Assembly (NCBI GenBank): GCA_018335935.1
Contig: JAGXRG010000057.1
Span: 1-64,000 of the forward strand
Length of the DNA stretch: 64,000 nt
Direction of reading: 5' to 3'
Source of the DNA: Chitinophagaceae bacterium
GTDB taxonomy: Bacteria; Bacteroidota; Bacteroidia; Chitinophagales; Chitinophagaceae
The position numbers and the translations under genes are program-made. The notes under the pieces were generated by a model. That model saw only the letters and a program-made list of their open reading frames with translations, did no database searches and had not been told where the DNA came from. Positions 1 to 64,000 of the stretch are shown piece after piece (position 1 is the stretch's first letter; each line of letters opens with the position of its first letter).

Positions 1-270
1 AGTGCTGCTGCTTTTACTGTATCTGGTCAAAGTAACTACACTTATGATATCACTTTACCTAGTGGTAACATAGTATTAGCTAATGGTGCAAACAGTATGA
101 ACATTAACAACTTTACTGCAAGTATTGGTTTAACTGCTGGTCAGTTATCTAGTGGTGGTACAGGTACACAATCTTTCACTGTTGGTGCTACACTTGATGT
201 AAGTGCTAACCAAGCTGCTGGATTGTATACTACTGCTACTCCTTTTAACGTAACAGTTAATTATAACTAA
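1..270 (+). CDS. DUF4402-like surface/secreted protein, C-terminal end (5' truncated by window)
   Basis: Frame 1 is open from the first base to TAA at 268-270, giving the last 89 residues of a longer protein. The fragment is rich in Ser, Thr, Gly and Asn and ends GLYTTATPFNVTVNYN. That matches the closing strand of DUF4402 proteins, which typically end in a G-x-Y-x-x-x-F-x-V-T-V-N-Y-N pattern. DUF4402 proteins are small secreted or surface beta-sandwich proteins of unknown function, often found in tandem. The start and signal peptide lie outside the window. A strong palindromic terminator follows at 299-326. The family call rests on the C-terminal motif only. Confidence 0.7.
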   Translation, partial: SAAAFTVSGQSNYTYDITLPSGNIVLANGANSMNINNFTASIGLTAGQLSSGGTGTQSFTVGATLDVSANQAAGLYTTATPFNVTVNYN

Positions 271-298
271 TTTTAAAATCGGATAAGTAAGCAAATCA

Positions 299-326
299 AA
301 AAGGGCTGCCCATGGGCAGCCCTTTT
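299..326. terminator. Bidirectional rho-independent terminator between convergent genes
   Basis: A perfect 12-bp stem AAAAGGGCTGCC pairs with GGCAGCCCTTTT around a CATG loop, with A-rich sequence before and T-rich sequence after. It sits between the DUF4402-like gene (+) and the M28 peptidase gene (-), whose 3' ends face each other, so it can end both transcripts. Confidence 0.9.
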
Positions 327-347
327 ATATTATTAAAATTAGTTGAA

Positions 348-1703
348 CTATAATCCAAACTGATCAACCAAATAAATTAAAATTGCCATATTTACTGCTC
401 CTAATAAAAGCTCTCTTCTGTTCACACTTTCAAAAACATCATTTGCTGTATGATGAAAATCGAAATAACGTTGACCATCTGGTCTAAACCCAGCTAATAC
501 AGTTTTTAATTTTTCATTCAAAGGACCAATATCTGCACCTCCACCTCCCATTTCTAATTTATCTGCTCCATAAGGTGCTAATAAATGTTTCCAAGTTTGT
601 ATTTTTTGTAATTGTGCTTCAGATGCTTTAAAAGTAAACCCACGAGGAGTAAATCCTCCAGCATCTGACTCTAAGGCAAAAATGTGTTGTTCATTATTCT
701 CTAATGCTTTAGTGGCATACACATTTCCTCCTCTTAGTCCATTTTCTTCATTAGCAAAAAGTACAAATCTCAAAGTTCTTTTAGGTGTATAATTTAAAGT
801 TTTTAAAACCCTTAATACTTCCATTGTTTGCACACAACCTGCACCATCATCATGTGCACCTTCACCCACATCCCAACTATCTAAATGTCCTCCTACAGTA
901 ATGTATTCGTTTGGAAATTCACTACCTTTTAACTCGCCAATTACATTGTGTGCAATAGCATCTTCAAACATTTTACCATGCGTTTCTAAATCAACTATAA
1001 TTTTATTTTTACTTGCTAATTCATTTAATCGATCAGCATCTTTTAACCCTAAAGCCAATGCAGGAATTTTTGGAAACGAGTCGTTATAACGCATAGCACC
1101 TGTATGGGGGAAATTATCTGTAGATCCAGATAATGAACGAATCAAACATGCTACAGCTCCATATTTTGCAGCTCTGCTTGCACCCATTTGTCTATATTTC
1201 CCAGCATCGCCATAGGCTTTAAAAGTTTCTACAAAAGATTGATTAAATCCGTAATTATAAAAAACAATTTTACCTTTTACTTCATCTTTTCTTTTTTCTA
1301 ATTCTTCGAAGTTTTGAATAACTATAACTTCAGCATTTGCACTTCCTCCATTAGAATTTCCTAGTGCCAAAGCATTTAATTCAATTACTTCTTTTTTACT
1401 ATTCACTTGTACAACTTTTGCAAAATCTCCATTGCCTCTATTCCAATGGGGCACTTTGCATTCTTGCATAATTACTTTATCTGCTCCTGCTTCTTTCATT
1501 GTTTTTTCTCCCCATGCACTTGCTTGGTTATATGCTGTTGAACCACTTAATCGATGACCAATTTTTTTGGTGAGATGATATAGCCAATCGTAAGCTTTTC
1601 CATTTACTAAAATTTCATCAGATATTTTTTTAATAAATGCAGCATCGTTGGTTTGTGCTGTTGAAAACAAGGGGATGAAAATGAGGAATAAAATCTTTTT
1701 CAT
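348..1703 (-). CDS. Secreted M28 family zinc metallopeptidase (carboxypeptidase Q-like)
   Basis: A 451-residue protein with an N-terminal signal peptide (MKKILFLIFIPLFSTAQ), so it is predicted to be exported. Residues about 110-250 form a protease-associated (PA) insert. The M28 metal site is complete: H273 in GGHLDSWD, D285 in HDDGAG, E319/E320 in FANEENG, D347 in ESDAGG and H418 in HHTAND. Overall it resembles the carboxypeptidase Q/aminopeptidase branch of M28, which removes terminal residues from peptides. Substrate preference cannot be read from the sequence. It is transcribed alone and converges on the DUF4402-like gene. The start is the ATG at 1701-1703, directly before the signal peptide. 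Confidence 0.9.
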   Translation of the reverse strand: MKKILFLIFIPLFSTAQTNDAAFIKKISDEILVNGKAYDWLYHLTKKIGHRLSGSTAYNQASAWGEKTMKEAGADKVIMQECKVPHWNRGNGDFAKVVQVNSKKEVIELNALALGNSNGGSANAEVIVIQNFEELEKRKDEVKGKIVFYNYGFNQSFVETFKAYGDAGKYRQMGASRAAKYGAVACLIRSLSGSTDNFPHTGAMRYNDSFPKIPALALGLKDADRLNELASKNKIIVDLETHGKMFEDAIAHNVIGELKGSEFPNEYITVGGHLDSWDVGEGAHDDGAGCVQTMEVLRVLKTLNYTPKRTLRFVLFANEENGLRGGNVYATKALENNEQHIFALESDAGGFTPRGFTFKASEAQLQKIQTWKHLLAPYGADKLEMGGGGADIGPLNEKLKTVLAGFRPDGQRYFDFHHTANDVFESVNRRELLLGAVNMAILIYLVDQFGL

Positions 1704-1798
1704 GAATAAGTTTTTACATTGAGTGGAATAAGTTTTGAAAGATAGATTAGATTATCACATGTCAAAAATATTTTATTGAATGAAATACTTTTACGAGG

Positions 1799-4700
1799 AT
1801 GGATAAGTTTAGCAATAAATTTTATAAATGGTTATTGGGCTTAGTTTTTTTAATAAGTCCTTTTACAATTTATGCACAAGTAAATTCTATAACAATAGAC
1901 GAAGGGTCTATACAAAAAATAAAAGCCAAAGAAAACTCAGATCAACAATTAGCAATATCTAAAGCAGCGAAAAACATTTGGCCAATTTTTCTTCAAACAA
2001 AAAACTCTAATCAATTTACCACCTTAACCAGATTAGATGTAAATGGTTTACCTATTTATACATCAACAGATAATAATTTAATTTCTGCTCAAACCACAAA
2101 AACCAATAAGATTTGGGGTTCTGGCTTAAATCTATCAGGATCATCAACAAACATGAAAGGCAAAATTGCTATTTGGGATGGTGGCGTTGCTATGAATACT
2201 CATGTTGAACTAAATGGAAGAATTATAAATAAAGATGCATCTAGTCAAATTAACCATAGCACACATGTTGCAGGAACCATGATTGCTAAAGGTATTAATC
2301 CAAACGCAAAAGGAATGGCTTACGGTGTAGAAGAGTTAAACAGTTATGATTTCAATAGTCATATTTCAGAAATGATGAGTGCTTCTAACAATTTATTAAT
2401 TTCTAATCACTCTTATGGTGTAATAGCAGGTTGGAACCAAACACTAAGTGGAGATTGGGAGTTTTGGGGTAGTCCTGGAGAAAATGAAGATTATAAGTTT
2501 GGAATTTATAATGAAGAATGCCAAATGTTTGATTCAATTGCTTACAATGCTCCTCAATATTTAATTGTAAAATCTGTTGGAAATAACAGAGATAAAAATG
2601 GACCATCAGTTGGACAACCTTATAAAAGATTAGACAGTAATGGGAATATGATTAGTGCTGGCAACAGACCAGCAGGCATTTCTAATAATGATGGTTTTGA
2701 TATTATACCCACTTATGGTGTTGCAAAAAATATTTTAACAGTTGGAGCAGTTGAAGGAATTACAAGTGGAATAGCTACAACAGAGAAAATTAAGTTAGGA
2801 AGTTTCAGTAATTGGGGACCCACTGATGATGGAAGATTAAAACCAGATTTAGTAGCTAATGGTGTAGATGTATTATCGTGTGTAGCCAATAACACTACCA
2901 CTTATGAAATGTATAATGGCACATCAATGGCTGCACCCAATGTTTCTGGTTCTTTATTTTTATTACAAGAATTATATAGTCAGAAAAACAGTGGCAACTT
3001 CATGAAAGCCTCTACATTAAAGGCTTTGGCTATACACACTACAACTGAAGCAGGAGTTACTCCTGGTCCTGATTATAAATTTGGCTGGGGCTTATTGAAT
3101 GTTGAAAAAGCTGCTCAAGTCATCAACAAAACTGCAACTGCTGAAACAAAAATTATTGAATCTACATTAAACAATTCTACAACATACACTTTAAATGTTA
3201 TTGCTAGTGGTAATGAAAAATTAATGGCCACATTAGTATGGACAGATCCTGCAGCTACAGCCACAACAACAAACTTATTGAACAATCCTACACTTAAATT
3301 AGTAAATGATTTAGACATTAGAATTGTAAAAAACAACACAACGTATTTTCCTTGGGTTTTAAATCCTACAACACCAAATGCAGCTGCAACTGTTGGAGAT
3401 AATTTTAGAGATAATGTTGAAAGAATTGAAATTGATGATGTACTGCCTGGAGGTAGTTATACCATTCAAATTACACATAAAGGAAGTTTAGCACGTGGTA
3501 GTCAGGCATTCTCACTAATTGTTAGTGGAGTTGGGGGAATAGCTTATTGTAACTCAAGCCCAGTATACATTTCAGGTAGCAGAATTGACAATGTAACCTT
3601 TGCAGGTATCAATAATACTACTCAACTAGGTTGCACTCAGTTTAGAGAATTTGGAAATTATATTGCTCAACTTCAATCCAACACTAATTATAATTTCTCC
3701 ATTTCAATAAGTTCTTGTGATGGAAGTACAGCTTCAAAATTCTGTAAAATTTATATAGATTATAATAATAATGGAAATTTTGATGATGCTGGAGAATTAG
3801 TGGCTACAAGCAATTTAATTTTTGGCGATGGAATTTTTAATGGTGCCATTACAACCCCAAACAATTTATTAGTCAACACTTTTACAAGAATGAGGGTTGT
3901 TGTTCAGGAAGCCAATGATGCCAATTCTATTACCCCATGCAATAGTGCCAATCATGGAGAAACGCAAGATTATAAAATATGGTTACAGCCAGTTGTATTA
4001 GATGCTGGTATTACTGATATTGCTAATCCTTATCAAAATAATTGTGCTAATAATAATCAATTGCTGAGTATTCAAATCACCAACTTTGGGAAAACTGCAA
4101 TCTCAAATATTCCATTAACGGCAGTTATAAAAAATGGATCAACAACTATTTCAAGTTTAACTGGAAATTATATACCAACTTTAGAAGCAGGTGCTAGTGC
4201 CAATTATACATTTCAAACTCCATTTACTACTAATGCTGCTACAAATTATACCATTATAGCAAAATCGAATTTAGCTAATGATCATCGAAATAGTAACGAT
4301 TCAATTGTGCTAGAGGTAAAAAGTTCAAATGCTGTCGGAACAATTACAGCCCAAGCCAGCATATGTTCTACTGCTGTTAGTTTAAGAGCTTTCAACACAA
4401 ACCCTTCACAAAATTATTTATGGTATAATTCTCCCACAACACTTACCCCTATTGCTTTTGGAAGCAACACAAGTTCTACAACCATTGCTGCAAATTATTA
4501 TTTAGGTTCAGGTATTAATGCAGCTATTGGTGCTGTTTCAAAAACTAATTTTACCGATGGTGATTATCAGGCTAAAGGTGGAAATTATTTTAAATACAGT
4601 TCTGCGGTTCCATTAATTTTAGAAAAGGCAAAACTTTATACAGCTTATCCTGGAAAGGTATTTATTACAGTAGCTGATATCAATACAACAAACCCTGATG

Positions 4701-5512
4701 GTTCTTATACTTACAAAAGTTTAAGTAAAACTACTATAGATGTTGTAGCTTCTAGACCAACTGTTGTTAGAGGTGATGTTGCAGGAAATGATCCTACTGA
4801 TTTTGGATTGATGTATAATATTAATTTATACGTTCCTAGTGGCAATCATGTAATCATAGTTTCAACAGATAGTGTTGCCAATATTTTCAGAAATAAAAAT
4901 ATTGCTTCAAACCCTTACCCATACAGCTTTTCAAATATTTTTAGTATTACAGGTAATAATGCAACCAATCAAAATGAGTTTTATTATTACTTATATAATA
5001 TGAATTTTAAATCATTAGATTGTTTGAGTGATAGAGTTTTAGTAACTCCAACTACCGCTATAAAACCAAGCATTACAAAAGTTGGTGATTCTTTAAAAGC
5101 AAATATTGGTATCAACTATCAATGGTTAAAAGATGGTGTTGAAATTTTAGGAGCAAATACACAAGCAATAAGACCAACCACTAGTGGAAATTATAGTTGT
5201 AGAGTTACAGATAATGGAGGTTGTGAGCAAACTAGTAATATCATCAACTTTGAATTAATTGCAAGTGGACAAGAACTAAAAATTTATCCTAATCCTGCCA
5301 ATAATACAATCAATCTGAATGTGTATAGCAATGCTAACTCATTTGCTGAAGTGAATATTATTGATGCAACAGGAAGAGTTTGTATGAGCAAAATATATAA
5401 TAGTCTTTCAACAACACGAATAGATATTTCTGTACTTAAAAATGGCATGTACACCATACAAGTAAAACAAGCAGCCAATACCTATCAAGCAAAGTTTATT
5501 GTTGCAAGATAA
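1799..5512 (+). CDS. Secreted S8 subtilisin-like serine protease with GEVED, Ig-like and T9SS sorting domains
   Basis: A 1237-residue multidomain exoprotease. A signal peptide ending in IYAQ (about residue 27) is followed by an S8 catalytic domain. The triad is D127 (IWDGG), H153 (HSTHVAGT) and S376 (NGTSMAAP), with N262 as the likely oxyanion residue. A P/homo B-like beta domain follows at about 470-580. A GEVED-type domain at about 590-730 carries the Ca-binding-like stretch IDYNNNGNFDDAGE. A CARDB-like domain at about 735-840 and an Ig-like segment at about 1110-1150 come next. The last about 80 residues start LKIYPNPANN and end in a basic tail, typical of type A T9SS sorting domains that direct secretion and surface anchoring. 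A palindrome begins 2 nt after the stop and may act as terminator. Confidence 0.93.
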   Translation: MDKFSNKFYKWLLGLVFLISPFTIYAQVNSITIDEGSIQKIKAKENSDQQLAISKAAKNIWPIFLQTKNSNQFTTLTRLDVNGLPIYTSTDNNLISAQTTKTNKIWGSGLNLSGSSTNMKGKIAIWDGGVAMNTHVELNGRIINKDASSQINHSTHVAGTMIAKGINPNAKGMAYGVEELNSYDFNSHISEMMSASNNLLISNHSYGVIAGWNQTLSGDWEFWGSPGENEDYKFGIYNEECQMFDSIAYNAPQYLIVKSVGNNRDKNGPSVGQPYKRLDSNGNMISAGNRPAGISNNDGFDIIPTYGVAKNILTVGAVEGITSGIATTEKIKLGSFSNWGPTDDGRLKPDLVANGVDVLSCVANNTTTYEMYNGTSMAAPNVSGSLFLLQELYSQKNSGNFMKASTLKALAIHTTTEAGVTPGPDYKFGWGLLNVEKAAQVINKTATAETKIIESTLNNSTTYTLNVIASGNEKLMATLVWTDPAATATTTNLLNNPTLKLVNDLDIRIVKNNTTYFPWVLNPTTPNAAATVGDNFRDNVERIEIDDVLPGGSYTIQITHKGSLARGSQAFSLIVSGVGGIAYCNSSPVYISGSRIDNVTFAGINNTTQLGCTQFREFGNYIAQLQSNTNYNFSISISSCDGSTASKFCKIYIDYNNNGNFDDAGELVATSNLIFGDGIFNGAITTPNNLLVNTFTRMRVVVQEANDANSITPCNSANHGETQDYKIWLQPVVLDAGITDIANPYQNNCANNNQLLSIQITNFGKTAISNIPLTAVIKNGSTTISSLTGNYIPTLEAGASANYTFQTPFTTNAATNYTIIAKSNLANDHRNSNDSIVLEVKSSNAVGTITAQASICSTAVSLRAFNTNPSQNYLWYNSPTTLTPIAFGSNTSSTTIAANYYLGSGINAAIGAVSKTNFTDGDYQAKGGNYFKYSSAVPLILEKAKLYTAYPGKVFITVADINTTNPDGSYTYKSLSKTTIDVVASRPTVVRGDVAGNDPTDFGLMYNINLYVPSGNHVIIVSTDSVANIFRNKNIASNPYPYSFSNIFSITGNNATNQNEFYYYLYNMNFKSLDCLSDRVLVTPTTAIKPSITKVGDSLKANIGINYQWLKDGVEILGANTQAIRPTTSGNYSCRVTDNGGCEQTSNIINFELIASGQELKIYPNPANNTINLNVYSNANSFAEVNIIDATGRVCMSKIYNSLSTTRIDISVLKNGMYTIQVKQAANTYQAKFIVAR

Positions 5513-5513
5513 T

Positions 5514-5548
5514 AAGCTTTGACAACTTTTGAAAAGTTGTCAAAGCTT
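5514..5548. repeat. TTTGACAAC palindrome, copy A (after the subtilase)
   Basis: Two 17-bp arms (AAGCTTTGACAACTTTT and its exact complement) surround one central G. The core is shared with palindromes at 5809-5839, 6218-6248 and 33914-33946. This copy starts 2 nt after the subtilase stop and lies 51 nt before the Y1 transposase start. It can fold as a long hairpin and could also stop transcription, but its persistence next to the transposase suggests a REP-like mobile palindrome. Confidence 0.85.
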
Positions 5549-5598
5549 ACGGATTTATATAAATAATTAAATAATATCAATTATAAATATTGTTACCA

Positions 5599-6171
5599 AT
5601 GGCTATTGTTGAACATTATTACACAAAATTTGAGGAAGAAAATTTTTATCATATTTATAATAGGTCAATTGATAAAAAACCAATGTTTTGCAACGATGGA
5701 AATTATGAGTATTTTTTAAAAAAATATGATGCTTATTTATCTGCTGTAATAGATACATATGCCTATTGCTTGTTAGGAAATCACTTTCATTTCTTGATTC
5801 GAATTAAAGATTTGACAACTTTCAAAAAGTTGTCAAATCAGCCCGATAACAAATCAACACATGATATTATAAGTCATCAATTTCGAAAATTTTTTCAATG
5901 CTATGCAATGTCATTTAATAAACAACAAAACAGAACTGGCACATTGTTTCAAACACCATTTAAAAGAGCCTTGGTTGATGATGACAGCTATTTTAGAAAG
6001 TTGATTTATTACATTCACTCAAACCCAGAAACACATCAGTTAGTTAAAGATTTTAGAGAATGGAAATGGAGTTCTTATCAAACCATGTTAATGGAAAAGC
6101 ATACCCAACTAAAAAATCAGAAGTGTTTGAATGGTTTGGCAATAAGCAACAATTTGAAAAGTACCATTTAG
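5599..6171 (+). CDS. REP-associated Y1 (HUH) transposase-like protein, frameshifted near its C-terminus
   Basis: A 190-residue protein of the Y1/IS200-related RAYT group. It carries the HUH metal-binding motif H62-F-H64 (LGNHFHFLIRIK) and the catalytic tyrosine region YYIHSNP (Y137/Y138), followed by WKWSSY, all hallmarks of single-strand DNA transposases that nick at hairpins. I chose ATG 5599 over an upstream TTG at 5590. The frame ends at 6171, but a run of six A at 6111-6116 looks one base short. Adding one A gives a longer family-like end (EVFEWFGNKQQFEKYH) to TGA 6222-6224. So this is a decayed gene, an assembly error or a slippage site. Palindromes A and C flank it and palindrome B lies inside it at codons 71-80. 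Confidence 0.85.
   Translation: MAIVEHYYTKFEEENFYHIYNRSIDKKPMFCNDGNYEYFLKKYDAYLSAVIDTYAYCLLGNHFHFLIRIKDLTTFKKLSNQPDNKSTHDIISHQFRKFFQCYAMSFNKQQNRTGTLFQTPFKRALVDDDSYFRKLIYYIHSNPETHQLVKDFREWKWSSYQTMLMEKHTQLKNQKCLNGLAISNNLKSTI
5809..5839. repeat. TTTGACAAC palindrome, copy B (inside the transposase gene)
   Basis: Two 14-bp arms (GATTTGACAACTTT and its exact complement) with a 3-nt centre. It starts exactly on a codon boundary and encodes residues 71-80 of the transposase (DLTTFKKLSN), between the HUH motif and the next helix, a region that varies in this family. Its core matches the two flanking copies. Confidence 0.85.
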
Positions 6172-6217
6172 AAAAACACAAATTAACACAAGAAGAAAAC
6201 ATATTTTTAAATGATGA

Positions 6218-6248
6218 GATTTGACAACTTTTTAAAAGTTGTCAAATC
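6218..6248. repeat. TTTGACAAC palindrome, copy C (after the transposase)
   Basis: Two 15-bp arms (GATTTGACAACTTTT and its exact complement) around one central T. The TGA that would end the restored transposase frame (6222-6224) lies inside the left arm. The right arm ends 20 nt before the aminotransferase ATG at 6269, so the hairpin also sits in that gene's leader or acts as a terminator between the two. Confidence 0.85.
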
Positions 6249-6268
6249 TGGTAATTAATAAACAAACA

Positions 6269-7459
6269 ATGAACATCCGTCAACAATTCTTTAAACATAT
6301 TGCACAAACTTCACCTGAGCCCATTGGCTTAGACATGGTAAAAGCTGAAGGCATTTACATGTTTGATGTTGATGGCAAGAAATATATTGATGGCATATCT
6401 GGGTTCAGTGTTGCCAATATTGGTCATAGCCATCCAAAGATTGTTGAAGCAGTTCAAACACAAGCTGCTGCTTATATGCATTTAATTGTTTATGGCGAAT
6501 TTATTGAACAACCACAAGTGGCTTATGCAAAATTGCTAACTGACCATCTTCCAGAAAATTTAAACTCAGTTTATTTTACCAATAGTGGTGCCGAAGCTGT
6601 TGAAGGTGCTATGAAACTGGCAAAGAGAGTAACCAACAGAAGCAAAATTATTTGCTTTAATCAATCTTATCATGGTAGTACACAAGGAGCATTGAGTTTA
6701 ATGGGAAGTGAATATTGGCGTCAAGCATATAGACCATTATTGCCTGATGTTTATCATTATAATTTTAATAGTGATGAAGCTTTTGAAGCTATTGACAATA
6801 CAACTGCTTGTGTTATTCTAGAACCTGTTCAAGCAGAAGCAGGTATTTTAAAAGCAAATGCAAAGTGGCTATCTTCTATTAGAGAAAAATGTAACCAACA
6901 TTGTACTTTATTAATATTCGATGAAATTCAAACTGGTTTTGGCAGAACAGGAAGTTTATGGGCATTTGAACAATTGAATGTAATTCCAGATGTATTATTA
7001 TTAGGTAAAGCCTTAGGAGGAGGAATGCCTTTGGGTGCATTTATTTCTTCTCAAAAAATGATGAGTACATTAAGCTACAATCCAGTATTGGGGCATATTA
7101 CAACGTTTGGTGGTCATCCTGTAAGTTGTGCAGCAGGCAAAGCAGCTTTGGAAGTTTTATTAGAAAATAATTGGATCAATGAAATCAAACAAAAAGAAAA
7201 AATACTTCAAGAAAAACTAAATCATTCAAAAATTAAAAATGTAAATATTGCTGGATTATGGGCTGCAGTAGAATTAGAAAGCTTTGAAGTAGTAAAATCT
7301 GTTGCTAAAATTTGTATTCAAAAAGGGTTAATTACAGATTGGTTTTTATTTGCAGATTCTAGTTTAAGAATTGCTCCACCATTAATTATAACTATTGAAG
7401 AATTGAACTTAGTGTGTGAAATTGTGATTAAGAGTATTGATGAATTTTATAAAGCTTAA
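6269..7459 (+). CDS. Class III PLP-dependent aminotransferase (acetylornithine/ornithine/GABA aminotransferase-like)
   Basis: A 396-residue cytoplasmic fold-type I enzyme. Visible hallmarks are the phosphate-binding NSGAEA (about residue 105-110), the cofactor-ring aspartate in IFDEIQTGFGRTG (D218), and the Schiff-base lysine K247 in LLLGKALGGGMPLGAF. The family moves an amino group between an omega- or alpha-amino donor and a 2-oxoacid, and the exact substrate is not evident. I start at ATG 6269 rather than an in-frame TTG at 6239, because the TTG falls inside the TTTGACAAC palindrome. The cupin gene follows after 3 nt, so the two are probably co-transcribed. No arginine or ornithine pathway genes are nearby to fix the role. 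Confidence 0.88.
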   Translation: MNIRQQFFKHIAQTSPEPIGLDMVKAEGIYMFDVDGKKYIDGISGFSVANIGHSHPKIVEAVQTQAAAYMHLIVYGEFIEQPQVAYAKLLTDHLPENLNSVYFTNSGAEAVEGAMKLAKRVTNRSKIICFNQSYHGSTQGALSLMGSEYWRQAYRPLLPDVYHYNFNSDEAFEAIDNTTACVILEPVQAEAGILKANAKWLSSIREKCNQHCTLLIFDEIQTGFGRTGSLWAFEQLNVIPDVLLLGKALGGGMPLGAFISSQKMMSTLSYNPVLGHITTFGGHPVSCAAGKAALEVLLENNWINEIKQKEKILQEKLNHSKIKNVNIAGLWAAVELESFEVVKSVAKICIQKGLITDWFLFADSSLRIAPPLIITIEELNLVCEIVIKSIDEFYKA

Positions 7460-7462
7460 GAA

Positions 7463-7822
7463 ATGAAAGTTATAAATATTAAAGAAAAATTCTCTTTATT
7501 TAATGATCATTGGAATCCAAAAATTATTGGAGAATTAAATGGTCAACATGTAAAACTTGCAAAACTTAAAGGAGAATTTGTTTGGCACAAACACGATAAT
7601 GAAGATGAATTATTTTATGTGGTAAAAGGAGAACTCCAAATAGCTTTTAGAGATAAAATTCAAACAATACATGAAAACGAATTCATCATAGTTCCAAGAG
7701 GTGTTGAACATAAGCCTATTGCAAATGATGAAGTATGTGTATTATTATTTGAACCTTGCAGCACTATAAATACAGGAGATACTAGAAATGATTTTACAAA
7801 AGAAAATCTCGAATCTATTTAA
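7463..7822 (+). CDS. Small single-domain cupin protein
   Basis: A 119-residue cupin with a complete metal site: H42 and H44 in WHKHDNEDELFYVVKG, E49, and H83 in PRGVEHKP. These correspond to the two conserved cupin motifs. Proteins of this size act as small metal-dependent isomerases, dioxygenases or sensors, and no specific reaction can be assigned. It starts 3 nt after the aminotransferase stop and probably shares its mRNA. Its stop lies 6 nt from the convergent end of the AIM24-like gene. Confidence 0.85.
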   Translation: MKVINIKEKFSLFNDHWNPKIIGELNGQHVKLAKLKGEFVWHKHDNEDELFYVVKGELQIAFRDKIQTIHENEFIIVPRGVEHKPIANDEVCVLLFEPCSTINTGDTRNDFTKENLESI

Positions 7823-7828
7823 TAGTTT

Positions 7829-8623
7829 TTACCAACCATCTCCATCAATCATATTACCTAAGCCTCCAAGAATACTTCCTTCTTCTTTTCTTTTATATGT
7901 TCCATAAGCTAAAATTCTTGCAGCTAATCTACTTACTGGTAAGCTTTGTATCCATACTTTTCCTGGACCTCTTAATGAAGCAAAAAATAATCCTTCACCA
8001 CCAAAAATGGTATTCTTAATGCCACCAACAAACTGAATATCGTAATCTACAGTTGCAGTAAATCCAACAATACAACCTGTATCTATTTTTAATAATTCGC
8101 CAGAAGCCAATTGTTTTTGCTGTACATATCCACTTGCATGTAAAAAGGCTAAGCCATCGCCTTCAAGTTTCTCCATAATAAATCCTTCTCCACCAAATAA
8201 TCCTGTACCTAATTTTCGTTGAAATTCTATGCCAATAGAAACTCCTTTTGCTGCACATAAAAAGGCATCTTTCTGACAAATTACTTTACCTCCTAATTCT
8301 AATAAATCTAATGGTACAATTTTACCAGGATATGGAGATGCAAAACTTACTTGTTTAATACCATGTGAAACATTGGTGAAAGCTGTCATAAACAAATTTT
8401 CACCTACTAACATTCTTTTACCAGCATTTAATAATTTATTAAAAATGCTAGAATTGTTTTGCTGACTTCCATCTCCAAACATAGTTTCCATTTGAATGCC
8501 ATCATCCATCATCATAAATGCTCCAGGTTCAGCAATAGCAGTTTCTTGAGGGTCTAACTCTATTTCAACATATTGCATTTCTTCACCATAAATTTTATAA
8601 TCTATTTCATGATTCTTACGCAT
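7829..8623 (-). CDS. AIM24/TIGR00266 family protein
   Basis: A 264-residue protein without signal peptide or membrane segment, typical in length for the TIGR00266/AIM24 family. Recognisable features are the early block AIAEPGAFMMMDDGI, repeated Gly-rich beta elements (FGGEGFIMEKLEGDG and FGGEGLFFASLRGPG) and the C-terminal VWIQSLPVSRLA. The family folds as a beta-helix-like trimer of unknown molecular function; a yeast relative is needed for mitochondrial inner-membrane organisation. It starts at the ATG at 8621-8623 and lies 102 nt downstream of korB on the same strand. Confidence 0.88.
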   Translation of the reverse strand: MRKNHEIDYKIYGEEMQYVEIELDPQETAIAEPGAFMMMDDGIQMETMFGDGSQQNNSSIFNKLLNAGKRMLVGENLFMTAFTNVSHGIKQVSFASPYPGKIVPLDLLELGGKVICQKDAFLCAAKGVSIGIEFQRKLGTGLFGGEGFIMEKLEGDGLAFLHASGYVQQKQLASGELLKIDTGCIVGFTATVDYDIQFVGGIKNTIFGGEGLFFASLRGPGKVWIQSLPVSRLAARILAYGTYKRKEEGSILGGLGNMIDGDGW

Positions 8624-8725
8624 ATAATTACAGTTTAAAAATTAAACAATACTATTATTAATTCTTAATAAAATTAATGTGAATTTTAGAAAAGGGTTTT
8701 TGTGAGGATGATTGGTATAAAGCTA

Positions 8726-9760
8726 TTATGCAATTTCCCAAACTTCTCTTCCTCTTAATAATTTATCTAAATCGCCTTTTCCTTTTGAAGTAATGATTTC
8801 TTCAATTTGCATGGCCATTACGTCTTCGTAACAAGCTCTATCTGTTTGATAAAATACACCAAATGGTCTTGGTAAATGCTGATCTAAATGTGGACTATCG
8901 AACATTCTTACCAAGGTTTGTGCTTTATAAAAATCTTTTTCATCGTGTACCCATAAATCATCGGCACTAATGCCATTTCCAATTTCAACAACAATTGGTT
9001 TAAACCCATCTAATTTAATTCCCTTGTCTTTGTTTGCACCAAAAATTAATGGCTGACCTTGTTCTAAGAATAAAGCTTCATCTGCTTTTGATGATTTTTC
9101 TGTAAAAACTGCAAATGCTTCATCATTAAAAATATTACAGTTTTGATAAATTTCTACGAATGATGAGCCTTTGTGTTGATTAGATCGTATTAAAATTTGT
9201 TGCAAATGTTTTGGATCACGATCCATACTACGTGCAATAAATGTTGCATCTGCACCCATAGCTAAGGCTAAAGGATTGAAGGGATGATCTATACTGCCAA
9301 ATGGAGTGCTCTTTGTAATTTTATTTTCTTCTGAAGTTGGCGAATATTGTCCCTTTGTTAAACCATAAATTTGATTATTAAAGACCAATAAATTCACATC
9401 AAAATTTCTACGTAACAAATGAATGGTATGATTGCCACCAATGCTTAAGCTATCGCCATCTCCACTAACTATCCAAACACTTAACTCAGGTCTTGATGCT
9501 TTTAAACCACTCGCAACAGCAGCAGCTCTACCATGAATACTGTGCAAACCATAAGTATTCATATAATATGGAAAACGACTACTACAGCCAATTCCAGATA
9601 CTATAACAATATTCTCTTTTGGTATGCCTAATGTGGGCATTACTTTTTGTACTTGTGCCAATATGCTGTAATCGCCACAACCTGGACACCAACGAACTTC
9701 TTGGTCAGTAGAAAAATCTTTAGCTGTTAAAACTGGAGGGGTAATAGTTGCTTCGCTCAT
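8726..9760 (-). CDS. korB: 2-oxoacid:ferredoxin oxidoreductase, beta (TPP-binding) subunit
   Basis: A 344-residue subunit that binds thiamine diphosphate and a [4Fe-4S] cluster. The Cys ligands are visible as C25 and C28 in WCPGCGDY and C59 in SGIGCSSRF. The TPP motif begins GDGDSLSIGGNH at about 100 and runs to NNQIYGLTKGQYSPTS. Family members oxidatively decarboxylate 2-oxoglutarate (or pyruvate) to the acyl-CoA while reducing ferredoxin, and the strong NNQIYGLTKGQ match favours the 2-oxoglutarate type. The partner alpha/gamma subunit is normally directly upstream in Bacteroidota, but here the upstream neighbour is kup and no alpha gene is in the window. Confidence 0.9.
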   Translation of the reverse strand: MSEATITPPVLTAKDFSTDQEVRWCPGCGDYSILAQVQKVMPTLGIPKENIVIVSGIGCSSRFPYYMNTYGLHSIHGRAAAVASGLKASRPELSVWIVSGDGDSLSIGGNHTIHLLRRNFDVNLLVFNNQIYGLTKGQYSPTSEENKITKSTPFGSIDHPFNPLALAMGADATFIARSMDRDPKHLQQILIRSNQHKGSSFVEIYQNCNIFNDEAFAVFTEKSSKADEALFLEQGQPLIFGANKDKGIKLDGFKPIVVEIGNGISADDLWVHDEKDFYKAQTLVRMFDSPHLDQHLPRPFGVFYQTDRACYEDVMAMQIEEIITSKGKGDLDKLLRGREVWEIA

Positions 9761-9849
9761 ACAAAATTAAATTGCAATAAAGGTAGTGATAGTTTGTAAA
9801 TATTTAATCACTACTGACTAATATCATTATAAAAAAAGTTTAAAATAAA

Positions 9850-11829
9850 TTACCTGTTATCGTAAGTTCTTTTAAGCTTAAAATGCTGAATAGGTGCAAC
9901 TATTAATGGGAATTTTTCTACAACTACATTACTGGCATCTAATCCAAAACCTCTTTCTTCACTCAAGCTAATTTCTTTTAGCCAGAAATAAATCTTCATG
10001 ACTACTCTTTCAAAGAATGGCAATTCATTATCCTGACTTAAGAACTTCTCCATAACAATGAATTGAAAATCGCCAATGATATCACTCTTATCGAAACTAT
10101 TATACTCATGCGGAAAAATAACTTCTTTATTGGCTACTAAATCTTGCACTACTTTTTTGAACATGAGGTTGATTTTTTGTTCAACTCTAAATCCTAAATT
10201 AAAATCAATTCTTACAATATCATTAGGCACAATATGATCAACAGTATACTCGCAAGTATTGGGTTCATCTAAAACATTTACATGCACAAACCAATATATA
10301 TCTGCACGTTTAGGATTTTTACTTAAAATAGAATAAATGATTTTATGCTCAATTTCTTTAGAAATATTTGAACTTGTCATGTATACTAAATGAGTAGAAT
10401 ATTTAGGTATAGACTTATCGTTGCTCAATTGTTTTATTTGAGGAATATAAGGTGCCAAACGTACAAACTCGGTATAACGATTTTTGATTTTTTTAGATCT
10501 ATACCAAGCATACATAATTATAAACATCATACCACCTATTAATAAAGTGATATAACCACCATGAGGGAACTTATCTAATAAAGAAATAAAGAATGCAGAC
10601 TCTATGATAATATAAATAAATAAGAAAAGGTAAATTAATAAAGGTTTTACTCTATGTAACACCATATAGTTGGCATATAGAATTGTAGTAGCAATCATAG
10701 TAACAATAATGGCTAATCCATATGCAGCTTCCATTCTAGCAGATTCTCTAAAATAGAGCACCACAGCAGAACAGCCTAAAAACATTAAGAAGTTTACTGC
10801 AGGTACAAAAAGTTGTCCTTTCTCTTCTGAGGGATAACGAATTTTTAATTTAGGCCAAAGATTTAATCGTAATGCTTCACTTATTAAAGTAAAAGAGCCA
10901 GAAATCATTGCCTGGCTAGCAATAATAGCAGCACATGTTGCTATTATGACACCTGTTAAAATAAACCATTGAGGCATTACATCGTAAAACGGATTAATAT
11001 TTAAAGCTGCTTTAGTTTGTGCATCTACAAGTAAGCCTTTATGATGTGCTAATAAATATGAAGCCTGACCAATATAGTTTAATAATAAACTGGCCTTAAC
11101 AAAACCCCATGTAACACGAATATTTTTCTTACCACAATGGCCTAAGTCAGAATATAAGGCTTCTCCACCTGTAGTACAAAGAAACACAGCACCCAATAAC
11201 CAAAAGCCTTGAGGATATTGTGTTAAAAGCTTTATAGCATAATAAGGATTGAAAGCTTTAAAAACAGATAAGTCATCTAAAATATGTATACCCCCTAAAA
11301 CAGCTAACATGCTAAACCAAACTAGCATAATAGGGCCAAACAATTTTCCAATAGATGCAGTACCAAATTGCTGCATAAAGAAAAACAAAGCCATAATAAC
11401 TAATACAATTAATACAACTGTATCTTGAGTAATGTTATTTAAAGCGGGAAGTTTTTTTATACCTTCAATTGCAGAAGTAATTGAAATAGGAGGGGTAATA
11501 ATACCATCTGCTAAAAGGGCTGCACCACCTATCATTGCTGGTATTACCAACCATTTTTTTCTTCTTCGAACTAAAGCATAAAGTGCAAATGTTCCGCCCT
11601 CGCCTTTGTTATCAGCCTTCAATATCATGACTACATATTTCATTGTAGTTTGCATAGTGATGGTCCAGATAATACATGACAAAGCACCAATAATTAAATC
11701 TTCAGAAATTACTTTATTGCTAATAATAGCATTAAAAACATAAAGAGGTGAAGTACCAATATCTCCATAAATAATTCCAAGAGCAACTAGTAAACCTGCA
11801 GCGGTAACCTTATTAATATGTTTTCCCAC
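9850..11829 (-). CDS. kup: Kup/HAK/KT-type potassium uptake transporter
   Basis: A 659-residue inner-membrane protein. The N-terminal signature ALGIIYGDIGTSPLYVF is diagnostic of Kup. About twelve hydrophobic segments span residues 10-440, including ADGIITPPISITSA and LCTTGGEALYSDLGHCG, followed by a cytoplasmic C-terminal domain of about 200 residues. Kup imports K+ with protons. The only suitable start is GTG at 11829 (MGKHINKV), because no ATG precedes the first membrane segment. A TAnnTTTG-type box lies 27 nt upstream at 11856-11863. It is divergent from the secreted protein gene at 12005. Confidence 0.95.
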   Translation of the reverse strand: MGKHINKVTAAGLLVALGIIYGDIGTSPLYVFNAIISNKVISEDLIIGALSCIIWTITMQTTMKYVVMILKADNKGEGGTFALYALVRRRKKWLVIPAMIGGAALLADGIITPPISITSAIEGIKKLPALNNITQDTVVLIVLVIMALFFFMQQFGTASIGKLFGPIMLVWFSMLAVLGGIHILDDLSVFKAFNPYYAIKLLTQYPQGFWLLGAVFLCTTGGEALYSDLGHCGKKNIRVTWGFVKASLLLNYIGQASYLLAHHKGLLVDAQTKAALNINPFYDVMPQWFILTGVIIATCAAIIASQAMISGSFTLISEALRLNLWPKLKIRYPSEEKGQLFVPAVNFLMFLGCSAVVLYFRESARMEAAYGLAIIVTMIATTILYANYMVLHRVKPLLIYLFLFIYIIIESAFFISLLDKFPHGGYITLLIGGMMFIIMYAWYRSKKIKNRYTEFVRLAPYIPQIKQLSNDKSIPKYSTHLVYMTSSNISKEIEHKIIYSILSKNPKRADIYWFVHVNVLDEPNTCEYTVDHIVPNDIVRIDFNLGFRVEQKINLMFKKVVQDLVANKEVIFPHEYNSFDKSDIIGDFQFIVMEKFLSQDNELPFFERVVMKIYFWLKEISLSEERGFGLDASNVVVEKFPLIVAPIQHFKLKRTYDNR

Positions 11830-11855
11830 AACTAGAAAGTTAATGTAACAAAATA

Positions 11856-11863
11856 CAAATGTA
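11856..11863 (-). promoter_or_regulatory. Predicted -7 promoter box for kup
   Basis: On the minus strand this reads TACATTTG, an exact match to the Bacteroidota -7 consensus TAnnTTTG. It lies 27 nt upstream of the kup GTG start, which would give a short leader. No convincing TTTG -33 box is seen at the usual distance. Confidence 0.45.
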
Positions 11864-11947
11864 TAGTTAATTCAATTGGTAGAATTTTTTTTATGCCAAC
11901 GGTTTTAAAAGTTAATATAGTTAAATTAACTTAAAGCTTACTTATTG

Positions 11948-11980
11948 TTTGGGAAAAGAATAAGAGAACTACTAATTTTG
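11948..11980 (+). promoter_or_regulatory. Predicted promoter (-33 TTTG, -7 TAATTTTG) for the secreted-protein gene
   Basis: TTTG at 11948-11951, a 21-nt gap, then TAATTTTG at 11973-11980 match both halves of the Bacteroidota sigma-A promoter. The ATG at 12005 is 24 nt downstream. The same spacing is seen before kdsD. Confidence 0.6.
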
Positions 11981-12004
11981 GTTACATAAGAATAATTTGA
12001 ATTT

Positions 12005-13555
12005 ATGAAGCACTTTTTAATTGGGATGATTTGTATTTGTGTTGTATTTAAAGCAAATGCTCAAAGAATCATATACAGTGAACCTGATAGAGATGATATT
12101 AGAGATTTTAAGTTTGAAATTATTGGTAAAATTGATAACAACTTATTGGTTTATAAAACTGCTAATACCAACCATTATATCAGTGTTTATGATGAAGACA
12201 TGCAGCAAACAGATAAAATTAAAATAGATTATCTTACCGAAAGAGTTTATAATGTAGATTTTGTAAACTACGCTGATTTTGCTTATATGTTTTATCAATA
12301 TCAAAAAAAAGGTGTTATATACTGTATGGCTGTTAAAATAGATGGTAAAGGTAAAAAGGTGGGAGAGCCCATAGAACTTGATACTACAAATTCAAGAGAA
12401 GTACAGAATAATAGAATTTACTCATTTGTTCAAAGTACAGATAAGAGCAAAATCATGTTCTTTAAAATCAATACTACTTTAGATAAATATCATCAAATTA
12501 CAACTATTCTCTTTGATGATAAATTGAATAAAATGAATAAAGCTACTGAAGCTGTTCCTATGAGAGAACGCAATAGCTTTTTATCGAGTTTCGAAGTAAG
12601 TAACAATGGCAATTTTGCATTTATAAAAGCTATAGGAACTAGTGGTAACGATAATATTAATCAATTGGTATTAATTATTAAAGAAGCCTATGCTCTCAAC
12701 TTTAACTACATTAACATTACCAAAAAAGAGGGTGTATTTTTAGATGAAATAAAGCTTAAAGCAGATAACACAAATAATAGATACATCATTACTTCGTTTT
12801 TTGCAAATAAAAGAAGAGGAGATATTCTAGGTTTATATGTAACTATTTATGATAATATTAATCACAGCGAAAAACTAAATACCACTGTAGTTTTTGATAA
12901 CGAGTTTAGAACAGATGCAAAAACTGAAGGCAATATTAAAAACGCATTTAACGACTTTTTTATTAAAGATATAATTGTTAAAAAAGATGGGGGATTTTTA
13001 CTAAATGCCGAGAATGAATATAATTCAACCAGAAATAATACCAATAATTTTAGCAGATGGGATTATTTAGATTATATGAATGGACCCTTTGGTAATAGCG
13101 GATTTTACAATTTTGGTAGCCCTTTTTATGGCTTTGGTTCTCCTTTTTTTAACAACCCCTATGGCTTATACCGAAGCAGAAGTTTTTATAATATTACCCG
13201 ATACTATGCAGATAACATTGCTATAATAAGTCTAGATTCAATTGCCAAACCACAGTGGACTAATGTTATTAGAAAATCTCAATTTGATGATAGAACAGAT
13301 GCTTTTATTGGTTATGGAACTTTTAATGCAGGCAATCAAATCAAATATTTGTTCAATGTTTTAGAGAAAAATAAACTTATTTTAAACGAACAAAGTTTAA
13401 CTCCTTCTGGTCAAATTATCAGAAGCTCTACATTAAAAAATTTAGATAAGGGTTATGAGTTTATGCCAAGATATGCTAAACAAGTAGGAGCTTATGAATT
13501 TATTGTTCCTTGTATGTATCGCAGTTACCTTTGTTTTGCTAAAATTGATTATTAA
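12005..13555 (+). CDS. Secreted protein of unknown function with an aromatic/Gly-rich segment
   Basis: I do not recognise a family. The 516-residue protein has a signal peptide (MKHFLIGMICICVVFKANAQ) and no further membrane segments, so it should be periplasmic or outer-membrane associated. Most of it looks like alternating beta strands (many VYDE, FDDKLN and VIFD-like stretches), compatible with a beta-propeller-like fold. Residues about 355-400 are low complexity, rich in Phe, Tyr, Gly, Pro and Asn (FGSPFYGFGSPFFNNPYG). A convincing promoter precedes it. The DUF6427-like membrane gene starts 5 nt after its stop, so they likely form a two-gene operon. Confidence 0.75.
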   Translation: MKHFLIGMICICVVFKANAQRIIYSEPDRDDIRDFKFEIIGKIDNNLLVYKTANTNHYISVYDEDMQQTDKIKIDYLTERVYNVDFVNYADFAYMFYQYQKKGVIYCMAVKIDGKGKKVGEPIELDTTNSREVQNNRIYSFVQSTDKSKIMFFKINTTLDKYHQITTILFDDKLNKMNKATEAVPMRERNSFLSSFEVSNNGNFAFIKAIGTSGNDNINQLVLIIKEAYALNFNYINITKKEGVFLDEIKLKADNTNNRYIITSFFANKRRGDILGLYVTIYDNINHSEKLNTTVVFDNEFRTDAKTEGNIKNAFNDFFIKDIIVKKDGGFLLNAENEYNSTRNNTNNFSRWDYLDYMNGPFGNSGFYNFGSPFYGFGSPFFNNPYGLYRSRSFYNITRYYADNIAIISLDSIAKPQWTNVIRKSQFDDRTDAFIGYGTFNAGNQIKYLFNVLEKNKLILNEQSLTPSGQIIRSSTLKNLDKGYEFMPRYAKQVGAYEFIVPCMYRSYLCFAKIDY

Positions 13556-13560
13556 TTACT

Positions 13561-14544
13561 GTGATAACTATTTTCAGAGATAAATCTATTCTAACTATTT
13601 TTAGTTTAATTGCAATCTGCTTGGTAACGCATTTGCACATTTTTTTTACCCCTGTAGAAATTTATACCACTACTAAAAGTGGAATTATATCAGATATTTT
13701 AGATAAGTATATAGTATCTATTCCAGCATTTATTATTAATGTTCTTTACATTTTTATTATTTTAATACAATCTATTAGACTCAATATTATTTTAAATAAT
13801 CACAAACTCTTTAGCAAATCAGGATTTACAACTGCTTTAGCATTTATTTTGTTTACTGGCCTTTTTACCAATGCCTATGAGTTTAGTGCTGCATTAATTG
13901 CAAATAGTTTAATCATCTGGATTTTTAGCTTTAGCATTAAACTTTACAATCACAGTTCACCCAAAGCTTTATTATTTAACTTAGGTTTATTAGGAAGTTG
14001 CAGTATTTTACTATTTAAACCTTTAGCTTTAATAACAATTGGATTATTATTTGCACTTCTCATTTTACGTGCTTTTAAATTAGTTGAGTGGTTAATTTTT
14101 ATATTAGGATTAATTACTCCATTTTATTTATTATTATCTTTCTTGTACCTCAATAATAATTTAGAATACATTCAAAACTTTATTCCAAATTTTCATTTTC
14201 AATTTCAGCTTGAGCAAGACCCTTGGTATTACTTTACTTTATCTACAATTATTTTATTTGCTTTATCTGGATTAATAACTTGGTATCCGAATAGTAATAG
14301 AATGGTTATTCAGAGCAGAAAAAGCTGGGGAGTAATTTTAATATTTTTTATTTTAGCACTTTTTGGTGTATTATTTATTAATCACCAAAAATTTCATACA
14401 GAAATATTATGCCTTGTGCCGTTGGCAGCTTTTGTGTCTAATTTTCTTTTATATCCCTCCAAAAAAATATTGATTAATTTCTTTTTAATCATTATTGCAA
14501 TAATAGTAGCACATAAAAATATGCTATTAATTATGGGAAACTGA
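13561..14544 (+). CDS. DUF6427-like polytopic inner-membrane protein
   Basis: A 327-residue, very hydrophobic protein with about nine to ten predicted membrane segments and few charged residues. The N-terminus MITIFRDKSILTIF and the overall layout resemble DUF6427 proteins, which are found in Bacteroidota and have no known function; this family call is from memory of the pattern and is moderate. The start is GTG at 13561, because no ATG lies between it and the preceding stop at 13555. The 5-nt spacing suggests translational coupling with the secreted protein upstream. It converges on pdxH, 10 nt apart. Confidence 0.75.
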   Translation: MITIFRDKSILTIFSLIAICLVTHLHIFFTPVEIYTTTKSGIISDILDKYIVSIPAFIINVLYIFIILIQSIRLNIILNNHKLFSKSGFTTALAFILFTGLFTNAYEFSAALIANSLIIWIFSFSIKLYNHSSPKALLFNLGLLGSCSILLFKPLALITIGLLFALLILRAFKLVEWLIFILGLITPFYLLLSFLYLNNNLEYIQNFIPNFHFQFQLEQDPWYYFTLSTIILFALSGLITWYPNSNRMVIQSRKSWGVILIFFILALFGVLFINHQKFHTEILCLVPLAAFVSNFLLYPSKKILINFFLIIIAIIVAHKNMLLIMGN

Positions 14545-14554
14545 TTCTAGTTGA

Positions 14555-15193
14555 TTAAGGAGCCAACCTTTCTATTTTCCAAATATGGTTTTCGAGTGTA
14601 AAAGCTATTCTATCGTGTAATCTGCTAGCTCGGCCTTGCCAAAATTCAAAATAATTTGGAATAAGCTTGTACCCGCCCCAATGTGCTGGTCTTTTAATAT
14701 TTTCTCCAAACTCTGCAATTATTTTCTTTTCATTTTCTTCTAAAACAGAACGACTACGAATGACTTTGCTTTGTGGCGAAGCACAAGCCCCAATTCTACT
14801 AGCTAATGGTCTTGAGTTAAAATATGCGTCATTTTCTTGGTCTGATATTTTTTTTACAACACCTTCAATTCTAATTTGACGTTGTAATTCTTTCCAAAAA
14901 AAACACAATGCAGCATTTGGATTTTGTAATAAATTTTCTGCTTTAGCACTTTTATAATTAGTAAAGAATGTAAATCCTTCTTTATCAAATCCCTTTAATA
15001 AAACTATTCTAGTTGTGGGTTTATTTAAAGCATTTACCGTTGCTAGGTTCATAGCATTGACTTCATCAATATCAGAAGACAAAGCTTCATTCCACCATAC
15101 TTCAAACTGCTGTATTGGATTTGGTAAAACATCAGCTTCGTCTAATGTTTTCAAGGTGTAATCTTTTCTAATATCAGCAATTAATTTATTCAT
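14555..15193 (-). CDS. pdxH: Pyridoxamine 5'-phosphate oxidase
   Basis: A 212-residue flavoenzyme, the usual PdxH length. It oxidises pyridoxine or pyridoxamine 5'-phosphate to pyridoxal phosphate using FMN and O2. FMN and substrate motifs are visible: RIVLLKGFDKEGFTFFTNY (about 58-76), CFFWKELQRQIRIEG, YFNSRPLASRIGACASPQS, and the C-terminal signature FEFWQGRASRLHDRI ending in IERLAP. It starts at ATG 15191-15193 and appears to be a single-gene unit. The product serves PLP enzymes such as the aminotransferase at 6269. Confidence 0.97.
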   Translation of the reverse strand: MNKLIADIRKDYTLKTLDEADVLPNPIQQFEVWWNEALSSDIDEVNAMNLATVNALNKPTTRIVLLKGFDKEGFTFFTNYKSAKAENLLQNPNAALCFFWKELQRQIRIEGVVKKISDQENDAYFNSRPLASRIGACASPQSKVIRSRSVLEENEKKIIAEFGENIKRPAHWGGYKLIPNYFEFWQGRASRLHDRIAFTLENHIWKIERLAP

Positions 15194-15270
15194 GAAATAA
15201 ATTTACTACAAACTTATTCAGCACGTATTGTATAAACTATGATTTAAGTCAGTATGATTTTTATTATTCA

Positions 15271-16089
15271 TTAATCGTTTCTGTTCTTACTAAAAATCCA
15301 AACAAAAATAGACACACTAATAATTACAATTAACCAAAGCCAGCTTAAATCAATAATTTTTTTAAATAATGTTGATGGTTTCTTTTTATCTTTTTCTAAC
15401 ATTAGCAAACCAATATCTCTTGCTAAAACACGCATTGATGCTGAATCTAAACCATCGTATGCCTGACCCAATCTGCCCCTCATCTGATAGTTTTTATCTA
15501 ACAATGCAAATCTTCCAGTATGTGCAAACACAGGACTAACAGGCTCTGTACTTAGTTTATCTATTTTTAATTCTTGAAAAATGAAATTATAAATTGAGTC
15601 TCGATTACCTGTTAAAAGCCACCAATTATCTGGATTAATATTAAAGTTATCGGCATATTTTTTTAACTGAGGAACACTATCGCTTTCTGGATCTATACTT
15701 AAAGAAATAAACTGAACTACTGAAGTATCTACTTTTAATCGGGATGAGCCGCCTGTTTTAAATGATTCTTGTAAGGTCTTCATGCTTCTGGTAAGTCTTG
15801 GACAAATTCCTGCACAATGTGTAAAAAATAAATCAATTACTATGGTTTTATTTTTAATATCGTATAAGCTTACTGTATCGCCTAACTGATTAACTAATGT
15901 AATATTTGCTGTTTTATGCCAAATACTATCGTAAATAGTTTTGCCATTTTTTTCTATAACCTCAACATCGTCTAATAATAACTTACGGGGTAATTCAACT
16001 GCATTTTCTCCATAATATTTTAAAATAAGATAACAAGATACAGGTACAAGAATAGTTAGGCAAAGTGCTATGATTGATCTTTTTTGCAT
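15271..16089 (-). CDS. SCO1/SenC-type copper chaperone with two membrane anchors
   Basis: A 272-residue thioredoxin-fold protein that delivers copper to, or reduces cysteines of, the CuA site of cytochrome oxidase. The Cu ligands are present: C92 and C96 in FFTHCAGICPR and H190 in PVFAHTGRFALLD. An N-terminal hydrophobic segment (about 7-24) anchors it. Unusually, a second segment lies at the C-terminus (WLWLIVIISVSIFVWIF, about 250-267), so both ends appear tethered. It follows the subunit IV gene on the same strand, after a terminator hairpin at 16125-16152, so it may depend on read-through or its own promoter. Confidence 0.92.
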   Translation of the reverse strand: MQKRSIIALCLTILVPVSCYLILKYYGENAVELPRKLLLDDVEVIEKNGKTIYDSIWHKTANITLVNQLGDTVSLYDIKNKTIVIDLFFTHCAGICPRLTRSMKTLQESFKTGGSSRLKVDTSVVQFISLSIDPESDSVPQLKKYADNFNINPDNWWLLTGNRDSIYNFIFQELKIDKLSTEPVSPVFAHTGRFALLDKNYQMRGRLGQAYDGLDSASMRVLARDIGLLMLEKDKKKPSTLFKKIIDLSWLWLIVIISVSIFVWIFSKNRND

Positions 16090-16124
16090 ATTAATTTAAA
16101 TGAGCACTGCAAAGGTAAGTGAAT

Positions 16125-16152
16125 AAAAAAACCATCGCTAAGGAGATGGTTT
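16125..16152 (-). terminator. Rho-independent terminator at the end of the cytochrome oxidase operon
   Basis: On the minus strand AAACCATC, an 8-nt loop and GATGGTTT are followed directly by a T run. It lies 23 nt after the subunit IV stop and before the SCO gene, so it would end or attenuate the long respiratory transcript. Confidence 0.75.
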
Positions 16153-16174
16153 AATATTGTATATTTTTCCTGAA

Positions 16175-16642
16175 TTAGTGTTTTTCTTCAGCTTTTATTT
16201 CGTGAGTTTCTGTACCTTTTTTATCATGTGCTGGTGCTGCCCCATGATGTACTTTTTCTTCTACTTTAATTGTTGTTTGTTCTTGTAAATGCTTATCGTA
16301 AGTATTTCTTAAGTTTTTATAAGAATTTCCTTCGTATAAAAAAGAGATAATAAACCAAACAAAAAGTAACAAAGGCACAACAATAGTCATGATCATATTT
16401 TTTATTTCATGCTTTAAGTGCATAAAATAAGCAACTATATAAAAAGCTTTAGCCATCATTAGAATTAGAATTGTTCCTTTTAGAAACAATACCATTGTGC
16501 TGCTCATTGTATCGTTTGATAAATACATCCAATAACCTAATGCCAATTCTATTAAAGTTAGGATAGATAAGATCCAGGTTATTTTCCAAATTTCTTTTTT
16601 TGCTGCAGCGTATGTTTCTGCGTTGTAATTATGATGTCCCAT
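16175..16642 (-). CDS. Cytochrome c oxidase subunit IV family protein
   Basis: A 155-residue small membrane subunit with three hydrophobic segments (about 20-40, 50-72 and 83-103) of the prokaryotic subunit IV (CtaF/COX4_pro) family. MAKAFYIVAYFMHLKHE is the recognisable motif. It stabilises the oxidase and has no redox cofactor. The soluble tail (about 110-155) is rich in His, Lys and Glu (VHHGAAPAHDKKG). It lies 29 nt after the subunit III gene and is the last gene before the terminator at 16125-16152. Confidence 0.9.
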   Translation of the reverse strand: MGHHNYNAETYAAAKKEIWKITWILSILTLIELALGYWMYLSNDTMSSTMVLFLKGTILILMMAKAFYIVAYFMHLKHEIKNMIMTIVVPLLLFVWFIISFLYEGNSYKNLRNTYDKHLQEQTTIKVEEKVHHGAAPAHDKKGTETHEIKAEEKH

Positions 16643-16671
16643 GCTTAAATTATTTTTCTTTTTCTGTTATT

Positions 16672-17352
16672 TTATACAAGATAGAAAAGTGTAAATACAA
16701 ATACCCAAACTAAATCTACAAAGTGCCAATATAGACCTGCTTTTTCTATCATTAAATAATGTCCTCGTTTTTCAAATGTATTATTCAGCGTCATGATTAA
16801 CATTACAATATTAATAACCACACCACTAAATACGTGGAAACCATGGAAGCCAGTAATAGTAAAGAAGTAATTGGTGAAATTAGTAGTAGCATGTGTTCCA
16901 TCTGCATTAACAAATGGATTACTACCCCACCAAGCACCTTGATGAAATAAGTGAGTCCATTCCCAAGCTTGACAGCCTAAGAACATTGCACCGCCAATAA
17001 TGGTTAATATTAAATTACGAACCACCCCTTTTTTATCTTGATGATGACCAGCTTGTACAGCCAAAACCATTGTAACTGAACTAACAATTAAAATAAAGGT
17101 CATTAAACTAACAAACACCAATGGTGCAGCAGCTGAGCCTTCTGGTTTAAAAGGATAAGAACTAAATACATGGTTTGGATCGGGCCATCCATTAGTTGAA
17201 AAACGAATTGTACCATATGAAATAAGAAATGCACCAAAAGTGAATGCATCACTCATTAAAAAGTACCACATCATTACTTTTCCATACTCTAGGTTGAAAG
17301 GGCTTTTACCGCCATTCCACCATTTTGTGTTTTGTACTGCTGTTGTTGACAT
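16672..17352 (-). CDS. ctaE: Cytochrome c oxidase subunit III
   Basis: A 226-residue membrane subunit of the heme-copper oxidase. It shows the subunit III pattern MMWYFLMSDAFTFGAFLISY, GCQAWEWTHL, ITGFHGFHVFSGVVINI and the ending AGLYWHFVDLVWVFVFTLFY. The subunit binds lipid and supports proton uptake by subunit I. A second, shorter subunit III homologue lies immediately upstream (17451-18023), so the cluster encodes two. Spacing to its neighbours is 98 and 29 nt on the same strand. Confidence 0.95.
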   Translation of the reverse strand: MSTTAVQNTKWWNGGKSPFNLEYGKVMMWYFLMSDAFTFGAFLISYGTIRFSTNGWPDPNHVFSSYPFKPEGSAAAPLVFVSLMTFILIVSSVTMVLAVQAGHHQDKKGVVRNLILTIIGGAMFLGCQAWEWTHLFHQGAWWGSNPFVNADGTHATTNFTNYFFTITGFHGFHVFSGVVINIVMLIMTLNNTFEKRGHYLMIEKAGLYWHFVDLVWVFVFTLFYLV

Positions 17353-17450
17353 AAGTTAGTCTAAAAATTTCGTGGCAAAAATATCTGGTTATTATTAAAA
17401 TTGAAGCAATTCTCTCAATTATTTTATCAGAAAATTAAACTGCTGCTTCT

Positions 17451-18023
17451 TTATCTCATAAAAATTAAAAATATCAATAAATAAATCCATAGCACATCTA
17501 CAAAATGCCAATAAGCAGCCATTACTTCTGTTGAAACAATACTACTACTTATTTTTGATAAATTATTTTTTAAGCTCATTACTATAAGTGCAATTACTCC
17601 TCCTAAAACGTGTATGCTATGTAATCCTATGATGATGAGTAAAAATGATGCTCCAGGATTACTATTTCGACCAATAAATTCTACTCCTGATTGATCTAAA
17701 TATACAAAACCCTTATATTGCATTACAGCAAATAAAACACCCAATGCTGCAGTAAGTAACAATAGTTTTTTATATGTTGATGCTTGTTCTGCCTTAATAG
17801 CTTTTACTGCCATTTGCAAGGTTAAACTACTGATTAATATAACAACAGTGCTCCATAAAAATATGGTTGGTAGGTTTACACTAATAACATTGTCCTGACT
17901 TTTTTTAACTACATATGCACTGGTTAGTCCAGCAAACATCATACAAATGCTGCCTATTGCTACCCACATTAAAAATTTATGTGGATGAAGTTTTTTATGT
18001 TGTTTCATGTTAATTGTATCCAT
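17451..18023 (-). CDS. Heme-copper oxidase subunit III-like protein (second copy)
   Basis: A 190-residue membrane protein with five hydrophobic segments and the subunit III hallmarks IGLHSIHVLGGVIAL and AAYWHFVDVLWIYLLIF. It is shorter than the second subunit III encoded downstream and lacks the WEWTHL helix motif seen there. Two consecutive subunit III-type genes are common in Bacteroidota caa3-like clusters, so this is probably a genuine extra subunit. Its stop and the ctaB stop-to-start spacing (15 nt) fit one operon. ATG 18023 is used; a second ATG at 18008 is possible. Confidence 0.9.
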   Translation of the reverse strand: MDTINMKQHKKLHPHKFLMWVAIGSICMMFAGLTSAYVVKKSQDNVISVNLPTIFLWSTVVILISSLTLQMAVKAIKAEQASTYKKLLLLTAALGVLFAVMQYKGFVYLDQSGVEFIGRNSNPGASFLLIIIGLHSIHVLGGVIALIVMSLKNNLSKISSSIVSTEVMAAYWHFVDVLWIYLLIFLIFMR

Positions 18024-18038
18024 ATATATTTTTAATTA

Positions 18039-18905
18039 TTAAACTATCTTGTCCCAAAGTAATGCCAAATACACAATTGGTAAATATATATAGCTGCTAA
18101 ACATTACTCTTCTGGCTGCTTTAACATCCATAGCAATAAACAAACGTATACATTGCATCACCATGAATAAATTTGCTATTATTAAAATCCACATACTAGT
18201 AGTGCCCGTCATTCCAAAATAGTTGGGCAAAATACCAATAGGAATCATTAATACACTGTACATAATGGCTTGTAATGCAGTAAACTTGGTTGGACCTTCT
18301 TTACTTGGCAATAACTTAAATCCTACTTTAGTATAATCTTGATGAGCCACCCAGGCAATAGCCCAAAAATGTGGGAATTGCCAAATGAACTGAATAGCAA
18401 AAAGTACTAAACCACCCGTCCAAACAATGGGTTGATCATAAAAACCAGCAACCCACCCTATTAAACAAGGAAAAGCTCCTGGAAAACCACCAATTAAAAC
18501 AGAAACTGAATTTATTTTTTTTAGTGGGGTATAGATGAATGCATATAAAAATAAACTAAATGCCGACAGTAATGCTGAAGTAAGATTAAAAAAGTACCAC
18601 ATTAATAAGCAACCTAAAACACCAGCAATGAGTGCAAAAGTATAGGCCTCAGCAACACTCATTCTTCCGGAAGCAACAGGCCTGTTTGCAGTACGCTTCA
18701 TTAATGCATCAGAATCTTTTTCAACAGCTTGGTTAATAGCATTTGCACTACCAGTAATCATTAAACCTGCTGCAAATAAAATAGTGATCATTGTCCAGTT
18801 GTAACCATTATTGGGTACAAGCAAAAAGCAAATTACACAAGTAAATACAACAGTAAAACTGAGGGTGAGTTTAATAAGTTCCTTATAGTCTTTAATCTTT
18901 TGCAT
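18039..18905 (-). CDS. ctaB: Heme o synthase (protoheme IX farnesyltransferase)
   Basis: A 288-residue UbiA-family membrane prenyltransferase that adds a farnesyl group to heme b to make heme o, the precursor of the heme a used by CtaD. The catalytic Asp-rich motif is NQAVEKDSDALMKRTANRP, the second motif region is VAHQDYTKVGFKLLP, and about nine hydrophobic segments are visible. I choose ATG 18905 (MQKIKDYKEL); an in-frame GTG at 18926 would add seven residues. It lies inside the oxidase operon, separated from ctaD by a strong hairpin at 18976-19001. Confidence 0.93.
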   Translation of the reverse strand: MQKIKDYKELIKLTLSFTVVFTCVICFLLVPNNGYNWTMITILFAAGLMITGSANAINQAVEKDSDALMKRTANRPVASGRMSVAEAYTFALIAGVLGCLLMWYFFNLTSALLSAFSLFLYAFIYTPLKKINSVSVLIGGFPGAFPCLIGWVAGFYDQPIVWTGGLVLFAIQFIWQFPHFWAIAWVAHQDYTKVGFKLLPSKEGPTKFTALQAIMYSVLMIPIGILPNYFGMTGTTSMWILIIANLFMVMQCIRLFIAMDVKAARRVMFSSYIYLPIVYLALLWDKIV

Positions 18906-18975
18906 CTTGTTACTGTTACCTACCACACTAAAGAAAAGAAGTAATGATATGCTTAAAAGCTGAAATATAAATTAC

Positions 18976-19001
18976 AACGCCACTAGAAATCTAATGGCGT
19001 T
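18976..19001 (-). terminator. Intercistronic hairpin between ctaD and ctaB
   Basis: On the minus strand AACGCCATTAGA pairs with TCTAGTGGCGTT (one G-T wobble) with a tiny loop. It lies 13 nt after the ctaD stop. No T run follows, so it is better read as an attenuator or mRNA-stabilising hairpin that sets ctaD above the downstream genes than as a full terminator. Confidence 0.45.
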
Positions 19002-19013
19002 ATGAGATTTTTA

Positions 19014-20828
19014 TTAGTGATGACTTTCGTCGTCGCCTATTGGTGTATCTTGAGTAATAAATTCTTTTCCATCTTTTCCATAATCGTACGCCCAACGGTA
19101 AACTTCAGGAATCTCACCTGGCCAGTTTCCATGACCTGGATTAATTGGTGTAGTCCACTCTAGTGTATTAGAATCCCATGGATTTTTTGTGGTTACTTTT
19201 CTTCCTTTAAATATTGAGTAGAAGAAATTGAATAAGAATAATAGTTGAACTAAAAACACAATCATTGCTACGGTGCTAATGAACATGTTTAAAGATCCAA
19301 ATTGCTTAAAGCTTTCCCAAATACTGTAATCATAATATCTACGTGGCATACCTGCTAAACCCTCGTAGTGCATAGGCCAGAAGATTAAATAAGCACCAAT
19401 TATAGTTATCCAGAAATGGATATAACCAAGAGTGTTATTTAAGTATCTACCATACATTTTAGGGAACCAATGATATATACCAGCAAACATACCAAACATA
19501 CTTGCCACACCCATTACAATATGAAAGTGAGCAATTACAAAATAAGTATCATGCAAATGAATATCTAATGCTGAATTTCCTAACCAAATACCTGTTAAAC
19601 CTCCACTAATGAATAAGCTAACAAATCCAATTGCAAACATCATAGCTGGAGTTAATCGAATACTTCCACGCCATAAAGTAGTTAACCAGTTAAACACTTT
19701 AATTGCACTTGGAACCGCAATTAATAAAGTTAATAATACAAATATTGAACCTAAGAATGGATTCAACCCTGTTACAAACATATGGTGAGCCCAAACTAAG
19801 AAAGATAAAATAGCAATTGCAAATAAACTACCCACCATAGCCATATAACCAAAGATGGGTTTACGACTATTAACAGATAATATTTCACTTACCATACCCA
19901 TTGCTGGTAATAAGATAATGTATACTTCTGGGTGACCTAAGAACCAGAATAAATGTTGGAATAAAATAGCACTACCACCTTCGTTAGGTAAAGCACCTAC
20001 ACCATTTACAAATAAATCTGATAAGTAGAAACTTGTTCCAAAGTTTCTATCGAATATTAATAAAATACAACCCGATAATAATACAGGGAAAGAAAGAACT
20101 CCTAAAACTGCAGTAAAGAATAAAGCCCAAATGGTTAAAGGTAAACGAGTCATACTCATTCCCTTTGTACGCATATTTAATACTGTAGCAATATAGTTAA
20201 GACCACCTAATAAGGATGACACTATAAATAAACTCATGGAGACTAACCATAAATCCATACCAGTTTTTGAACCTGGCGATGCATCACCTAAAGCACTGAG
20301 TGGAGGGTAAGCAGTCCAACCACCACTAAATGGTCCATTTTCAACAAAAATTGAGCTCATCATTACCACACCAGCAGTAAAGAAGAACCAGTAACTTAAC
20401 ATATTTAAAAATGGAGATGCCATATCTCTAGCTCCAATTTGTAATGGAATTAAGAAGTTGGCAAATGTTCCACTAAGTCCTGCCGTTAATACAAAGAATA
20501 CTAATACAGTACCATGAGTAGTTACTAAAGCATAATAAGCTTGTGGTGTTATATGCCCTTTTTCTGCCCACCACTTTCCTAATAAATCTTCTAACCAAGG
20601 ATAGCTTTCGTTTGGATAGCCTAATTGTAATCTGAATAAAACACTCATTAATCCTCCAACAATTGCCCAAACCATCCCTGTAATGAGGAATTGTTTAGCA
20701 ATCATTTTATGATCCATGCTGAAAACGTATTTGCTTATAAACGTTTCGTGATGGTGATGTTCATGATGCCCATCATGAGCTTCGTGATTATGAACATCGT
20801 GACTATGTAAAACTGCTTCAGTACTCAT
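19014..20828 (-). CDS. ctaD: Cytochrome c oxidase subunit I (A1-type heme-copper oxidase)
   Basis: A 604-residue catalytic subunit that reduces O2 to water at a heme a3/CuB centre and pumps protons. CuB and cross-link residues are in LGHPEVYIILLPAMG (His, Glu and Tyr), with the CuB His pair in WAHHMFVTG. Heme ligands are in HFHIVMG and the early THGTVLVFF. D-channel residues are in FANFLIPLQIGARDMA. These identify an A1-type enzyme. An unusual N-terminal stretch has 11 His in the first 27 residues, including HHEHHHH. It is 48 nt downstream of ctaC. Confidence 0.97.
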   Translation of the reverse strand: MSTEAVLHSHDVHNHEAHDGHHEHHHHETFISKYVFSMDHKMIAKQFLITGMVWAIVGGLMSVLFRLQLGYPNESYPWLEDLLGKWWAEKGHITPQAYYALVTTHGTVLVFFVLTAGLSGTFANFLIPLQIGARDMASPFLNMLSYWFFFTAGVVMMSSIFVENGPFSGGWTAYPPLSALGDASPGSKTGMDLWLVSMSLFIVSSLLGGLNYIATVLNMRTKGMSMTRLPLTIWALFFTAVLGVLSFPVLLSGCILLIFDRNFGTSFYLSDLFVNGVGALPNEGGSAILFQHLFWFLGHPEVYIILLPAMGMVSEILSVNSRKPIFGYMAMVGSLFAIAILSFLVWAHHMFVTGLNPFLGSIFVLLTLLIAVPSAIKVFNWLTTLWRGSIRLTPAMMFAIGFVSLFISGGLTGIWLGNSALDIHLHDTYFVIAHFHIVMGVASMFGMFAGIYHWFPKMYGRYLNNTLGYIHFWITIIGAYLIFWPMHYEGLAGMPRRYYDYSIWESFKQFGSLNMFISTVAMIVFLVQLLFLFNFFYSIFKGRKVTTKNPWDSNTLEWTTPINPGHGNWPGEIPEVYRWAYDYGKDGKEFITQDTPIGDDESHH

Positions 20829-20876
20829 ATCAAATTCGTTAATCTCTAATTAATATTGTCTCGTTAATTTATTCTA

Positions 20877-21965
20877 CTATTTTTTTTCTGCCATTACTAC
20901 AGCTGCTTTTGCAGTAGTATCAGCAACAGGATCTGCTATATTAAAAACACTATTATATTTTGGTTTTTGTTTAGCCATCCATGCGTCAAATTCTTCTTGA
21001 GTTACAACTTCAATAACTCCTTTCATACTATAGTGACCATTACCACACATTTGATCACAACTAATTTCGTATTGAAAGTTTGGATTATTGGTTCTTTCTT
21101 TCATTTCTGCTGTAGTATATTTTGGTGTTAACCACATGGTGGTTGGCATACCAGGAACAGCATCCATCTTCATTCTAAAATGATTTAAACCCACATCATG
21201 AATTACATCTCTTGAACCTATAATTAATTTTAGTGGGCGATCTTTTACGGCATACATGGTTTGTTCTAAAACCACGTCATCATGAGAGAATTTATCATCA
21301 CGTAGTTGTTGAGGCTCACCATTAGCTCTATTTACTATAGTATCTTTCCAAATTAATCCTAAACTATTATCAACTGCATCAATCATTCTGTAGTATTTCT
21401 TACCAAACTCTCCATCTTTTCCTGGATATCTAAAAATCCAACCAAATTGTTTACCTGTAATTTCAACTTTTAAAGCATTACTTGGAGCTTCACTTGTAAA
21501 GCTTGCCCAGTTTCTTAACCCAATTACTACAAGAACAGTTAAGAAAATAGCTGGAACAACAGTCCATAAAGCCTCGAGCTTATTGCTATGTGCAAAGAAG
21601 TAAACTTTTTTACCTTCTTTTTCTTGATACTTATAAACGAACCAGAATAAAAGAATTTGTGTCATAACAAATACAACTCCAGTTATCACTAAAGTAGTAA
21701 TTAACATGCTATCTACTTTTTCACCTTGCACACTTGCTGCACCTTGAGGTATTAAAGTTTTTGGAGCCAATACTTCGTTACAATACCAAACTCCTATTAA
21801 ACCAACAATCATAAATGCTAACATTAAAAAAGCATTTACTTTATTAGTTTGTCTACGAGATTGATCTTCTCCCTTTAATACACTAACATACTCTGCTGCT
21901 TTGGAAATTTGAAAAATCACCAAGAAGATTAGTGTTATTACTGCTATTACAAAAAACATCTGCAT
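20877..21965 (-). CDS. ctaC: Cytochrome c oxidase subunit II with CuA site
   Basis: A 362-residue subunit that accepts electrons from a c-type heme and passes them to CtaD. The CuA ligands are complete: His in DVGLNHFRMKM, and Cys-Cys-His-Met in CDQMCGNGHYSMKG. The N-terminus has two extra hydrophobic segments (about 3-20 and 46-65) before the usual hairpin pair (about 90-115 and 135-150), as is typical of the Bacteroidota form. No CxxCH is present, so this is not a heme c-fused caa3 subunit II. It lies 57 nt after actF on the same strand, linking the complex III and oxidase genes into one block. Confidence 0.96.
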   Translation of the reverse strand: MQMFFVIAVITLIFLVIFQISKAAEYVSVLKGEDQSRRQTNKVNAFLMLAFMIVGLIGVWYCNEVLAPKTLIPQGAASVQGEKVDSMLITTLVITGVVFVMTQILLFWFVYKYQEKEGKKVYFFAHSNKLEALWTVVPAIFLTVLVVIGLRNWASFTSEAPSNALKVEITGKQFGWIFRYPGKDGEFGKKYYRMIDAVDNSLGLIWKDTIVNRANGEPQQLRDDKFSHDDVVLEQTMYAVKDRPLKLIIGSRDVIHDVGLNHFRMKMDAVPGMPTTMWLTPKYTTAEMKERTNNPNFQYEISCDQMCGNGHYSMKGVIEVVTQEEFDAWMAKQKPKYNSVFNIADPVADTTAKAAVVMAEKK

Positions 21966-22022
21966 ATTCTGTATTTAAATTCCAATTATTTTTATCTACT
22001 ACTATTATTCTACTCTTATCAA

Positions 22023-23249
22023 TTAAGTATGGTGTATAATACTTTCTTTTAAGAAAGGATGATACTTTGGTACCAATGGTTTGCTAGCTAAAGCTTTACC
22101 AACACCAATTATCATAGCACCAACAAAAAAGCTTAAAATTCCAAAATCGAACCAACCTAAAGTAACATGATCTTTACTAATGCTACCCATGATTTGTTGA
22201 TAATAATCGATCCAATGTCCAAACAAAATCAACACAGCCATAAAAGTAACTAAAGTGTAATTTCTTTTAGATGAACGTTTCATTAATATAATTAATGGAC
22301 AAACAAAGTTGATGATTAAGTTCATGAAGAAAATACCTTTATAAGCACCTTGAACTCTATGTTTGAAATAAATAATTTCCTCTGGTTGATTAGAATACCA
22401 AATCAACATATACTGACTGAACCATAAGTACGTCCAGAAAATTGAAAAGGCAAACATGAATTTAGCCACATCATGTAAGTGTTCACTGTTAGTATATTCT
22501 AAATAACCTTTGTTTTTAAGATAGATAATCCATAAAGCTATTAAACTCATGCCACTCACAAATGTGCTAGCAAAGTTATACCAGCTATACATGGTACTGT
22601 ACCAATGTGCATCTAAACTCATCATCCATAACCAAGGAATAGTTGAACCTACAGTTAAACCAAACCAAACTAAAAAGGTTGCAGCACGAACAGTGTTTTC
22701 TTTAATAAAAGCAGCACCTGTAACACCATCCATTTCTGCTTCATCTGCTTTATTGCTTAACTGACGCATTCTATATCCCAAAAAACTCCATAAGCCAATA
22801 GTTAAGGTAGTCCAAATAGTAAAGAATTTAATATTTAAAAAACTAGCTTTTCCTTTTAAAATTGGGTCATTAGCTACAGCTTCTGTATCTAACCAATGAT
22901 AAATATGATGATTGTGAGAGAATCCTATATACAATAAAACAGCTAAAGTGATAGCTCCAAAAACTGGAACTAAAGTTGAAATAGCTTCAGGAATTCTTCT
23001 AAAAGCAACTGGCCAACCACCCCAAGCCATTGTGGTTACACAAATAAAGAACATGGCTGCATTACAAACTAATGTCCAAAAAATGGTATTATACATGATG
23101 GTGCCAAGAAAAACTGCTTTTTCATGATCTGTTCCCATACCTTTTGTAAATAATCCAATTAAAAAACTTATCAACCCTACGCCAATTAAAGCATAGGCCC
23201 ATGTTTTCATTTTTCCAGGAATTTCAAATTGTTCTCTTATTGATGCCAT
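22023..23249 (-). CDS. actF: Alternative complex III subunit ActF (quinone-site membrane subunit)
   Basis: A 408-residue polytopic membrane protein with about ten segments. It belongs to the ActF group, a shorter paralogue of ActC in the NrfD-like superfamily. Recognisable stretches are AWGGWPVAFRRIPEA, YSTMYSWYNFASTFVSG and WSQYMLIWYSNQPEE-like residues around 285-300. Together with ActC it forms the membrane part of alternative complex III, which oxidises menaquinol. A 139-nt AT-rich gap with imperfect inverted AATTAAGAGTTATGAAT-type sequence separates it from actE. Confidence 0.92.
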   Translation of the reverse strand: MASIREQFEIPGKMKTWAYALIGVGLISFLIGLFTKGMGTDHEKAVFLGTIMYNTIFWTLVCNAAMFFICVTTMAWGGWPVAFRRIPEAISTLVPVFGAITLAVLLYIGFSHNHHIYHWLDTEAVANDPILKGKASFLNIKFFTIWTTLTIGLWSFLGYRMRQLSNKADEAEMDGVTGAAFIKENTVRAATFLVWFGLTVGSTIPWLWMMSLDAHWYSTMYSWYNFASTFVSGMSLIALWIIYLKNKGYLEYTNSEHLHDVAKFMFAFSIFWTYLWFSQYMLIWYSNQPEEIIYFKHRVQGAYKGIFFMNLIINFVCPLIILMKRSSKRNYTLVTFMAVLILFGHWIDYYQQIMGSISKDHVTLGWFDFGILSFFVGAMIIGVGKALASKPLVPKYHPFLKESIIHHT

Positions 23250-23388
23250 CTTTTTTGAATTATGAGTTACGAATTAAGAGTTATGAATGAGTCAAACCTT
23301 TAATTCTACACTTAACTATTTAATTTGTTTAAAAGAAAAATGAGAAAATGTATAACATTTATAACTCATTATTCTTAATTATTAATTT

Positions 23389-24039
23389 TTAATTGGCTTT
23401 AGCCACAGCAGCCGGTGCTGTATCTACTTTAGCCTCTTTTTGTTTATGCTTGATATAAGCAATTACTTGCCAACGTTGTTTTCTGCTCAACTGAGAAGCA
23501 TAACTACCCATTTGCCCTTTTCCATAAGCTACACTATAAAACATTTGTCCTTCTGGCATAGTTTCATACTTTACATCTCCTACTAATGTTGCTGGTTTTG
23601 CTGCATAAGGACCGTCGCCTCCTTTATATAATGGGCCATTGCCATCTAGGTTAGAACCATGACAAATACCACAATTAATTAAATATAATCTTTCCGCTTC
23701 TATCAATTCAGTTTCAGATAAACTTTGAATTGGACTAACAACCATTTTTGAAGCATGGTAATTTGTGGTATCTCCATTAGCATCTTTAGCTATATGAAAA
23801 GGCATTTCTTCTCCACGAGCAACAGTACCATCTACGGGTCTATTATTGTAAAATATTTTAGTACCTCTTTCACTTTCATCAGCTGTAAAAATTGATGAAT
23901 CTCTGTCGGCATAAGTTTCATAAGCTCTACTGTAGGCCATATCTGGCATATAAATATTACTTGGCTTACGCTTCACTTCGTTGCAACTTACTGTTGCAGT
24001 AACAAAGGCAAAACTTAAAATGATATAAATTCCTTTCAT
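23389..24039 (-). CDS. actE: Alternative complex III monoheme cytochrome c lipoprotein ActE
   Basis: A 216-residue lipoprotein. The signal peptide ends at a lipobox (TATVSC, C19), so it is membrane-tethered in the periplasm. A single c-type heme site, CGICH, lies at 123-127, with QMGSY downstream as a plausible Met ligand region. It is part of the electron output of alternative complex III toward the oxidase. The tail is Ala/Lys rich. It lies 43 nt after actD. Confidence 0.93.
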   Translation of the reverse strand: MKGIYIILSFAFVTATVSCNEVKRKPSNIYMPDMAYSRAYETYADRDSSIFTADESERGTKIFYNNRPVDGTVARGEEMPFHIAKDANGDTTNYHASKMVVSPIQSLSETELIEAERLYLINCGICHGSNLDGNGPLYKGGDGPYAAKPATLVGDVKYETMPEGQMFYSVAYGKGQMGSYASQLSRKQRWQVIAYIKHKQKEAKVDTAPAAVAKAN

Positions 24040-24082
24040 TCAAAAAGTATAAAAATTCCAAAAATTAATTTCAATCTATCTT

Positions 24083-24670
24083 TTATGCTACTGACATATT
24101 ACCTTCAAAAGGCATTACATCCTTATCATATCTTCCAATCCACCAACCTTCTTCAGCTTCTTCAGTTTTTGTTTCAACTGCACCGCTATTTTGTAAGAAA
24201 GCTTCTAAGTCTGCAGTATTGGTTTTATCTGTACATTCTATTACCATTACAAATAAATCATCTGTAGCTCTTGGGTGAAAATGGTGTTTCTTAACAAATG
24301 GTGCTAACTGACATAAATAACAAAATGTAAGAACCATTCCAACTGCTGAGAACAATACTGTTAACTCAAACATAATAGGTATCCAAGCAGGTAAGGCAAA
24401 GTGTGGTTTGCCACCAATATCTAAAGGCCAATCTTTTGTAAAAATCCAGCTAATACCACTAATTGCAGTAATAGTACCTGTAATGCCATAAATAAATCCT
24501 GCTGTGTGTAAACTAGTTTCTCTCATACCCAAAGCATGATCTAAACCATGTACAGCAAAAGGTGTGTACACATCTTTTATTTTATAACCAGTAGTTCTCA
24601 CTTTTTTCACTGCTGGAAAAAGTTTATCCTCTGTGTCAAAACAACCTACTACAAATTTCTTTTTTGCCAT
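24083..24670 (-). CDS. actD: Alternative complex III subunit ActD (DUF3341)
   Basis: A 195-residue DUF3341 protein. Residues about 8-50 form a ferredoxin-like start (FVVGCFDTEDKLFPAVKKVR, then YTPFAVHGLDHALGM). Two membrane segments follow (about 58-78 and 100-122), and a C-terminal soluble part carries HFHPRATDDLFVMVIE. ActD clamps ActC/ActB in known alternative complex III structures and carries no cofactor. It is 41 nt after actC in the same operon. Confidence 0.93.
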   Translation of the reverse strand: MAKKKFVVGCFDTEDKLFPAVKKVRTTGYKIKDVYTPFAVHGLDHALGMRETSLHTAGFIYGITGTITAISGISWIFTKDWPLDIGGKPHFALPAWIPIMFELTVLFSAVGMVLTFCYLCQLAPFVKKHHFHPRATDDLFVMVIECTDKTNTADLEAFLQNSGAVETKTEEAEEGWWIGRYDKDVMPFEGNMSVA

Positions 24671-24711
24671 ATGATCTTCCTTTTAAGGAACTTATTAATT
24701 AAACTTTAATT

Positions 24712-26181
24712 CTAATCGCTCGACGTATTTTCTACTACAGTATGTCCATGACCACTGTGTGCAAAAACTGATGCTGGTACATGTTCTAAATGCCCCATTT
24801 TATCTTTATAACTTTCTCCTGTTGTTTTTAATACATACTTAATTTCTGCTACTGCAATTACAGGCATGTATTTAGCAAATAAGAAAAAGCATGTAAAAAA
24901 TAATCCGAAAGAACCTAAATAGAAACCAATTTCCCAAGTAGATGGACTATAATAAACAGACCAACTAGATGGTAAATAATCTCTATAAAGTGAGGTTACA
25001 ATAATTACAAAACGCTCGAACCACATACCAATATTTACAATCACACTCATAAAGAATGTTACAAATAAATTTCTACGCATTTTTCTGCTCCAGAAAATTT
25101 GAGGGCTTAATACGTTACAAGCCATCATTCCCCAATAACTCCAACCATAAGGACTAAACAAGTTGGCTCTACTATACCAGAAAGTATATCCTTCAAATTT
25201 ATTTTGGCTATACCAACCCATAAACAATTCTGTTAAGTATGCAATACCTACAATTGAACCTGTAAGTACAATTACTTTGTTCATGGCTTCAATATGGCCC
25301 AATGTAATATAATCTTCCATTCCAAAAACCTTTCTTACTACAACCATTAATGATTGTACCATAGCAAATCCAGAGAAAATAGCACCTGCTACGAAGTAAG
25401 GTGGAAAAATAGTTGTATGCCAACCAGGAATTACAGAAGTTGCGAAATCGAATGATACAATTGTGTGTACTGATAATACTAAAGGAGTTGATAAACCAGC
25501 CAATACTAATGATAAACTCTCATGACGTTGCCAGTGTTTTGTACTACCCGTCCAACCAAAAGAGAAAATACCATATAAATGTTTACGTAACTTAGTTTTA
25601 GCTCTATCACGAACTGTTGCTAAATCTGGTATTAAACCACTATACCAGAATAATAAAGAAACAGTGAAATAAGTAGAAATCGCAAATACGTCCCAAAGTA
25701 ATGGTGAGTTAAAGTTTACCCATAATGGACCACGACTATTAGGGTAAGGCATTACAAAGAAAGCCATCCAAACTCTACCCATGTGCCAAATAGGAAACTG
25801 ACCAGCACACATTACAGCAAAAATTGTCATAGCCTCTGCAGCTCTGTTTACTCCAGTTCTCCAACCCTGACGGAATAATAATAAAATCGCAGAGATTAAA
25901 GTACCGGCATGACCAATACCTACCCACCAAACGAAGTTGGTAATATCCCAACCCCATCCAATAGTTTTGTTCAAATTCCATTGTCCAATACCATAAGTAA
26001 CCTCTCTATAAATACTGTACACACCAAAAAGCAATAATGCAACCGATATATAAAAACCTATATACCAAAGTTTGCTTGGTTTTGCTTCAATAGGGCGTAT
26101 AATATCTTCAGTAACATCATGATAAGTTTTGTTACCGTACACCAATGGTTCCCTTAATTGCGATTCGTATTTTAAACTCAT
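24712..26181 (-). CDS. actC: Alternative complex III subunit ActC (NrfD/PsrC-like)
   Basis: A 489-residue NrfD/PsrC-family membrane protein with about ten transmembrane segments. Clear family stretches are WWVGIGHAGTLISAILLL, FRQGWRTGVNRAAEAMT, HTIVSFDFATSVIPGWH and WFERFVIIVTSL. In alternative complex III it holds the main menaquinol site next to the Fe-S subunit ActB. The C-terminal tail is hydrophilic and His-containing. It lies 139 nt after actB. Confidence 0.95.
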   Translation of the reverse strand: MSLKYESQLREPLVYGNKTYHDVTEDIIRPIEAKPSKLWYIGFYISVALLLFGVYSIYREVTYGIGQWNLNKTIGWGWDITNFVWWVGIGHAGTLISAILLLFRQGWRTGVNRAAEAMTIFAVMCAGQFPIWHMGRVWMAFFVMPYPNSRGPLWVNFNSPLLWDVFAISTYFTVSLLFWYSGLIPDLATVRDRAKTKLRKHLYGIFSFGWTGSTKHWQRHESLSLVLAGLSTPLVLSVHTIVSFDFATSVIPGWHTTIFPPYFVAGAIFSGFAMVQSLMVVVRKVFGMEDYITLGHIEAMNKVIVLTGSIVGIAYLTELFMGWYSQNKFEGYTFWYSRANLFSPYGWSYWGMMACNVLSPQIFWSRKMRRNLFVTFFMSVIVNIGMWFERFVIIVTSLYRDYLPSSWSVYYSPSTWEIGFYLGSFGLFFTCFFLFAKYMPVIAVAEIKYVLKTTGESYKDKMGHLEHVPASVFAHSGHGHTVVENTSSD

Positions 26182-26320
26182 ATATTCTCAACTTTGAACT
26201 TTAAGCTTTCGCTCGTAGTCTATTTATTTTTTTTGAACCCAAGTTTTGTATTTCAATTAATCTTCGTTGTTCCGATTTTCTCAACACTCTTCAACTTTCT
26301 GTTCACTATTGAACAAATTA

Positions 26321-29300
26321 TTAAGAGTGTTTGGCTGCTTTTTCTTCTTCAATATTTCTCACCTTAGCCATATAACTCACATTTGGCATTACGTGTAATT
26401 GTTCTAAACTATAGAACAATCTACTAGAATTAATAGCTCTATGTTCCGAAACAGCACTTTTGCTATCATTAACATTACCAAATACAATAGCTTCGGTTGG
26501 ACAAGATTGTTGACAAGCAACTTTCAAATCCCATGATTTACCTTCTCCACCTGTTTCTAAAGGTCTGCTTGCTTTCTTAGCTTTTAATTTTCCTTCTTGT
26601 AAACGTTGTACACAGAAACTACATTTTTCAATAACACCACGAGAACGAACTGTAACATCTGGATTTAATACCATTCTTGTTAAATCATCATTCATATAAT
26701 GAACCGCATCATTCAATTCATCTTGGTTATTTGCAAAGCTATCAGAACCTGTATAATCAGCCCAGTTAAATCTTCGTACTTTATATGGACAGTTATTAGC
26801 ACAATATCTTGTACCAATACATCTGTTATAAGTCATTTGGTTTAAACCTTCTGAACTATGGTTGGTTGCAGCAACAGGGCAAACATTTTCACAAGGTGCA
26901 TTATCGCAATGTTGGCACATTAATGGTTGAAACACTACACTTGGATTATCTAAATCATCACCACTATAGTAACGATCTATACGTAACCATTGCATATCAT
27001 GAAAACGTAACACTTCAGCTTTACCAACAACACTTACATTGTTTTCTGCAGTACAAGCTACAACACAGGCACCACAGCCGTTACAAGCATTTAAGTCAAT
27101 GCTCATACCCCATTTTACTCCTGGTTTATCGAAAGGTTTATAAATGCTACCATCTTCTCTGAATTTAGCTAATCCACCATAGGCTGCTAATTCTTTTTCT
27201 CTCTCTTCAAGAACTTCGTTTGGATTATGCTTTAACTCAGCAAGAGTTAATTCTTTCATCACCTCTGTTCTATTGCCTTGATCTGTATTATATAAGTTGT
27301 GTGTTTGAGTTAAAGCAACAGGATATTTTTCGTCTGTTAAGCTTAAAATCACATCACTTGCAGTAAAACTTACATTTCCATTCGACAAAGTTGCAAACTG
27401 AAATGCATTTGCACCAACTGGCTGATCACCATCTGTACCTGCTCTTCCTACTTGTGGGGCTCTACCAAAACCTAGTGCAATACCTACAGTTTGTGGATGA
27501 GTACCTGGAATAATTAATGCAGGAAGTTTTACCTTCTTTCCATTAACAGTAATTTCAACTACTTTCTTCTTCGGCTGAACTTCATAAGCATCTGCTTGTC
27601 CACTATTAGTTAAATCAATCTTTAATAACTCTTTTGCCATTGAAGGAGAAACTATTAAATAGTTATCCCATGTTGCACGAGTTACAGGGTCTGGCATTTC
27701 CATTAACCATGGATTAGCGGTTCCTTCACCAGCACCTATTGATATTTTTTGATATAATTGTAATTCAACCCCTTTGCTAATAGGCATTGCGGCTAAAGCA
27801 GCTTTTGCTGATTCTACATTACTTGCAGAGAAACTAGCACCTGAACTTGATGAGCTTGTACCCCAAACACCATCTTGTAGAGCTTTATCCCAAGCATTTT
27901 CACTACCTAATTTTTTAATCCAAGCAGCTTTTAAAGTGCCTACATAATCAGTAGTACTTCCAGCCCATTTCAATAAGCTATCTTGCCATTGACGTGTTTT
28001 GAATAAAGGATTAATAGTTGGTTGTAAGAAAGAATATTGACCAGTTGCAATTTCAGCATCTCCCCAAGATTCTAAATAATGATGTGTTGGAACTTGGTAT
28101 GCACATAGTTGAGAGGTTTCATCAACTTTTGCATTACAACTTACAGTTGTAGCAATACCTTTTAACCAACTGGTAACTTTTTTGCTATCGCCCCAAGAAT
28201 AAACTGGGTTAGTATCTACTATAATTAAAGTATCTACTTTACTATTTAATAAAGCAGCAAAATCTGAATCAATTCCTTGTTTGGTATTGTTTGCAGTACC
28301 AAAATCAATAGTTTTTCCATTTGCACCTAATGCTTCATTAATAGCATTAACAACAATTTGAATATTGGTATCGTTACTTCCACAAACTACTAGAGCTTCG
28401 CCATTTGCAGCTTTTAATGCTTTTGCAGCTTTTGTAATACCTGCAGCTAATTTCTTATCTGCAATATTTACAGAGCCTCCTGTAATAGCATTGTATAAAC
28501 CTAAAACAACAGCACCAGTTTCACTTGGTCTGTGTAAAAATCTTTCATCGGCATTTGAGCCAGTTAAACTTGCCACAGTTTCAAAAGCAATGTGGCGACT
28601 CATATCAATATTTTTAGGATTGATTTTTTTACCCTTTGCATATTGTTTTGCAAAAGCAACAGGGCTAATCCATGTACCTAAAAAATCAGCACCAATACTA
28701 ACAATAGCTTTTGCTTTATCGAATTGATAGGTTGGAATGATTTGCTTTCCGTAACAAATTTTGTTAGCATTTAAAATGCCACTGTAAGAAACTGCATCGT
28801 ATTGAACATGTTTACTTCCAGGGTATTTTGCTAAAAATTGATTAATAACTTCTCGAGATGAAGGAGAACTTATTGTTGATGAAAGTACAACAACATTGCC
28901 TGTAATTTTTCCAGTTAATTCTTTATCTACTGCTTCAAATGTTGCTTCTTTACCATTGATGGTTGGAAAACGTAATCTTGCACCATCATATAAATCTAGC
29001 ACACTAGCCTGAGCTCTTGCAGATGTACCACCTCCAGTTAAAGGACTTAATTCGTTACCTTCAATTTTAATTGGACGACCATCTCTAACTTTTGCAACTA
29101 CACTTAAAGCATCTCCATCTTGAACATAAGTTGTTGCAAAGTATTGAGCAACCCCTGGTACAATTTCTTCTGGACGATTAGCAAATGGAATAGATTTTTT
29201 TATAGGTGTTTCGCAACTTGCAGCAATTGCAGCTGCTGCTGTAGTAAAACCTAAATATTTTAAGAAGTCTCTTCTAGGTGTATTAGCATCCATCAAAGCT

Positions 29301-29404
29301 CCATCTGCCTCAAAAGGCAAATCTTCTCTAAACTCATCTTTTGCTAATTTTTGATAAGCTTCTGTGTTGTTTAATTCTCCAAAACTTTGCCAATGTTTAC
29401 TCAT
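26321..29404 (-). CDS. actB: Alternative complex III Fe-S subunit ActB (Tat-variant molybdopterin oxidoreductase-like)
   Basis: A 1027-residue fusion of a molybdopterin oxidoreductase-like domain (about 80-750) with a four-cluster ferredoxin domain (about 765-1000). The N-terminal TPRRDFLKYLGF is the Tat-variant twin-arginine signal, followed by an AASC lipobox-like site. Cluster cysteines are in CNGCGACVVAC (about 775), CQHCDNAPCENVCP (about 830), CIGTRYCANNCP (about 865), and CSFC with CQQSCP (about 925-965). The ActB oxidoreductase domain has lost its cofactor in characterised members and is mainly structural. It passes electrons from quinol to the hemes of ActA. Confidence 0.96.
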   Translation of the reverse strand: MSKHWQSFGELNNTEAYQKLAKDEFREDLPFEADGALMDANTPRRDFLKYLGFTTAAAAIAASCETPIKKSIPFANRPEEIVPGVAQYFATTYVQDGDALSVVAKVRDGRPIKIEGNELSPLTGGGTSARAQASVLDLYDGARLRFPTINGKEATFEAVDKELTGKITGNVVVLSSTISSPSSREVINQFLAKYPGSKHVQYDAVSYSGILNANKICYGKQIIPTYQFDKAKAIVSIGADFLGTWISPVAFAKQYAKGKKINPKNIDMSRHIAFETVASLTGSNADERFLHRPSETGAVVLGLYNAITGGSVNIADKKLAAGITKAAKALKAANGEALVVCGSNDTNIQIVVNAINEALGANGKTIDFGTANNTKQGIDSDFAALLNSKVDTLIIVDTNPVYSWGDSKKVTSWLKGIATTVSCNAKVDETSQLCAYQVPTHHYLESWGDAEIATGQYSFLQPTINPLFKTRQWQDSLLKWAGSTTDYVGTLKAAWIKKLGSENAWDKALQDGVWGTSSSSSGASFSASNVESAKAALAAMPISKGVELQLYQKISIGAGEGTANPWLMEMPDPVTRATWDNYLIVSPSMAKELLKIDLTNSGQADAYEVQPKKKVVEITVNGKKVKLPALIIPGTHPQTVGIALGFGRAPQVGRAGTDGDQPVGANAFQFATLSNGNVSFTASDVILSLTDEKYPVALTQTHNLYNTDQGNRTEVMKELTLAELKHNPNEVLEEREKELAAYGGLAKFREDGSIYKPFDKPGVKWGMSIDLNACNGCGACVVACTAENNVSVVGKAEVLRFHDMQWLRIDRYYSGDDLDNPSVVFQPLMCQHCDNAPCENVCPVAATNHSSEGLNQMTYNRCIGTRYCANNCPYKVRRFNWADYTGSDSFANNQDELNDAVHYMNDDLTRMVLNPDVTVRSRGVIEKCSFCVQRLQEGKLKAKKASRPLETGGEGKSWDLKVACQQSCPTEAIVFGNVNDSKSAVSEHRAINSSRLFYSLEQLHVMPNVSYMAKVRNIEEEKAAKHS

Positions 29405-29466
29405 AATGACTATGATAATTCGATAATTTAAAATTCTTTTCTTACTTAATTAACCTTTAGTTAATT

Positions 29467-30729
29467 TTAGTAGTGACATTTTTGACACTCAGTACCACCA
29501 ATTTTTTCAACAGTAATTCCTTTTGTGCTGTCTATTTTACCACTCTTTAATTCATCGTGATACTTTTCGTAAATACTATAAAATCCGTTTTCTTTAAATT
29601 GAACTTTTGTTTCTCTGTGGCAATTAATACACCAGCCCATACTTAAATCAGAGAATTGTTTCACTTCATCCATTTTTGTGATATCGCCATGGCAAGTCTG
29701 ACATTGAACCTTACCAGCTTTGATATGTTGACTATGGTTGAAATATACATGATCTGGCAAGTTATGGATTTTAGTCCATGGAATTGGAGTTGCCTTAGAA
29801 GCATCCCAAGGTTCGCCAGGTGTATAATTTGCGTATTTGTATAATTTTTGAATTTCTGCAGTACCATTCACTTCTTCCCCTTCTTCAGTATACAATTTTG
29901 CAGTGCCTTTATATTCGTTAATGGTCATGTGGCAATTCATACAAACATTCACAGAAGGAATATTAGCATGTTTTCCATCTTGTGCACCACCATGACAATA
30001 TAAGCAATTTACTTGATTGATGCCTGCATGTACTTTGTGTGAATAGAAAATGGGTTGAGTTGGAGCATAGTCTTTATTTCTTCCTAATCCTATGGCTCCT
30101 TTTGCAGTTAAGTATCCACCAACTATAACTAGAATAATAATTGTAAAAGCAATATAAGTTCTGTTTTTCCAGAAAGCAATTGGCTCAGGAGTAAGATGGC
30201 CTTCTTTATCGTCAGTCAATTTTTTAAGATTGCTATTTACTTGCATTAAAGTAAAAGCAACAATGGCTAAGATTAAAGTTAAAATACCATATAAAAGTGT
30301 ACTATCTGATTCACTGTTCTTAACATCAGGATTATTTGGATTAGCAGCCACTGGTGGTTTCCAGTCTTTTACATAATCTAAAATGTCACCAATTTGTTTG
30401 TCATCTAAAACGCCATCAAACACGTTCATGGCACTTTTATTATAATCGTTATACACTTTTATTGCATAAGGATCATTAGTAGCTTTCATGTAAGCTTGGG
30501 TATTCTTAATCCAAGCTGTTAAATTTTTTCTATTGCCTTTCCATCTTTCCTCAACACCCTGAAGTGCAGGGCCTGTTAAGTTTTTATCAATGGCATGACA
30601 GGAAGCACAATTCTTCATGAAAAGTGTTTTTCCATCATCGGCTGCTAATACGTTCTTGCTGAAACAAAATGATAAAACAAATAAAATGCTTGCAAGTATG
30701 GTTCTATTAAATCTGTAATGAAACTTCAT
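29467..30729 (-). CDS. actA: Alternative complex III multiheme cytochrome c ActA with extra N-terminal monoheme domain
   Basis: A 420-residue protein starting at ATG 30729, which directly precedes the signal peptide (ending NVLAA, about 30). An in-frame GTG at 30735 would add two residues. Six CxxCH heme sites are present: 41-45, then 242-246, 263-267, 343-347, 367-371 and 415-419. The first lies in a separate mono-heme cytochrome domain (about 30-125). Two membrane segments follow (about 145-163 and 192-209), then the five-heme domain. It transfers electrons out of the complex. It is the first gene of the respiratory block, with a promoter-like box 47 nt upstream. Confidence 0.95.
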   Translation of the reverse strand: MKFHYRFNRTILASILFVLSFCFSKNVLAADDGKTLFMKNCASCHAIDKNLTGPALQGVEERWKGNRKNLTAWIKNTQAYMKATNDPYAIKVYNDYNKSAMNVFDGVLDDKQIGDILDYVKDWKPPVAANPNNPDVKNSESDSTLLYGILTLILAIVAFTLMQVNSNLKKLTDDKEGHLTPEPIAFWKNRTYIAFTIIILVIVGGYLTAKGAIGLGRNKDYAPTQPIFYSHKVHAGINQVNCLYCHGGAQDGKHANIPSVNVCMNCHMTINEYKGTAKLYTEEGEEVNGTAEIQKLYKYANYTPGEPWDASKATPIPWTKIHNLPDHVYFNHSQHIKAGKVQCQTCHGDITKMDEVKQFSDLSMGWCINCHRETKVQFKENGFYSIYEKYHDELKSGKIDSTKGITVEKIGGTECQKCHY

Positions 30730-30775
30730 ATTCACTATCTGTGGTTCTTGTTGTGGATAAATTCCTAAACGCCGG

Positions 30776-30783
30776 CAAAAATA
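30776..30783 (-). promoter_or_regulatory. Predicted -7 box for the ActA-F/oxidase operon
   Basis: The minus strand reads TATTTTTG, an exact TAnnTTTG match, 47 nt upstream of the actA ATG. It is the best promoter candidate for the 14-kb respiratory block. No clear TTTG -33 partner is visible, so confidence is moderate. Confidence 0.45.
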
Positions 30784-30916
30784 TGACCTGCCGATGACAT
30801 AAACACCATGTTAAAAAAGTTTTTTTAAGAAATATTTTTTCTTTTTTAGAAAAAAAATAAAAAACGCAATAATAACAAGGGTTGTATTTAATTTGCACAC
30901 TTTTAATATTTTTATT

Positions 30917-31213
30917 TTGAGCAACTTTATTTTAAAATTGAAGCATAAATGGAAGGTAAATTGGCTTCAGTTTACATTAATCATTACAACATTCGCTTTA
31001 GGTGGTAGCTCTTGTGGATATCTGGGCAGAAAAATACTCAATTTTACATCACTTGAAAAAGGTTTGCTCTATTATATCATATATATTTTATTAATGACCC
31101 TACTTTGGCCTTTCTGTGTGTTGTTTATCAGCATCTTTTTAGGACAGTACCGTTTTTTTAAAGATTATATTCAAAAAATAAGCAAGAGAATGTTTGGCAG
31201 TAGCAAAGGCTAA
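30917..31213 (+). CDS. DUF6787-like small membrane protein
   Basis: A roughly 98-residue protein with a basic start (LKHKWKVNWLQFTLIIT) and two hydrophobic segments separated by GGSSCGYLGRKIL, matching DUF6787 proteins of Bacteroidota, whose function is unknown. The frame has no ATG near its start. TTG 30917 fits the family's N-terminus best, and a TTG at 30893 is possible. It is divergent from actA and 25 nt upstream of the sugar-kinase gene, which it may be co-transcribed with. Confidence 0.72.
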   Translation: MSNFILKLKHKWKVNWLQFTLIITTFALGGSSCGYLGRKILNFTSLEKGLLYYIIYILLMTLLWPFCVLFISIFLGQYRFFKDYIQKISKRMFGSSKG

Positions 31214-31238
31214 CATTACTAACTAACATAATTAAACT

Positions 31239-32171
31239 ATGCAAAAACAAATTATATGTATTGGTGCTGCGTTAGTAGACGAATTATACTCAGCTTCAGC
31301 ACCCATGCTTTTAGCTACTACTAATGATGCAACAGTTCATAGAAGCGCAGGTGGGGTAAGTAGAAATATTGCTCACCAATTGGCATTATTAGGTTTACCT
31401 ATACAACTTATTAGTGTTTTTGGAAATGATGGTGAAGGAGATTGGTTGAAAACTATTTGTGATTATACCAATATTAAGCTAGATGCTTCCATTACCACAA
31501 ATTCATTAACTGGAAAATATACCGGCATTTTAAACCATGATGGTTCTTTATTTACGGCATTAATCACAAATGCCGAATTAGATTTAATTACACCTCAACA
31601 CCTACAACATCATAAAAATATTTTACTCACTGCATCTTTTATTATTGCAGATGCTAATATTAGTTTAGTTGCCATTGAATGGTTGGCTAATTTTTGTGGT
31701 AATAATCAAATTCCATTAATCATTGAGCCAGTTTCTGTACCCCCTGCAGCAAAACTTTCTAACATGAACTTAAATGGAGTGTATATGCTAACCCCAAATG
31801 AAGATGAACTACCTGCATTAACTACAGAAATGCAAAATGCCACAGTTCACGAACGAGCAGCATCTTTATTAGAAAGAGGTGCACAAAAAGTTTGGTTGCA
31901 TAATGGAGCTAATGGTAGTATGCTTTTTACTAAAGAAAAAACTTTTACACTTGAAGCTCCTAAAGTGAAAGAAATAAAAGATTGTACAGGTGCAGGCGAT
32001 GGCTCTTTATCTGGATTTATTTTGGCTCAATATTTAAATAAATCAGATGAAGAAAGTTTAAAAATTGCACATACTTTATCTGCTGAAATTTTACAAATGA
32101 ATGGAGCCATTGCTACTCACATGAAGCAAGAAGATTTATTACAATTGGTAAGCAAGTATTACCCTAATTAA
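31239..32171 (+). CDS. psuK: PfkB-family kinase, probable pseudouridine kinase
   Basis: A 310-residue ribokinase-fold enzyme. PfkB signatures are GGVSRNIAHQLALLGLP (about 38-54) and DCTGAGDGSLSGF, with catalytic base D254. The segment IIEPVSVPPAAKL, the preceding ADANISL and the TPNEDELPAL motif resemble pseudouridine kinases (YeiC/PsuK) more than ribokinase or fructokinase. PsuK phosphorylates pseudouridine to pseudouridine 5'-phosphate, the substrate of PsuG, which is encoded at 43235. That pairing supports the assignment, although the genes are 11 kb apart. Its 3' end overlaps the convergent epimerase gene by 8 bp. Confidence 0.8.
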   Translation: MQKQIICIGAALVDELYSASAPMLLATTNDATVHRSAGGVSRNIAHQLALLGLPIQLISVFGNDGEGDWLKTICDYTNIKLDASITTNSLTGKYTGILNHDGSLFTALITNAELDLITPQHLQHHKNILLTASFIIADANISLVAIEWLANFCGNNQIPLIIEPVSVPPAAKLSNMNLNGVYMLTPNEDELPALTTEMQNATVHERAASLLERGAQKVWLHNGANGSMLFTKEKTFTLEAPKVKEIKDCTGAGDGSLSGFILAQYLNKSDEESLKIAHTLSAEILQMNGAIATHMKQEDLLQLVSKYYPN

Positions 32172-33102
32172 TATTGATTTTATAGTTAGCAGTAAACTCG
32201 ATTGTTGTATTAGGTTCTAAAGAAATTAAACCCATTTTATTATTAAATGCATCTGGTGTTGCACTGAGATTTTCAATTGCAATGCTTTGTCTGTGTGGTG
32301 CTGTATAAATTTGTAAGTAAGGATAATTTTGGTTAGATGATATTTCGAGTGCTAATTTTTTCCCTTTTAAAATACAATTTGGTTCAACATTATTTTTTAG
32401 TTGAAAACAATTATCTAGTTCAATATTTTGTAACAATATTGGTTTAAGAAATCTTTCATCAACAACAATTTTTCCAGTCGGAATAAGAGTTTCATCAAAT
32501 TCTACTTGTTGATTAGAGTTAATTTGAAAAGTACATGCATCAACTGATACATCCATTTTAAAATATGGATGCCAACCATCACAAATAGGAATTGCAAATT
32601 CGTTATGATGCTCAATAGTAGTTGTTACAGATAAATTATTATGTTGAGTTAATTTCCAAACTACAGTTGATGAAAAAGGAAAAGGATAGCCTTTATCTTC
32701 TCCTTTATAATCATACTTTAACTCTACCAAAGCACTATCATCATTAGCTTCAGATGAAATGATTTCATAAACTCCATTGTAAATTATTCCATGAATTGCA
32801 TGCTCTCCTAAATAAAATTTTTCAATGGTATAACTTGAATTGTTGAAATTAAATTTCCCTTCATGTAATCTGCATACAAAAGGACTAAGCTTACAACTTT
32901 TAAACCAAGCTTCTTTTGGGTTAATGGCTTCATCTAAATTTTCATACCCATCAATTACATTAAAAAAATCACCATCAACATTACAAATAAATTTGTTCAG
33001 CATTGCACCAAATGAAAATACTTCAACTAAAGTATTTGTAGAATTGTCTTTCAGCTCAATAATAGGATGTTTTTTTGTTGTATTGATGTTGATTGAAAAC
33101 AT
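32164..33102 (-). CDS. Aldose 1-epimerase-like (galactose mutarotase superfamily) protein
   Basis: A 312-residue beta-sandwich enzyme of the mutarotase family, which interconverts alpha and beta anomers of sugars. Conserved regions are CRLHEGKFNFN, the catalytic His in EHAIHGIIYN, the second His in CDGWHPYFKMD, and the C-terminal ISLEPNTTIEF with its likely catalytic Glu. There is no signal peptide, so it is cytoplasmic. I use ATG 33102 over an in-frame GTG at 33120. It overlaps the 3' end of the kinase gene by 8 bp. Sugar specificity is not evident. Confidence 0.88.
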   Translation of the reverse strand: MFSININTTKKHPIIELKDNSTNTLVEVFSFGAMLNKFICNVDGDFFNVIDGYENLDEAINPKEAWFKSCKLSPFVCRLHEGKFNFNNSSYTIEKFYLGEHAIHGIIYNGVYEIISSEANDDSALVELKYDYKGEDKGYPFPFSSTVVWKLTQHNNLSVTTTIEHHNEFAIPICDGWHPYFKMDVSVDACTFQINSNQQVEFDETLIPTGKIVVDERFLKPILLQNIELDNCFQLKNNVEPNCILKGKKLALEISSNQNYPYLQIYTAPHRQSIAIENLSATPDAFNNKMGLISLEPNTTIEFTANYKININ

Positions 33103-33154
33103 GAATAAAATTTGAATCACAATATTAATATGATTTAACTAGTTTGTGTTTTAT

Positions 33155-33162
33155 TAATTTTG
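33155..33162 (+). promoter_or_regulatory. Predicted -7 box for kdsB
   Basis: TAATTTTG matches TAnnTTTG exactly and lies 21 nt before the kdsB ATG. A TTTG occurs nearby at 33143-33146 but is too close to be a standard -33 element. Confidence 0.4.
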
Positions 33163-33183
33163 TTGAATATTTACAAATAGCAC

Positions 33184-33909
33184 ATGAGTTCATTAAAAAA
33201 AATTGCCATCATTCCTGCACGTTATGCTGCTACTAGATTTCCCGCAAAGCTGATGCAAATGCTTGGCGACAAAACTGTCATTCGACATACTTACGATAAC
33301 ACCATTTCGACTGGTTTGTTTAATGATGTTTTTGTAGCTACTGATAGTGAAATTATTTATAATGAAATTACCAATCATGGAGGTAAAGCTATTATGAGTA
33401 AAAAAAATCATGAAAGTGGCAGCGATAGAATTGCTGAAGCAGCTGCTGATTTAGATGTTGATATTATTGTTAATGTTCAAGGCGATGAACCTTTTGTAAA
33501 ACGTGAACCGCTTGAAAAATTATTAGAAACTTTTAGTGACTCAAATGTTCAAGTATCAAGCTTAATGCAGGTTTTAACAGATGTAACATTAATTGCAGAT
33601 TCTAATTATGTAAAAGTTGCAGTTGATAAAAATATGAATGCTTTAATGTTTAGCAGAAGTGTGATTCCTTATTTAAGAGACACAACCATTACACCAGTTT
33701 ATTATGAACATATTGGTGTGTACGCATTTAAAAAACAAGCCTTGCTTAATTTCACTAATTGGCCAATGACGCCTTTAGAAGCTGCTGAAAAAATTGAATG
33801 TTTGCGTTATTTAGAAAATGGAGTTGGAATAAAAATGGTGGTTACAGATTATATGGGTGTTGAAATTGATACTCCTGAAGATTTAATTAAAGCTGAGCAA
33901 TTTTTGTAA
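33184..33909 (+). CDS. kdsB: 3-deoxy-manno-octulosonate (Kdo) cytidylyltransferase
   Basis: A 241-residue enzyme of normal length that makes CMP-Kdo from CTP and Kdo for lipopolysaccharide inner core assembly. Motifs are IIPARYAATRFPAKLM at the N-terminus (nucleotide and phosphate binding), ATDSEI, NVQGDEPFV with the metal-binding Asp, and TPLEAAEKIECLRYLENG near the end. KdsD, an earlier step of the same pathway, is encoded at 46685. A palindrome of the TTTGACAAC family follows 4 nt after the stop. Confidence 0.96.
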   Translation: MSSLKKIAIIPARYAATRFPAKLMQMLGDKTVIRHTYDNTISTGLFNDVFVATDSEIIYNEITNHGGKAIMSKKNHESGSDRIAEAAADLDVDIIVNVQGDEPFVKREPLEKLLETFSDSNVQVSSLMQVLTDVTLIADSNYVKVAVDKNMNALMFSRSVIPYLRDTTITPVYYEHIGVYAFKKQALLNFTNWPMTPLEAAEKIECLRYLENGVGIKMVVTDYMGVEIDTPEDLIKAEQFL

Positions 33910-33913
33910 CTCA

Positions 33914-33946
33914 AGATTTGACAACTTTTCAAAAATTGTCAAATCT
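33914..33946. repeat. TTTGACAAC palindrome, copy D (between kdsB and the glycosyltransferase)
   Basis: Two 16-nt arms (AGATTTGACAACTTTT and its complement with one mismatch at 33935) around one C. It shares its core with the three copies around the transposase at 5.5-6.2 kb, 28 kb away. It lies between convergent kdsB (+) and the glycosyltransferase (-), so it could also serve as a terminator. Confidence 0.8.
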
Positions 33947-34702
33947 GAAATTTTTCTGCAGCCTCATCAACTTATAATACTTCACCATTGTATTATAAGC
34001 AACAGTCCATGCAATAAAAAAACCATCAGCACCATCTAAAAAACCTAGCTTTAAAAAATAGCCTGATTTAAAAGCTATAATGGGATTAAAAAATAATTTA
34101 AACCAACTACTTCTTTTACCTTGCTCAAACATAGCTTGGGCTTGAATGGTAGTAAATTTATTTTGCTGTGTTAATACTTCTTCAACAGTATAATAACTGT
34201 AATGATGAATATCTCCTTTTAAAAATTTTATTGATCCTTTTTGTTTCAGTTCTAATTTATCGTGCGGGTTAACTCCTCCCCATTTACCTTTTTGTTGATT
34301 GATTAATCTAAGTTTACGATCAGGGTACCAAGTACCATGTTTAATCCATTTACCACAAAAATTAGTGCACCTGTTCATGGTATAAGCATCAGAAGAAAAC
34401 CCTGATTGCTTTAATTTTTTGATAGATTGAATAAGTGTTTCACTTAAACACTCATCTGCATCTAAACACAATACATACTGATTTTTACAAAGCTCTAATG
34501 CATAATTTTTTTGTTCTATATAACCTAGAAATTTCTGACTAAAAAACTTTACGCCATATTGCTTACATATTTGTTCGGTATGGTCGGTTGAATAAGAATC
34601 GACTACTACAATTTCGTTAGCAATCTCTTTAATACTATCTAAACATCGGGCAATGTTTTTTTCTTCATTAAACGTAATAATAGCTACTGAAAGATTTTGC
34701 AT
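33929..34702 (-). CDS. Family 2 glycosyltransferase (LPS core-type)
   Basis: A 257-residue GT2 enzyme. The GT-A start is VAIITFNEEKNIARCLDSI, followed by EIVVVDSYSTDHT and the metal-binding DxD-like LCLDADECLSE (about 98-108). CGKWIKHGTWYPDRKLRL and HYSYYTVEEVL are typical of the WaaE/KdtX-like group that adds hexoses to the LPS core. The 3' end of the coding region overlaps palindrome D, so part of the repeat encodes the last residues (NFRFDNF). Proximity to kdsB supports an envelope role. Confidence 0.87.
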   Translation of the reverse strand: MQNLSVAIITFNEEKNIARCLDSIKEIANEIVVVDSYSTDHTEQICKQYGVKFFSQKFLGYIEQKNYALELCKNQYVLCLDADECLSETLIQSIKKLKQSGFSSDAYTMNRCTNFCGKWIKHGTWYPDRKLRLINQQKGKWGGVNPHDKLELKQKGSIKFLKGDIHHYSYYTVEEVLTQQNKFTTIQAQAMFEQGKRSSWFKLFFNPIIAFKSGYFLKLGFLDGADGFFIAWTVAYNTMVKYYKLMRLQKNFRFDNF

Positions 34703-34774
34703 TAAATAAATAATTCAACACAAATATAATTGAGTTTCTTTTTGAAGAATATTTTAAGAATAGAAAGGGTAATA

Positions 34775-36055
34775 CTAGTTATACTTCTTCACTTTTTTGG
34801 TAAACCAAAAATCTCGGTAACTTATAGTTAACCCTATTTGTGTAATGTTTTCTTTTACTAACCCATTGTTTGTAGTACCTCTTCCTCCAATTTCTACATT
34901 GGCTTGTAAACCCAATCCACTTCTGTTAAGTTGTGTACCTGCACCTAAAGTTACTCCCCACTCTTTAAGTGGTTGGTCGTAAACATTTAAATACGATCGG
35001 TTAAAATAAAAGCCAAATTGCAAAAAACTTTGTTCGTAACTAGCTGTATTGCCTTGATTGTCTCTTACAATAATATTGTTGGTATATTGCATACCTGCAC
35101 TAATTCTGCTACTGTTAGTTAAATAATAGTTAGAGCCTCTGTAATTTAATGCACTCCAGTTTTGAGCGTTATAATCTGCAACAAAAGTGTATTTGTTTTT
35201 TAATGTAGCAGCTATACCAATTGCACCCATTATTGGTAAAGCAGTATAGTTTTTTCTTCTTTCATTAACCTCTTTCAAAGTAGTATTTCCATCTGTTACT
35301 TTAAGCTGATAATCTGCATGCATATTGGTTTTAAGAGAACCTGTAGCACCAATAGAAACATTCCAATTTTTATTAACTTGTTTTTTGTACAATATACCTC
35401 CTTTAAAATATGGAGATGAAAGCACTACATTTCTATCGGTGGCTAAAACACTATCAGTTACAGCACTATATATAGTTTCTTTATCGTTATACTGACCAAA
35501 TAAAACTGAAGACTGAACACCAATACTTAAGTTTTTTGCAATCATGTAGCTATTTGTAAAATACAATAAATTTCCACTTCCTGTTCCTTCATACTGAGCT
35601 TCTACATTAAATCCACCGCCCTGTATGGCTTTTAATCCTTTAAAAGAATAATTGGCATTACTAAATGGTAACATCCCAACACTTAAGCCCCATTTTGCTG
35701 TTGGCTTAATAGCAAACGACAATCTCTTAAACTGTAAATCGTTACTTTGATTAGCAGTACTATTGGTTATAGCACTTCCAGCAAAACCAACATTTTTGTA
35801 CCTAATAGCTAAATCGAAATAAAAGGGATTACGAAAAGTAGGACTCTCTAAATAAGAAAACGATGCAGGGTTTCCTACAAAAAAATATCTATCATTACTT
35901 AATGCTACACCACCATGCCCTAAACCAGAGGTTCGATCAAAATAGCTTTTTTCAATATCGCCTAAGCCAATTATTGAATACGGTGAGCTAGTATTCTGTG
36001 CAAACATTTTTCCTAAGCAAAAACAAATAATTAGCGTTATGCCAAATTTCTTCAT
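34775..36055 (-). CDS. Outer-membrane beta-barrel protein next to DUF4270 lipoprotein
   Basis: A 426-residue secreted protein with a signal peptide (MKKFGITLIICFCLGKMFAQ) and repeated amphipathic strands ending in aromatic residues. It resembles FadL- or PorV-like barrels (SSPYSIIGLGDIEKSYFDRT near the start, EIGGRGTTNNGLVKENITQI near the end). The last residues (WFTKKVKKYN) are basic rather than the usual terminal Phe. Function is unknown. It lies 9 nt after the DUF4270 gene, in a pairing common in Bacteroidota. Confidence 0.78.
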   Translation of the reverse strand: MKKFGITLIICFCLGKMFAQNTSSPYSIIGLGDIEKSYFDRTSGLGHGGVALSNDRYFFVGNPASFSYLESPTFRNPFYFDLAIRYKNVGFAGSAITNSTANQSNDLQFKRLSFAIKPTAKWGLSVGMLPFSNANYSFKGLKAIQGGGFNVEAQYEGTGSGNLLYFTNSYMIAKNLSIGVQSSVLFGQYNDKETIYSAVTDSVLATDRNVVLSSPYFKGGILYKKQVNKNWNVSIGATGSLKTNMHADYQLKVTDGNTTLKEVNERRKNYTALPIMGAIGIAATLKNKYTFVADYNAQNWSALNYRGSNYYLTNSSRISAGMQYTNNIIVRDNQGNTASYEQSFLQFGFYFNRSYLNVYDQPLKEWGVTLGAGTQLNRSGLGLQANVEIGGRGTTNNGLVKENITQIGLTISYRDFWFTKKVKKYN

Positions 36056-36064
36056 GGTATAATT

Positions 36065-37402
36065 TTATTTAACTGCTGCGTAAAATATTTGCAACTCAAT
36101 TTTTCCTAAATTATTATTTCTATTACTTAGCACAATTCTCGAAAAAAAGTTTTCAATATCAGGAGAAGGTGGTATAAACAATAACCCTTCACCTGGAACT
36201 ATATTTGTATTTCGCAAAACTTCTTTTACATATTCTGTTAAGTCGTATTGGTATTGTGTTTTTTCGCCTAAAAAATAGTCAACGTTTAATAACCCATATT
36301 GAATTGCCAATGACCCATTAGTGTTTACATATGCCAAGTCGTTCCCAATTGTATTATTTGAATTGGTGTAAGAAAGCCTCATTAATGGTGGCAAATAGTA
36401 AGTTGTATTATACGTATTTTTAACTGGAGAAATAATTAATGCAGCTTTTAATACTTTAGCAAAATTTGGTACTTTCAACAAATTTTTTAATGTAGGAAAA
36501 GTCATTTTTATCATACTTCCTGTTGCAGTTTGGCCATATGCTGCATTACCAGTAAGAGAAGAATGAATGACTTTGTTATTAGGCCCTAAATTTTGAATAG
36601 CTCCAGTTCTGTTAATGCTAATATTATTAAACTGATGAAATTTATTAGCTAAAGAAAAATCAACACTTTTGTTTTGGGTTATAAGGTCTTGCTTTTTATA
36701 GTATAATCTAACCGTAACCAAATCAGAAAAGCCTACAATCATTTGTGCATTACTATTTGAGCTTATTCTCATGCCTTTAAAATAGGTTAAAAAAGCAGCA
36801 GCAGACCTCATTGTTTTGTCTGTAGGACTTTTTAATCTATTTAAAAAATCGTTTCCTAATGCATCTGGCAATCTAATTTCGATTGGCGATCCATTCAATG
36901 GACGAACCATAACATCTTTACTTACCAACTGAGTTGGTTTTGCATTAAAACTTGAAGTGTTGTAAAAGAAAAATTGATTTTCTGGCAAGTGAATTGAATC
37001 TTCTAACTCCTGAATAGTAATATTTAATGGTTTTGTTGAATCGCCATAATAACTATTTAATGCGGGTTTAAGAATAATGGTAATTGAATCGAAAGTGGTA
37101 TTGCTGTACTGATCAATATATGCAGGAGGTATAATCTCGAAAAAAGATTTGGTAATTACTCTACCAAATAGAGGATCGGTGTATTCGCCTACTAAAATAT
37201 TTCCTCTGTTTGAAGTTGGAAATGAATCTCTATAAACAGTAGATAGATCTACACTAAAACTATCTGTTTTAAAAATTTGAGTAACGCTATTATCTAAGAA
37301 ATCTTCTCCAAATTTAATATCAGCTTTTTTGCAAGAAGTTGAAAATAACAATGTACTTAAAACCACCAAAGCCAGAGAAAAAGATATAATATTTTTTTTC
37401 AT
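36065..37402 (-). CDS. DUF4270 family lipoprotein
   Basis: A 445-residue lipoprotein. The signal peptide ends at the lipobox C24 (FSTSC). It begins with KKADIKFGEDFLDN and continues FKTDSFSVDLSTVYRDSFPT and GNILVGEYTDPLFGRV, the DUF4270 pattern. DUF4270 proteins are surface-associated proteins of Bacteroidota with no established function. It heads a two-gene unit with the beta-barrel protein downstream and is divergent from the kelch lipoprotein gene. Confidence 0.88.
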   Translation of the reverse strand: MKKNIISFSLALVVLSTLLFSTSCKKADIKFGEDFLDNSVTQIFKTDSFSVDLSTVYRDSFPTSNRGNILVGEYTDPLFGRVITKSFFEIIPPAYIDQYSNTTFDSITIILKPALNSYYGDSTKPLNITIQELEDSIHLPENQFFFYNTSSFNAKPTQLVSKDVMVRPLNGSPIEIRLPDALGNDFLNRLKSPTDKTMRSAAAFLTYFKGMRISSNSNAQMIVGFSDLVTVRLYYKKQDLITQNKSVDFSLANKFHQFNNISINRTGAIQNLGPNNKVIHSSLTGNAAYGQTATGSMIKMTFPTLKNLLKVPNFAKVLKAALIISPVKNTYNTTYYLPPLMRLSYTNSNNTIGNDLAYVNTNGSLAIQYGLLNVDYFLGEKTQYQYDLTEYVKEVLRNTNIVPGEGLLFIPPSPDIENFFSRIVLSNRNNNLGKIELQIFYAAVK

Positions 37403-37526
37403 ACTTTACAGTCTAGTGCTAAACCCAATACAAGCTATTGGGCAGCAAATATACAAGTTAGAAATTGGGTTGCTAAAGGCAAAATCATTTTATAAAAGTT
37501 TTAACGTCTGATAAACAACACACTAC

Positions 37527-37534
37527 TATTTTTG
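37527..37534 (+). promoter_or_regulatory. Predicted -7 box for the kelch/DUF4907 unit
   Basis: TATTTTTG fits TAnnTTTG exactly, in the 207-nt divergent region before the kelch gene. It would give a leader of about 70 nt. The -33 element is not clear. Confidence 0.4.
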
Positions 37535-37609
37535 CGGTCTTTACTTAAAGAGTGTTGTATAAAAACAGCAACACCATAAGCTAACAAAAATCACAGAAAA
37601 TTATACAAA

Positions 37610-38653
37610 ATGAAGCATTTAAAAAACTTAGTAATTATTGCTACAAGTTTTATTTTAATTGGTGTTGCTTGTACTTCAACTACAGATACACCTACTAGTT
37701 TAATTGGTAATTGGATGAAACGTTCTGCATTTGATGGAAATGGAAGAGCTGGTGCAGTTAGTTTTGTTATTGGAGATACCGCATACGTTGGTACTGGCTT
37801 TGATGGTACTATTCGATATAGCGATTTTTGGGCTTACAACCCAACCAATGATGCTTGGAGCCAAAGAGCCATTATGCCATCAGCAGCTATTAAAAGAAAT
37901 TCAGCTGCAGCTTTTGCAGCAGGTGGAAAAGGGTATGTAACTACAGGTTACGATGGTGTTAACAGATTACAAGATACTTGGGAGTTTAATCCTGCAACTA
38001 ATACATGGGCTCAAAAAGCTAATTTACCAGATCCACCTAACTCAACTGCTGGAAGTGGTGCACGTTATGGTGCTGTAGGTTTTGGCATTGGAACCAAAGG
38101 ATATATTTGTAGTGGATACACAGGTACTCATACTAAAGATTTATGGGAATATAACCCTGCAACAGATTCGTGGACTGCAAAAGCTAGCATGAACACTTCA
38201 GATAAAAGAACAGGTGCTGTTGCATTTGTTTATAACAATCAAGCATACATTGTAACAGGAACCAATAATGGAACAGTGGTTACAGAAATGGCAATGTATG
38301 ATCCTGCAACAGATAAATGGACTAAAAAAAGAGATATTGCTAACTTAAGTAGTGAAGCTTATGACGATGCTTATATTAGTATTGTTAGAGGTAATGCAGT
38401 TGCTTTTGTTATTGGAGATAAAGGATACTTAGCTACTGGCGATAATGGTGCTAACGTAAGAAACACTTGGGAATATAATTTTGCAACTGATACTTGGGTT
38501 GAAAAAACAGGTTTTGAAAGAAGTGATAGAAGCTCAGCCACAGGTTTCGCTGTTAAAGGCAGGGGTTTTGTTACTTTAGGCAGAAACTCAACTTTTTACT
38601 TTGATAATTTAGATGAGTTTAAACCAGCAGATACATTTAATGCAAACGATTAA
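37610..38653 (+). CDS. Kelch-repeat beta-propeller lipoprotein
   Basis: A 347-residue lipoprotein with a signal peptide ending at C21 (IGVAC). Six kelch-type blades are visible, each with a Gly pair strand (for example GKGYVTTGYDG) followed by a WEFNPATNTW-type strand. The set recurs at about 55-70, 100-120, 150-175, 200-220, 265-290 and 305-330. Such propellers bind carbohydrate or protein partners, but no ligand can be assigned. The last 14 nt overlap the start of the DUF4907 gene, indicating coupled translation. Confidence 0.87.
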   Translation: MKHLKNLVIIATSFILIGVACTSTTDTPTSLIGNWMKRSAFDGNGRAGAVSFVIGDTAYVGTGFDGTIRYSDFWAYNPTNDAWSQRAIMPSAAIKRNSAAAFAAGGKGYVTTGYDGVNRLQDTWEFNPATNTWAQKANLPDPPNSTAGSGARYGAVGFGIGTKGYICSGYTGTHTKDLWEYNPATDSWTAKASMNTSDKRTGAVAFVYNNQAYIVTGTNNGTVVTEMAMYDPATDKWTKKRDIANLSSEAYDDAYISIVRGNAVAFVIGDKGYLATGDNGANVRNTWEYNFATDTWVEKTGFERSDRSSATGFAVKGRGFVTLGRNSTFYFDNLDEFKPADTFNAND

Positions 38654-38969
38654 AAAAAATTGGGTGTATGCATTATTAGGTTTTGCTATTCTACTTTTTA
38701 TTGTTAGAAAAGTAATTCCTCAAAATGAAAACATTCAAGTTAAAACTTTTCAAACAACAAGTGGTTGGGGTTATGATATTATTAAAGATGATAAAATTTA
38801 TATTCATCAAGAAATCATTCCAGCAGTAGAAGGATTTAAAAGTTTTAGCTCAAAAAAAGAAGCAGAAAAGGTTGGTAATCTCGTTCTTCAAAAAATAAAA
38901 AATAAAGAAGGTGGAGGTTTACCTCAAGTTACAGTTGAAGAAATTGATAGCTTACAAATAAAGAAATAA
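38640..38969 (+). CDS. DUF4907 family membrane-anchored protein
   Basis: A 109-residue protein starting at ATG 38640 (MQTIKKNWVYALL), inside the end of the kelch gene. One N-terminal hydrophobic segment (about 8-22) anchors a small extracytoplasmic domain containing TTSGWGYDIIKDDKIYIHQE and PAVEGFKSFSSKKEAEKV, the DUF4907 signature. Function is unknown. A terminator follows at 38974-39003. Confidence 0.85.
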   Translation: MQTIKKNWVYALLGFAILLFIVRKVIPQNENIQVKTFQTTSGWGYDIIKDDKIYIHQEIIPAVEGFKSFSSKKEAEKVGNLVLQKIKNKEGGGLPQVTVEEIDSLQIKK

Positions 38970-38973
38970 CAAA

Positions 38974-39003
38974 AATCCCGAGGCTAAAACTTCGGGATTA
39001 TTT
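38974..39003 (+). terminator. Rho-independent terminator after the DUF4907 gene
   Basis: AATCCCGA and TCGGGATT pair around a 10-nt loop and are followed by ATTTATTT, 4 nt after the DUF4907 stop. Confidence 0.75.
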
Positions 39004-39068
39004 ATTTGAATGTGTTTCAAATTTTTTCTTCTTAAAAAGAATTACATTTACCCATTAAATATTTTACT

Positions 39069-39974
39069 ATGGCACTCATGATATTGGGCTTATTATTCTT
39101 CGTTTTTTCATTTGCTTTAAAAAATTTGAAAGACCCCTTACCAAAAATTGGAGTGGGTTTAAAAATATTTGGATTAGTAATTGTGATCATTGGGTTTTTA
39201 TCAGCTACCATTGTTCAAATTAATGCAGGACAAGTTGGTGTTAAAACTCTATTTGGTGAAGTACAAACTGATGTTGTTACAAGTGGTTTAAATGTAGTAA
39301 ACCCTTTAGTTGATGTGGTTCGATTTGACACTAAAACTCAAAATTATACCATGAGTGGTGTTCATGATGAAGGTGATAAAGCTGGCGATGATGCCATTAA
39401 AGTTTTAACAGAAGATGGATTAGAAGTAATAATTGATTTATCAGTTTTATATAGAATTATACCAGGAGATGCTCCTAAAATTGTAAGAGAAATTGGTATA
39501 GATTATAGAGATAAAATTGTACGCCCTGTAACCAGAACAAGAATAAGAGACAACGCTGTTTTCTATAATGCTATTGATTTGTATAGCAATAAAAGAGATG
39601 AGTTTCAAACAAGAATTTTTAAAACTATTGAAACCGATTTTAAAACAAGAGGCTTAGTTCTTGAACAATTATTGGTAAGAAATATTACATTGCCGAATAC
39701 GGTTAAAGTGGCTATTGAAGAAAAAATAAAAGCTGAACAAGAAGCTCAGAAAATGACTTTCGTTTTATCTAAAGAAAAACAGGAAGCTGAAAGAAAAAGA
39801 GTAGAAGCACAAGGTATTGCAGATTATCAAAGAATTATTAATACAGGTTTAACTAGTAATCAATTGCAGTACGAACAAATTAAAGCATTAAAAGAAATTG
39901 CACTTTCGCCTAATTCAAAAGTGATCATTATGGGCAATGAAAAAAATCCTGTAATTATTGGAGGAAATAAATAA
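39069..39974 (+). CDS. Prohibitin-family SPFH/Band 7 membrane protein
   Basis: A 301-residue protein with two N-terminal hydrophobic segments (about 2-18 and 28-48) and an SPFH/prohibitin domain (about 50-230). Motifs are INAGQVGVKTLFGEV, RNAVFYN-like residues near 170, and the coiled-coil EEKIKAEQEAQKM leading to VEAQGIADYQRI, as in prohibitins. These proteins form ring-shaped membrane scaffolds and often modulate FtsH, which is encoded at 48279 but not adjacent. It appears monocistronic, with a palindromic repeat element after it. Confidence 0.9.
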   Translation: MALMILGLLFFVFSFALKNLKDPLPKIGVGLKIFGLVIVIIGFLSATIVQINAGQVGVKTLFGEVQTDVVTSGLNVVNPLVDVVRFDTKTQNYTMSGVHDEGDKAGDDAIKVLTEDGLEVIIDLSVLYRIIPGDAPKIVREIGIDYRDKIVRPVTRTRIRDNAVFYNAIDLYSNKRDEFQTRIFKTIETDFKTRGLVLEQLLVRNITLPNTVKVAIEEKIKAEQEAQKMTFVLSKEKQEAERKRVEAQGIADYQRIINTGLTSNQLQYEQIKALKEIALSPNSKVIIMGNEKNPVIIGGNK

Positions 39975-39980
39975 ACCTTC

Positions 39981-40061
39981 TACGTCATTTCGAAATTCTT
40001 GCTGAGAAATCTTATACTTAATCAACAGATTTCTCGTTCGTTCCTCACTCGAAATGACGTA
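39981..40061. repeat. CGTCATTTCGA palindromic element, copy 1
   Basis: An 81-bp element bounded by perfect 13-bp inverted ends TACGTCATTTCGA/TCGAAATGACGTA, with an internal pair GAGAAATCT/AGATTTCTC, so the whole can fold as an interrupted hairpin. Related elements lie at 60283-60368, 60843-60923 and, more diverged, 62494-62566. It lies between the convergent prohibitin and fadN-like genes. It encodes nothing itself. Confidence 0.75.
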
Positions 40062-40079
40062 ATTCGTAATTCTAAATTC

Positions 40080-42455
40080 TTAATTCCTCAACGGCTTACC
40101 TGTCTTTAATACACTTTGAATTCGTTCTAAAGTTTTTCTTTCACCACAGAGTGATAAAAATGCTTCTCTTTCTAAATCTAATAAATATTGTTCAGTTACA
40201 TTTTGTGCTTCACTTAAATCGCCACCACACATTACATAAGCTAATTTTTTTGCAACCAATGCATCATGGTCAGTTGCATATTTTCCTCTCCACATACCAT
40301 TGATGCCAGCATATAAAGCACCTAGTGCACTTCTTCCTAAAACCTTTACATCAGTTCTTTGATGTGGCATGGTATAACCAGCATCAAAAATTTCAATAAC
40401 TGATTTTTTAGCTTCTGCAATTCTACGAGATTGATTCATCACTACTTCATCAATTCCATTTCTTAAAATTCCTAATTCAAACCCTTCAAATGCAGATGTA
40501 GCAACCTTTGCAGTGGCTATTGCAAAAAATCTATCTTTTAAAGTATTGGTTTCTGGTTCATCTTTATGTAAATCATCGCTTGCTCTTAAAACAAATTCTT
40601 TTGTTCCACCACCACCAGGAATTAAACCAACTCCTAGTTCTACTAAACCAATATAAGTTTCAGCAGCAGCACAAATTTTATCTGCATGCAAATTCATTTC
40701 ACAACCACCACCAAGAGTTAAACCATGTGGTGCTGTTACAACAGGAACTGAAGAATATCTACATCGCATCATAGTGTTTTGAAACATTCTAATGGCCATA
40801 TCTAACTCATCGTATTCTTGTTCAATAGCAAACATAAAAATCATACCAACATTGGCTCCTGCACTAAAATTGGCTCCTTCATTGGCTATTACTAATCCTT
40901 TGAATTTTTCTTCTGCAATAGAAATTGATTTGTTTACAGCTTCTAAAACTTCTCCACCAATCGTATTCATTTTAGTGTTCCATTCTAACCCTGCAACACC
41001 ATCTCCAATATCGTATAAAGTACAAGCAGCATTTTTCCAAACAATTTTATCAGCATTATTTTTTAAAACTAAAAATGCATCAGCACCTGGTAGGTTTTTG
41101 TAAGATGTTGTAGCCACATCATAATACATTTTCTTGCCATTTTCTATTTTATAGAATGATGTAAATCCTTTGGCCAACATTTCATCAATCCATGTAGCAA
41201 CCTTAATACCATTGGCTTTCATGGCTTCAACAGTTTTGGCTACGCCTAATACATCCCAAGTTTCAAAAGCTCCAATTTCCCAACCAAAGCCAGCTATCAT
41301 GGCATCATCTACTCTATAAATTTCATCACTGATTTCAGGAATACGATGTGAGATATATGAAAATAATGAATGATGAAAAGCACGATAAAAATCACCAGCC
41401 TTATCTTTTCCAGCACTTAATGCTTTAATTCTTGCTTTTAAATCCTCAATAGGTTTTGCAGTTTCAAGAGTTGCAAACTTTGGTTTTTTACGAGGCTGAT
41501 ATTCCATCGTTTTCAAATCCAAAGTAAGAATTTCTTTACCAGCATCAGACTTAATTTTCTTGAAAAACCCTTGTCCTGTTTTATCGCCCAACCAATTATT
41601 TTCTACTACTTTTTCTAGCCATGAAGGAATATGAAAAATTTCAATTGCTTCATCAGTTTTACAGTTATCAGCTACACCTTTTGCAACTTTTACTAATGTT
41701 TCAATACCTACAACATCACCAGTTCTGAATGTTGCAGATTTTGGTCTGCCAATAATTGGACCAGTTAAAGCATCAACTTCGTCAATAGATAAATCTAATT
41801 TTTCCATGATGTGAAAAATACTCATGATGCTGAATACCCCAATTCTATTAGCAATGAAAGCAGGTGTGTCTTTACATAACACTGTTGTCTTTCCTAAAAA
41901 CACATCACCATAATGCATTAAAAAGTCAACGATGCTTGGATCTGTATCTGGAGTTGGAATAATTTCTAATAGCCGTAAATATCTTGGTGGATTAAAAAAG
42001 TGAGTGCCACAAAAATGCTTTTTAAAATCTTCACTTCTTCCTTGTGCTAATAAATGAATTGGAATACCTGAAGTGTTTGATGTGATGAGAGTACCTGGCT
42101 TTCTAAATTGCTCAACTTGTTCATATACCTGATGTTTTATATCTAATCTTTCAATTACCACTTCAATAATCCAATCGCAAGTTGCAATGCCTTTCATATC
42201 ATCTACAAAATTTCCTGTAGCAATATTTTTTACTACATCTTTTGTAAACACAGGACTAGGATTACTTTTTACAGCAGCAGTTAATGCATCATTTACAATT
42301 TTATTTTTTTGTGCTTTAGGAGCATCAGAAGGCAAATCTTTAGGTTGAATATCTAGCAATAAAACTTTTACCCCAATACCTGCAAAATGACAAGCAATTC
42401 TGCTGCCCATTACACCACTACCTAATACTGCTACTTTTTTTATACTTCTGTTCAT
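40080..42455 (-). CDS. 3-hydroxyacyl-CoA dehydrogenase/enoyl-CoA hydratase (FadN-type order)
   Basis: A 791-residue bifunctional beta-oxidation enzyme. The N-terminal Rossmann domain (AVLGSGVMGSRIACHFAG, NAD binding) and the dehydrogenase C-terminal region occupy about 1-310. THFFNPPRYLRLLEIIPTP carries the catalytic His. The enoyl-CoA hydratase (crotonase) domain follows at about 490-720 (GANFSAGANVGM, then HGLTLGGGCEMNLHADK and LVELGVGLIPGGGGTKE with a likely catalytic Glu). The domain order is the reverse of E. coli FadB and like Bacillus FadN. No thiolase or acyl-CoA dehydrogenase gene is adjacent. Confidence 0.94.
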   Translation of the reverse strand: MNRSIKKVAVLGSGVMGSRIACHFAGIGVKVLLLDIQPKDLPSDAPKAQKNKIVNDALTAAVKSNPSPVFTKDVVKNIATGNFVDDMKGIATCDWIIEVVIERLDIKHQVYEQVEQFRKPGTLITSNTSGIPIHLLAQGRSEDFKKHFCGTHFFNPPRYLRLLEIIPTPDTDPSIVDFLMHYGDVFLGKTTVLCKDTPAFIANRIGVFSIMSIFHIMEKLDLSIDEVDALTGPIIGRPKSATFRTGDVVGIETLVKVAKGVADNCKTDEAIEIFHIPSWLEKVVENNWLGDKTGQGFFKKIKSDAGKEILTLDLKTMEYQPRKKPKFATLETAKPIEDLKARIKALSAGKDKAGDFYRAFHHSLFSYISHRIPEISDEIYRVDDAMIAGFGWEIGAFETWDVLGVAKTVEAMKANGIKVATWIDEMLAKGFTSFYKIENGKKMYYDVATTSYKNLPGADAFLVLKNNADKIVWKNAACTLYDIGDGVAGLEWNTKMNTIGGEVLEAVNKSISIAEEKFKGLVIANEGANFSAGANVGMIFMFAIEQEYDELDMAIRMFQNTMMRCRYSSVPVVTAPHGLTLGGGCEMNLHADKICAAAETYIGLVELGVGLIPGGGGTKEFVLRASDDLHKDEPETNTLKDRFFAIATAKVATSAFEGFELGILRNGIDEVVMNQSRRIAEAKKSVIEIFDAGYTMPHQRTDVKVLGRSALGALYAGINGMWRGKYATDHDALVAKKLAYVMCGGDLSEAQNVTEQYLLDLEREAFLSLCGERKTLERIQSVLKTGKPLRN

Positions 42456-42478
42456 ACTAATATTTTTTTAATATTTAT

Positions 42479-42675
42479 TCTCTCGCCGATCACGGAGATT
42501 TCGCTGAAAAAATTTATTTTTTTAATCATTTTTAATTAATACAGCTTCTGCGACTTCGAACGATTCTGCGAGAATATATACTTTATCCATTTGATGTTTC
42601 AATTTATTTCTCTCACGGAAAATAGAGAATTCGCTGAAGTTTTTTCTGCGACTTCGAACGATTCTGCGAGAATAT
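42479..42675. repeat. Two-unit direct repeat next to the GxxExxY gene
   Basis: Two related units. Each starts with a variant of CTCTC..GGA..TTCGCTGAA (about 42479-42510 and 42609-42640). Each ends with an identical 32-bp block beginning TTCTGCGACTTCGAACGA, at 42546-42577 and 42644-42675. The second block ends one base before the stop side of the GxxExxY gene. The CGCAGA/TCTGCG words also allow short internal hairpins. Confidence 0.8.
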
Positions 42676-42676
42676 T

Positions 42677-43060
42677 TTATAAATTATTTACTATTCTAAA
42701 TATCGATTCTCTATCTTTCAAATGCGTTGAATTAAAATTCACAAGAAAACCAATCTTCAACTCACTTAATTTTAAATAGGTTAACAATTGTTTTTTATGA
42801 ACATCTTCAATTGCTTTTACAGATTTAATTTCTATAATCACTTTATGTTCAACAATAATATCTAACCTAAATCCTAATTCTAAAAAAGCATCTTTATAAG
42901 AAACCGGCAATACAACTTGACTTTTAGCCTTAAGGCCCTGCAATTCAAACTCTCTCATCAAAGCCATTTCGTAAACACTTTCAAGGAGTCCAGGACCAAG
43001 TTCTTTATGTACTTCAAAAAAAGCTCCACGAATTTTATAAGTTAAATCGTCAAGTTCCAT
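42677..43060 (-). CDS. GxxExxY family protein (PD-(D/E)xK nuclease-like fold)
   Basis: A 127-residue protein. The name-giving motif is GPGLLESVYE (G24, E27, Y30). The following core LGFRLDIIVEHKVIIEIKSV (D67, E77, K79) and Q91 fit the PD-(D/E)xK nuclease layout, so catalytic competence is possible. The molecular role of the family is unknown to me. The gene stands alone on the minus strand with its 3' end abutting a two-unit repeat. Alternative functions are a repeat-linked nuclease or a toxin-like protein, and neither can be decided here. Confidence 0.88.
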   Translation of the reverse strand: MELDDLTYKIRGAFFEVHKELGPGLLESVYEMALMREFELQGLKAKSQVVLPVSYKDAFLELGFRLDIIVEHKVIIEIKSVKAIEDVHKKQLLTYLKLSELKIGFLVNFNSTHLKDRESIFRIVNNL

Positions 43061-43234
43061 CTTGATAGATTAATATTTCTCTCATAACAAAAATAAATAA
43101 AATATTAGTTAGCTATGCAACTATTTTTATTTATTTTATAATCAAGTTAGATTATTCGAATAAAAAAATCTTTTATCACTTTGTTGCACTATTCTGAGAG
43201 ATGATAATTAAGTATTTCGATTGCTGAATTGTTG

Positions 43235-44143
43235 TTACACAACGAGGGATTGGGCAATCTCAGCACCCAGTTTTGCATTGTTCTTTATCAAAGCAATATT
43301 GGCTGATAAGCTTTCACCAGATGTTTCTTGTGCAATAAATTGTAGAATAAAAGGGGTAACATCTTTTCCTTTTATATTTTTTTCATCTGCTGTTTTTAAT
43401 GCTTGCTGAATATATTTTTCCATTTCATAAGCAGGAACTTCAAACTCTTTTGGAATTGGATTTGCAATTAATGCAGAACCGGTTAACCCCAATTTCCATT
43501 TTACTTCTAACATGTGGGCGATTTCTTGAGGAGTGTTTAACGATAGTGGACTTTTAAACAAACTTTCTCTTGAATAAAAACTAGGGAAAATTTCCTGTCC
43601 ATATGTAACAACAGGTATGCCAAGTGTTTCTAAATATTCTAAAGTTAATCCAATGTCTAATATAGATTTAATGCCTGCAGATACAATAGCCACTGAAGTA
43701 TTACTCATTTCTGTTATATCTGCTGATATATCCATTGTTTTTTCTGCACCTCTATGAACTCCTCCTATTCCACCAGTAACAAAAACTTTAATACCAACCA
43801 TTGAAGCAATTCTCATAGTTGCTGCAACGGTTGTAGCTCCATAAAGTTTTTGACTAATTACATAAGGCATGTCTCTCAGACTTACTTTCCAAACATTTTT
43901 TTCTTTACCAAATGTTTCAATTTGCTCTTCTGATAATCCAATACAGCAAGATCCATTAATGATAGCAATTGTAGCAGGAACAGCAGCAAAATCTTTAACA
44001 ATTTGTTCAACGGCTAATGCTGTTTCAACATTTTTAGGGTATGGCATGCCATGAGAAATAATAGTGCTTTCTAAAGCCACTATAGGCATATTATTATCTA
44101 ATGCCTTTTGTACTTGTGGATGTATTTTGAGAAAAGATTGCAT
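43235..44143 (-). CDS. psuG: Pseudouridine-5'-phosphate glycosidase
   Basis: A 302-residue enzyme that reversibly splits pseudouridine 5'-phosphate into uracil and ribose 5-phosphate. Conserved elements are VALESTIISHGMPYP (E25), NGSCCIGL, K86, VTGGIGGVHRGAEKTMDIS with D142 downstream, and SAGIKSILDIG, whose K159 aligns with the lysine that forms the covalent intermediate in E. coli PsuG. Length is normal. It lies 5 nt downstream of recQ on the same strand, so it may be co-transcribed with it. The matching kinase is encoded at 31239, not adjacent as in many bacteria. Confidence 0.96.
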   Translation of the reverse strand: MQSFLKIHPQVQKALDNNMPIVALESTIISHGMPYPKNVETALAVEQIVKDFAAVPATIAIINGSCCIGLSEEQIETFGKEKNVWKVSLRDMPYVISQKLYGATTVAATMRIASMVGIKVFVTGGIGGVHRGAEKTMDISADITEMSNTSVAIVSAGIKSILDIGLTLEYLETLGIPVVTYGQEIFPSFYSRESLFKSPLSLNTPQEIAHMLEVKWKLGLTGSALIANPIPKEFEVPAYEMEKYIQQALKTADEKNIKGKDVTPFILQFIAQETSGESLSANIALIKNNAKLGAEIAQSLVV

Positions 44144-44148
44144 GTTTT

Positions 44149-46452
44149 TTAATTGCCGTAAACACTTAAAAATTTAATTCGCATAATCTTTAATTGTTCC
44201 CACGTATAATTATTATCACTTAACTCTTTTAATGCAATATCGAGCGAAGAGGTTTCGCAACTTTTAAAGTATTCAATAATTTCTTCTTGGTCATATTCAT
44301 CTAACCAATCATCTATTGCATAATCTAAACCAAGCTTAGTTCCACTAGCTGCAATAGTTTCCATTTCTTCTAATAACTCATTCAAAGAAAATCCTTTATT
44401 TTTTGCAATGGTTTCAAGTGGAATTTTCTTATCAATATTTTGAATGATATAAATTTTATTGCTGCTTTTATTTGCCACCGATTTCATTACAAAATCATCT
44501 GGTTTTTCAATATCGTTCTCTTCTACATATGTTGCAATAAGTTCTATGAAAGGTTTTCCATATTTTAATGCTTTGCCCTTACTTACTCCTTGGCATTTTT
44601 CTAGTTCTGCTAAAGAAGTTGGGTACATTGTACTCATGTCTTGTAATGAGTTTTCTAAGAAAATAACAAATGGAGGTAACCCTTTTTTCTTGGCTTCTTT
44701 TTGACGAAGGTCTTTCAGCATTTCAAACAAGCGTTCATCACTTGCTGCAGTAGTAGTTTCTTTTGTTTCACTTTCATAATCATCATCATCGTCTAAATCT
44801 TCAAAAATAGTATTGATAACAATTTTGAAAGAAGTTGGTTTTTTAAGATAAGATTCTCCTTTTTCAGTAAACTTAATTAAACCATACTCTTCTATATCTT
44901 TTCTAATCAAATCTTCTAATAGCATTTGACGAATTAGACTGTTCCAATAATGCATTTCTTGATTATTCTTGCCAATGCCAAACTCAGCAAGCTTTTCATG
45001 ACGGAACATGGTTACTTGAGGGGTTAATCTTCCCATAAGTACGTTAACCATATATTCAGCTGGGAATCTTTCATCTAAAGCTCTAATAACTTTCATTACT
45101 TTAACTACATCTTCCTTAGCCTCAATTTTTTCTTTTGGATTTTTGCAATTATCGCAGTTGCCACAATTTTTCTCGCCCCATTCTTCTCCAAAATAATGTA
45201 AGAGAATCTTTCTTCTACAAACACTGCTTTCACAATAAGCTACGGTTTCATTAATTAGCTGAGTAGTAACCTCGCGTTCACTTAAAGGCTTATCTCTCAT
45301 TAAATGTTCAAGCTTATGAACATCTTTATGCGAATAGTAAAGCACACAAATTCCTTCTAAGCCATCACGACCAGCTCTACCAGTTTCTTGATAATAATTT
45401 TCAATAGATTTAGGAATATTATAGTGAATTACAAAACGAATATCGGGTTTGTCAATACCCATTCCAAAAGCAATAGTAGCAACAATTACCTGAACATCTT
45501 CGTTTAGAAATTTATCTTGGCGATCTGCTCTTAATTTTTGATCTAATCCTGCATGATACGCAACTGCTTTAATATTATTAGCCACTAAAATTTCAGCCAA
45601 CTCTTCTGTAGTTCTTCGATTTAAAGTGTAAATAATTCCACTTTTACCTTTATGAGAAGTGATGAATTTTACAATATGTTTAATAGTTTGATCTTTTTTA
45701 ATCTTCGGTTGAATTTCATAAAAAAGATTACCCCGATTGAATGAAGAAATGAAAATATTAGGTTTACGCAATCCTAAATTTCTTACAATATCACTTTGAA
45801 CTTTAGGTGTTGCTGTTGCAGTTAGTGCAATTACTGGAATGGTTGGACTAATCATGTCCATCATTTCTCTTAATCGTCTATATTCTGGTCTAAAATCATG
45901 ACCCCACTCACTTATACAGTGAGCTTCATCAACAGCAAAAAACGAAATATTTAAATCAGCAAAAAAATCAATATTCTCTTGTTTAGTTAAAGTTTCGGGT
46001 GCCACATATAGCAATTTAGTTTTACCAGTGGTTAAATCATCCTTAACTAATTTAATTTGTGTTTTATTGAGAGATGAGTTCAGAAAATGTGCTACATCAT
46101 CTTTTTCACTATAGCCTCTTACCAAATCAACTTGATTTTTCATTAGTGCAATTAGTGGAGAAACAATAATTGCAACACCAGGGGTAATCATTGCTGGAAG
46201 CTGATAACATAAGCTTTTACCACCACCTGTTGGCATAATTACAAAAGTATCATGACCACTTAGCAAGCTTTTAATAGATTCTTCTTGTTTGCCTTTAAAC
46301 TCTTTAAAACCAAAATATTTTTGCAACCCCTTATGAATATCCATAACAGGATGCAAAGGCTGAACATTTTCGAGAGCTGCTGCAGTTAGCTTTGGACTAG
46401 TTCTTTTTTTTGTTGGCTTTTTTACTACTACTTTTTTTGATGATGATATCAT
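44149..46452 (-). CDS. recQ: ATP-dependent DNA helicase RecQ
   Basis: A 767-residue 3'-5' DNA helicase used in recombination and replication-fork repair. Walker A is PTGGGKS (K79), motif II is [14 protein letters not shown] (about 175), motif VI is [10 protein letters not shown]. The RQC zinc site is C-x5-C followed by CGNCDNC (about 405-435). An HRDC domain lies at about 575-655, with a further C-terminal helical domain (about 670-767). The N-terminus has a basic extension of about 35 residues ([14 protein letters not shown]). It is divergent from kdsD. Confidence 0.96.
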
Positions 46453-46643
46453 TTTTTAATTCAAACTATTTTGCTACATAATCGTTTCAAAAAATCAAGT
46501 TACCTTTTTTTTGGTAATTGCAGATAAAAAATTATCTATACTATGATTTTAAGTAGTGCTAAATATAACACTATATTTTTAAGGGCGTCGAAGATAAGTT
46601 AAACTTCTAAGCACTTTTGTCAATTGTAATATTTTTAACAGGA

Positions 46644-46676
46644 TTTGCTGTTTAAGGCATTGCATTGCTAAATTTG
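46644..46676 (+). promoter_or_regulatory. Predicted promoter for kdsD (-33 TTTG, -7 TAAATTTG)
   Basis: TTTG at 46644-46647, 21 nt, then TAAATTTG at 46669-46676. The ATG follows only 8 nt after the -7 box, so the transcript would have almost no leader. The remaining 190 nt of the recQ-kdsD gap shows no other clear signal. Confidence 0.6.
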
Positions 46677-46684
46677 CAATATTC

Positions 46685-47647
46685 ATGCAAAATAAAATTA
46701 TTCATTCAGCAAAGAAAACGATTGAATTAGAAGCACAATCAATTCAAGAATTAAGTAACTTAATTGACGATCAATTTGTTCGTGCTGTTGAAACCATACA
46801 TCAAAGTAAGGGTAGATTAATAATTAGCGGAATAGGCAAAAGTGCTATTGTAGGTCAAAAAATAGTTTCAACATTTAATTCTACAGGTACACCTGCATTA
46901 TTTATGCATGCTGCTGATGCCATTCATGGAGATTTGGGAATGGTTCAAAAAGATGATGTGGTTTTAATTATTAGCAAAAGTGGTGAAAGCCCTGAAATTA
47001 AACTATTAATTCCGCTCATTAAAAATTTTGGAAATATAACAATTGCCATTACAGGCAATTTATCTGGTTACCTAGCGAATCATGTTGATATGATTTTGAA
47101 TACAACTGTTAGCCAAGAAGCTTGTCCAAATAATTTAGCACCAACTACCAGTACCACTGCACAAATGGTTATGGGCGATGCACTTGCAGTTGCATTGATG
47201 GAACTTAATGGGTTTAAACCATCTGATTTTGCAAAATATCATCCTGGAGGAAACTTAGGTAAGCGATTGTATTTAAGAGTAGAAGATTTGTATAACAAAT
47301 CTTATGTTCCTAAAGTATTAGAAAATGCAACTCTAAAAGAAATTGTAATTGAAATTACCAAAAGCAAATTAGGAGCAACAGCAGTTGTTGATGAAAATAA
47401 TCATATTAAGGGAATTATTACTGATGGAGATTTAAGAAGAATGTTAGAAAAGAATTTATTGAATAATAGTGTTATTGCAAAAGACATTTGCTCAGTTAAT
47501 CCAAAACAAATTGAAGCTACAAGCCTTGCTGTAAAAGCATTAGAGCAAATGAGAAATTTTGATATTAGTCAACTTTTAGTAGTTAATGACAATAAATATT
47601 TAGGAATTGTACAACTACACGATTTAATTAGGGAAGGAATTGTATAA
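46685..47647 (+). CDS. kdsD: D-arabinose 5-phosphate isomerase (KpsF/GutQ family)
   Basis: A 320-residue enzyme converting ribulose 5-phosphate to arabinose 5-phosphate, the first committed step of Kdo synthesis. An N-terminal SIS sugar-isomerase domain (about 35-185; SGIGKSAIVGQKIVSTFNST, MHAADAIHGDLGM, ISKSGESPEI) is followed by two CBS domains (about 205-320; GIITDGDLRRMLEK and LGIVQLHDLIREG). Length is normal. The promoter is directly adjacent to the start. It converges on the LUD-domain gene with a 1-nt gap. It works with KdsB at 33184. Confidence 0.96.
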   Translation: MQNKIIHSAKKTIELEAQSIQELSNLIDDQFVRAVETIHQSKGRLIISGIGKSAIVGQKIVSTFNSTGTPALFMHAADAIHGDLGMVQKDDVVLIISKSGESPEIKLLIPLIKNFGNITIAITGNLSGYLANHVDMILNTTVSQEACPNNLAPTTSTTAQMVMGDALAVALMELNGFKPSDFAKYHPGGNLGKRLYLRVEDLYNKSYVPKVLENATLKEIVIEITKSKLGATAVVDENNHIKGIITDGDLRRMLEKNLLNNSVIAKDICSVNPKQIEATSLAVKALEQMRNFDISQLLVVNDNKYLGIVQLHDLIREGIV

Positions 47648-47648
47648 A

Positions 47649-48278
47649 CTATTGATCTAATAAAAAGCAATAGACTTCTTTAGGGCCATGAACGCCCACA
47701 ACCAAAGTTTTTTCAATATCAGCAGTTCTACTAGGGCCAGTTGCAAGGGTAATAATTGATGGTAAATTATTTTCGTACTTAGTTTTTACTAGTAGCAAAC
47801 TGCCAGAAATATCATATACCAATTGATTAGTAAATGCAATGCAAATATGAATGGGTGCATACACACTTGCTGCTCTTCCACTTTCATTATTACTTAATAA
47901 AACTATACTGCCAGTTCTTGCAATTAAATTTTCACAGCTAGTAATAGAAGCATTACAATCACTCAGTTCTATGGAATCATTAAAACTATTGAACCCTGCA
48001 TTGATTAATAATTCTCTTATTGATTTTTCTTTACAATAAATATCTTTCCATCCTCTAGAAGTTAATAGAGTATTCAATTGCTCTACTAATTCACTAATAT
48101 TTTCACAAAAAGAAAATCGGCCTTGCAACTTGCTAAAATTTTCTGCAAATTCAACTTCTAATTCACTTTTTGAAGGCTGAAAAATTGGAGTTGTAGTAAT
48201 TCTATCTTCAAAAGGAACAGGCACTGGTTTATGAAGTGCCTGCCTAATTTTACTTAATATATTTTCTCTTGCTTGCAA
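47649..48278 (-). CDS. LUD-domain (LutC/YkgG-like) protein
   Basis: A 209-residue protein of the LUD superfamily, related to LutC of the lactate-utilisation complex. Recognisable parts are SKIRQALHKP at the N-terminus, ENLIARTGSIVLLSNNESGRAASVYAPIHIC and the C-terminal ITLATGPSRTADIEKTLVVG, where GPSRTADIE is the family signature. The start is a TTG that follows the ftsH TAA without a gap, so translation is probably coupled to ftsH. LutA and LutB partners are absent here, so a role in lactate oxidation is uncertain. Confidence 0.87.
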   Translation of the reverse strand: MQARENILSKIRQALHKPVPVPFEDRITTTPIFQPSKSELEVEFAENFSKLQGRFSFCENISELVEQLNTLLTSRGWKDIYCKEKSIRELLINAGFNSFNDSIELSDCNASITSCENLIARTGSIVLLSNNESGRAASVYAPIHICIAFTNQLVYDISGSLLLVKTKYENNLPSIITLATGPSRTADIEKTLVVGVHGPKEVYCFLLDQ

Positions 48279-50414
48279 TTAATCTTCTTTAGTTTCTGAA
48301 TCAACTATTGTTTCTGCTGAATCAGATATTGCAGGAATAATGTTTTCTTTAGGAACATCGGTAATTTCTGTTTCAACTTCTAAAATCTTTTTTTCTTCAA
48401 AAGGTCTTTCTCCTATTAACTCTACAACATCAGATTTATGTAAAACTTCTTTTTCTAATAATGCTTTAGCAATAATTTCAACTTCGTTTTTCTTTTCTCT
48501 TAAAAGCTTTTTAGTTGTTTCATATGCTTCTTCAATAATTTTCCTAACTTCCTCATCAATAATTTTTCCAGTCTCTTCACTAAATGGTTTTGTAAACGTA
48601 CTTTCTTGAGAAGGATCGTAGAAACTAACATTTCCTAATTTAGCATTCATGCCATACACAGTTACCATGCTATAAGCAATCTTGGTAATTTGTTGCAAAT
48701 CGTTACTAGCACCTGTTGATATTTTTCCAAAAATAATTTCCTCAGCTGCTCGTCCTCCTAAAGTCATACAAATTTGATCCATCAACTGTTGAATATCGTA
48801 CAAGTATTGTTCTTTTGGAGTGTATTGAGCATAGCCTAAAGCTGCTGTACCTCTTGGTACTATAGTTACTTTTAATAATGGATTAGCATGTTCTAAGAAC
48901 CATCCACAAACTGCATGTCCTGCTTCGTGATAAGCAATAATTTCTTTTTCGTGAGGTGCTATGATTTTGTTTTTCTTTTCTAACCCACCAATTACTCTAT
49001 CAATAGCATCTTGAAAATCCTTCATATCAACACCAGTCTTATTATTACGAGCTGCAATTAAAGCAGCTTCGTTACAAACGTTTGCAATATCTGCACCAGC
49101 AAAACCTGGAGTTTGTTCTGCTAACTTATGAATATCTAAATTTTCAGAAACTTTTATTGGCCCTAAATGCACTTTAAAGATAGCTTCTCTTCCTTTTACA
49201 TCTGGTCTATCAATACTAATTTGACGATCGAATCTTCCTGGTCGTAACAAAGCAGAATCTAAAACATCTGGTCGGTTAGTTGCTGCCAAAATAATTATTC
49301 CACTATCGCCACCAAAACCATCCATTTCAACTAATAATTGGTTTAAAGTATTTTCTCTTTCATCGTTACTCATCACAGCATTTTTACCTCTAGCTCTACC
49401 TATAGCATCAATCTCATCAATAAAAATAATACATGGTGCTTTTTCACGTGCTTGTTTAAATAAATCACGAACTCTGCTTGCACCAACACCAACAAACATT
49501 TCAACAAAATCGCTACCACTTAAACTAAAGAATGGCACTTGTGCTTCGCCAGCCATTGCTTTGGCCAATAAGGTTTTACCAGTTCCTGGAGGACCTATTA
49601 ACAATGCACCTTTAGGTATTTTACCACCAAGTGCAGTATATTTTTGAGGTGTTTTTAAAAAGTCAACAATTTCCATAACCTCAACCTTAGCTTCATCTAA
49701 ACCTGCTACATCAGAGAATGTAATGTTTACTTTAGTTCCCTTATCGAATAAAGTTGCTTTTGATTTTCCAATATTGAAAATACCACCTGCTCCACCACCT
49801 GATGCTCCTCCTCCCATTTTTCTCATCAATAAAATCATGGCACCAACCATAATGATTATTGAAATTAATGATGTGCTGAAAGGGCCAAAAAATTCTGGGT
49901 CAGTAACAACTATTATTCTTGGAGTAGATAAATTATTTTCTTTACAAAAAGTTTCTAATTGTTCTTTATAAACTTTTGCATCGCCAATTTCGTATTGAAA
50001 TAATGCTACATCTTTAACTTTATCGGGTACATATTTTGTTTTAAACCTCTTTTCATAATAAGGTTTTGTTATACTATCTTTTTTAATAAAAATACGAACT
50101 ACATCTTTAACTTTTACTACTTCAATTTTATCAATATCGCCTTGCAAAAGCATGTTTTGCTTTACTTCTTGTTCACTGAGTTTAGCTAATTCTGGTTTTA
50201 GCCCACCACCTAAAAATGTAGAGCCTAATAAGGCAGCCAATATGATTACATATACCCAATAAATATTGAATTTAGGGCCTTTGCGTTTAGGTTTATCCTC
50301 GAACATTTTATCCTGAAGTGGTTTTTTTCGTTTTAATTTATCTTGTTCAGCAGTTTTATTTGAAGCCTCTTGTTCTTGCTGATGATTTTTTTCTTGATCT
50401 TTTTCGTCGGTCAT
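48279..50414 (-). CDS. ftsH: ATP-dependent zinc metalloprotease FtsH
   Basis: A 711-residue membrane AAA+ protease that degrades misfolded membrane and regulatory proteins. The order is: a charged cytoplasmic start (about 1-48), a first membrane segment (about 50-68), a periplasmic domain, a second segment (about 178-197), an AAA domain with Walker A GPPGTGKT (about 275) and Walker [16 protein letters not shown], the SRH region, then the zinc site HEAGH (about 500) with its metalloprotease helix. The Lys/Gln-rich N-terminal extension is longer than in E. coli FtsH. It is 22 nt after rsfS. Confidence 0.97.
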
Positions 50415-50436
50415 AATTTTTTGCTCTTAATATTTT

Positions 50437-50838
50437 TTATAAGTTGTGATGTGTTGCAACTGCATCGCTCCACATATCTTCTAATTTATAAAACTGCCTT
50501 GTTGTGTTGTGCATTAGATGTATAACTACATTTACATAATCTAACAAAATCCATTGTCCACCTTGTTGTCCTTCTTTTTTGAAAACTCTTTCGTTACAAA
50601 TTTCTACTAATTGATGTTCTATATGATCTGCAATGGCTTTTAATTGAATATGATTATTAGCAGAACAAACAATAAAGAAATCGGAAACAGACTCTGGTAT
50701 TCTTCTTAAATCTAAACTTATAATATCCTCACCTTTTTTATCTTGAATAGATTGTATAATTGTTTTAAATAACTTAGAATTTTTTGTGAGTTTTTTTGTT
50801 GAAGTTTTATTGCTATTAAGTAAATTCAATGTTTCCAA
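50437..50838 (-). CDS. rsfS: Ribosomal silencing factor RsfS
   Basis: A 133-residue RsfS/Iojap protein that binds ribosomal protein uL14 and blocks subunit joining in nutrient-poor conditions. Signatures are GEDIISLDLRRIPESVSDFF, CSANNHIQLKAIADHIE, and GQQGGQWILLDYVNVVIHLM, ending with RQFYKLEDMWSDA. No ATG is available and TTG 50838 gives the expected length. It heads the rsfS-ftsH-LUD set. A TACTTTTG box on the minus strand at 50927-50934 could be its promoter. Confidence 0.94.
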   Translation of the reverse strand: METLNLLNSNKTSTKKLTKNSKLFKTIIQSIQDKKGEDIISLDLRRIPESVSDFFIVCSANNHIQLKAIADHIEHQLVEICNERVFKKEGQQGGQWILLDYVNVVIHLMHNTTRQFYKLEDMWSDAVATHHNL

Positions 50839-50926
50839 TAATGTAATAGTTTTATTATGTAATAAGATATTTGGTATCCTTTTTAAAAATGAATATTTAA
50901 TTCAATCTTGTTCTATTTATTTTCGC

Positions 50927-50934
50927 CAAAAGTA
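50927..50934 (-). promoter_or_regulatory. Predicted -7 box for the rsfS-ftsH set
   Basis: The minus strand reads TACTTTTG, an exact TAnnTTTG match, about 90 nt upstream of rsfS. It lies 6 nt before the divergent birA start, so the two promoters may overlap. Confidence 0.35.
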
Positions 50935-50939
50935 GCATT

Positions 50940-51698
50940 TTGTTTTCAACACATCAACCTTTCGTAAAAATTGGAATACCATTTATCCATTTATCTGAAA
51001 TAGACAGTACCAATAACTATGCCTTAGACTTAATAAAAAAGCAAAAAGCTGTTTCTGGTACTGTGGTTTTTGCTGAAAAACAAACAAAAGGAAAGGGTCA
51101 AAGGGGTAAACAATGGCATAGTAAAGCTTATGAAAACATTATTTTAAGCATAATTCTTGATGTTTCTAAAATTCTAATTCAAAAACAATTTATACTCAAT
51201 GCTTTTGCAGCTGTTGCCTGTTATGATTTTTTTAAGAAATATGCTGGCAATTCAACTGCCATTAAATGGCCAAATGATTTGTATTTTAACGACAAGAAGG
51301 CAGGTGGAGTTTTAATTGAAACTATCAATCATCAAAACAAGAGATATGCAATTATTGGTATAGGTATAAATGTAAATCAAAAAATATTTGACTCATCCAT
51401 TCCAAATCCAACATCTCTTTCAATTATTACTGAAAATGAGTTTATAATTCCCGAACTAAGCAAAGAGCTTTTAATTCATTTAAATCATTGGCTTCCGAGC
51501 TTGTTTGAGAACGAAAAACATATTTTACATGCTTACAACCAATATTTATATAAAAAAAATCAACCTATTGTTTTAAAAAAAGGAAGTATTAGGTTCAACT
51601 GTATTGTAGAAGCTGTAAATGATTATGGAGAATTAATAATTAGCAATGCCTTACAAACATCTGTGCAACACGGAGAAGTAGAATGGATTATTCCTTAA
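50940..51698 (+). CDS. birA: Biotin-[acetyl-CoA carboxylase] ligase (no DNA-binding domain)
   Basis: A 252-residue class I biotin protein ligase that attaches biotin to carboxyl carrier protein. Motifs are LSEIDSTNNYALDL, KGKGQRGKQWHS (biotinyl-AMP loop, a variant of GRGRRG), AIKWPNDLYFNDKKAGGVLIE, and IGIGINVNQ. It lacks the N-terminal helix-turn-helix of E. coli BirA, so it should not be a repressor. The frame has no ATG near the start and TTG 50940 gives the expected N-terminus. A near-consensus TATTTTCG lies at 50918-50925. Confidence 0.94.
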   Translation: MFSTHQPFVKIGIPFIHLSEIDSTNNYALDLIKKQKAVSGTVVFAEKQTKGKGQRGKQWHSKAYENIILSIILDVSKILIQKQFILNAFAAVACYDFFKKYAGNSTAIKWPNDLYFNDKKAGGVLIETINHQNKRYAIIGIGINVNQKIFDSSIPNPTSLSIITENEFIIPELSKELLIHLNHWLPSLFENEKHILHAYNQYLYKKNQPIVLKKGSIRFNCIVEAVNDYGELIISNALQTSVQHGEVEWIIP

Positions 51699-51786
51699 TA
51701 CACTTATCATGGCTTTTTGCCAATTATATAATCGGCAACCGAATCAAAAGTTTTTAAATTACTTTTGAGTTTATTCAAATGCTTTC

Positions 51787-53055
51787 ATGACTTTAAAAAA
51801 TTCTTTTGCACTAGCTTTTTCAACAGTTAAAAGTAATAAACTTAGAACAGGCATTACTGTTGCTATTATTGCTTTTGGCATCATGGCATTAATAGGTATT
51901 ATTACTGCCATAGAAGCAATGAACCAAAGTATTACAGAAAGCTTTTCTTCAATGGGTGCAAACGCATTTACCATAAAGTTTAAAGAAAGCAGGGTAAGGT
52001 TTGGAGGAAATAATGATGATGCAACTGTTTCTAAAAGAGGTTTAATACAAAAAAAATCGAACCTAAATAAACCAATTAAAAAAGACGATGCCGAGTTTTT
52101 TAAACAAAACTTCAAATTTCCTGCTAAAGTGAGTATTTATTTAAGAGGTGCAAGAAGTATTGAATGTATTTATGAAAATAAAAAAACTAATCCTGTTTGT
52201 GCTGTTTGGGGAGGAGATGAAAATTATTTAGAGGTTAATGGCTATAAAATTGTCAATGGTAGAAACTTAAATAATATAGATATTGAAAGTGGAAGAAATG
52301 TATGTATTATAGGTAGCAATATTGCTGCAAAACTTTTTCCTGATAACGCCGATCAATGTATTGACCAAGTTATTCGTGTAAGTGGCATGCCTTATAGAGT
52401 TATTGGGCTATTAAAGAGTAAAGGAAGCAGTATGGGAAGAGTGGATGATATTATTTTTACCTCTTACAATAATGCCAGAAAGTTTAATGATGCTGCATCT
52501 TCATTTCTTATTGGTGTAATGGTAACAAATGTTATAGATTTAAATATTGCAACAGGTGAAGCTTCTAGTGTTTTCAGAGCTGTAAGAAAACTTCAGCCTA
52601 AGGATGCAGAAAATTTTGTGATTGAAAAAAGCGACAAGTTTGCTGAAATGTTTATTGGTTTTTTATCGGGCATTTCTGGTGCAGCTGCAGTTATAGGATT
52701 AATTACTTTACTTGGTGCAGCAATTGGATTAATGAATATTATGCTTGTAGCCGTTAATGAAAGAACAAGAGAAGTGGGTTTAATAAAAGCACTTGGTGGA
52801 ACAAAAAAAGATATTAAACAACAGTTTTTATTCGAAAGTATGATCATTAGTGTAATGGGTGCAGTTGTAGGTATTTTTTTAGGTATACTTATTGGTAATA
52901 CTGCAGCTCTATTATTAAAAACCGGTGTTGTAATTCCTTGGCTTTGGGTAATTGGAGGAATTGTTATTTGCTCTGCTGTGGGTTTATTGGCTGGAGTTTA
53001 TCCTGCAAGTAAAGCTGCTAAACTCAATCCTATTGTTGCATTAAGACATGAATAA
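51787..53055 (+). CDS. MacB/FtsX-type ABC transporter permease
   Basis: A 422-residue permease. One N-terminal membrane segment (about 22-45) is followed by a large periplasmic MacB_PCD domain (about 50-270). The FtsX core carries three segments (about 290-315, 345-370 and 385-410), with VNERTREVGLIKALGGTKKDI between them, the signature of this family. These proteins export lipoproteins, peptides or drugs or act as mechanotransmitters. No ATPase gene is adjacent, so the partner must be encoded elsewhere. It converges on dnaX with a 1-nt gap. Confidence 0.9.
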   Translation: MTLKNSFALAFSTVKSNKLRTGITVAIIAFGIMALIGIITAIEAMNQSITESFSSMGANAFTIKFKESRVRFGGNNDDATVSKRGLIQKKSNLNKPIKKDDAEFFKQNFKFPAKVSIYLRGARSIECIYENKKTNPVCAVWGGDENYLEVNGYKIVNGRNLNNIDIESGRNVCIIGSNIAAKLFPDNADQCIDQVIRVSGMPYRVIGLLKSKGSSMGRVDDIIFTSYNNARKFNDAASSFLIGVMVTNVIDLNIATGEASSVFRAVRKLQPKDAENFVIEKSDKFAEMFIGFLSGISGAAAVIGLITLLGAAIGLMNIMLVAVNERTREVGLIKALGGTKKDIKQQFLFESMIISVMGAVVGIFLGILIGNTAALLLKTGVVIPWLWVIGGIVICSAVGLLAGVYPASKAAKLNPIVALRHE

Positions 53056-53056
53056 A

Positions 53057-54883
53057 TTAAATATCGAGCTCCATTTTTAATTTGTCTTTTAACACTTTAA
53101 TCATAGGAAATTGAGCAATCATTAATTCGTATCTTTCTCTGCTACTCAACAATACAGGCCTATCTTCTTCTTGACCTTCTTGTTCTTCGAGTTCTACACT
53201 AAAATTAATTGCAGAATTATTAAACGAATTATATAACAAATCAATTAAAGAAGATTTTTCTTGATCAATAGATTTTTGTGCTGTTATAGAAGGAACATAA
53301 AATTTAAAATATATTTCAGAAATGAGTTCTACTCTTGCCGATTGAATAGTACTTACAGTAGAAATTTTTCCTCCAGCTTCATCTAACTTTTTTGTAAATA
53401 ACTCAATACAAGCTGTTAATCTTTCCATAGTTAATGGTTCAGCTTCTTTAACAGACTCAACTGTATATTTATCGCCTGCTTTCTCTCTTAATACATCTAA
53501 TAAAGATTTTTTTACAGCATTTTTTTGTGATGATGCAGTTTGTATAACTGACTTTTTGGTTTCTGGTTTTGGCTCAAATACTTGTGTAGTTGTAACTGGT
53601 TTTTCTTCTGGAATATAAGGAGAAGTAATTGTTTTTGTTGCGGGTTGTTTTGGTTCTTGCTCAACAAATAATTTAGCTTCTTTAGGTGGTTTTACTTGTA
53701 ACGATTGTATAGCTCTAAACTTTAAACCAACAGCATCATCAACTAATTTTTTTTTTACTATTTGTCCGTTCTGTGTACTAAGTTCAATTGCTTGTTGTAG
53801 AAAACTAAGTTTTATTAATGATAACTCAATATGAAGTTTTTTATTACGAGCCATTTTATAAGCCAGTTCGGCTTCATTAAGAATATTTAAAGAACTAATG
53901 ATATAGCCAATTTCTAAGTTCTGTGCTGTTGCATAATATTTTTCTTGCATGCCTTCTACTACATCTAGTAATTGTGCAGCTTTTGCATCTTTACAAACCA
54001 ATATATTTCTTAAAAATTCTGCAAATCCATTTAAGACCATATCTCCTTCAAAACCTTTTCTATTAATTTCATCAAACAACAGCAAAGCAGCAGCTAGGTC
54101 TTGTTCTTTTAAATGCTGAATTAGTTTAAAATAATAATCGTGATCTAAAATATTTAAATGTTCTATGGTGTTCTGATAATCTACTTCCCCTCCAGAAAAA
54201 CTTACAATCTTATCTAAGATACTTAAAGCATCTCTCATACAACCTTCACTTTTTTGTGCAATAATTTGCAAGGCTGCTTTATCGGCTTTAATATGCTCTT
54301 TATCGATTATTTCTTGTAAGTGCTCTACAGTATCATTTGTAGTGATTCGTTTAAAATCAAAAATCTGACAACGAGATAGAATGGTTGGTAAAATTTTATG
54401 CTTTTCTGTTGTGGCTAAAATAAAAATGGCATAGCTAGGTGGTTCTTCAAGCGTTTTAAGAAATGCATTAAAAGCACTTGCACTTAGCATATGTACCTCA
54501 TCAACAATATAAATTTTATACTTACCAGCTTGTGGGGCAAAACGAACTTGCTCTACTAAGCTTCTGATATCATCTACAGAATTATTACTTGCAGCATCGA
54601 GTTCATGAATGTTTAAAGAGCCGCCATCATTAAAACTAATACAGCTTGAACAAGTATTACAGGCTTCACCTTCAGGCGTAATATTGGTACAATTAATAGT
54701 TTTAGCTAAAATTCTAGCACAAGTTGTTTTACCAACACCTCTTGGTCCACAAAATAAAAATGCATGTGCTAATTGATTGTTTTTAATAGCATTTTTTAAA
54801 GTTGTAGTAATATGAGCCTGACCAACAACAGTATTAAATTCTTGTGGGCGATACTTACGTGCTGAAACTATGAATTTATCCAT
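53057..54883 (-). CDS. dnaX: DNA polymerase III subunits gamma/tau
   Basis: A 608-residue clamp-loader ATPase. Walker A is GPRGVGKTT (46-54), the zinc cysteines are C65, C75, C78 and C81, Walker B is YIVDEVHMLS (about 118-127), followed by the sensor LATTEKHKILPTILSRCQIFDF. The C-terminal half (about 370-608) is low complexity in part (KPVTTTQVFEPKPETKKS) and then forms a tau-like domain. It loads the sliding clamp and couples polymerases. It appears monocistronic. Confidence 0.96.
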   Translation of the reverse strand: MDKFIVSARKYRPQEFNTVVGQAHITTTLKNAIKNNQLAHAFLFCGPRGVGKTTCARILAKTINCTNITPEGEACNTCSSCISFNDGGSLNIHELDAASNNSVDDIRSLVEQVRFAPQAGKYKIYIVDEVHMLSASAFNAFLKTLEEPPSYAIFILATTEKHKILPTILSRCQIFDFKRITTNDTVEHLQEIIDKEHIKADKAALQIIAQKSEGCMRDALSILDKIVSFSGGEVDYQNTIEHLNILDHDYYFKLIQHLKEQDLAAALLLFDEINRKGFEGDMVLNGFAEFLRNILVCKDAKAAQLLDVVEGMQEKYYATAQNLEIGYIISSLNILNEAELAYKMARNKKLHIELSLIKLSFLQQAIELSTQNGQIVKKKLVDDAVGLKFRAIQSLQVKPPKEAKLFVEQEPKQPATKTITSPYIPEEKPVTTTQVFEPKPETKKSVIQTASSQKNAVKKSLLDVLREKAGDKYTVESVKEAEPLTMERLTACIELFTKKLDEAGGKISTVSTIQSARVELISEIYFKFYVPSITAQKSIDQEKSSLIDLLYNSFNNSAINFSVELEEQEGQEEDRPVLLSSRERYELMIAQFPMIKVLKDKLKMELDI

Positions 54884-54918
54884 ACAAGTTGCAAGTTAAG
54901 GGTTCAACTATTTTTATA

Positions 54919-54956
54919 CATAAAAAAAGAGAATAAGTTTTGCACTCATTCTCTTT
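54919..54956 (-). terminator. Rho-independent terminator after the cysteine-rich gene
   Basis: On the minus strand AAAGAGAATGAG pairs with CTTATTCTCTTT (one wobble) around TGCAAAA and is followed by a run of T. It lies about 20 nt after the stop of the cysteine-rich protein gene. Confidence 0.8.
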
Positions 54957-54976
54957 AAAGTATTAAAATCTACTCA

Positions 54977-55411
54977 TTAAGCTTTTTTACAATCTTTACT
55001 ACAAACATGCCCTTTTTCTCCATGAGTCATTACACACTTACCTTCTTTATGACAAGCATCTGTACAAACATGATCTTTTAATGCTTTTTTATCTTTACAA
55101 CATTCTTTTTTGCAATCAGCTTCACAGGCATGATCTTTTTTTGAATCTTTATCCTTACAACAAGGTTTCTTACAATCTGCTTTACAAGCTTTATCTTTTT
55201 TAGCATCCTTTTCTTTGCAACAAGCTTTTGTGCAAGCTTTTTCGCCTTTAGCTGTAACACATTTGCCTGCTTTATGACAAGCATCTGTACAAACGTGTTC
55301 TTTCATTGCAACTTTTTCTTTTGGTGCTTTTTCTTTTGTAGTTGAAGTTTGTGCATTTACTGCTAAACCTAAGCCTATAAAGAATAATACACACATGATT
55401 AATTTTTTCAT
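54977..55411 (-). CDS. Secreted cysteine- and lysine-rich repeat protein, putative metal-binding
   Basis: I do not recognise a named family. A 144-residue protein from ATG 55411 with a signal peptide (MKKLIMCVLFFIGLGLAVNAQ). The mature part of about 123 residues has 19 Cys, many Lys and Asp, and few hydrophobic residues. It is built from repeats: VCTDACHKxGKCV near both ends, and two or three copies of about 20 residues with the pattern ACxADCKKxCCKDKxxxKD in between. Such density of CC, CxxxC and HxxxxC suggests metal binding or disulphide packing. It has its own terminator. An upstream in-frame start at 55453 would break the signal peptide and is unlikely. Confidence 0.75.
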   Translation of the reverse strand: MKKLIMCVLFFIGLGLAVNAQTSTTKEKAPKEKVAMKEHVCTDACHKAGKCVTAKGEKACTKACCKEKDAKKDKACKADCKKPCCKDKDSKKDHACEADCKKECCKDKKALKDHVCTDACHKEGKCVMTHGEKGHVCSKDCKKA

Positions 55412-55474
55412 AATATTTTTTTTGAGATGAATAATAATATAATGGAGATTCAAAAAATAATAAATTACATACTA

Positions 55475-56650
55475 TTATTTATAATCCATTACTGGATGTC
55501 TTTCGAAAGGTAATTCATTTTCGTTAAAAATATATCTATAAGTTACCATTCTTCTACTTTGAGAGCCTCCTAAGCTTTTATAAATATTATGCATTTTAGG
55601 ATTCCAATCACCTGCCCAACCCATTTCATAACTATCGTACCAATTTTTATGTTGCATAAAGTAACCACAAGATTGAATGAGAAAACTATCTATACCCAAT
55701 GCTTGATATTTAGGAACAACCCCAAAAGCAAGGCCTGTAAGTTTTTTTCGTTTCATGGTCTTCTTCATCCAAAGCAATCTAAGCTTATTTAACAAAGTAA
55801 GCTTGCCGTTAAAATGCTTAAAATATTGATTTACATCAGGAATATTAATAAACATTGCAATAGGCTCATCTTTGTAATATGCAAACCAAATAACTCTTTC
55901 ATCCATAATGGGTTTCATGGTTTTGAAAAGCTTTTCAACTTCTGGCTTTGTAATGGCTTTTGCTTCTCCATGTTGTGCCCAGGCTGCATTATAAACAGTG
56001 GCAAAATCGTTGGCGTATTTACTGAGTTGATTAGACTCTACATGCCTTGCACTATAATCTGGTTTGGCTTTAAATTTATTATACCGTTCTTGAAATCTTG
56101 CAGGTAAATCATCATCAACACTCATAGAAAACCAATACTGATTGTAATAGTTTTTAAATCCATAGTTCTCAAAAAGATCTTGATAATAAGTAGGGTTAAA
56201 AGGCATTCCATAAACAGGCTCTTTATCGAATCCTTCAACCATTAAACCCCAGTATTTATCTCTATCCCCAAAATTTATTGGACCATCCATGGCTTGCATA
56301 CCTTGATCTTCTAACCATTTTTTTGCAGTATCAAATAATAAATTGGCTGCTTGCTGATTGTTGATGCATTCGAAAAAGCCTATTCCACCTGTTGCAAAAT
56401 CAGTGCCTTTATTGATGTATTTAGAATTTGTAAAAGCAGCAATACGACCAATGAATTCATTGGCTTCATTTTTTAAAACCCATCTTTTAGCTGTGCCGTA
56501 TTTGAAATTTTTATTAGTAGCAGGATTGAAAATATCTTGAATTTCTTTATCTAAAGGACGAATGTAATTAGGTGTATTTTTATTAATGACAACACTAGCT
56601 TGAATGAAATCATCTTCGTATTTTTTATGGGTAACTTCTCTGATTTGCAT
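55475..56650 (-). CDS. GNAT-like acyltransferase family protein
   Basis: A 391-residue cytoplasmic protein. Residues about 1-150 carry a GNAT-like half (EFIGRIAAFTNSKY, TGGIGFFECINN, WLEDQGMQAMDGPINFGDRD). The second half (about 190-391) contains FAYYKDEPIAMFINIPD and YQALGIDSFLIQSCG, as in a second acetyltransferase fold. The NFGDRDKYWGLMVEGF motif is common to a Bacteroidota group annotated only as GNAT or hypothetical. Substrate is unknown. It is 46 nt downstream of the RelA/SpoT gene on the same strand. Confidence 0.75.
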   Translation of the reverse strand: MQIREVTHKKYEDDFIQASVVINKNTPNYIRPLDKEIQDIFNPATNKNFKYGTAKRWVLKNEANEFIGRIAAFTNSKYINKGTDFATGGIGFFECINNQQAANLLFDTAKKWLEDQGMQAMDGPINFGDRDKYWGLMVEGFDKEPVYGMPFNPTYYQDLFENYGFKNYYNQYWFSMSVDDDLPARFQERYNKFKAKPDYSARHVESNQLSKYANDFATVYNAAWAQHGEAKAITKPEVEKLFKTMKPIMDERVIWFAYYKDEPIAMFINIPDVNQYFKHFNGKLTLLNKLRLLWMKKTMKRKKLTGLAFGVVPKYQALGIDSFLIQSCGYFMQHKNWYDSYEMGWAGDWNPKMHNIYKSLGGSQSRRMVTYRYIFNENELPFERHPVMDYK

Positions 56651-56696
56651 GATAAATTTTCTGGGTGCAAGATAATTGAATTAAAAAAATGAATCA

Positions 56697-58952
56697 CTAT
56701 TCTTCCGCATCAAAACGATCTACACTTTGTATACCTTCTACCTTTTTTAGGTTAATCACTAATTCTTCTAATTCTTCTTTATCTCTTACAAACACTTTTA
56801 TCATTCCTTCAAAAACACCAGATTCACTTTCTATACTAAGGCCTGCAATATTTATTTTCATTTGACCACTAATAATGCTGGTAATTTTATTAACTATTCC
56901 AACATCATCAAGCCCAATAATTTTTAACCCTGTTAAGAATGAAATTTCTTTGTTTTTAGCCCACTTAGTTTTTACAATTCTATGCCCATAATTACTCATG
57001 AGTTGGGTGGCATTAGGACAATTGGTTCTGTGAATTACCATTCCTTTTCCAATACTTACAAATCCAAATACATTATCTCCAGGAATAGGGTTACAACATT
57101 TGGCTAACTGATATTGAATTTGATCGCTGCTTTCTCCAAATATGATGAGTTCGGTTTCTTTTTTGGTATAATTTTTTGCATTAGGGTCATAAGCAGTTTC
57201 AATCTTCTCTACTATTACTGGTTTGGGTTGCTCTAATTTTTGACCAACAACAGAAAAGTCTTTTAACTCTTTTAAATCAATTTGCTTTATAGCAATTTTA
57301 TATAATAATTCTAATTGTGAACTTAGCTTATAAAAATTAGCAATTTCATCTAAATTGCCAGGTGTATAAGCAGCACCCATACCATCTAATTTTCTTTGCA
57401 AAATATACTTTCCATCTTCTGCAATTTTTCTTTTTTCTTCTCTTAAAGCATCTTTAATTTTTGCTCTTGCCTTTGCTGTTACTACATGTTGCAGCCAATC
57501 TTCACTAGGTTTTTGTTTATTACTAGTAATGATTTCTATTTGATCTCCACTTCTAAGTTTATGACTTATAGGAACCAATTTATGATGCACTTTAGCTCCA
57601 ATACATTTGCTGCCCACAGCAGAGTGAATAGAAAACGCAAAATCTAAAGCTGAGCTGCCTTTTGGCAACATTTTAATTTCGCCTTTTGGTGTGTATACAT
57701 AAATTTCTTCGGCAAGAAACGATGTTTTAAAATCTTGTAAAAAATCAATGCCATCTGTATCTTGGCTATTGATGACTTCTCTGATTTGAGTAAACCATTT
57801 ATCAAATCTATCTTCAACATTAGTACCTTCTTTATATTTAAAATGAGCTGCTAAACCTTTTTCAGCAATTTCATTCATTCTTGCTGTTCTTATTTGCACT
57901 TCTACCCATCGACCTTGTGGACCTAAAACAGTTGTGTGTAAAGCTTCGTAACCATTGCTCTTTGGATTACTCAACCAATCTCTTAAACGTTCTGGTCGTG
58001 GATTATAAGCATCTGCAATTACGCTATACACTTTCCAACAATCTGATTTTTCGTTTTCAAGTGTCGAATTAATGATAATTCTAATAGCAAACAAATCGTA
58101 CACTTCATTAAAAGTTACTCCTTGCTTTTTTATTTTATTCCAAATGGAGTGAATACTTTTTGGGCGACCATAAATCTCAAAATCTAAATTGGTTTTTTGT
58201 AATTTTTCTCGAAGTGGTTTAATAAACTCATTAATATAGCGGGTTCTTTCTCGTTTAGTTTCTGAAAGTTTTTTAGCAATATCTTTATAAGTATCTGGCT
58301 CAAGATATTTCATAGATAAATCTTCTAACTCAGATTTAATTTTATACAATCCCATTCTATGAGCTAGTGGTGCATAAACCCAAACTGTTTCAGATGATAT
58401 TTTCAATTGCTTTTCTCGTTTCATAGAATCGAGGGTTCGCATATTGTGTAAACGATCAGCTAGCTTTATTAAAATTACTCTTGGATCATCAGTTAGTGTT
58501 AGTAAAATCTTTTTAAAGTTCTCGGCTTGTTGAGAACTGTTGGCATCCATTACATTGGATATTTTTGTTAAGCCATCAACAATTTTAGCTATTTCTGTTC
58601 CAAACTCTCTTTCAATATCATCTAACCCCAATTCAGTGTCTTCAACAGTATCATGCAATAAAGCACAAATGGTACTCCGTACACCAAGGCCTATTTCTTC
58701 AACACAAATCATAGCAACTGCTAAAGGATGCAGAATATATGGTTCACCAGTTTTACGCCGCATTGTTTTATGAGCTTCTGCACTCATTTCAAAAGCTAAA
58801 CGAACAGTTTCTTTATCACCTTTTTTAAGCTTTGGTGCAAGTTGACGTAGTAGTGCCCTATAATGACGAAGAATTAATTTTCTTTCTTCAGCATCAGTTA
58901 AACTGTATTTAGGAACCAAATTTTCTTTATCTGTTATTTGCTCACTCATCAT
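56697..58952 (-). CDS. Bifunctional (p)ppGpp synthetase/hydrolase (RelA/SpoT)
   Basis: A 751-residue stringent-response enzyme. The HD hydrolase domain (about 50-200) contains YILHPLAVAMI and ALLHDTVEDT. The synthetase domain (about 250-370) contains GRPKSIHSIWNKIKKQG, YDLFAIRIII and RLRDWLSNPKSNGYEALHT, close to the RFKD class of bifunctional enzymes. TGS (about 405-465; VYTPKGEIKMLPKGSSALDF) and C-terminal ACT (about 670-751) domains follow, with CCNPIPGDNVFGFVSIG between. Both activities should be intact. ATGs at 58952 and 58949 are adjacent. Confidence 0.96.
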   Translation of the reverse strand: MMSEQITDKENLVPKYSLTDAEERKLILRHYRALLRQLAPKLKKGDKETVRLAFEMSAEAHKTMRRKTGEPYILHPLAVAMICVEEIGLGVRSTICALLHDTVEDTELGLDDIEREFGTEIAKIVDGLTKISNVMDANSSQQAENFKKILLTLTDDPRVILIKLADRLHNMRTLDSMKREKQLKISSETVWVYAPLAHRMGLYKIKSELEDLSMKYLEPDTYKDIAKKLSETKRERTRYINEFIKPLREKLQKTNLDFEIYGRPKSIHSIWNKIKKQGVTFNEVYDLFAIRIIINSTLENEKSDCWKVYSVIADAYNPRPERLRDWLSNPKSNGYEALHTTVLGPQGRWVEVQIRTARMNEIAEKGLAAHFKYKEGTNVEDRFDKWFTQIREVINSQDTDGIDFLQDFKTSFLAEEIYVYTPKGEIKMLPKGSSALDFAFSIHSAVGSKCIGAKVHHKLVPISHKLRSGDQIEIITSNKQKPSEDWLQHVVTAKARAKIKDALREEKRKIAEDGKYILQRKLDGMGAAYTPGNLDEIANFYKLSSQLELLYKIAIKQIDLKELKDFSVVGQKLEQPKPVIVEKIETAYDPNAKNYTKKETELIIFGESSDQIQYQLAKCCNPIPGDNVFGFVSIGKGMVIHRTNCPNATQLMSNYGHRIVKTKWAKNKEISFLTGLKIIGLDDVGIVNKITSIISGQMKINIAGLSIESESGVFEGMIKVFVRDKEELEELVINLKKVEGIQSVDRFDAEE

Positions 58953-59057
58953 CGTAACGAATATAATACAAAGTAAGATACATTAACAACATCAATCATT
59001 TGTTTCAACTAGCTTTGAAAATATTTTTTTGAACCAAAATTTTGTAAATCATTAGAC

Positions 59058-60251
59058 TTGAAAAAGCAAATTAAAAATTTATTTCATTTTGCTGAATTAG
59101 ACACTAAAATCATTCTTGGCTTAATGAGTGGTACTTCTTTAGATGGATTAGATATTGCTCTTTGTAAAATTTCTGGAAATGGAATTAATACCACTTGTGA
59201 ACTTCTGCAATTTGAAACCATTCCTTACTCGAATGAATTGAAAAATGAATTGAAAACTATTTTTTGTAAAGAAGAAGTGAGTTTAGAAAAAGTTTGTGTG
59301 TTGAATAATTTTATTGGAAAGCATCATGCACAACTCATTAATCAATGTTTACAAAAATGGAATATTAAAAATGAAGAGGTAGATTTAGTGGCAAGCCATG
59401 GACAAACTATTTATCATGCACCAAAACATAAACATCCTAATTCTTGTTATGACAATGCCACTTTACAAATTGGAGATGCTGATCAAATAGCTGTAAATAC
59501 AGGTATTATAACGATTAGTGATTTCAGGCAAAAACATATTGCTGCTGGTGGAGAAGGAGCTCCTTTGGCTGTTTATGGAGATTATTTTTTGTTGAGTAGT
59601 GAAGATGAAAATAGAATTTTATTAAATATTGGCGGCATTTCTAACTTTACTTTTTTACCAAAGAATTTAAATTTTGCAGAAGTTATTTGCACAGATATTG
59701 GACCAGGCAATACTTTAATGGATGCTTATATTCAACAACATTTTGAAGGATTACAATTTGATGAAAATGCTGCAATTGCTTTACAAGGAAAAGTAAATGA
59801 TGATTTATTAAACGCTCTAATGGTTCATGATTTCTTTCAACAAAATTTTCCAAAATCTACAGGACAAGAAATTTTTAATTTGAATTTTATTGAAGACGCT
59901 TTAGCAAAAACAAAAGGAATTAGTGAAGAAGATGTTTTAGCAACATTAAGTTTATTCACTGCTAAAACAATAGCAAATGCAATTCAACAAAATATTTTTG
60001 AACAAGATTTCACTATCTATACAAGTGGTGGCGGTATTCATAATCCTTTGTTGATGCTAAATCTGCAAAATGAATTGCCTAATATTAAAATTGAAAGCAC
60101 AGCAACTCTTGGTATCAATCCAAATGCTAAAGAAGCTATTTTATTTGCAGTTTTAGCCAATGAATGCATTAGTGGAGATTCAGAATTTTATACTTCAAAT
60201 CATAAAAACATTCCCATCATTACCATGGGAAAAATTAGTTTACCCAATTAG
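59058..60251 (+). CDS. anmK: Anhydro-N-acetylmuramic acid kinase
   Basis: A 397-residue sugar kinase of the ASKHA fold that converts 1,6-anhydro-MurNAc from peptidoglycan turnover to MurNAc 6-phosphate. Motifs are LGLMSGTSLDGLD (ATP site), VASHGQTIYHAP, AVNTGIITISDFRQKHIAAGGEGAPL (quoted in parts; catalytic Asp in SDFR), NIGGISNF, and TSGGGIHNPLLM. The only in-frame start ahead of the ATP motif is TTG 59058, giving about 20 extra residues before it. It is divergent from the RelA/SpoT gene. Confidence 0.94.
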   Translation: MKKQIKNLFHFAELDTKIILGLMSGTSLDGLDIALCKISGNGINTTCELLQFETIPYSNELKNELKTIFCKEEVSLEKVCVLNNFIGKHHAQLINQCLQKWNIKNEEVDLVASHGQTIYHAPKHKHPNSCYDNATLQIGDADQIAVNTGIITISDFRQKHIAAGGEGAPLAVYGDYFLLSSEDENRILLNIGGISNFTFLPKNLNFAEVICTDIGPGNTLMDAYIQQHFEGLQFDENAAIALQGKVNDDLLNALMVHDFFQQNFPKSTGQEIFNLNFIEDALAKTKGISEEDVLATLSLFTAKTIANAIQQNIFEQDFTIYTSGGGIHNPLLMLNLQNELPNIKIESTATLGINPNAKEAILFAVLANECISGDSEFYTSNHKNIPIITMGKISLPN

Positions 60252-60282
60252 GAATTGGGGATTTGGAATTTGGTTGTTTTAT

Positions 60283-60368
60283 CGTCTTTTCGAGAGAGGC
60301 ACGAACGAGAAATCTGTTGAAATGAAATGAGATTTCTCGTTCCGATTTAATCGGAATTCGAAATGACG
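60283..60368. repeat. CGTCATTTCGA palindromic element, copy 2
   Basis: An 86-bp element with ends CGTCTTTTCGA and TCGAAATGACG (one mismatch) and an inner AGATTTCTCGTT/AACGAGAAATCT pair. It carries a short extra palindrome CCGATTTAATCGG near its right end. It lies between anmK and the J-domain/KTSC gene and ends 12 nt from that gene's stop. Confidence 0.75.
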
Positions 60369-60379
60369 AAATGCTATAA

Positions 60380-60826
60380 TTATGCAGCAACCAATTTATT
60401 TGTGCTTCTATACACAAACTCTGTTGAAATATGTCTTCGTAAAAATCTTGCTTGAGATGGTGCATTTACCAACTTCACATAAACAGATTTTGGAACTCCA
60501 AAATATTCGTAACAAGATCCATCAGAAAAATTAATAGTTAATGTTTCTGCTTTATACTCAAAATCTTCAATGCTTGAAGTACTGATGGTATTGTTATATT
60601 GATCTAAAGAAGCTTCAATAGTTTCTGGTGCAATACTTACTAAAAAATGATAGGCTTCAATAATAGTTTTACTCTTATTTTCTGCAATAATTTTTTCAGC
60701 ATCATTGTCTTGAAACTTATCAGGATGATAAGCTTTCATTAAGTTTCTATAAATCGATTTTAAATCGGCTAAACTTGTTTTTTCAGTAACTTCTAAAAGT
60801 CTTCTATAAGAATCTATTTTTCTCAT
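60380..60826 (-). CDS. J-domain/KTSC domain fusion protein
   Basis: A 148-residue protein. Residues about 4-65 form a DnaJ-type J domain with the HPD motif intact (H34-P35-D36 in KAYHPDKFQD), so it should stimulate a DnaK-type ATPase. Residues about 83-143 form a KTSC domain (FSDGSCYEYFGVPKSVYVKL), a small domain often seen alone or with lysyl-tRNA synthetase. The combination suggests a co-chaperone that targets a specific client. It is bracketed by CGTCATTTCGA elements at 60283-60368 and 60843-60923. Confidence 0.88.
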   Translation of the reverse strand: MRKIDSYRRLLEVTEKTSLADLKSIYRNLMKAYHPDKFQDNDAEKIIAENKSKTIIEAYHFLVSIAPETIEASLDQYNNTISTSSIEDFEYKAETLTINFSDGSCYEYFGVPKSVYVKLVNAPSQARFLRRHISTEFVYRSTNKLVAA

Positions 60827-60842
60827 GTGCTTTATTTTTTTT

Positions 60843-60923
60843 CGTCATTTCGAAGGTTCGTGCCTGAGAAATCTCTAAGTTTTAAATAACAGATTTCTCG
60901 TTCATTCCTCTCTCGAAAAGACG
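60843..60923. repeat. CGTCATTTCGA palindromic element, copy 3
   Basis: An 81-bp element with ends CGTCATTTCGA and TCGAAAAGACG and an inner GAGAAATCT/AGATTTCTC pair. It sits 16 nt upstream of the J-domain/KTSC start and is the partner of the element on the gene's other side. Confidence 0.75.
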
Positions 60924-60931
60924 TATTATTT

Positions 60932-60964
60932 TTTTAGTGGTTGGTGTGACACCAACCACTAAAA
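60932..60964. repeat. Perfect palindrome between the DEAD-box helicase and the repeat element
   Basis: TTTTAGTGGTTGGTGT pairs with ACACCAACCACTAAAA around one central G, a 16-bp stem. It begins 9 nt after the rhlE-like stop. There is no T run beyond the stem on the minus strand, so terminator function is uncertain although the position fits. Confidence 0.7.
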
Positions 60965-60972
60965 TATTTTAA

Positions 60973-62262
60973 TTATCTCGCTGTTCTGTGTTGAAATTTA
61001 ATTTGACTTCCTGCTCTTTTTGGAAACTCTCTACTTGGAGCATGAGGGCCATTTTTATTGAAAGAAGATTTGTTGCCAAAATTTCTTTGTCGGCCAAATG
61101 AAATCGTGTCTTCTACCTGATGATTCATTAAAGGATAATCATGATTTTCTACTACATCAATTTGTTTGCCTATCAACTTTTGAATGTCTTTTAAAAATGG
61201 TTTTTCTTCAGCATCACAAAATGCAATGGCAATACCACTTGCACCAGCTCTACCAGTTCTTCCAATTCTATGTACATAAGATTCAGCAACGTTTGGTAAT
61301 TCAAAATTGATCACGTGAGTCAATTCATCAATATCAATTCCTCTTGCAGCAATATCAGTAGCAACAAGTACTCTTGTTTGTTTCGATTTAAAATTGTTCA
61401 ATGCACTTTGTCGTGCATTTTGAGATTTGTTACCATGTATAGCTTCAGATCTAATTCCAATTTTACTCAATCCTTCAGCAACTTTATTTGCACCATGTTT
61501 GGTGCGAGTAAATACTAAAGCTCTTTCGATAGATGTATCTTTTAAAATATCTACCAACAGATTTTTCTTATTGCCTTTATCAACAAAATATACTACTTGA
61601 TTAATTATTTCAACAGTAGTTGATGCTGGGGTTACTTCTACTTTTTTTGGATTCGATAAAATTGAATTCGATAATTCAATAATATCATTTGGCATGGTTG
61701 CAGAGAAAAATAATGATTGTCGTTTTGTAGGAAGTTTAGCAATGATTTTTTTAACATCATGCACAAAACCCATATCTAACATTCTATCAGCTTCATCTAA
61801 AACAAAGAATTGAATGTGATTAAGGTTTACTAATTTTTGATTCATTAAATCTAACAATCTACCTGGTGTTGCAATTAAAATATCTAATCCAAATTTTAAT
61901 GCTTCAACCTGACTGTGTTGATTCACTCCACCAAAAATTACTTTATTTCTTAAAGGTGTATTTCTACCATAACTATCAAAACTTTCGCCAATCTGAATGG
62001 CTAATTCTCTGGTGGGTGTAAGTATTAAGCAACGAACTTCTCTTTTACCTGCACTAAGATGTTTATCTTGACAAAGTAATTGAATAATAGGAATAGCAAA
62101 GGCTGCAGTTTTTCCTGTACCTGTTTGTGCAACGCCTAATAAATCTTTTTTATCTAATACAATAGGAATGGCTTGTTGTTGAATGGGTGTGGGTGTTGTA
62201 TACCCCTCTGACTTCAAAGCCTTTAAAATAGGCTCGATCAGCTGTAAATTTTCGAATAACAT
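60973..62262 (-). CDS. DEAD-box RNA helicase (RhlE-like)
   Basis: A 429-residue ATP-dependent RNA helicase. In order: Q motif (PTPIQQQAIP), Walker A AQTGTGKT, PTRELAIQIG, GGVNQHSQ, TPGRLLDL, VLDEADRMLDMGF, SATMP, and the second domain with ARGIDIDELTHVINFELP and HRIGRTGRAG. The last about 55 residues are basic and Gly/Asn rich (RQRNFGNKSSFNKNGP), typical of an RNA-binding tail. Such enzymes remodel rRNA and cold-stabilised mRNA. The leader of about 110 nt contains an inverted repeat at 62281-62318, so the gene may be regulated through RNA structure. Confidence 0.93.
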   Translation of the reverse strand: MLFENLQLIEPILKALKSEGYTTPTPIQQQAIPIVLDKKDLLGVAQTGTGKTAAFAIPIIQLLCQDKHLSAGKREVRCLILTPTRELAIQIGESFDSYGRNTPLRNKVIFGGVNQHSQVEALKFGLDILIATPGRLLDLMNQKLVNLNHIQFFVLDEADRMLDMGFVHDVKKIIAKLPTKRQSLFFSATMPNDIIELSNSILSNPKKVEVTPASTTVEIINQVVYFVDKGNKKNLLVDILKDTSIERALVFTRTKHGANKVAEGLSKIGIRSEAIHGNKSQNARQSALNNFKSKQTRVLVATDIAARGIDIDELTHVINFELPNVAESYVHRIGRTGRAGASGIAIAFCDAEEKPFLKDIQKLIGKQIDVVENHDYPLMNHQVEDTISFGRQRNFGNKSSFNKNGPHAPSREFPKRAGSQIKFQHRTAR

Positions 62263-62280
62263 TTATGTTTTATTTAATTT

Positions 62281-62318
62281 AGACCGGAAAAATTTTGAAA
62301 GTTCTTAAACACCGGTCT
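62281..62318 (-). promoter_or_regulatory. Inverted repeat in the DEAD-box helicase leader
   Basis: AGACCGG at 62281-62287 is complementary to CCGGTCT at 62312-62318, giving a 7-bp GC-rich stem with a 24-nt loop in the leader, ending 18 nt before the ATG (62262). It could control access to the start codon. The sequence is compatible with but does not prove such a role. Confidence 0.4.
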
Positions 62319-62378
62319 GATGAGAGAGAAATCTTTGTAAGTGTTTGTGAAAAGAATATTCACATTAAACTTGAAATG

Positions 62379-62412
62379 CAAAGCTAGTGTTTTAATGCTT
62401 CCTTCAATCAAA
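62379..62412 (-). promoter_or_regulatory. Predicted promoter for the DEAD-box helicase gene
   Basis: Read on the minus strand: TTTG (62409-62412), 22 nt, TAGCTTTG (62379-62386), matching both promoter elements. The implied transcript start near 62372 gives a 110-nt leader. Within the 377-nt gap 62263-62639 the rest holds the repeat element at 62494-62566 and an AT-rich upstream region of the next gene. Confidence 0.55.
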
Positions 62413-62493
62413 TATGCTTGTTAAATATTTGTTGAGAGGTTGAATGCAATAGGAATTGGGAATTGGATATTAGGAATTTGTGACTTCAATTAA

Positions 62494-62566
62494 CGTCTTT
62501 GCGAAGGTTCTTGCCTGAAGCAATCTCTATAAAAGATAAAAAGACTGCTTCGTTCCTCGCAGTGAC
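62494..62566. repeat. Diverged CGTC..TGCGA repeat element, copy 4
   Basis: A 73-bp element with ends CGTCTTTGCGAAGG and CCTCGCAGTGAC and the inner pair GAAGCAATCT/AGACTGCTTC. It is related to the CGTCATTTCGA elements in layout and partly in sequence, but belongs to a TGCGA subgroup. It lies in the gap between the helicase and the small membrane protein gene. Confidence 0.6.
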
Positions 62567-62639
62567 TTTAAATATTTTATTGATTAATAAATACAACAAA
62601 AATCCTTCTAATTTTGATAGGATATTAATTAAATAAAAA

Positions 62640-63164
62640 ATGATGACACTTGTATATATTCTTTGGGCAATAATTAATGTTGCACTGTGGGTCTACTTTT
62701 TTTATATACTATACCATTCAATATTAACAATTAAAGAAAAACTCGGTTGGGGTGCTGTTGCACTATTATTTTTTGGTTTACAATGTAATACTAATAATAA
62801 CCAAACAGAAACAAAAACAGATTCATGGGTTAAAGACAAAAAAAATAATTCAATTACTGGCAACAAGGCTGTATTAGATAAAAAAATTGAAGTAGAAAAA
62901 AATTGGTTACTCACCAAAAGTTTGCATGTTAGTTATCTTAGAGATTACGATACAAATGAAAATTCTATTTTAAGTACTTATACTTCCATTGAAGGTTGGC
63001 AAGTTGCAACAAGAAGTACATTGGATATTCTAAGTATAAGCCCAAATGAAAAAGGTGATATTTCATTTTACACTTTACAAGAAGAGACAAAATGGTATTT
63101 ACTAGGAATGCAAATTTTTACAAATGCAAAACCATATAATGGCCTTATCAACTTGAATAAATGA
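62640..63164 (+). CDS. Small membrane protein of unknown function
   Basis: Not recognised. A 174-residue protein with two N-terminal hydrophobic segments (about 4-27 and 37-49) and a lipobox-like GLQC at the end of the second. A polar linker rich in Asn, Thr and Lys follows, then a globular domain of about 90 residues (SLHVSYLRDYDTNENS, STYTSIEGWQVATRS). Topology suggests a membrane anchor with an extracytoplasmic domain. ATGs at 62640 and 62643 are adjacent. It stands alone before the MFS gene. Amino acid composition looks like its neighbours. Confidence 0.65.
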   Translation: MMTLVYILWAIINVALWVYFFYILYHSILTIKEKLGWGAVALLFFGLQCNTNNNQTETKTDSWVKDKKNNSITGNKAVLDKKIEVEKNWLLTKSLHVSYLRDYDTNENSILSTYTSIEGWQVATRSTLDILSISPNEKGDISFYTLQEETKWYLLGMQIFTNAKPYNGLINLNK

Positions 63165-63264
63165 ATTGAAATATTCAATAAATCAAAGTTTTAAACTTTT
63201 TAGCTTTTTAATCTTGAATTAATTTTCTTCAAGCCATTATATTCGTTGCATAACTGCATAAAAA

Positions 63265-64000
63265 ATGAATACAACCAAACAATATGGCATTCTCAGTTTG
63301 CCTGTAATCGTTGCTGCTCTTGGTTATTTTGTTGATATCTACGATTTATTATTGTTCAGTATTATTCGTGTTCCTTCCTTACAATCTTTGGGTTTAAATG
63401 AAACACAAATTGCAGATGAGGGTTTAAAAATTATCAATATTCAAATGATAGGTTTATTGGTTGGTGGTATTCTTTGGGGAATTTTAGGAGATAAGTTGGG
63501 TAGAATGAAAGTGCTCTTTGCATCCATCATTTTATATTCTTTAGGCAATATTGCCAATGGATTTGTTGAAACAGTAAATCAATATGCCACCATTCGTTTT
63601 ATTAGTGGCATTGGCTTAGCAGGTGAATTGGGTGCAAGTATTACTTTAGTTGCAGAAATTTTATCGAAAGAAAAAAGAGGATTGGGAACATCTGTTGTTG
63701 CTGGCATTGGCTTAACAGGTGCAGTATTTGCTTTTATTATGAAAGAAAATTTCGATTGGAGAACTTGTTATTTTATTGGTGGAGGAATGGGTTTTATGTT
63801 ATTGTTTTTACGAGCTAGTGTTTTAGAATCGAGCATGTTTAATGCAGTTAAAAAAACACAAGTCATTCGTGGAAATTTTATGATGTTGCTCAACAACAAA
63901 AAAAGATTATCGAAATATATTAAAGCTATTTTAATTGGGTTGCCTACTTGGTATGTAATAGGAATTTTAATTTCTTTCTCCGACAAGTTTGCAAAAGAAA
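63265..64000 (+). CDS. MFS transporter, N-terminal part (cut by the window end)
   Basis: A frame open from ATG 63265 to the window edge, giving about 245 residues. It starts MNTTKQYGILSLPVIVAALG, with hydrophobic segments at about 10-32, 60-77, 83-102, 108-128, 140-160 and 170-185. The motif GDKLGRMKVL between the second and third is the classic MFS loop motif A. FISGIGLAGELGASITL resembles the metabolite:H+ symporter/sugar-phosphate type. Substrate cannot be told from this part. Confidence 0.85.
   Translation, partial: MNTTKQYGILSLPVIVAALGYFVDIYDLLLFSIIRVPSLQSLGLNETQIADEGLKIINIQMIGLLVGGILWGILGDKLGRMKVLFASIILYSLGNIANGFVETVNQYATIRFISGIGLAGELGASITLVAEILSKEKRGLGTSVVAGIGLTGAVFAFIMKENFDWRTCYFIGGGMGFMLLFLRASVLESSMFNAVKKTQVIRGNFMMLLNNKKRLSKYIKAILIGLPTWYVIGILISFSDKFAKE

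Follow-up and report, generated by a model that had tools for sequence, protein, structure and literature searches.

Several described systems come close to the locus analysed here. RAYTs and REPs coevolve (Nunvar 2010, in the accessible part of PMC2817692), and in E. coli the REPs are imperfect, bulged and need GTAG, unlike the palindromes of the present locus. The REPs of group 3 RAYTs are perfect palindromes, as here, but with GTAG (PMC8266576, accessible text). For TnpAREP subclass 2.4, the available portion of PMC6006769 describes an in-frame REP insertion between the HuH and Y motifs, with Bacteroidetes among the hosts. REPs can also be intragenic, and they prefer gaps after genes and between convergent genes (PMC3733652, in the part available).

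We compared these systems with a RAYT gene and its palindromes in a 64-kb stretch of DNA, the whole of which was analysed and is called the window. The features of the window are as follows.

5513-5549: palindrome 1 (37 nt), upstream flank of the RAYT gene, immediately 3' of the upstream gene's stop codon
5599-6171, plus strand: RAYT (TnpAREP-type HUH-Y1 transposase) gene, 190 aa, frameshifted near its 3' end
5809-5839: palindrome 2, in frame inside the RAYT gene, coding for residues 71-80 (DLTTFKKLSN) in the beta3-alphaC loop
6111-6116, plus strand: A6 run at which the RAYT reading frame is lost
6218-6248: palindrome 3 (33-nt unit 6217-6249), downstream flank of the RAYT gene
33915-33945: palindrome 4 (33-nt unit 33914-33946), with one stem mismatch, in a gap between convergent genes

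An earlier sequence-only reading had placed three palindromes before, within and after an HUH/Y1 gene and a fourth farther off in the window; all four were recovered, the first (given there as 5514-5548) being slightly longer. We consider it very probable that the locus is a REPtron of Bacteroidota type, in which a RAYT is bounded by its own near-perfect palindromes of about 33 nt, few solo copies occur and the in-gene copy is a tolerated insert.

The window protein has its HUH motif as NHFH at residues 61-64 and Tyr138 in YIHSNP (Y---NP), together with FQ and a conserved SS after the core (WSSY). The NCBIfam model NF047646 (REP_Tyr_transpos) matched it with 53.6 bits (E 2e-14), under the cut-off of 80 set for this equivalog model, which is narrower than the claim of a RAYT; of the members searched, 8/8 were matched. 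Pfam gave no significant match for the window protein, and PF01797, the Pfam family named for RAYT/TnpAREP proteins (accessible parts of PMC6006769 and PMC2817692), was absent in 8/8 members at E 0.1. A profile from eight relatives found 4ER8, which is E. coli TnpAREP bound to a REP hairpin, as the sole solved structure (E 0.0011). The AlphaFold model of the relative L133 (pLDDT 91.7; 71% identical to the window protein over 181 residues) had the same entry as its best PDB match (Z 16.2, rmsd 2.6, 156 residues), and the next entry reached Z 9.0. The tRNA-His guanylyltransferases and viral Rep proteins in the VIA-align list were all at Z <7 and were taken as sharing the fold type. Judged by its motifs and by the fold predicted for this relative, the window gene is a RAYT, and its system is like that of E. 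coli in fold (Z 16.2), catalytic motifs and cognate hairpins.

The whole flanked gene might instead be an autonomous insertion sequence of the IS200/IS605 kind. In three congeners, the stretch upstream of the same aminotransferase has no RAYT gene (about 1.5 kb was visible in two of them and 0.3 kb in G133) and the other neighbour is not conserved, and relatives of the RAYT are also found in distant genera (Pedobacter, Mucilaginibacter, Flavobacterium and Taibaiella); both observations would suit such an element. However, IS200/IS605 transposases have Y-x-x-x-Q, whereas the motif here is Y-x-x-x-N-P, and TnpAREP is the closest fold by a wide margin. In addition, a protein search of the own genome returned the window RAYT and one other match at E 0.06, leaving one cognate gene. 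An insertion sequence is therefore improbable.

The reading frame of the RAYT gene is lost at the A6 run, and past it another frame gives a C-terminus resembling that of the relatives, with a stop codon (6222-6224) that falls inside palindrome 3. The frame loss may come from a slip in sequencing, mark a dead gene or reflect programmed frameshifting. Because the own genome is a draft (79 contigs, 5.6% contamination) and the frameshift lies at a homopolymer, an assembly or binning artefact was considered. However, the arrangement of gene and palindromes recurs in isolate genomes of Flavobacterium, Mucilaginibacter and Taibaiella, which refutes an artefact for the arrangement, whereas the frameshift may be one; as an account of the locus, an artefact is extremely improbable.

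The four palindromes of the window are of one type and perfect or near-perfect. In the window, 9 matches to their 11-nt arm (<=1 mismatch) were counted where 1.86 would be expected, and 0/100 shuffles reached this number; as single-stranded DNA the four are predicted to fold with -9.1 to -16.4 kcal/mol (z -4.5 to -8.3). Palindrome 4 provides the last residues and the stop codon of a glycosyltransferase gene (33929-34702, minus strand).

The surroundings of related RAYT genes were analysed in two sets that have several genomes in common: a family set of 70 loci, taken from a sample of 244 genomes by omitting six of the 76 best among 99 listed places, and a named set of the best 80 of 521 relatives, of Bacteroidota type, from a scan of species genomes. 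Flank counts were based on palindromes with arms of 11 or more. In the 70 family loci (from the top 76 of 99), palindrome density per kb was 2.19 upstream, 2.29 downstream, 0.39 inside the gene and 0.13 elsewhere; both flanks carried a palindrome in 33/70, and 56/70 had one or more within or close to the gene. The best 80 of 521 named loci gave 3.24 upstream, 3.44 downstream, 0.37 inside and 0.12 farther away, with both flanks occupied in 49/80 and at least one palindrome in or near the gene in 73/80. The difference between palindromes tracks the difference between RAYTs (Mantel r 0.42, 0/2000 permutations as high, n=49), and palindrome types follow the clades of a quick tree in which 32/85 inner branches are open.

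The extent of the unit was determined from 87 copies of the window type whose surroundings differ. The three bases past the TTTGACAAC arm agree (A in 160, G in 167 and A in 161 of 174 arms), so that the edge positions A-G-A are conserved at 92-96%, and the fourth base past the arm (position -4) shows no consensus in these copies; the unit is therefore 33 nt. Ends of the form AG...CT were counted in 20/54 and 57/98, figures that have no control, and would suit the CT cleavage sites described in the accessible part of PMC8266576. Nested symmetry within the arm was detected for many types (17/44 at p <0.05, combined p 7e-11, related loci not being independent) and not for the type present in the window (p 0.72). 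Of the near-gene palindromes, 2/112 had the GT[AG]G foot that defines canonical REPs. The palindrome had been described earlier as unusually simple and nearly perfect; its simplicity and the lack of a GT[AG]G foot stand, but perfect-palindrome REPs are known elsewhere (PMC8266576, text available in part).

Downstream palindromes repeat at fixed steps of 84, 87 and 69 nt at L138, L141 and L058, respectively, like BIME arrays. At L136, in a contig titled as a Thiomargarita sp. MAG, seven identical 33-nt palindromes lie around and within a RAYT gene of Bacteroidota type. Thiomargarita is a gammaproteobacterium, and this record may reflect transfer or mis-binning.

The sequence-only reading had also pointed to a genome-wide count of the palindrome, and this gave six copies with <=3 mismatches in the own genome (2.86 Mb), compared with one for a reversed control pattern. 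Four of them lie in the window, three of these at the RAYT gene; of the other two, one is intergenic (L007) and one is close to a second RAYT-like gene (L008). The own genome is thus not a high-copy REP genome. The second RAYT-like gene at L008 (G000:C50, 2013-2582, minus strand) has the motif YIHQNP and its own CGAGGCT palindromes. It is located between direct copies (1835-1965 and 2684-2814, 131 bp, 92%) of the end of a peptidase-like gene, and from the sequence it looks like an insertion that duplicated this end. At L007 (G000:C47, 2000-2125), repeated and inverted TTTCTCACTTCGTTCGAAATGAC-type stretches of another repeat family adjoin the palindrome copy.

Across the 244-genome family sample, the palindrome (<=2 mismatches) was present in 22 genomes with 113 copies, compared with 5 genomes having one match each for the reversed control. 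It was found in 6/6 genomes with a close RAYT (>=58% identity) and in 16/238 others (Fisher p 2.7e-7); for perfect copies, the numbers were 4/6 and 10/238. One genome, G005, has a sole copy with 2 mismatches, and its RAYT goes with another palindrome type. In a phylum sample, the 33-mer was detected in 2/395 genomes, namely the own genome and G595 (18 copies). The G595 RAYT is palindrome-flanked and 63% identical to that of L133, and by its loop and array G595 is apparently the same species as L141.

Whether genomes that lack the RAYT also lack the palindrome was a question raised by the earlier reading, and the answer was mixed. Four sampled congeners of G595 had 0 copies, and the RAYT search returned nothing better than E 0.001 in them. 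On the other hand, seven retested genomes keep the palindrome with no cognate RAYT found (G013, G047, G218, G050 and G133, 95-100% complete; G112, 69%; G197, 78%), the best match of the RAYT search being E 8e-5 at 26% identity. The weak match in G013 was discarded as the palindrome's own translation. Two of the seven are congeners of the own genome, and in the four genomes of the own genus the palindrome is present in 4/4, with a cognate RAYT only in the own genome; G044 has a RAYT that is 42% identical, contains stops and goes with another palindrome type. Loss of the enzyme after spread of the palindrome would explain such genomes. These seven genomes rule out a strict dependence of the palindrome on the RAYT, and the link between the two is strong, not strict. 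The fold, the flanking palindromes, their co-divergence with the protein and the association across genomes together bear out the REP/RAYT-type interpretation of the sequence-only reading, which had also looked to presence/absence differences at orthologous sites.

Such differences, all at the level of species, were found at two sites. At the kdsB site, the own glycosyltransferase ends in palindrome-coded residues and the G044 ortholog is without that tail; no glycosyltransferase was seen within the stretch covered in two other congeners. In the gap between serC and its convergent neighbour, the palindrome is present in T. lutea (L157) and not in three congeners with the same gene pair (1/4 genomes), two of which have a different hairpin there instead, as judged by eye. 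T. lutea has 37 copies of the palindrome and these three congeners have 0. At a second Taibaiella site, the neighbouring genes are not conserved. These differences between species suggest that the palindrome may be mobile.

The solo palindromes could also have no history of mobility and simply serve as intrinsic terminators or as stabilisers of 3' ends. Among the 37 copies of G174, 10 solo sites were examined, and 7 of these fall between convergent genes (p 0.0035 relative to 25%); the other hairpin seen by eye in the serC gap of two congeners fits the same account. However, terminators would not be expected to be conserved letter by letter over 33 nt in 87 copies with differing surroundings, to be tied to one RAYT clade or to lie inside a coding region, and a terminator scan of 5300-6400 returned a single site, palindrome 2 on the minus strand. 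We regard this explanation as highly improbable.

The position of palindrome 2 within the gene is shared by other members of the group. An in-frame palindrome occupies the same loop, which links the HUH strand to the helix preceding the Tyr motif, in 13/70 family loci (from the top 76 of 99) and in 16/80 named loci (the best 80 of 521), and no in-loop palindrome was found in the other 64/80 of the latter. Palindromes at L083, L092 and L156 (two) lie outside the loop and were left out of these counts, as was an AT-rich palindrome at L045 that is in the loop and unlike the flanks. By eye, the in-gene palindromes belong to about six types. In the RAYTs of six loci (L049, L050, L051, L054, L055 and L059), the in-gene palindrome belongs to another type (CCAAAGTT), and there is no flanking one within 300 nt. 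Further candidates were rejected: the 604-aa frame of G013 at L128, which would have been an insertion into another protein, was judged over-long, with a likely start downstream of the palindrome; the 72-aa frame at L125 is of doubtful reality; and the palindromes at L006 and L113 sit at the 3' ends of genes.

When in-gene copies were compared with their own flanks, they differed by <=4/29 edits in 16/17 loci having both and by 7 in the remaining locus. This comparison included 25/90 loci with an in-gene copy, a proportion that should not be taken as a rate because it includes ten pre-chosen rows; the rates are the 13/70 and 16/80 above. For the common type found in the window, up to 47% of other loci have flanks equally near to the in-gene copy, so that a match to the own flanks tells little there.

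The 11 RAYTs that share the in-gene palindrome of the window (window included) were then compared at the nucleotide level. Identity was 0.95 in the palindrome and 0.64 in the rest, with the same direction in 55/55 pairs. At the third bases of codons for identical residues, 478/487 (98%) agreed inside the palindrome compared with 3203/5681 (56%) outside, so the in-gene palindrome may be young, re-inserted or kept as DNA. It is read in one frame in 11/11 loci, though a second frame is always open, and in the L133 model its peptide is a confident short helix at residues 73-78; the single frame and the modelled helix are as compatible with a kept feature as with a tolerated insert. At L137 and L141, the loop has a decayed sequence with no DNA palindrome, look-alike peptides remain and the genes are intact. 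An intact palindrome lies beside a decayed left half in the loops of L134, L135, L138, L150, L156 and L203, as judged by eye. A tree of 89 rows, ten of them pre-chosen, requires at least 12 changes of the in-gene state, compared with at least 17 in 200 label shuffles; because the number is below that of the shuffles and yet at least 12, the state is both inherited and repeatedly gained or lost.

These data bear on whether the in-gene palindrome is a kept functional element, such as a hairpin in the gene or mRNA that is bound or cut to limit expression, or a homing site through which target and enzyme would stay matched. The near identity to the flanks in 16/17 loci, the use of the same loop by about six palindrome types, the third-base agreement and the clustering on the tree would all be in line with such a role. 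Nevertheless, the tree still shows at least 12 changes, most of the named loci (64/80 of the best 80 of 521) have no in-loop palindrome that we could find, intact genes retain decayed loops (L137 and L141), and recent insertion explains the third-base result equally well. A kept element is thus unlikely, and its fuller form, in which the enzyme's own target hairpin would be kept as coding sequence, target and enzyme loop being one sequence, with self-cutting or self-repression and matched divergence, is quite unlikely. The in-gene palindrome is most likely the result of repeated insertion into one tolerated, length-variable loop.

In-frame copies within the enzyme are in part already known, as the accessible part of PMC6006769 reports them for subclass 2.4, and the present group is like that subclass in having an in-frame palindrome between the HUH and Tyr motifs. 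It differs in the rarity of the GT[AG]G foot (2/112), in FQ rather than WQ and YIHxNP rather than YIxNNP, and in the SS after the core, which 2.4 is said to lack; this comparison was made by motif and not by the HMM profiles of that paper. With TnpAY1 subclass 2.6, as described in the same available text, the group shares Bacteroidetes hosts, SS, a YIH-type Tyr motif and flanking structures without GT[AG]G. However, the L133 model, in which helix 87-109 is followed by strand 122-126, predicts no 21-residue alphaC:beta4 insertion, and the group has FQ instead of WQ, in-gene palindromes, and strong stems, whereas those of 2.6 are described as weaker. NH[YF]H, FQ and SS agree with subclass 2.1, which is said there to be without REPs, unlike the palindrome-flanked genes found here. 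By these sequence features, the group is a mixture: it shares in-gene copies with 2.4, the lack of GT[AG]G with 2.6, and FQ and SS with 2.1. No paper describing this combination was found in the literature searched, in which subscription journals are mostly uncovered. Rickettsia palindromic elements and intragenic REPs are also in frame in protein genes, with solo copies often between convergent genes (PMC3733652, in the part available). Those copies lie in many unrelated genes, whereas the mid-gene copies among the surroundings examined here are in the RAYT itself. Within the literature searched, the codon-drift result is a new kind of evidence on in-gene copies.

By analogy with E. coli TnpAREP, the enzyme of the proposed REPtron would bind the hairpin formed by one strand of the palindrome, and Tyr138 would cut beside it. 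The cut could allow the small unit to be copied or moved to new sites, mostly at gene ends and in gaps between convergent genes. Palindrome 2 would be such a unit that entered the gene of the enzyme itself and was tolerated there, being in frame and placed in a loop of variable length, and in several lineages the in-gene copy would have been renewed by later insertions. The arrangement of gene and palindromes, the fold of the L133 model, the co-divergence, the genome association and the site differences between species are results of this analysis; cleavage, movement and the status of the in-gene copy as a tolerated insert are presumed. With six copies and a frameshifted gene, the system in the own genome is probably inactive or dying.

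In summary, the locus bears on how REPs spread and on whether RAYTs move them. The group offers natural pairs of enzyme and target for recognition without a guide, with no GT[AG]G, several matched types and in-gene copies that are datable by codon drift. If the in-gene copy were kept for a purpose, it would represent a simple self-targeting design.
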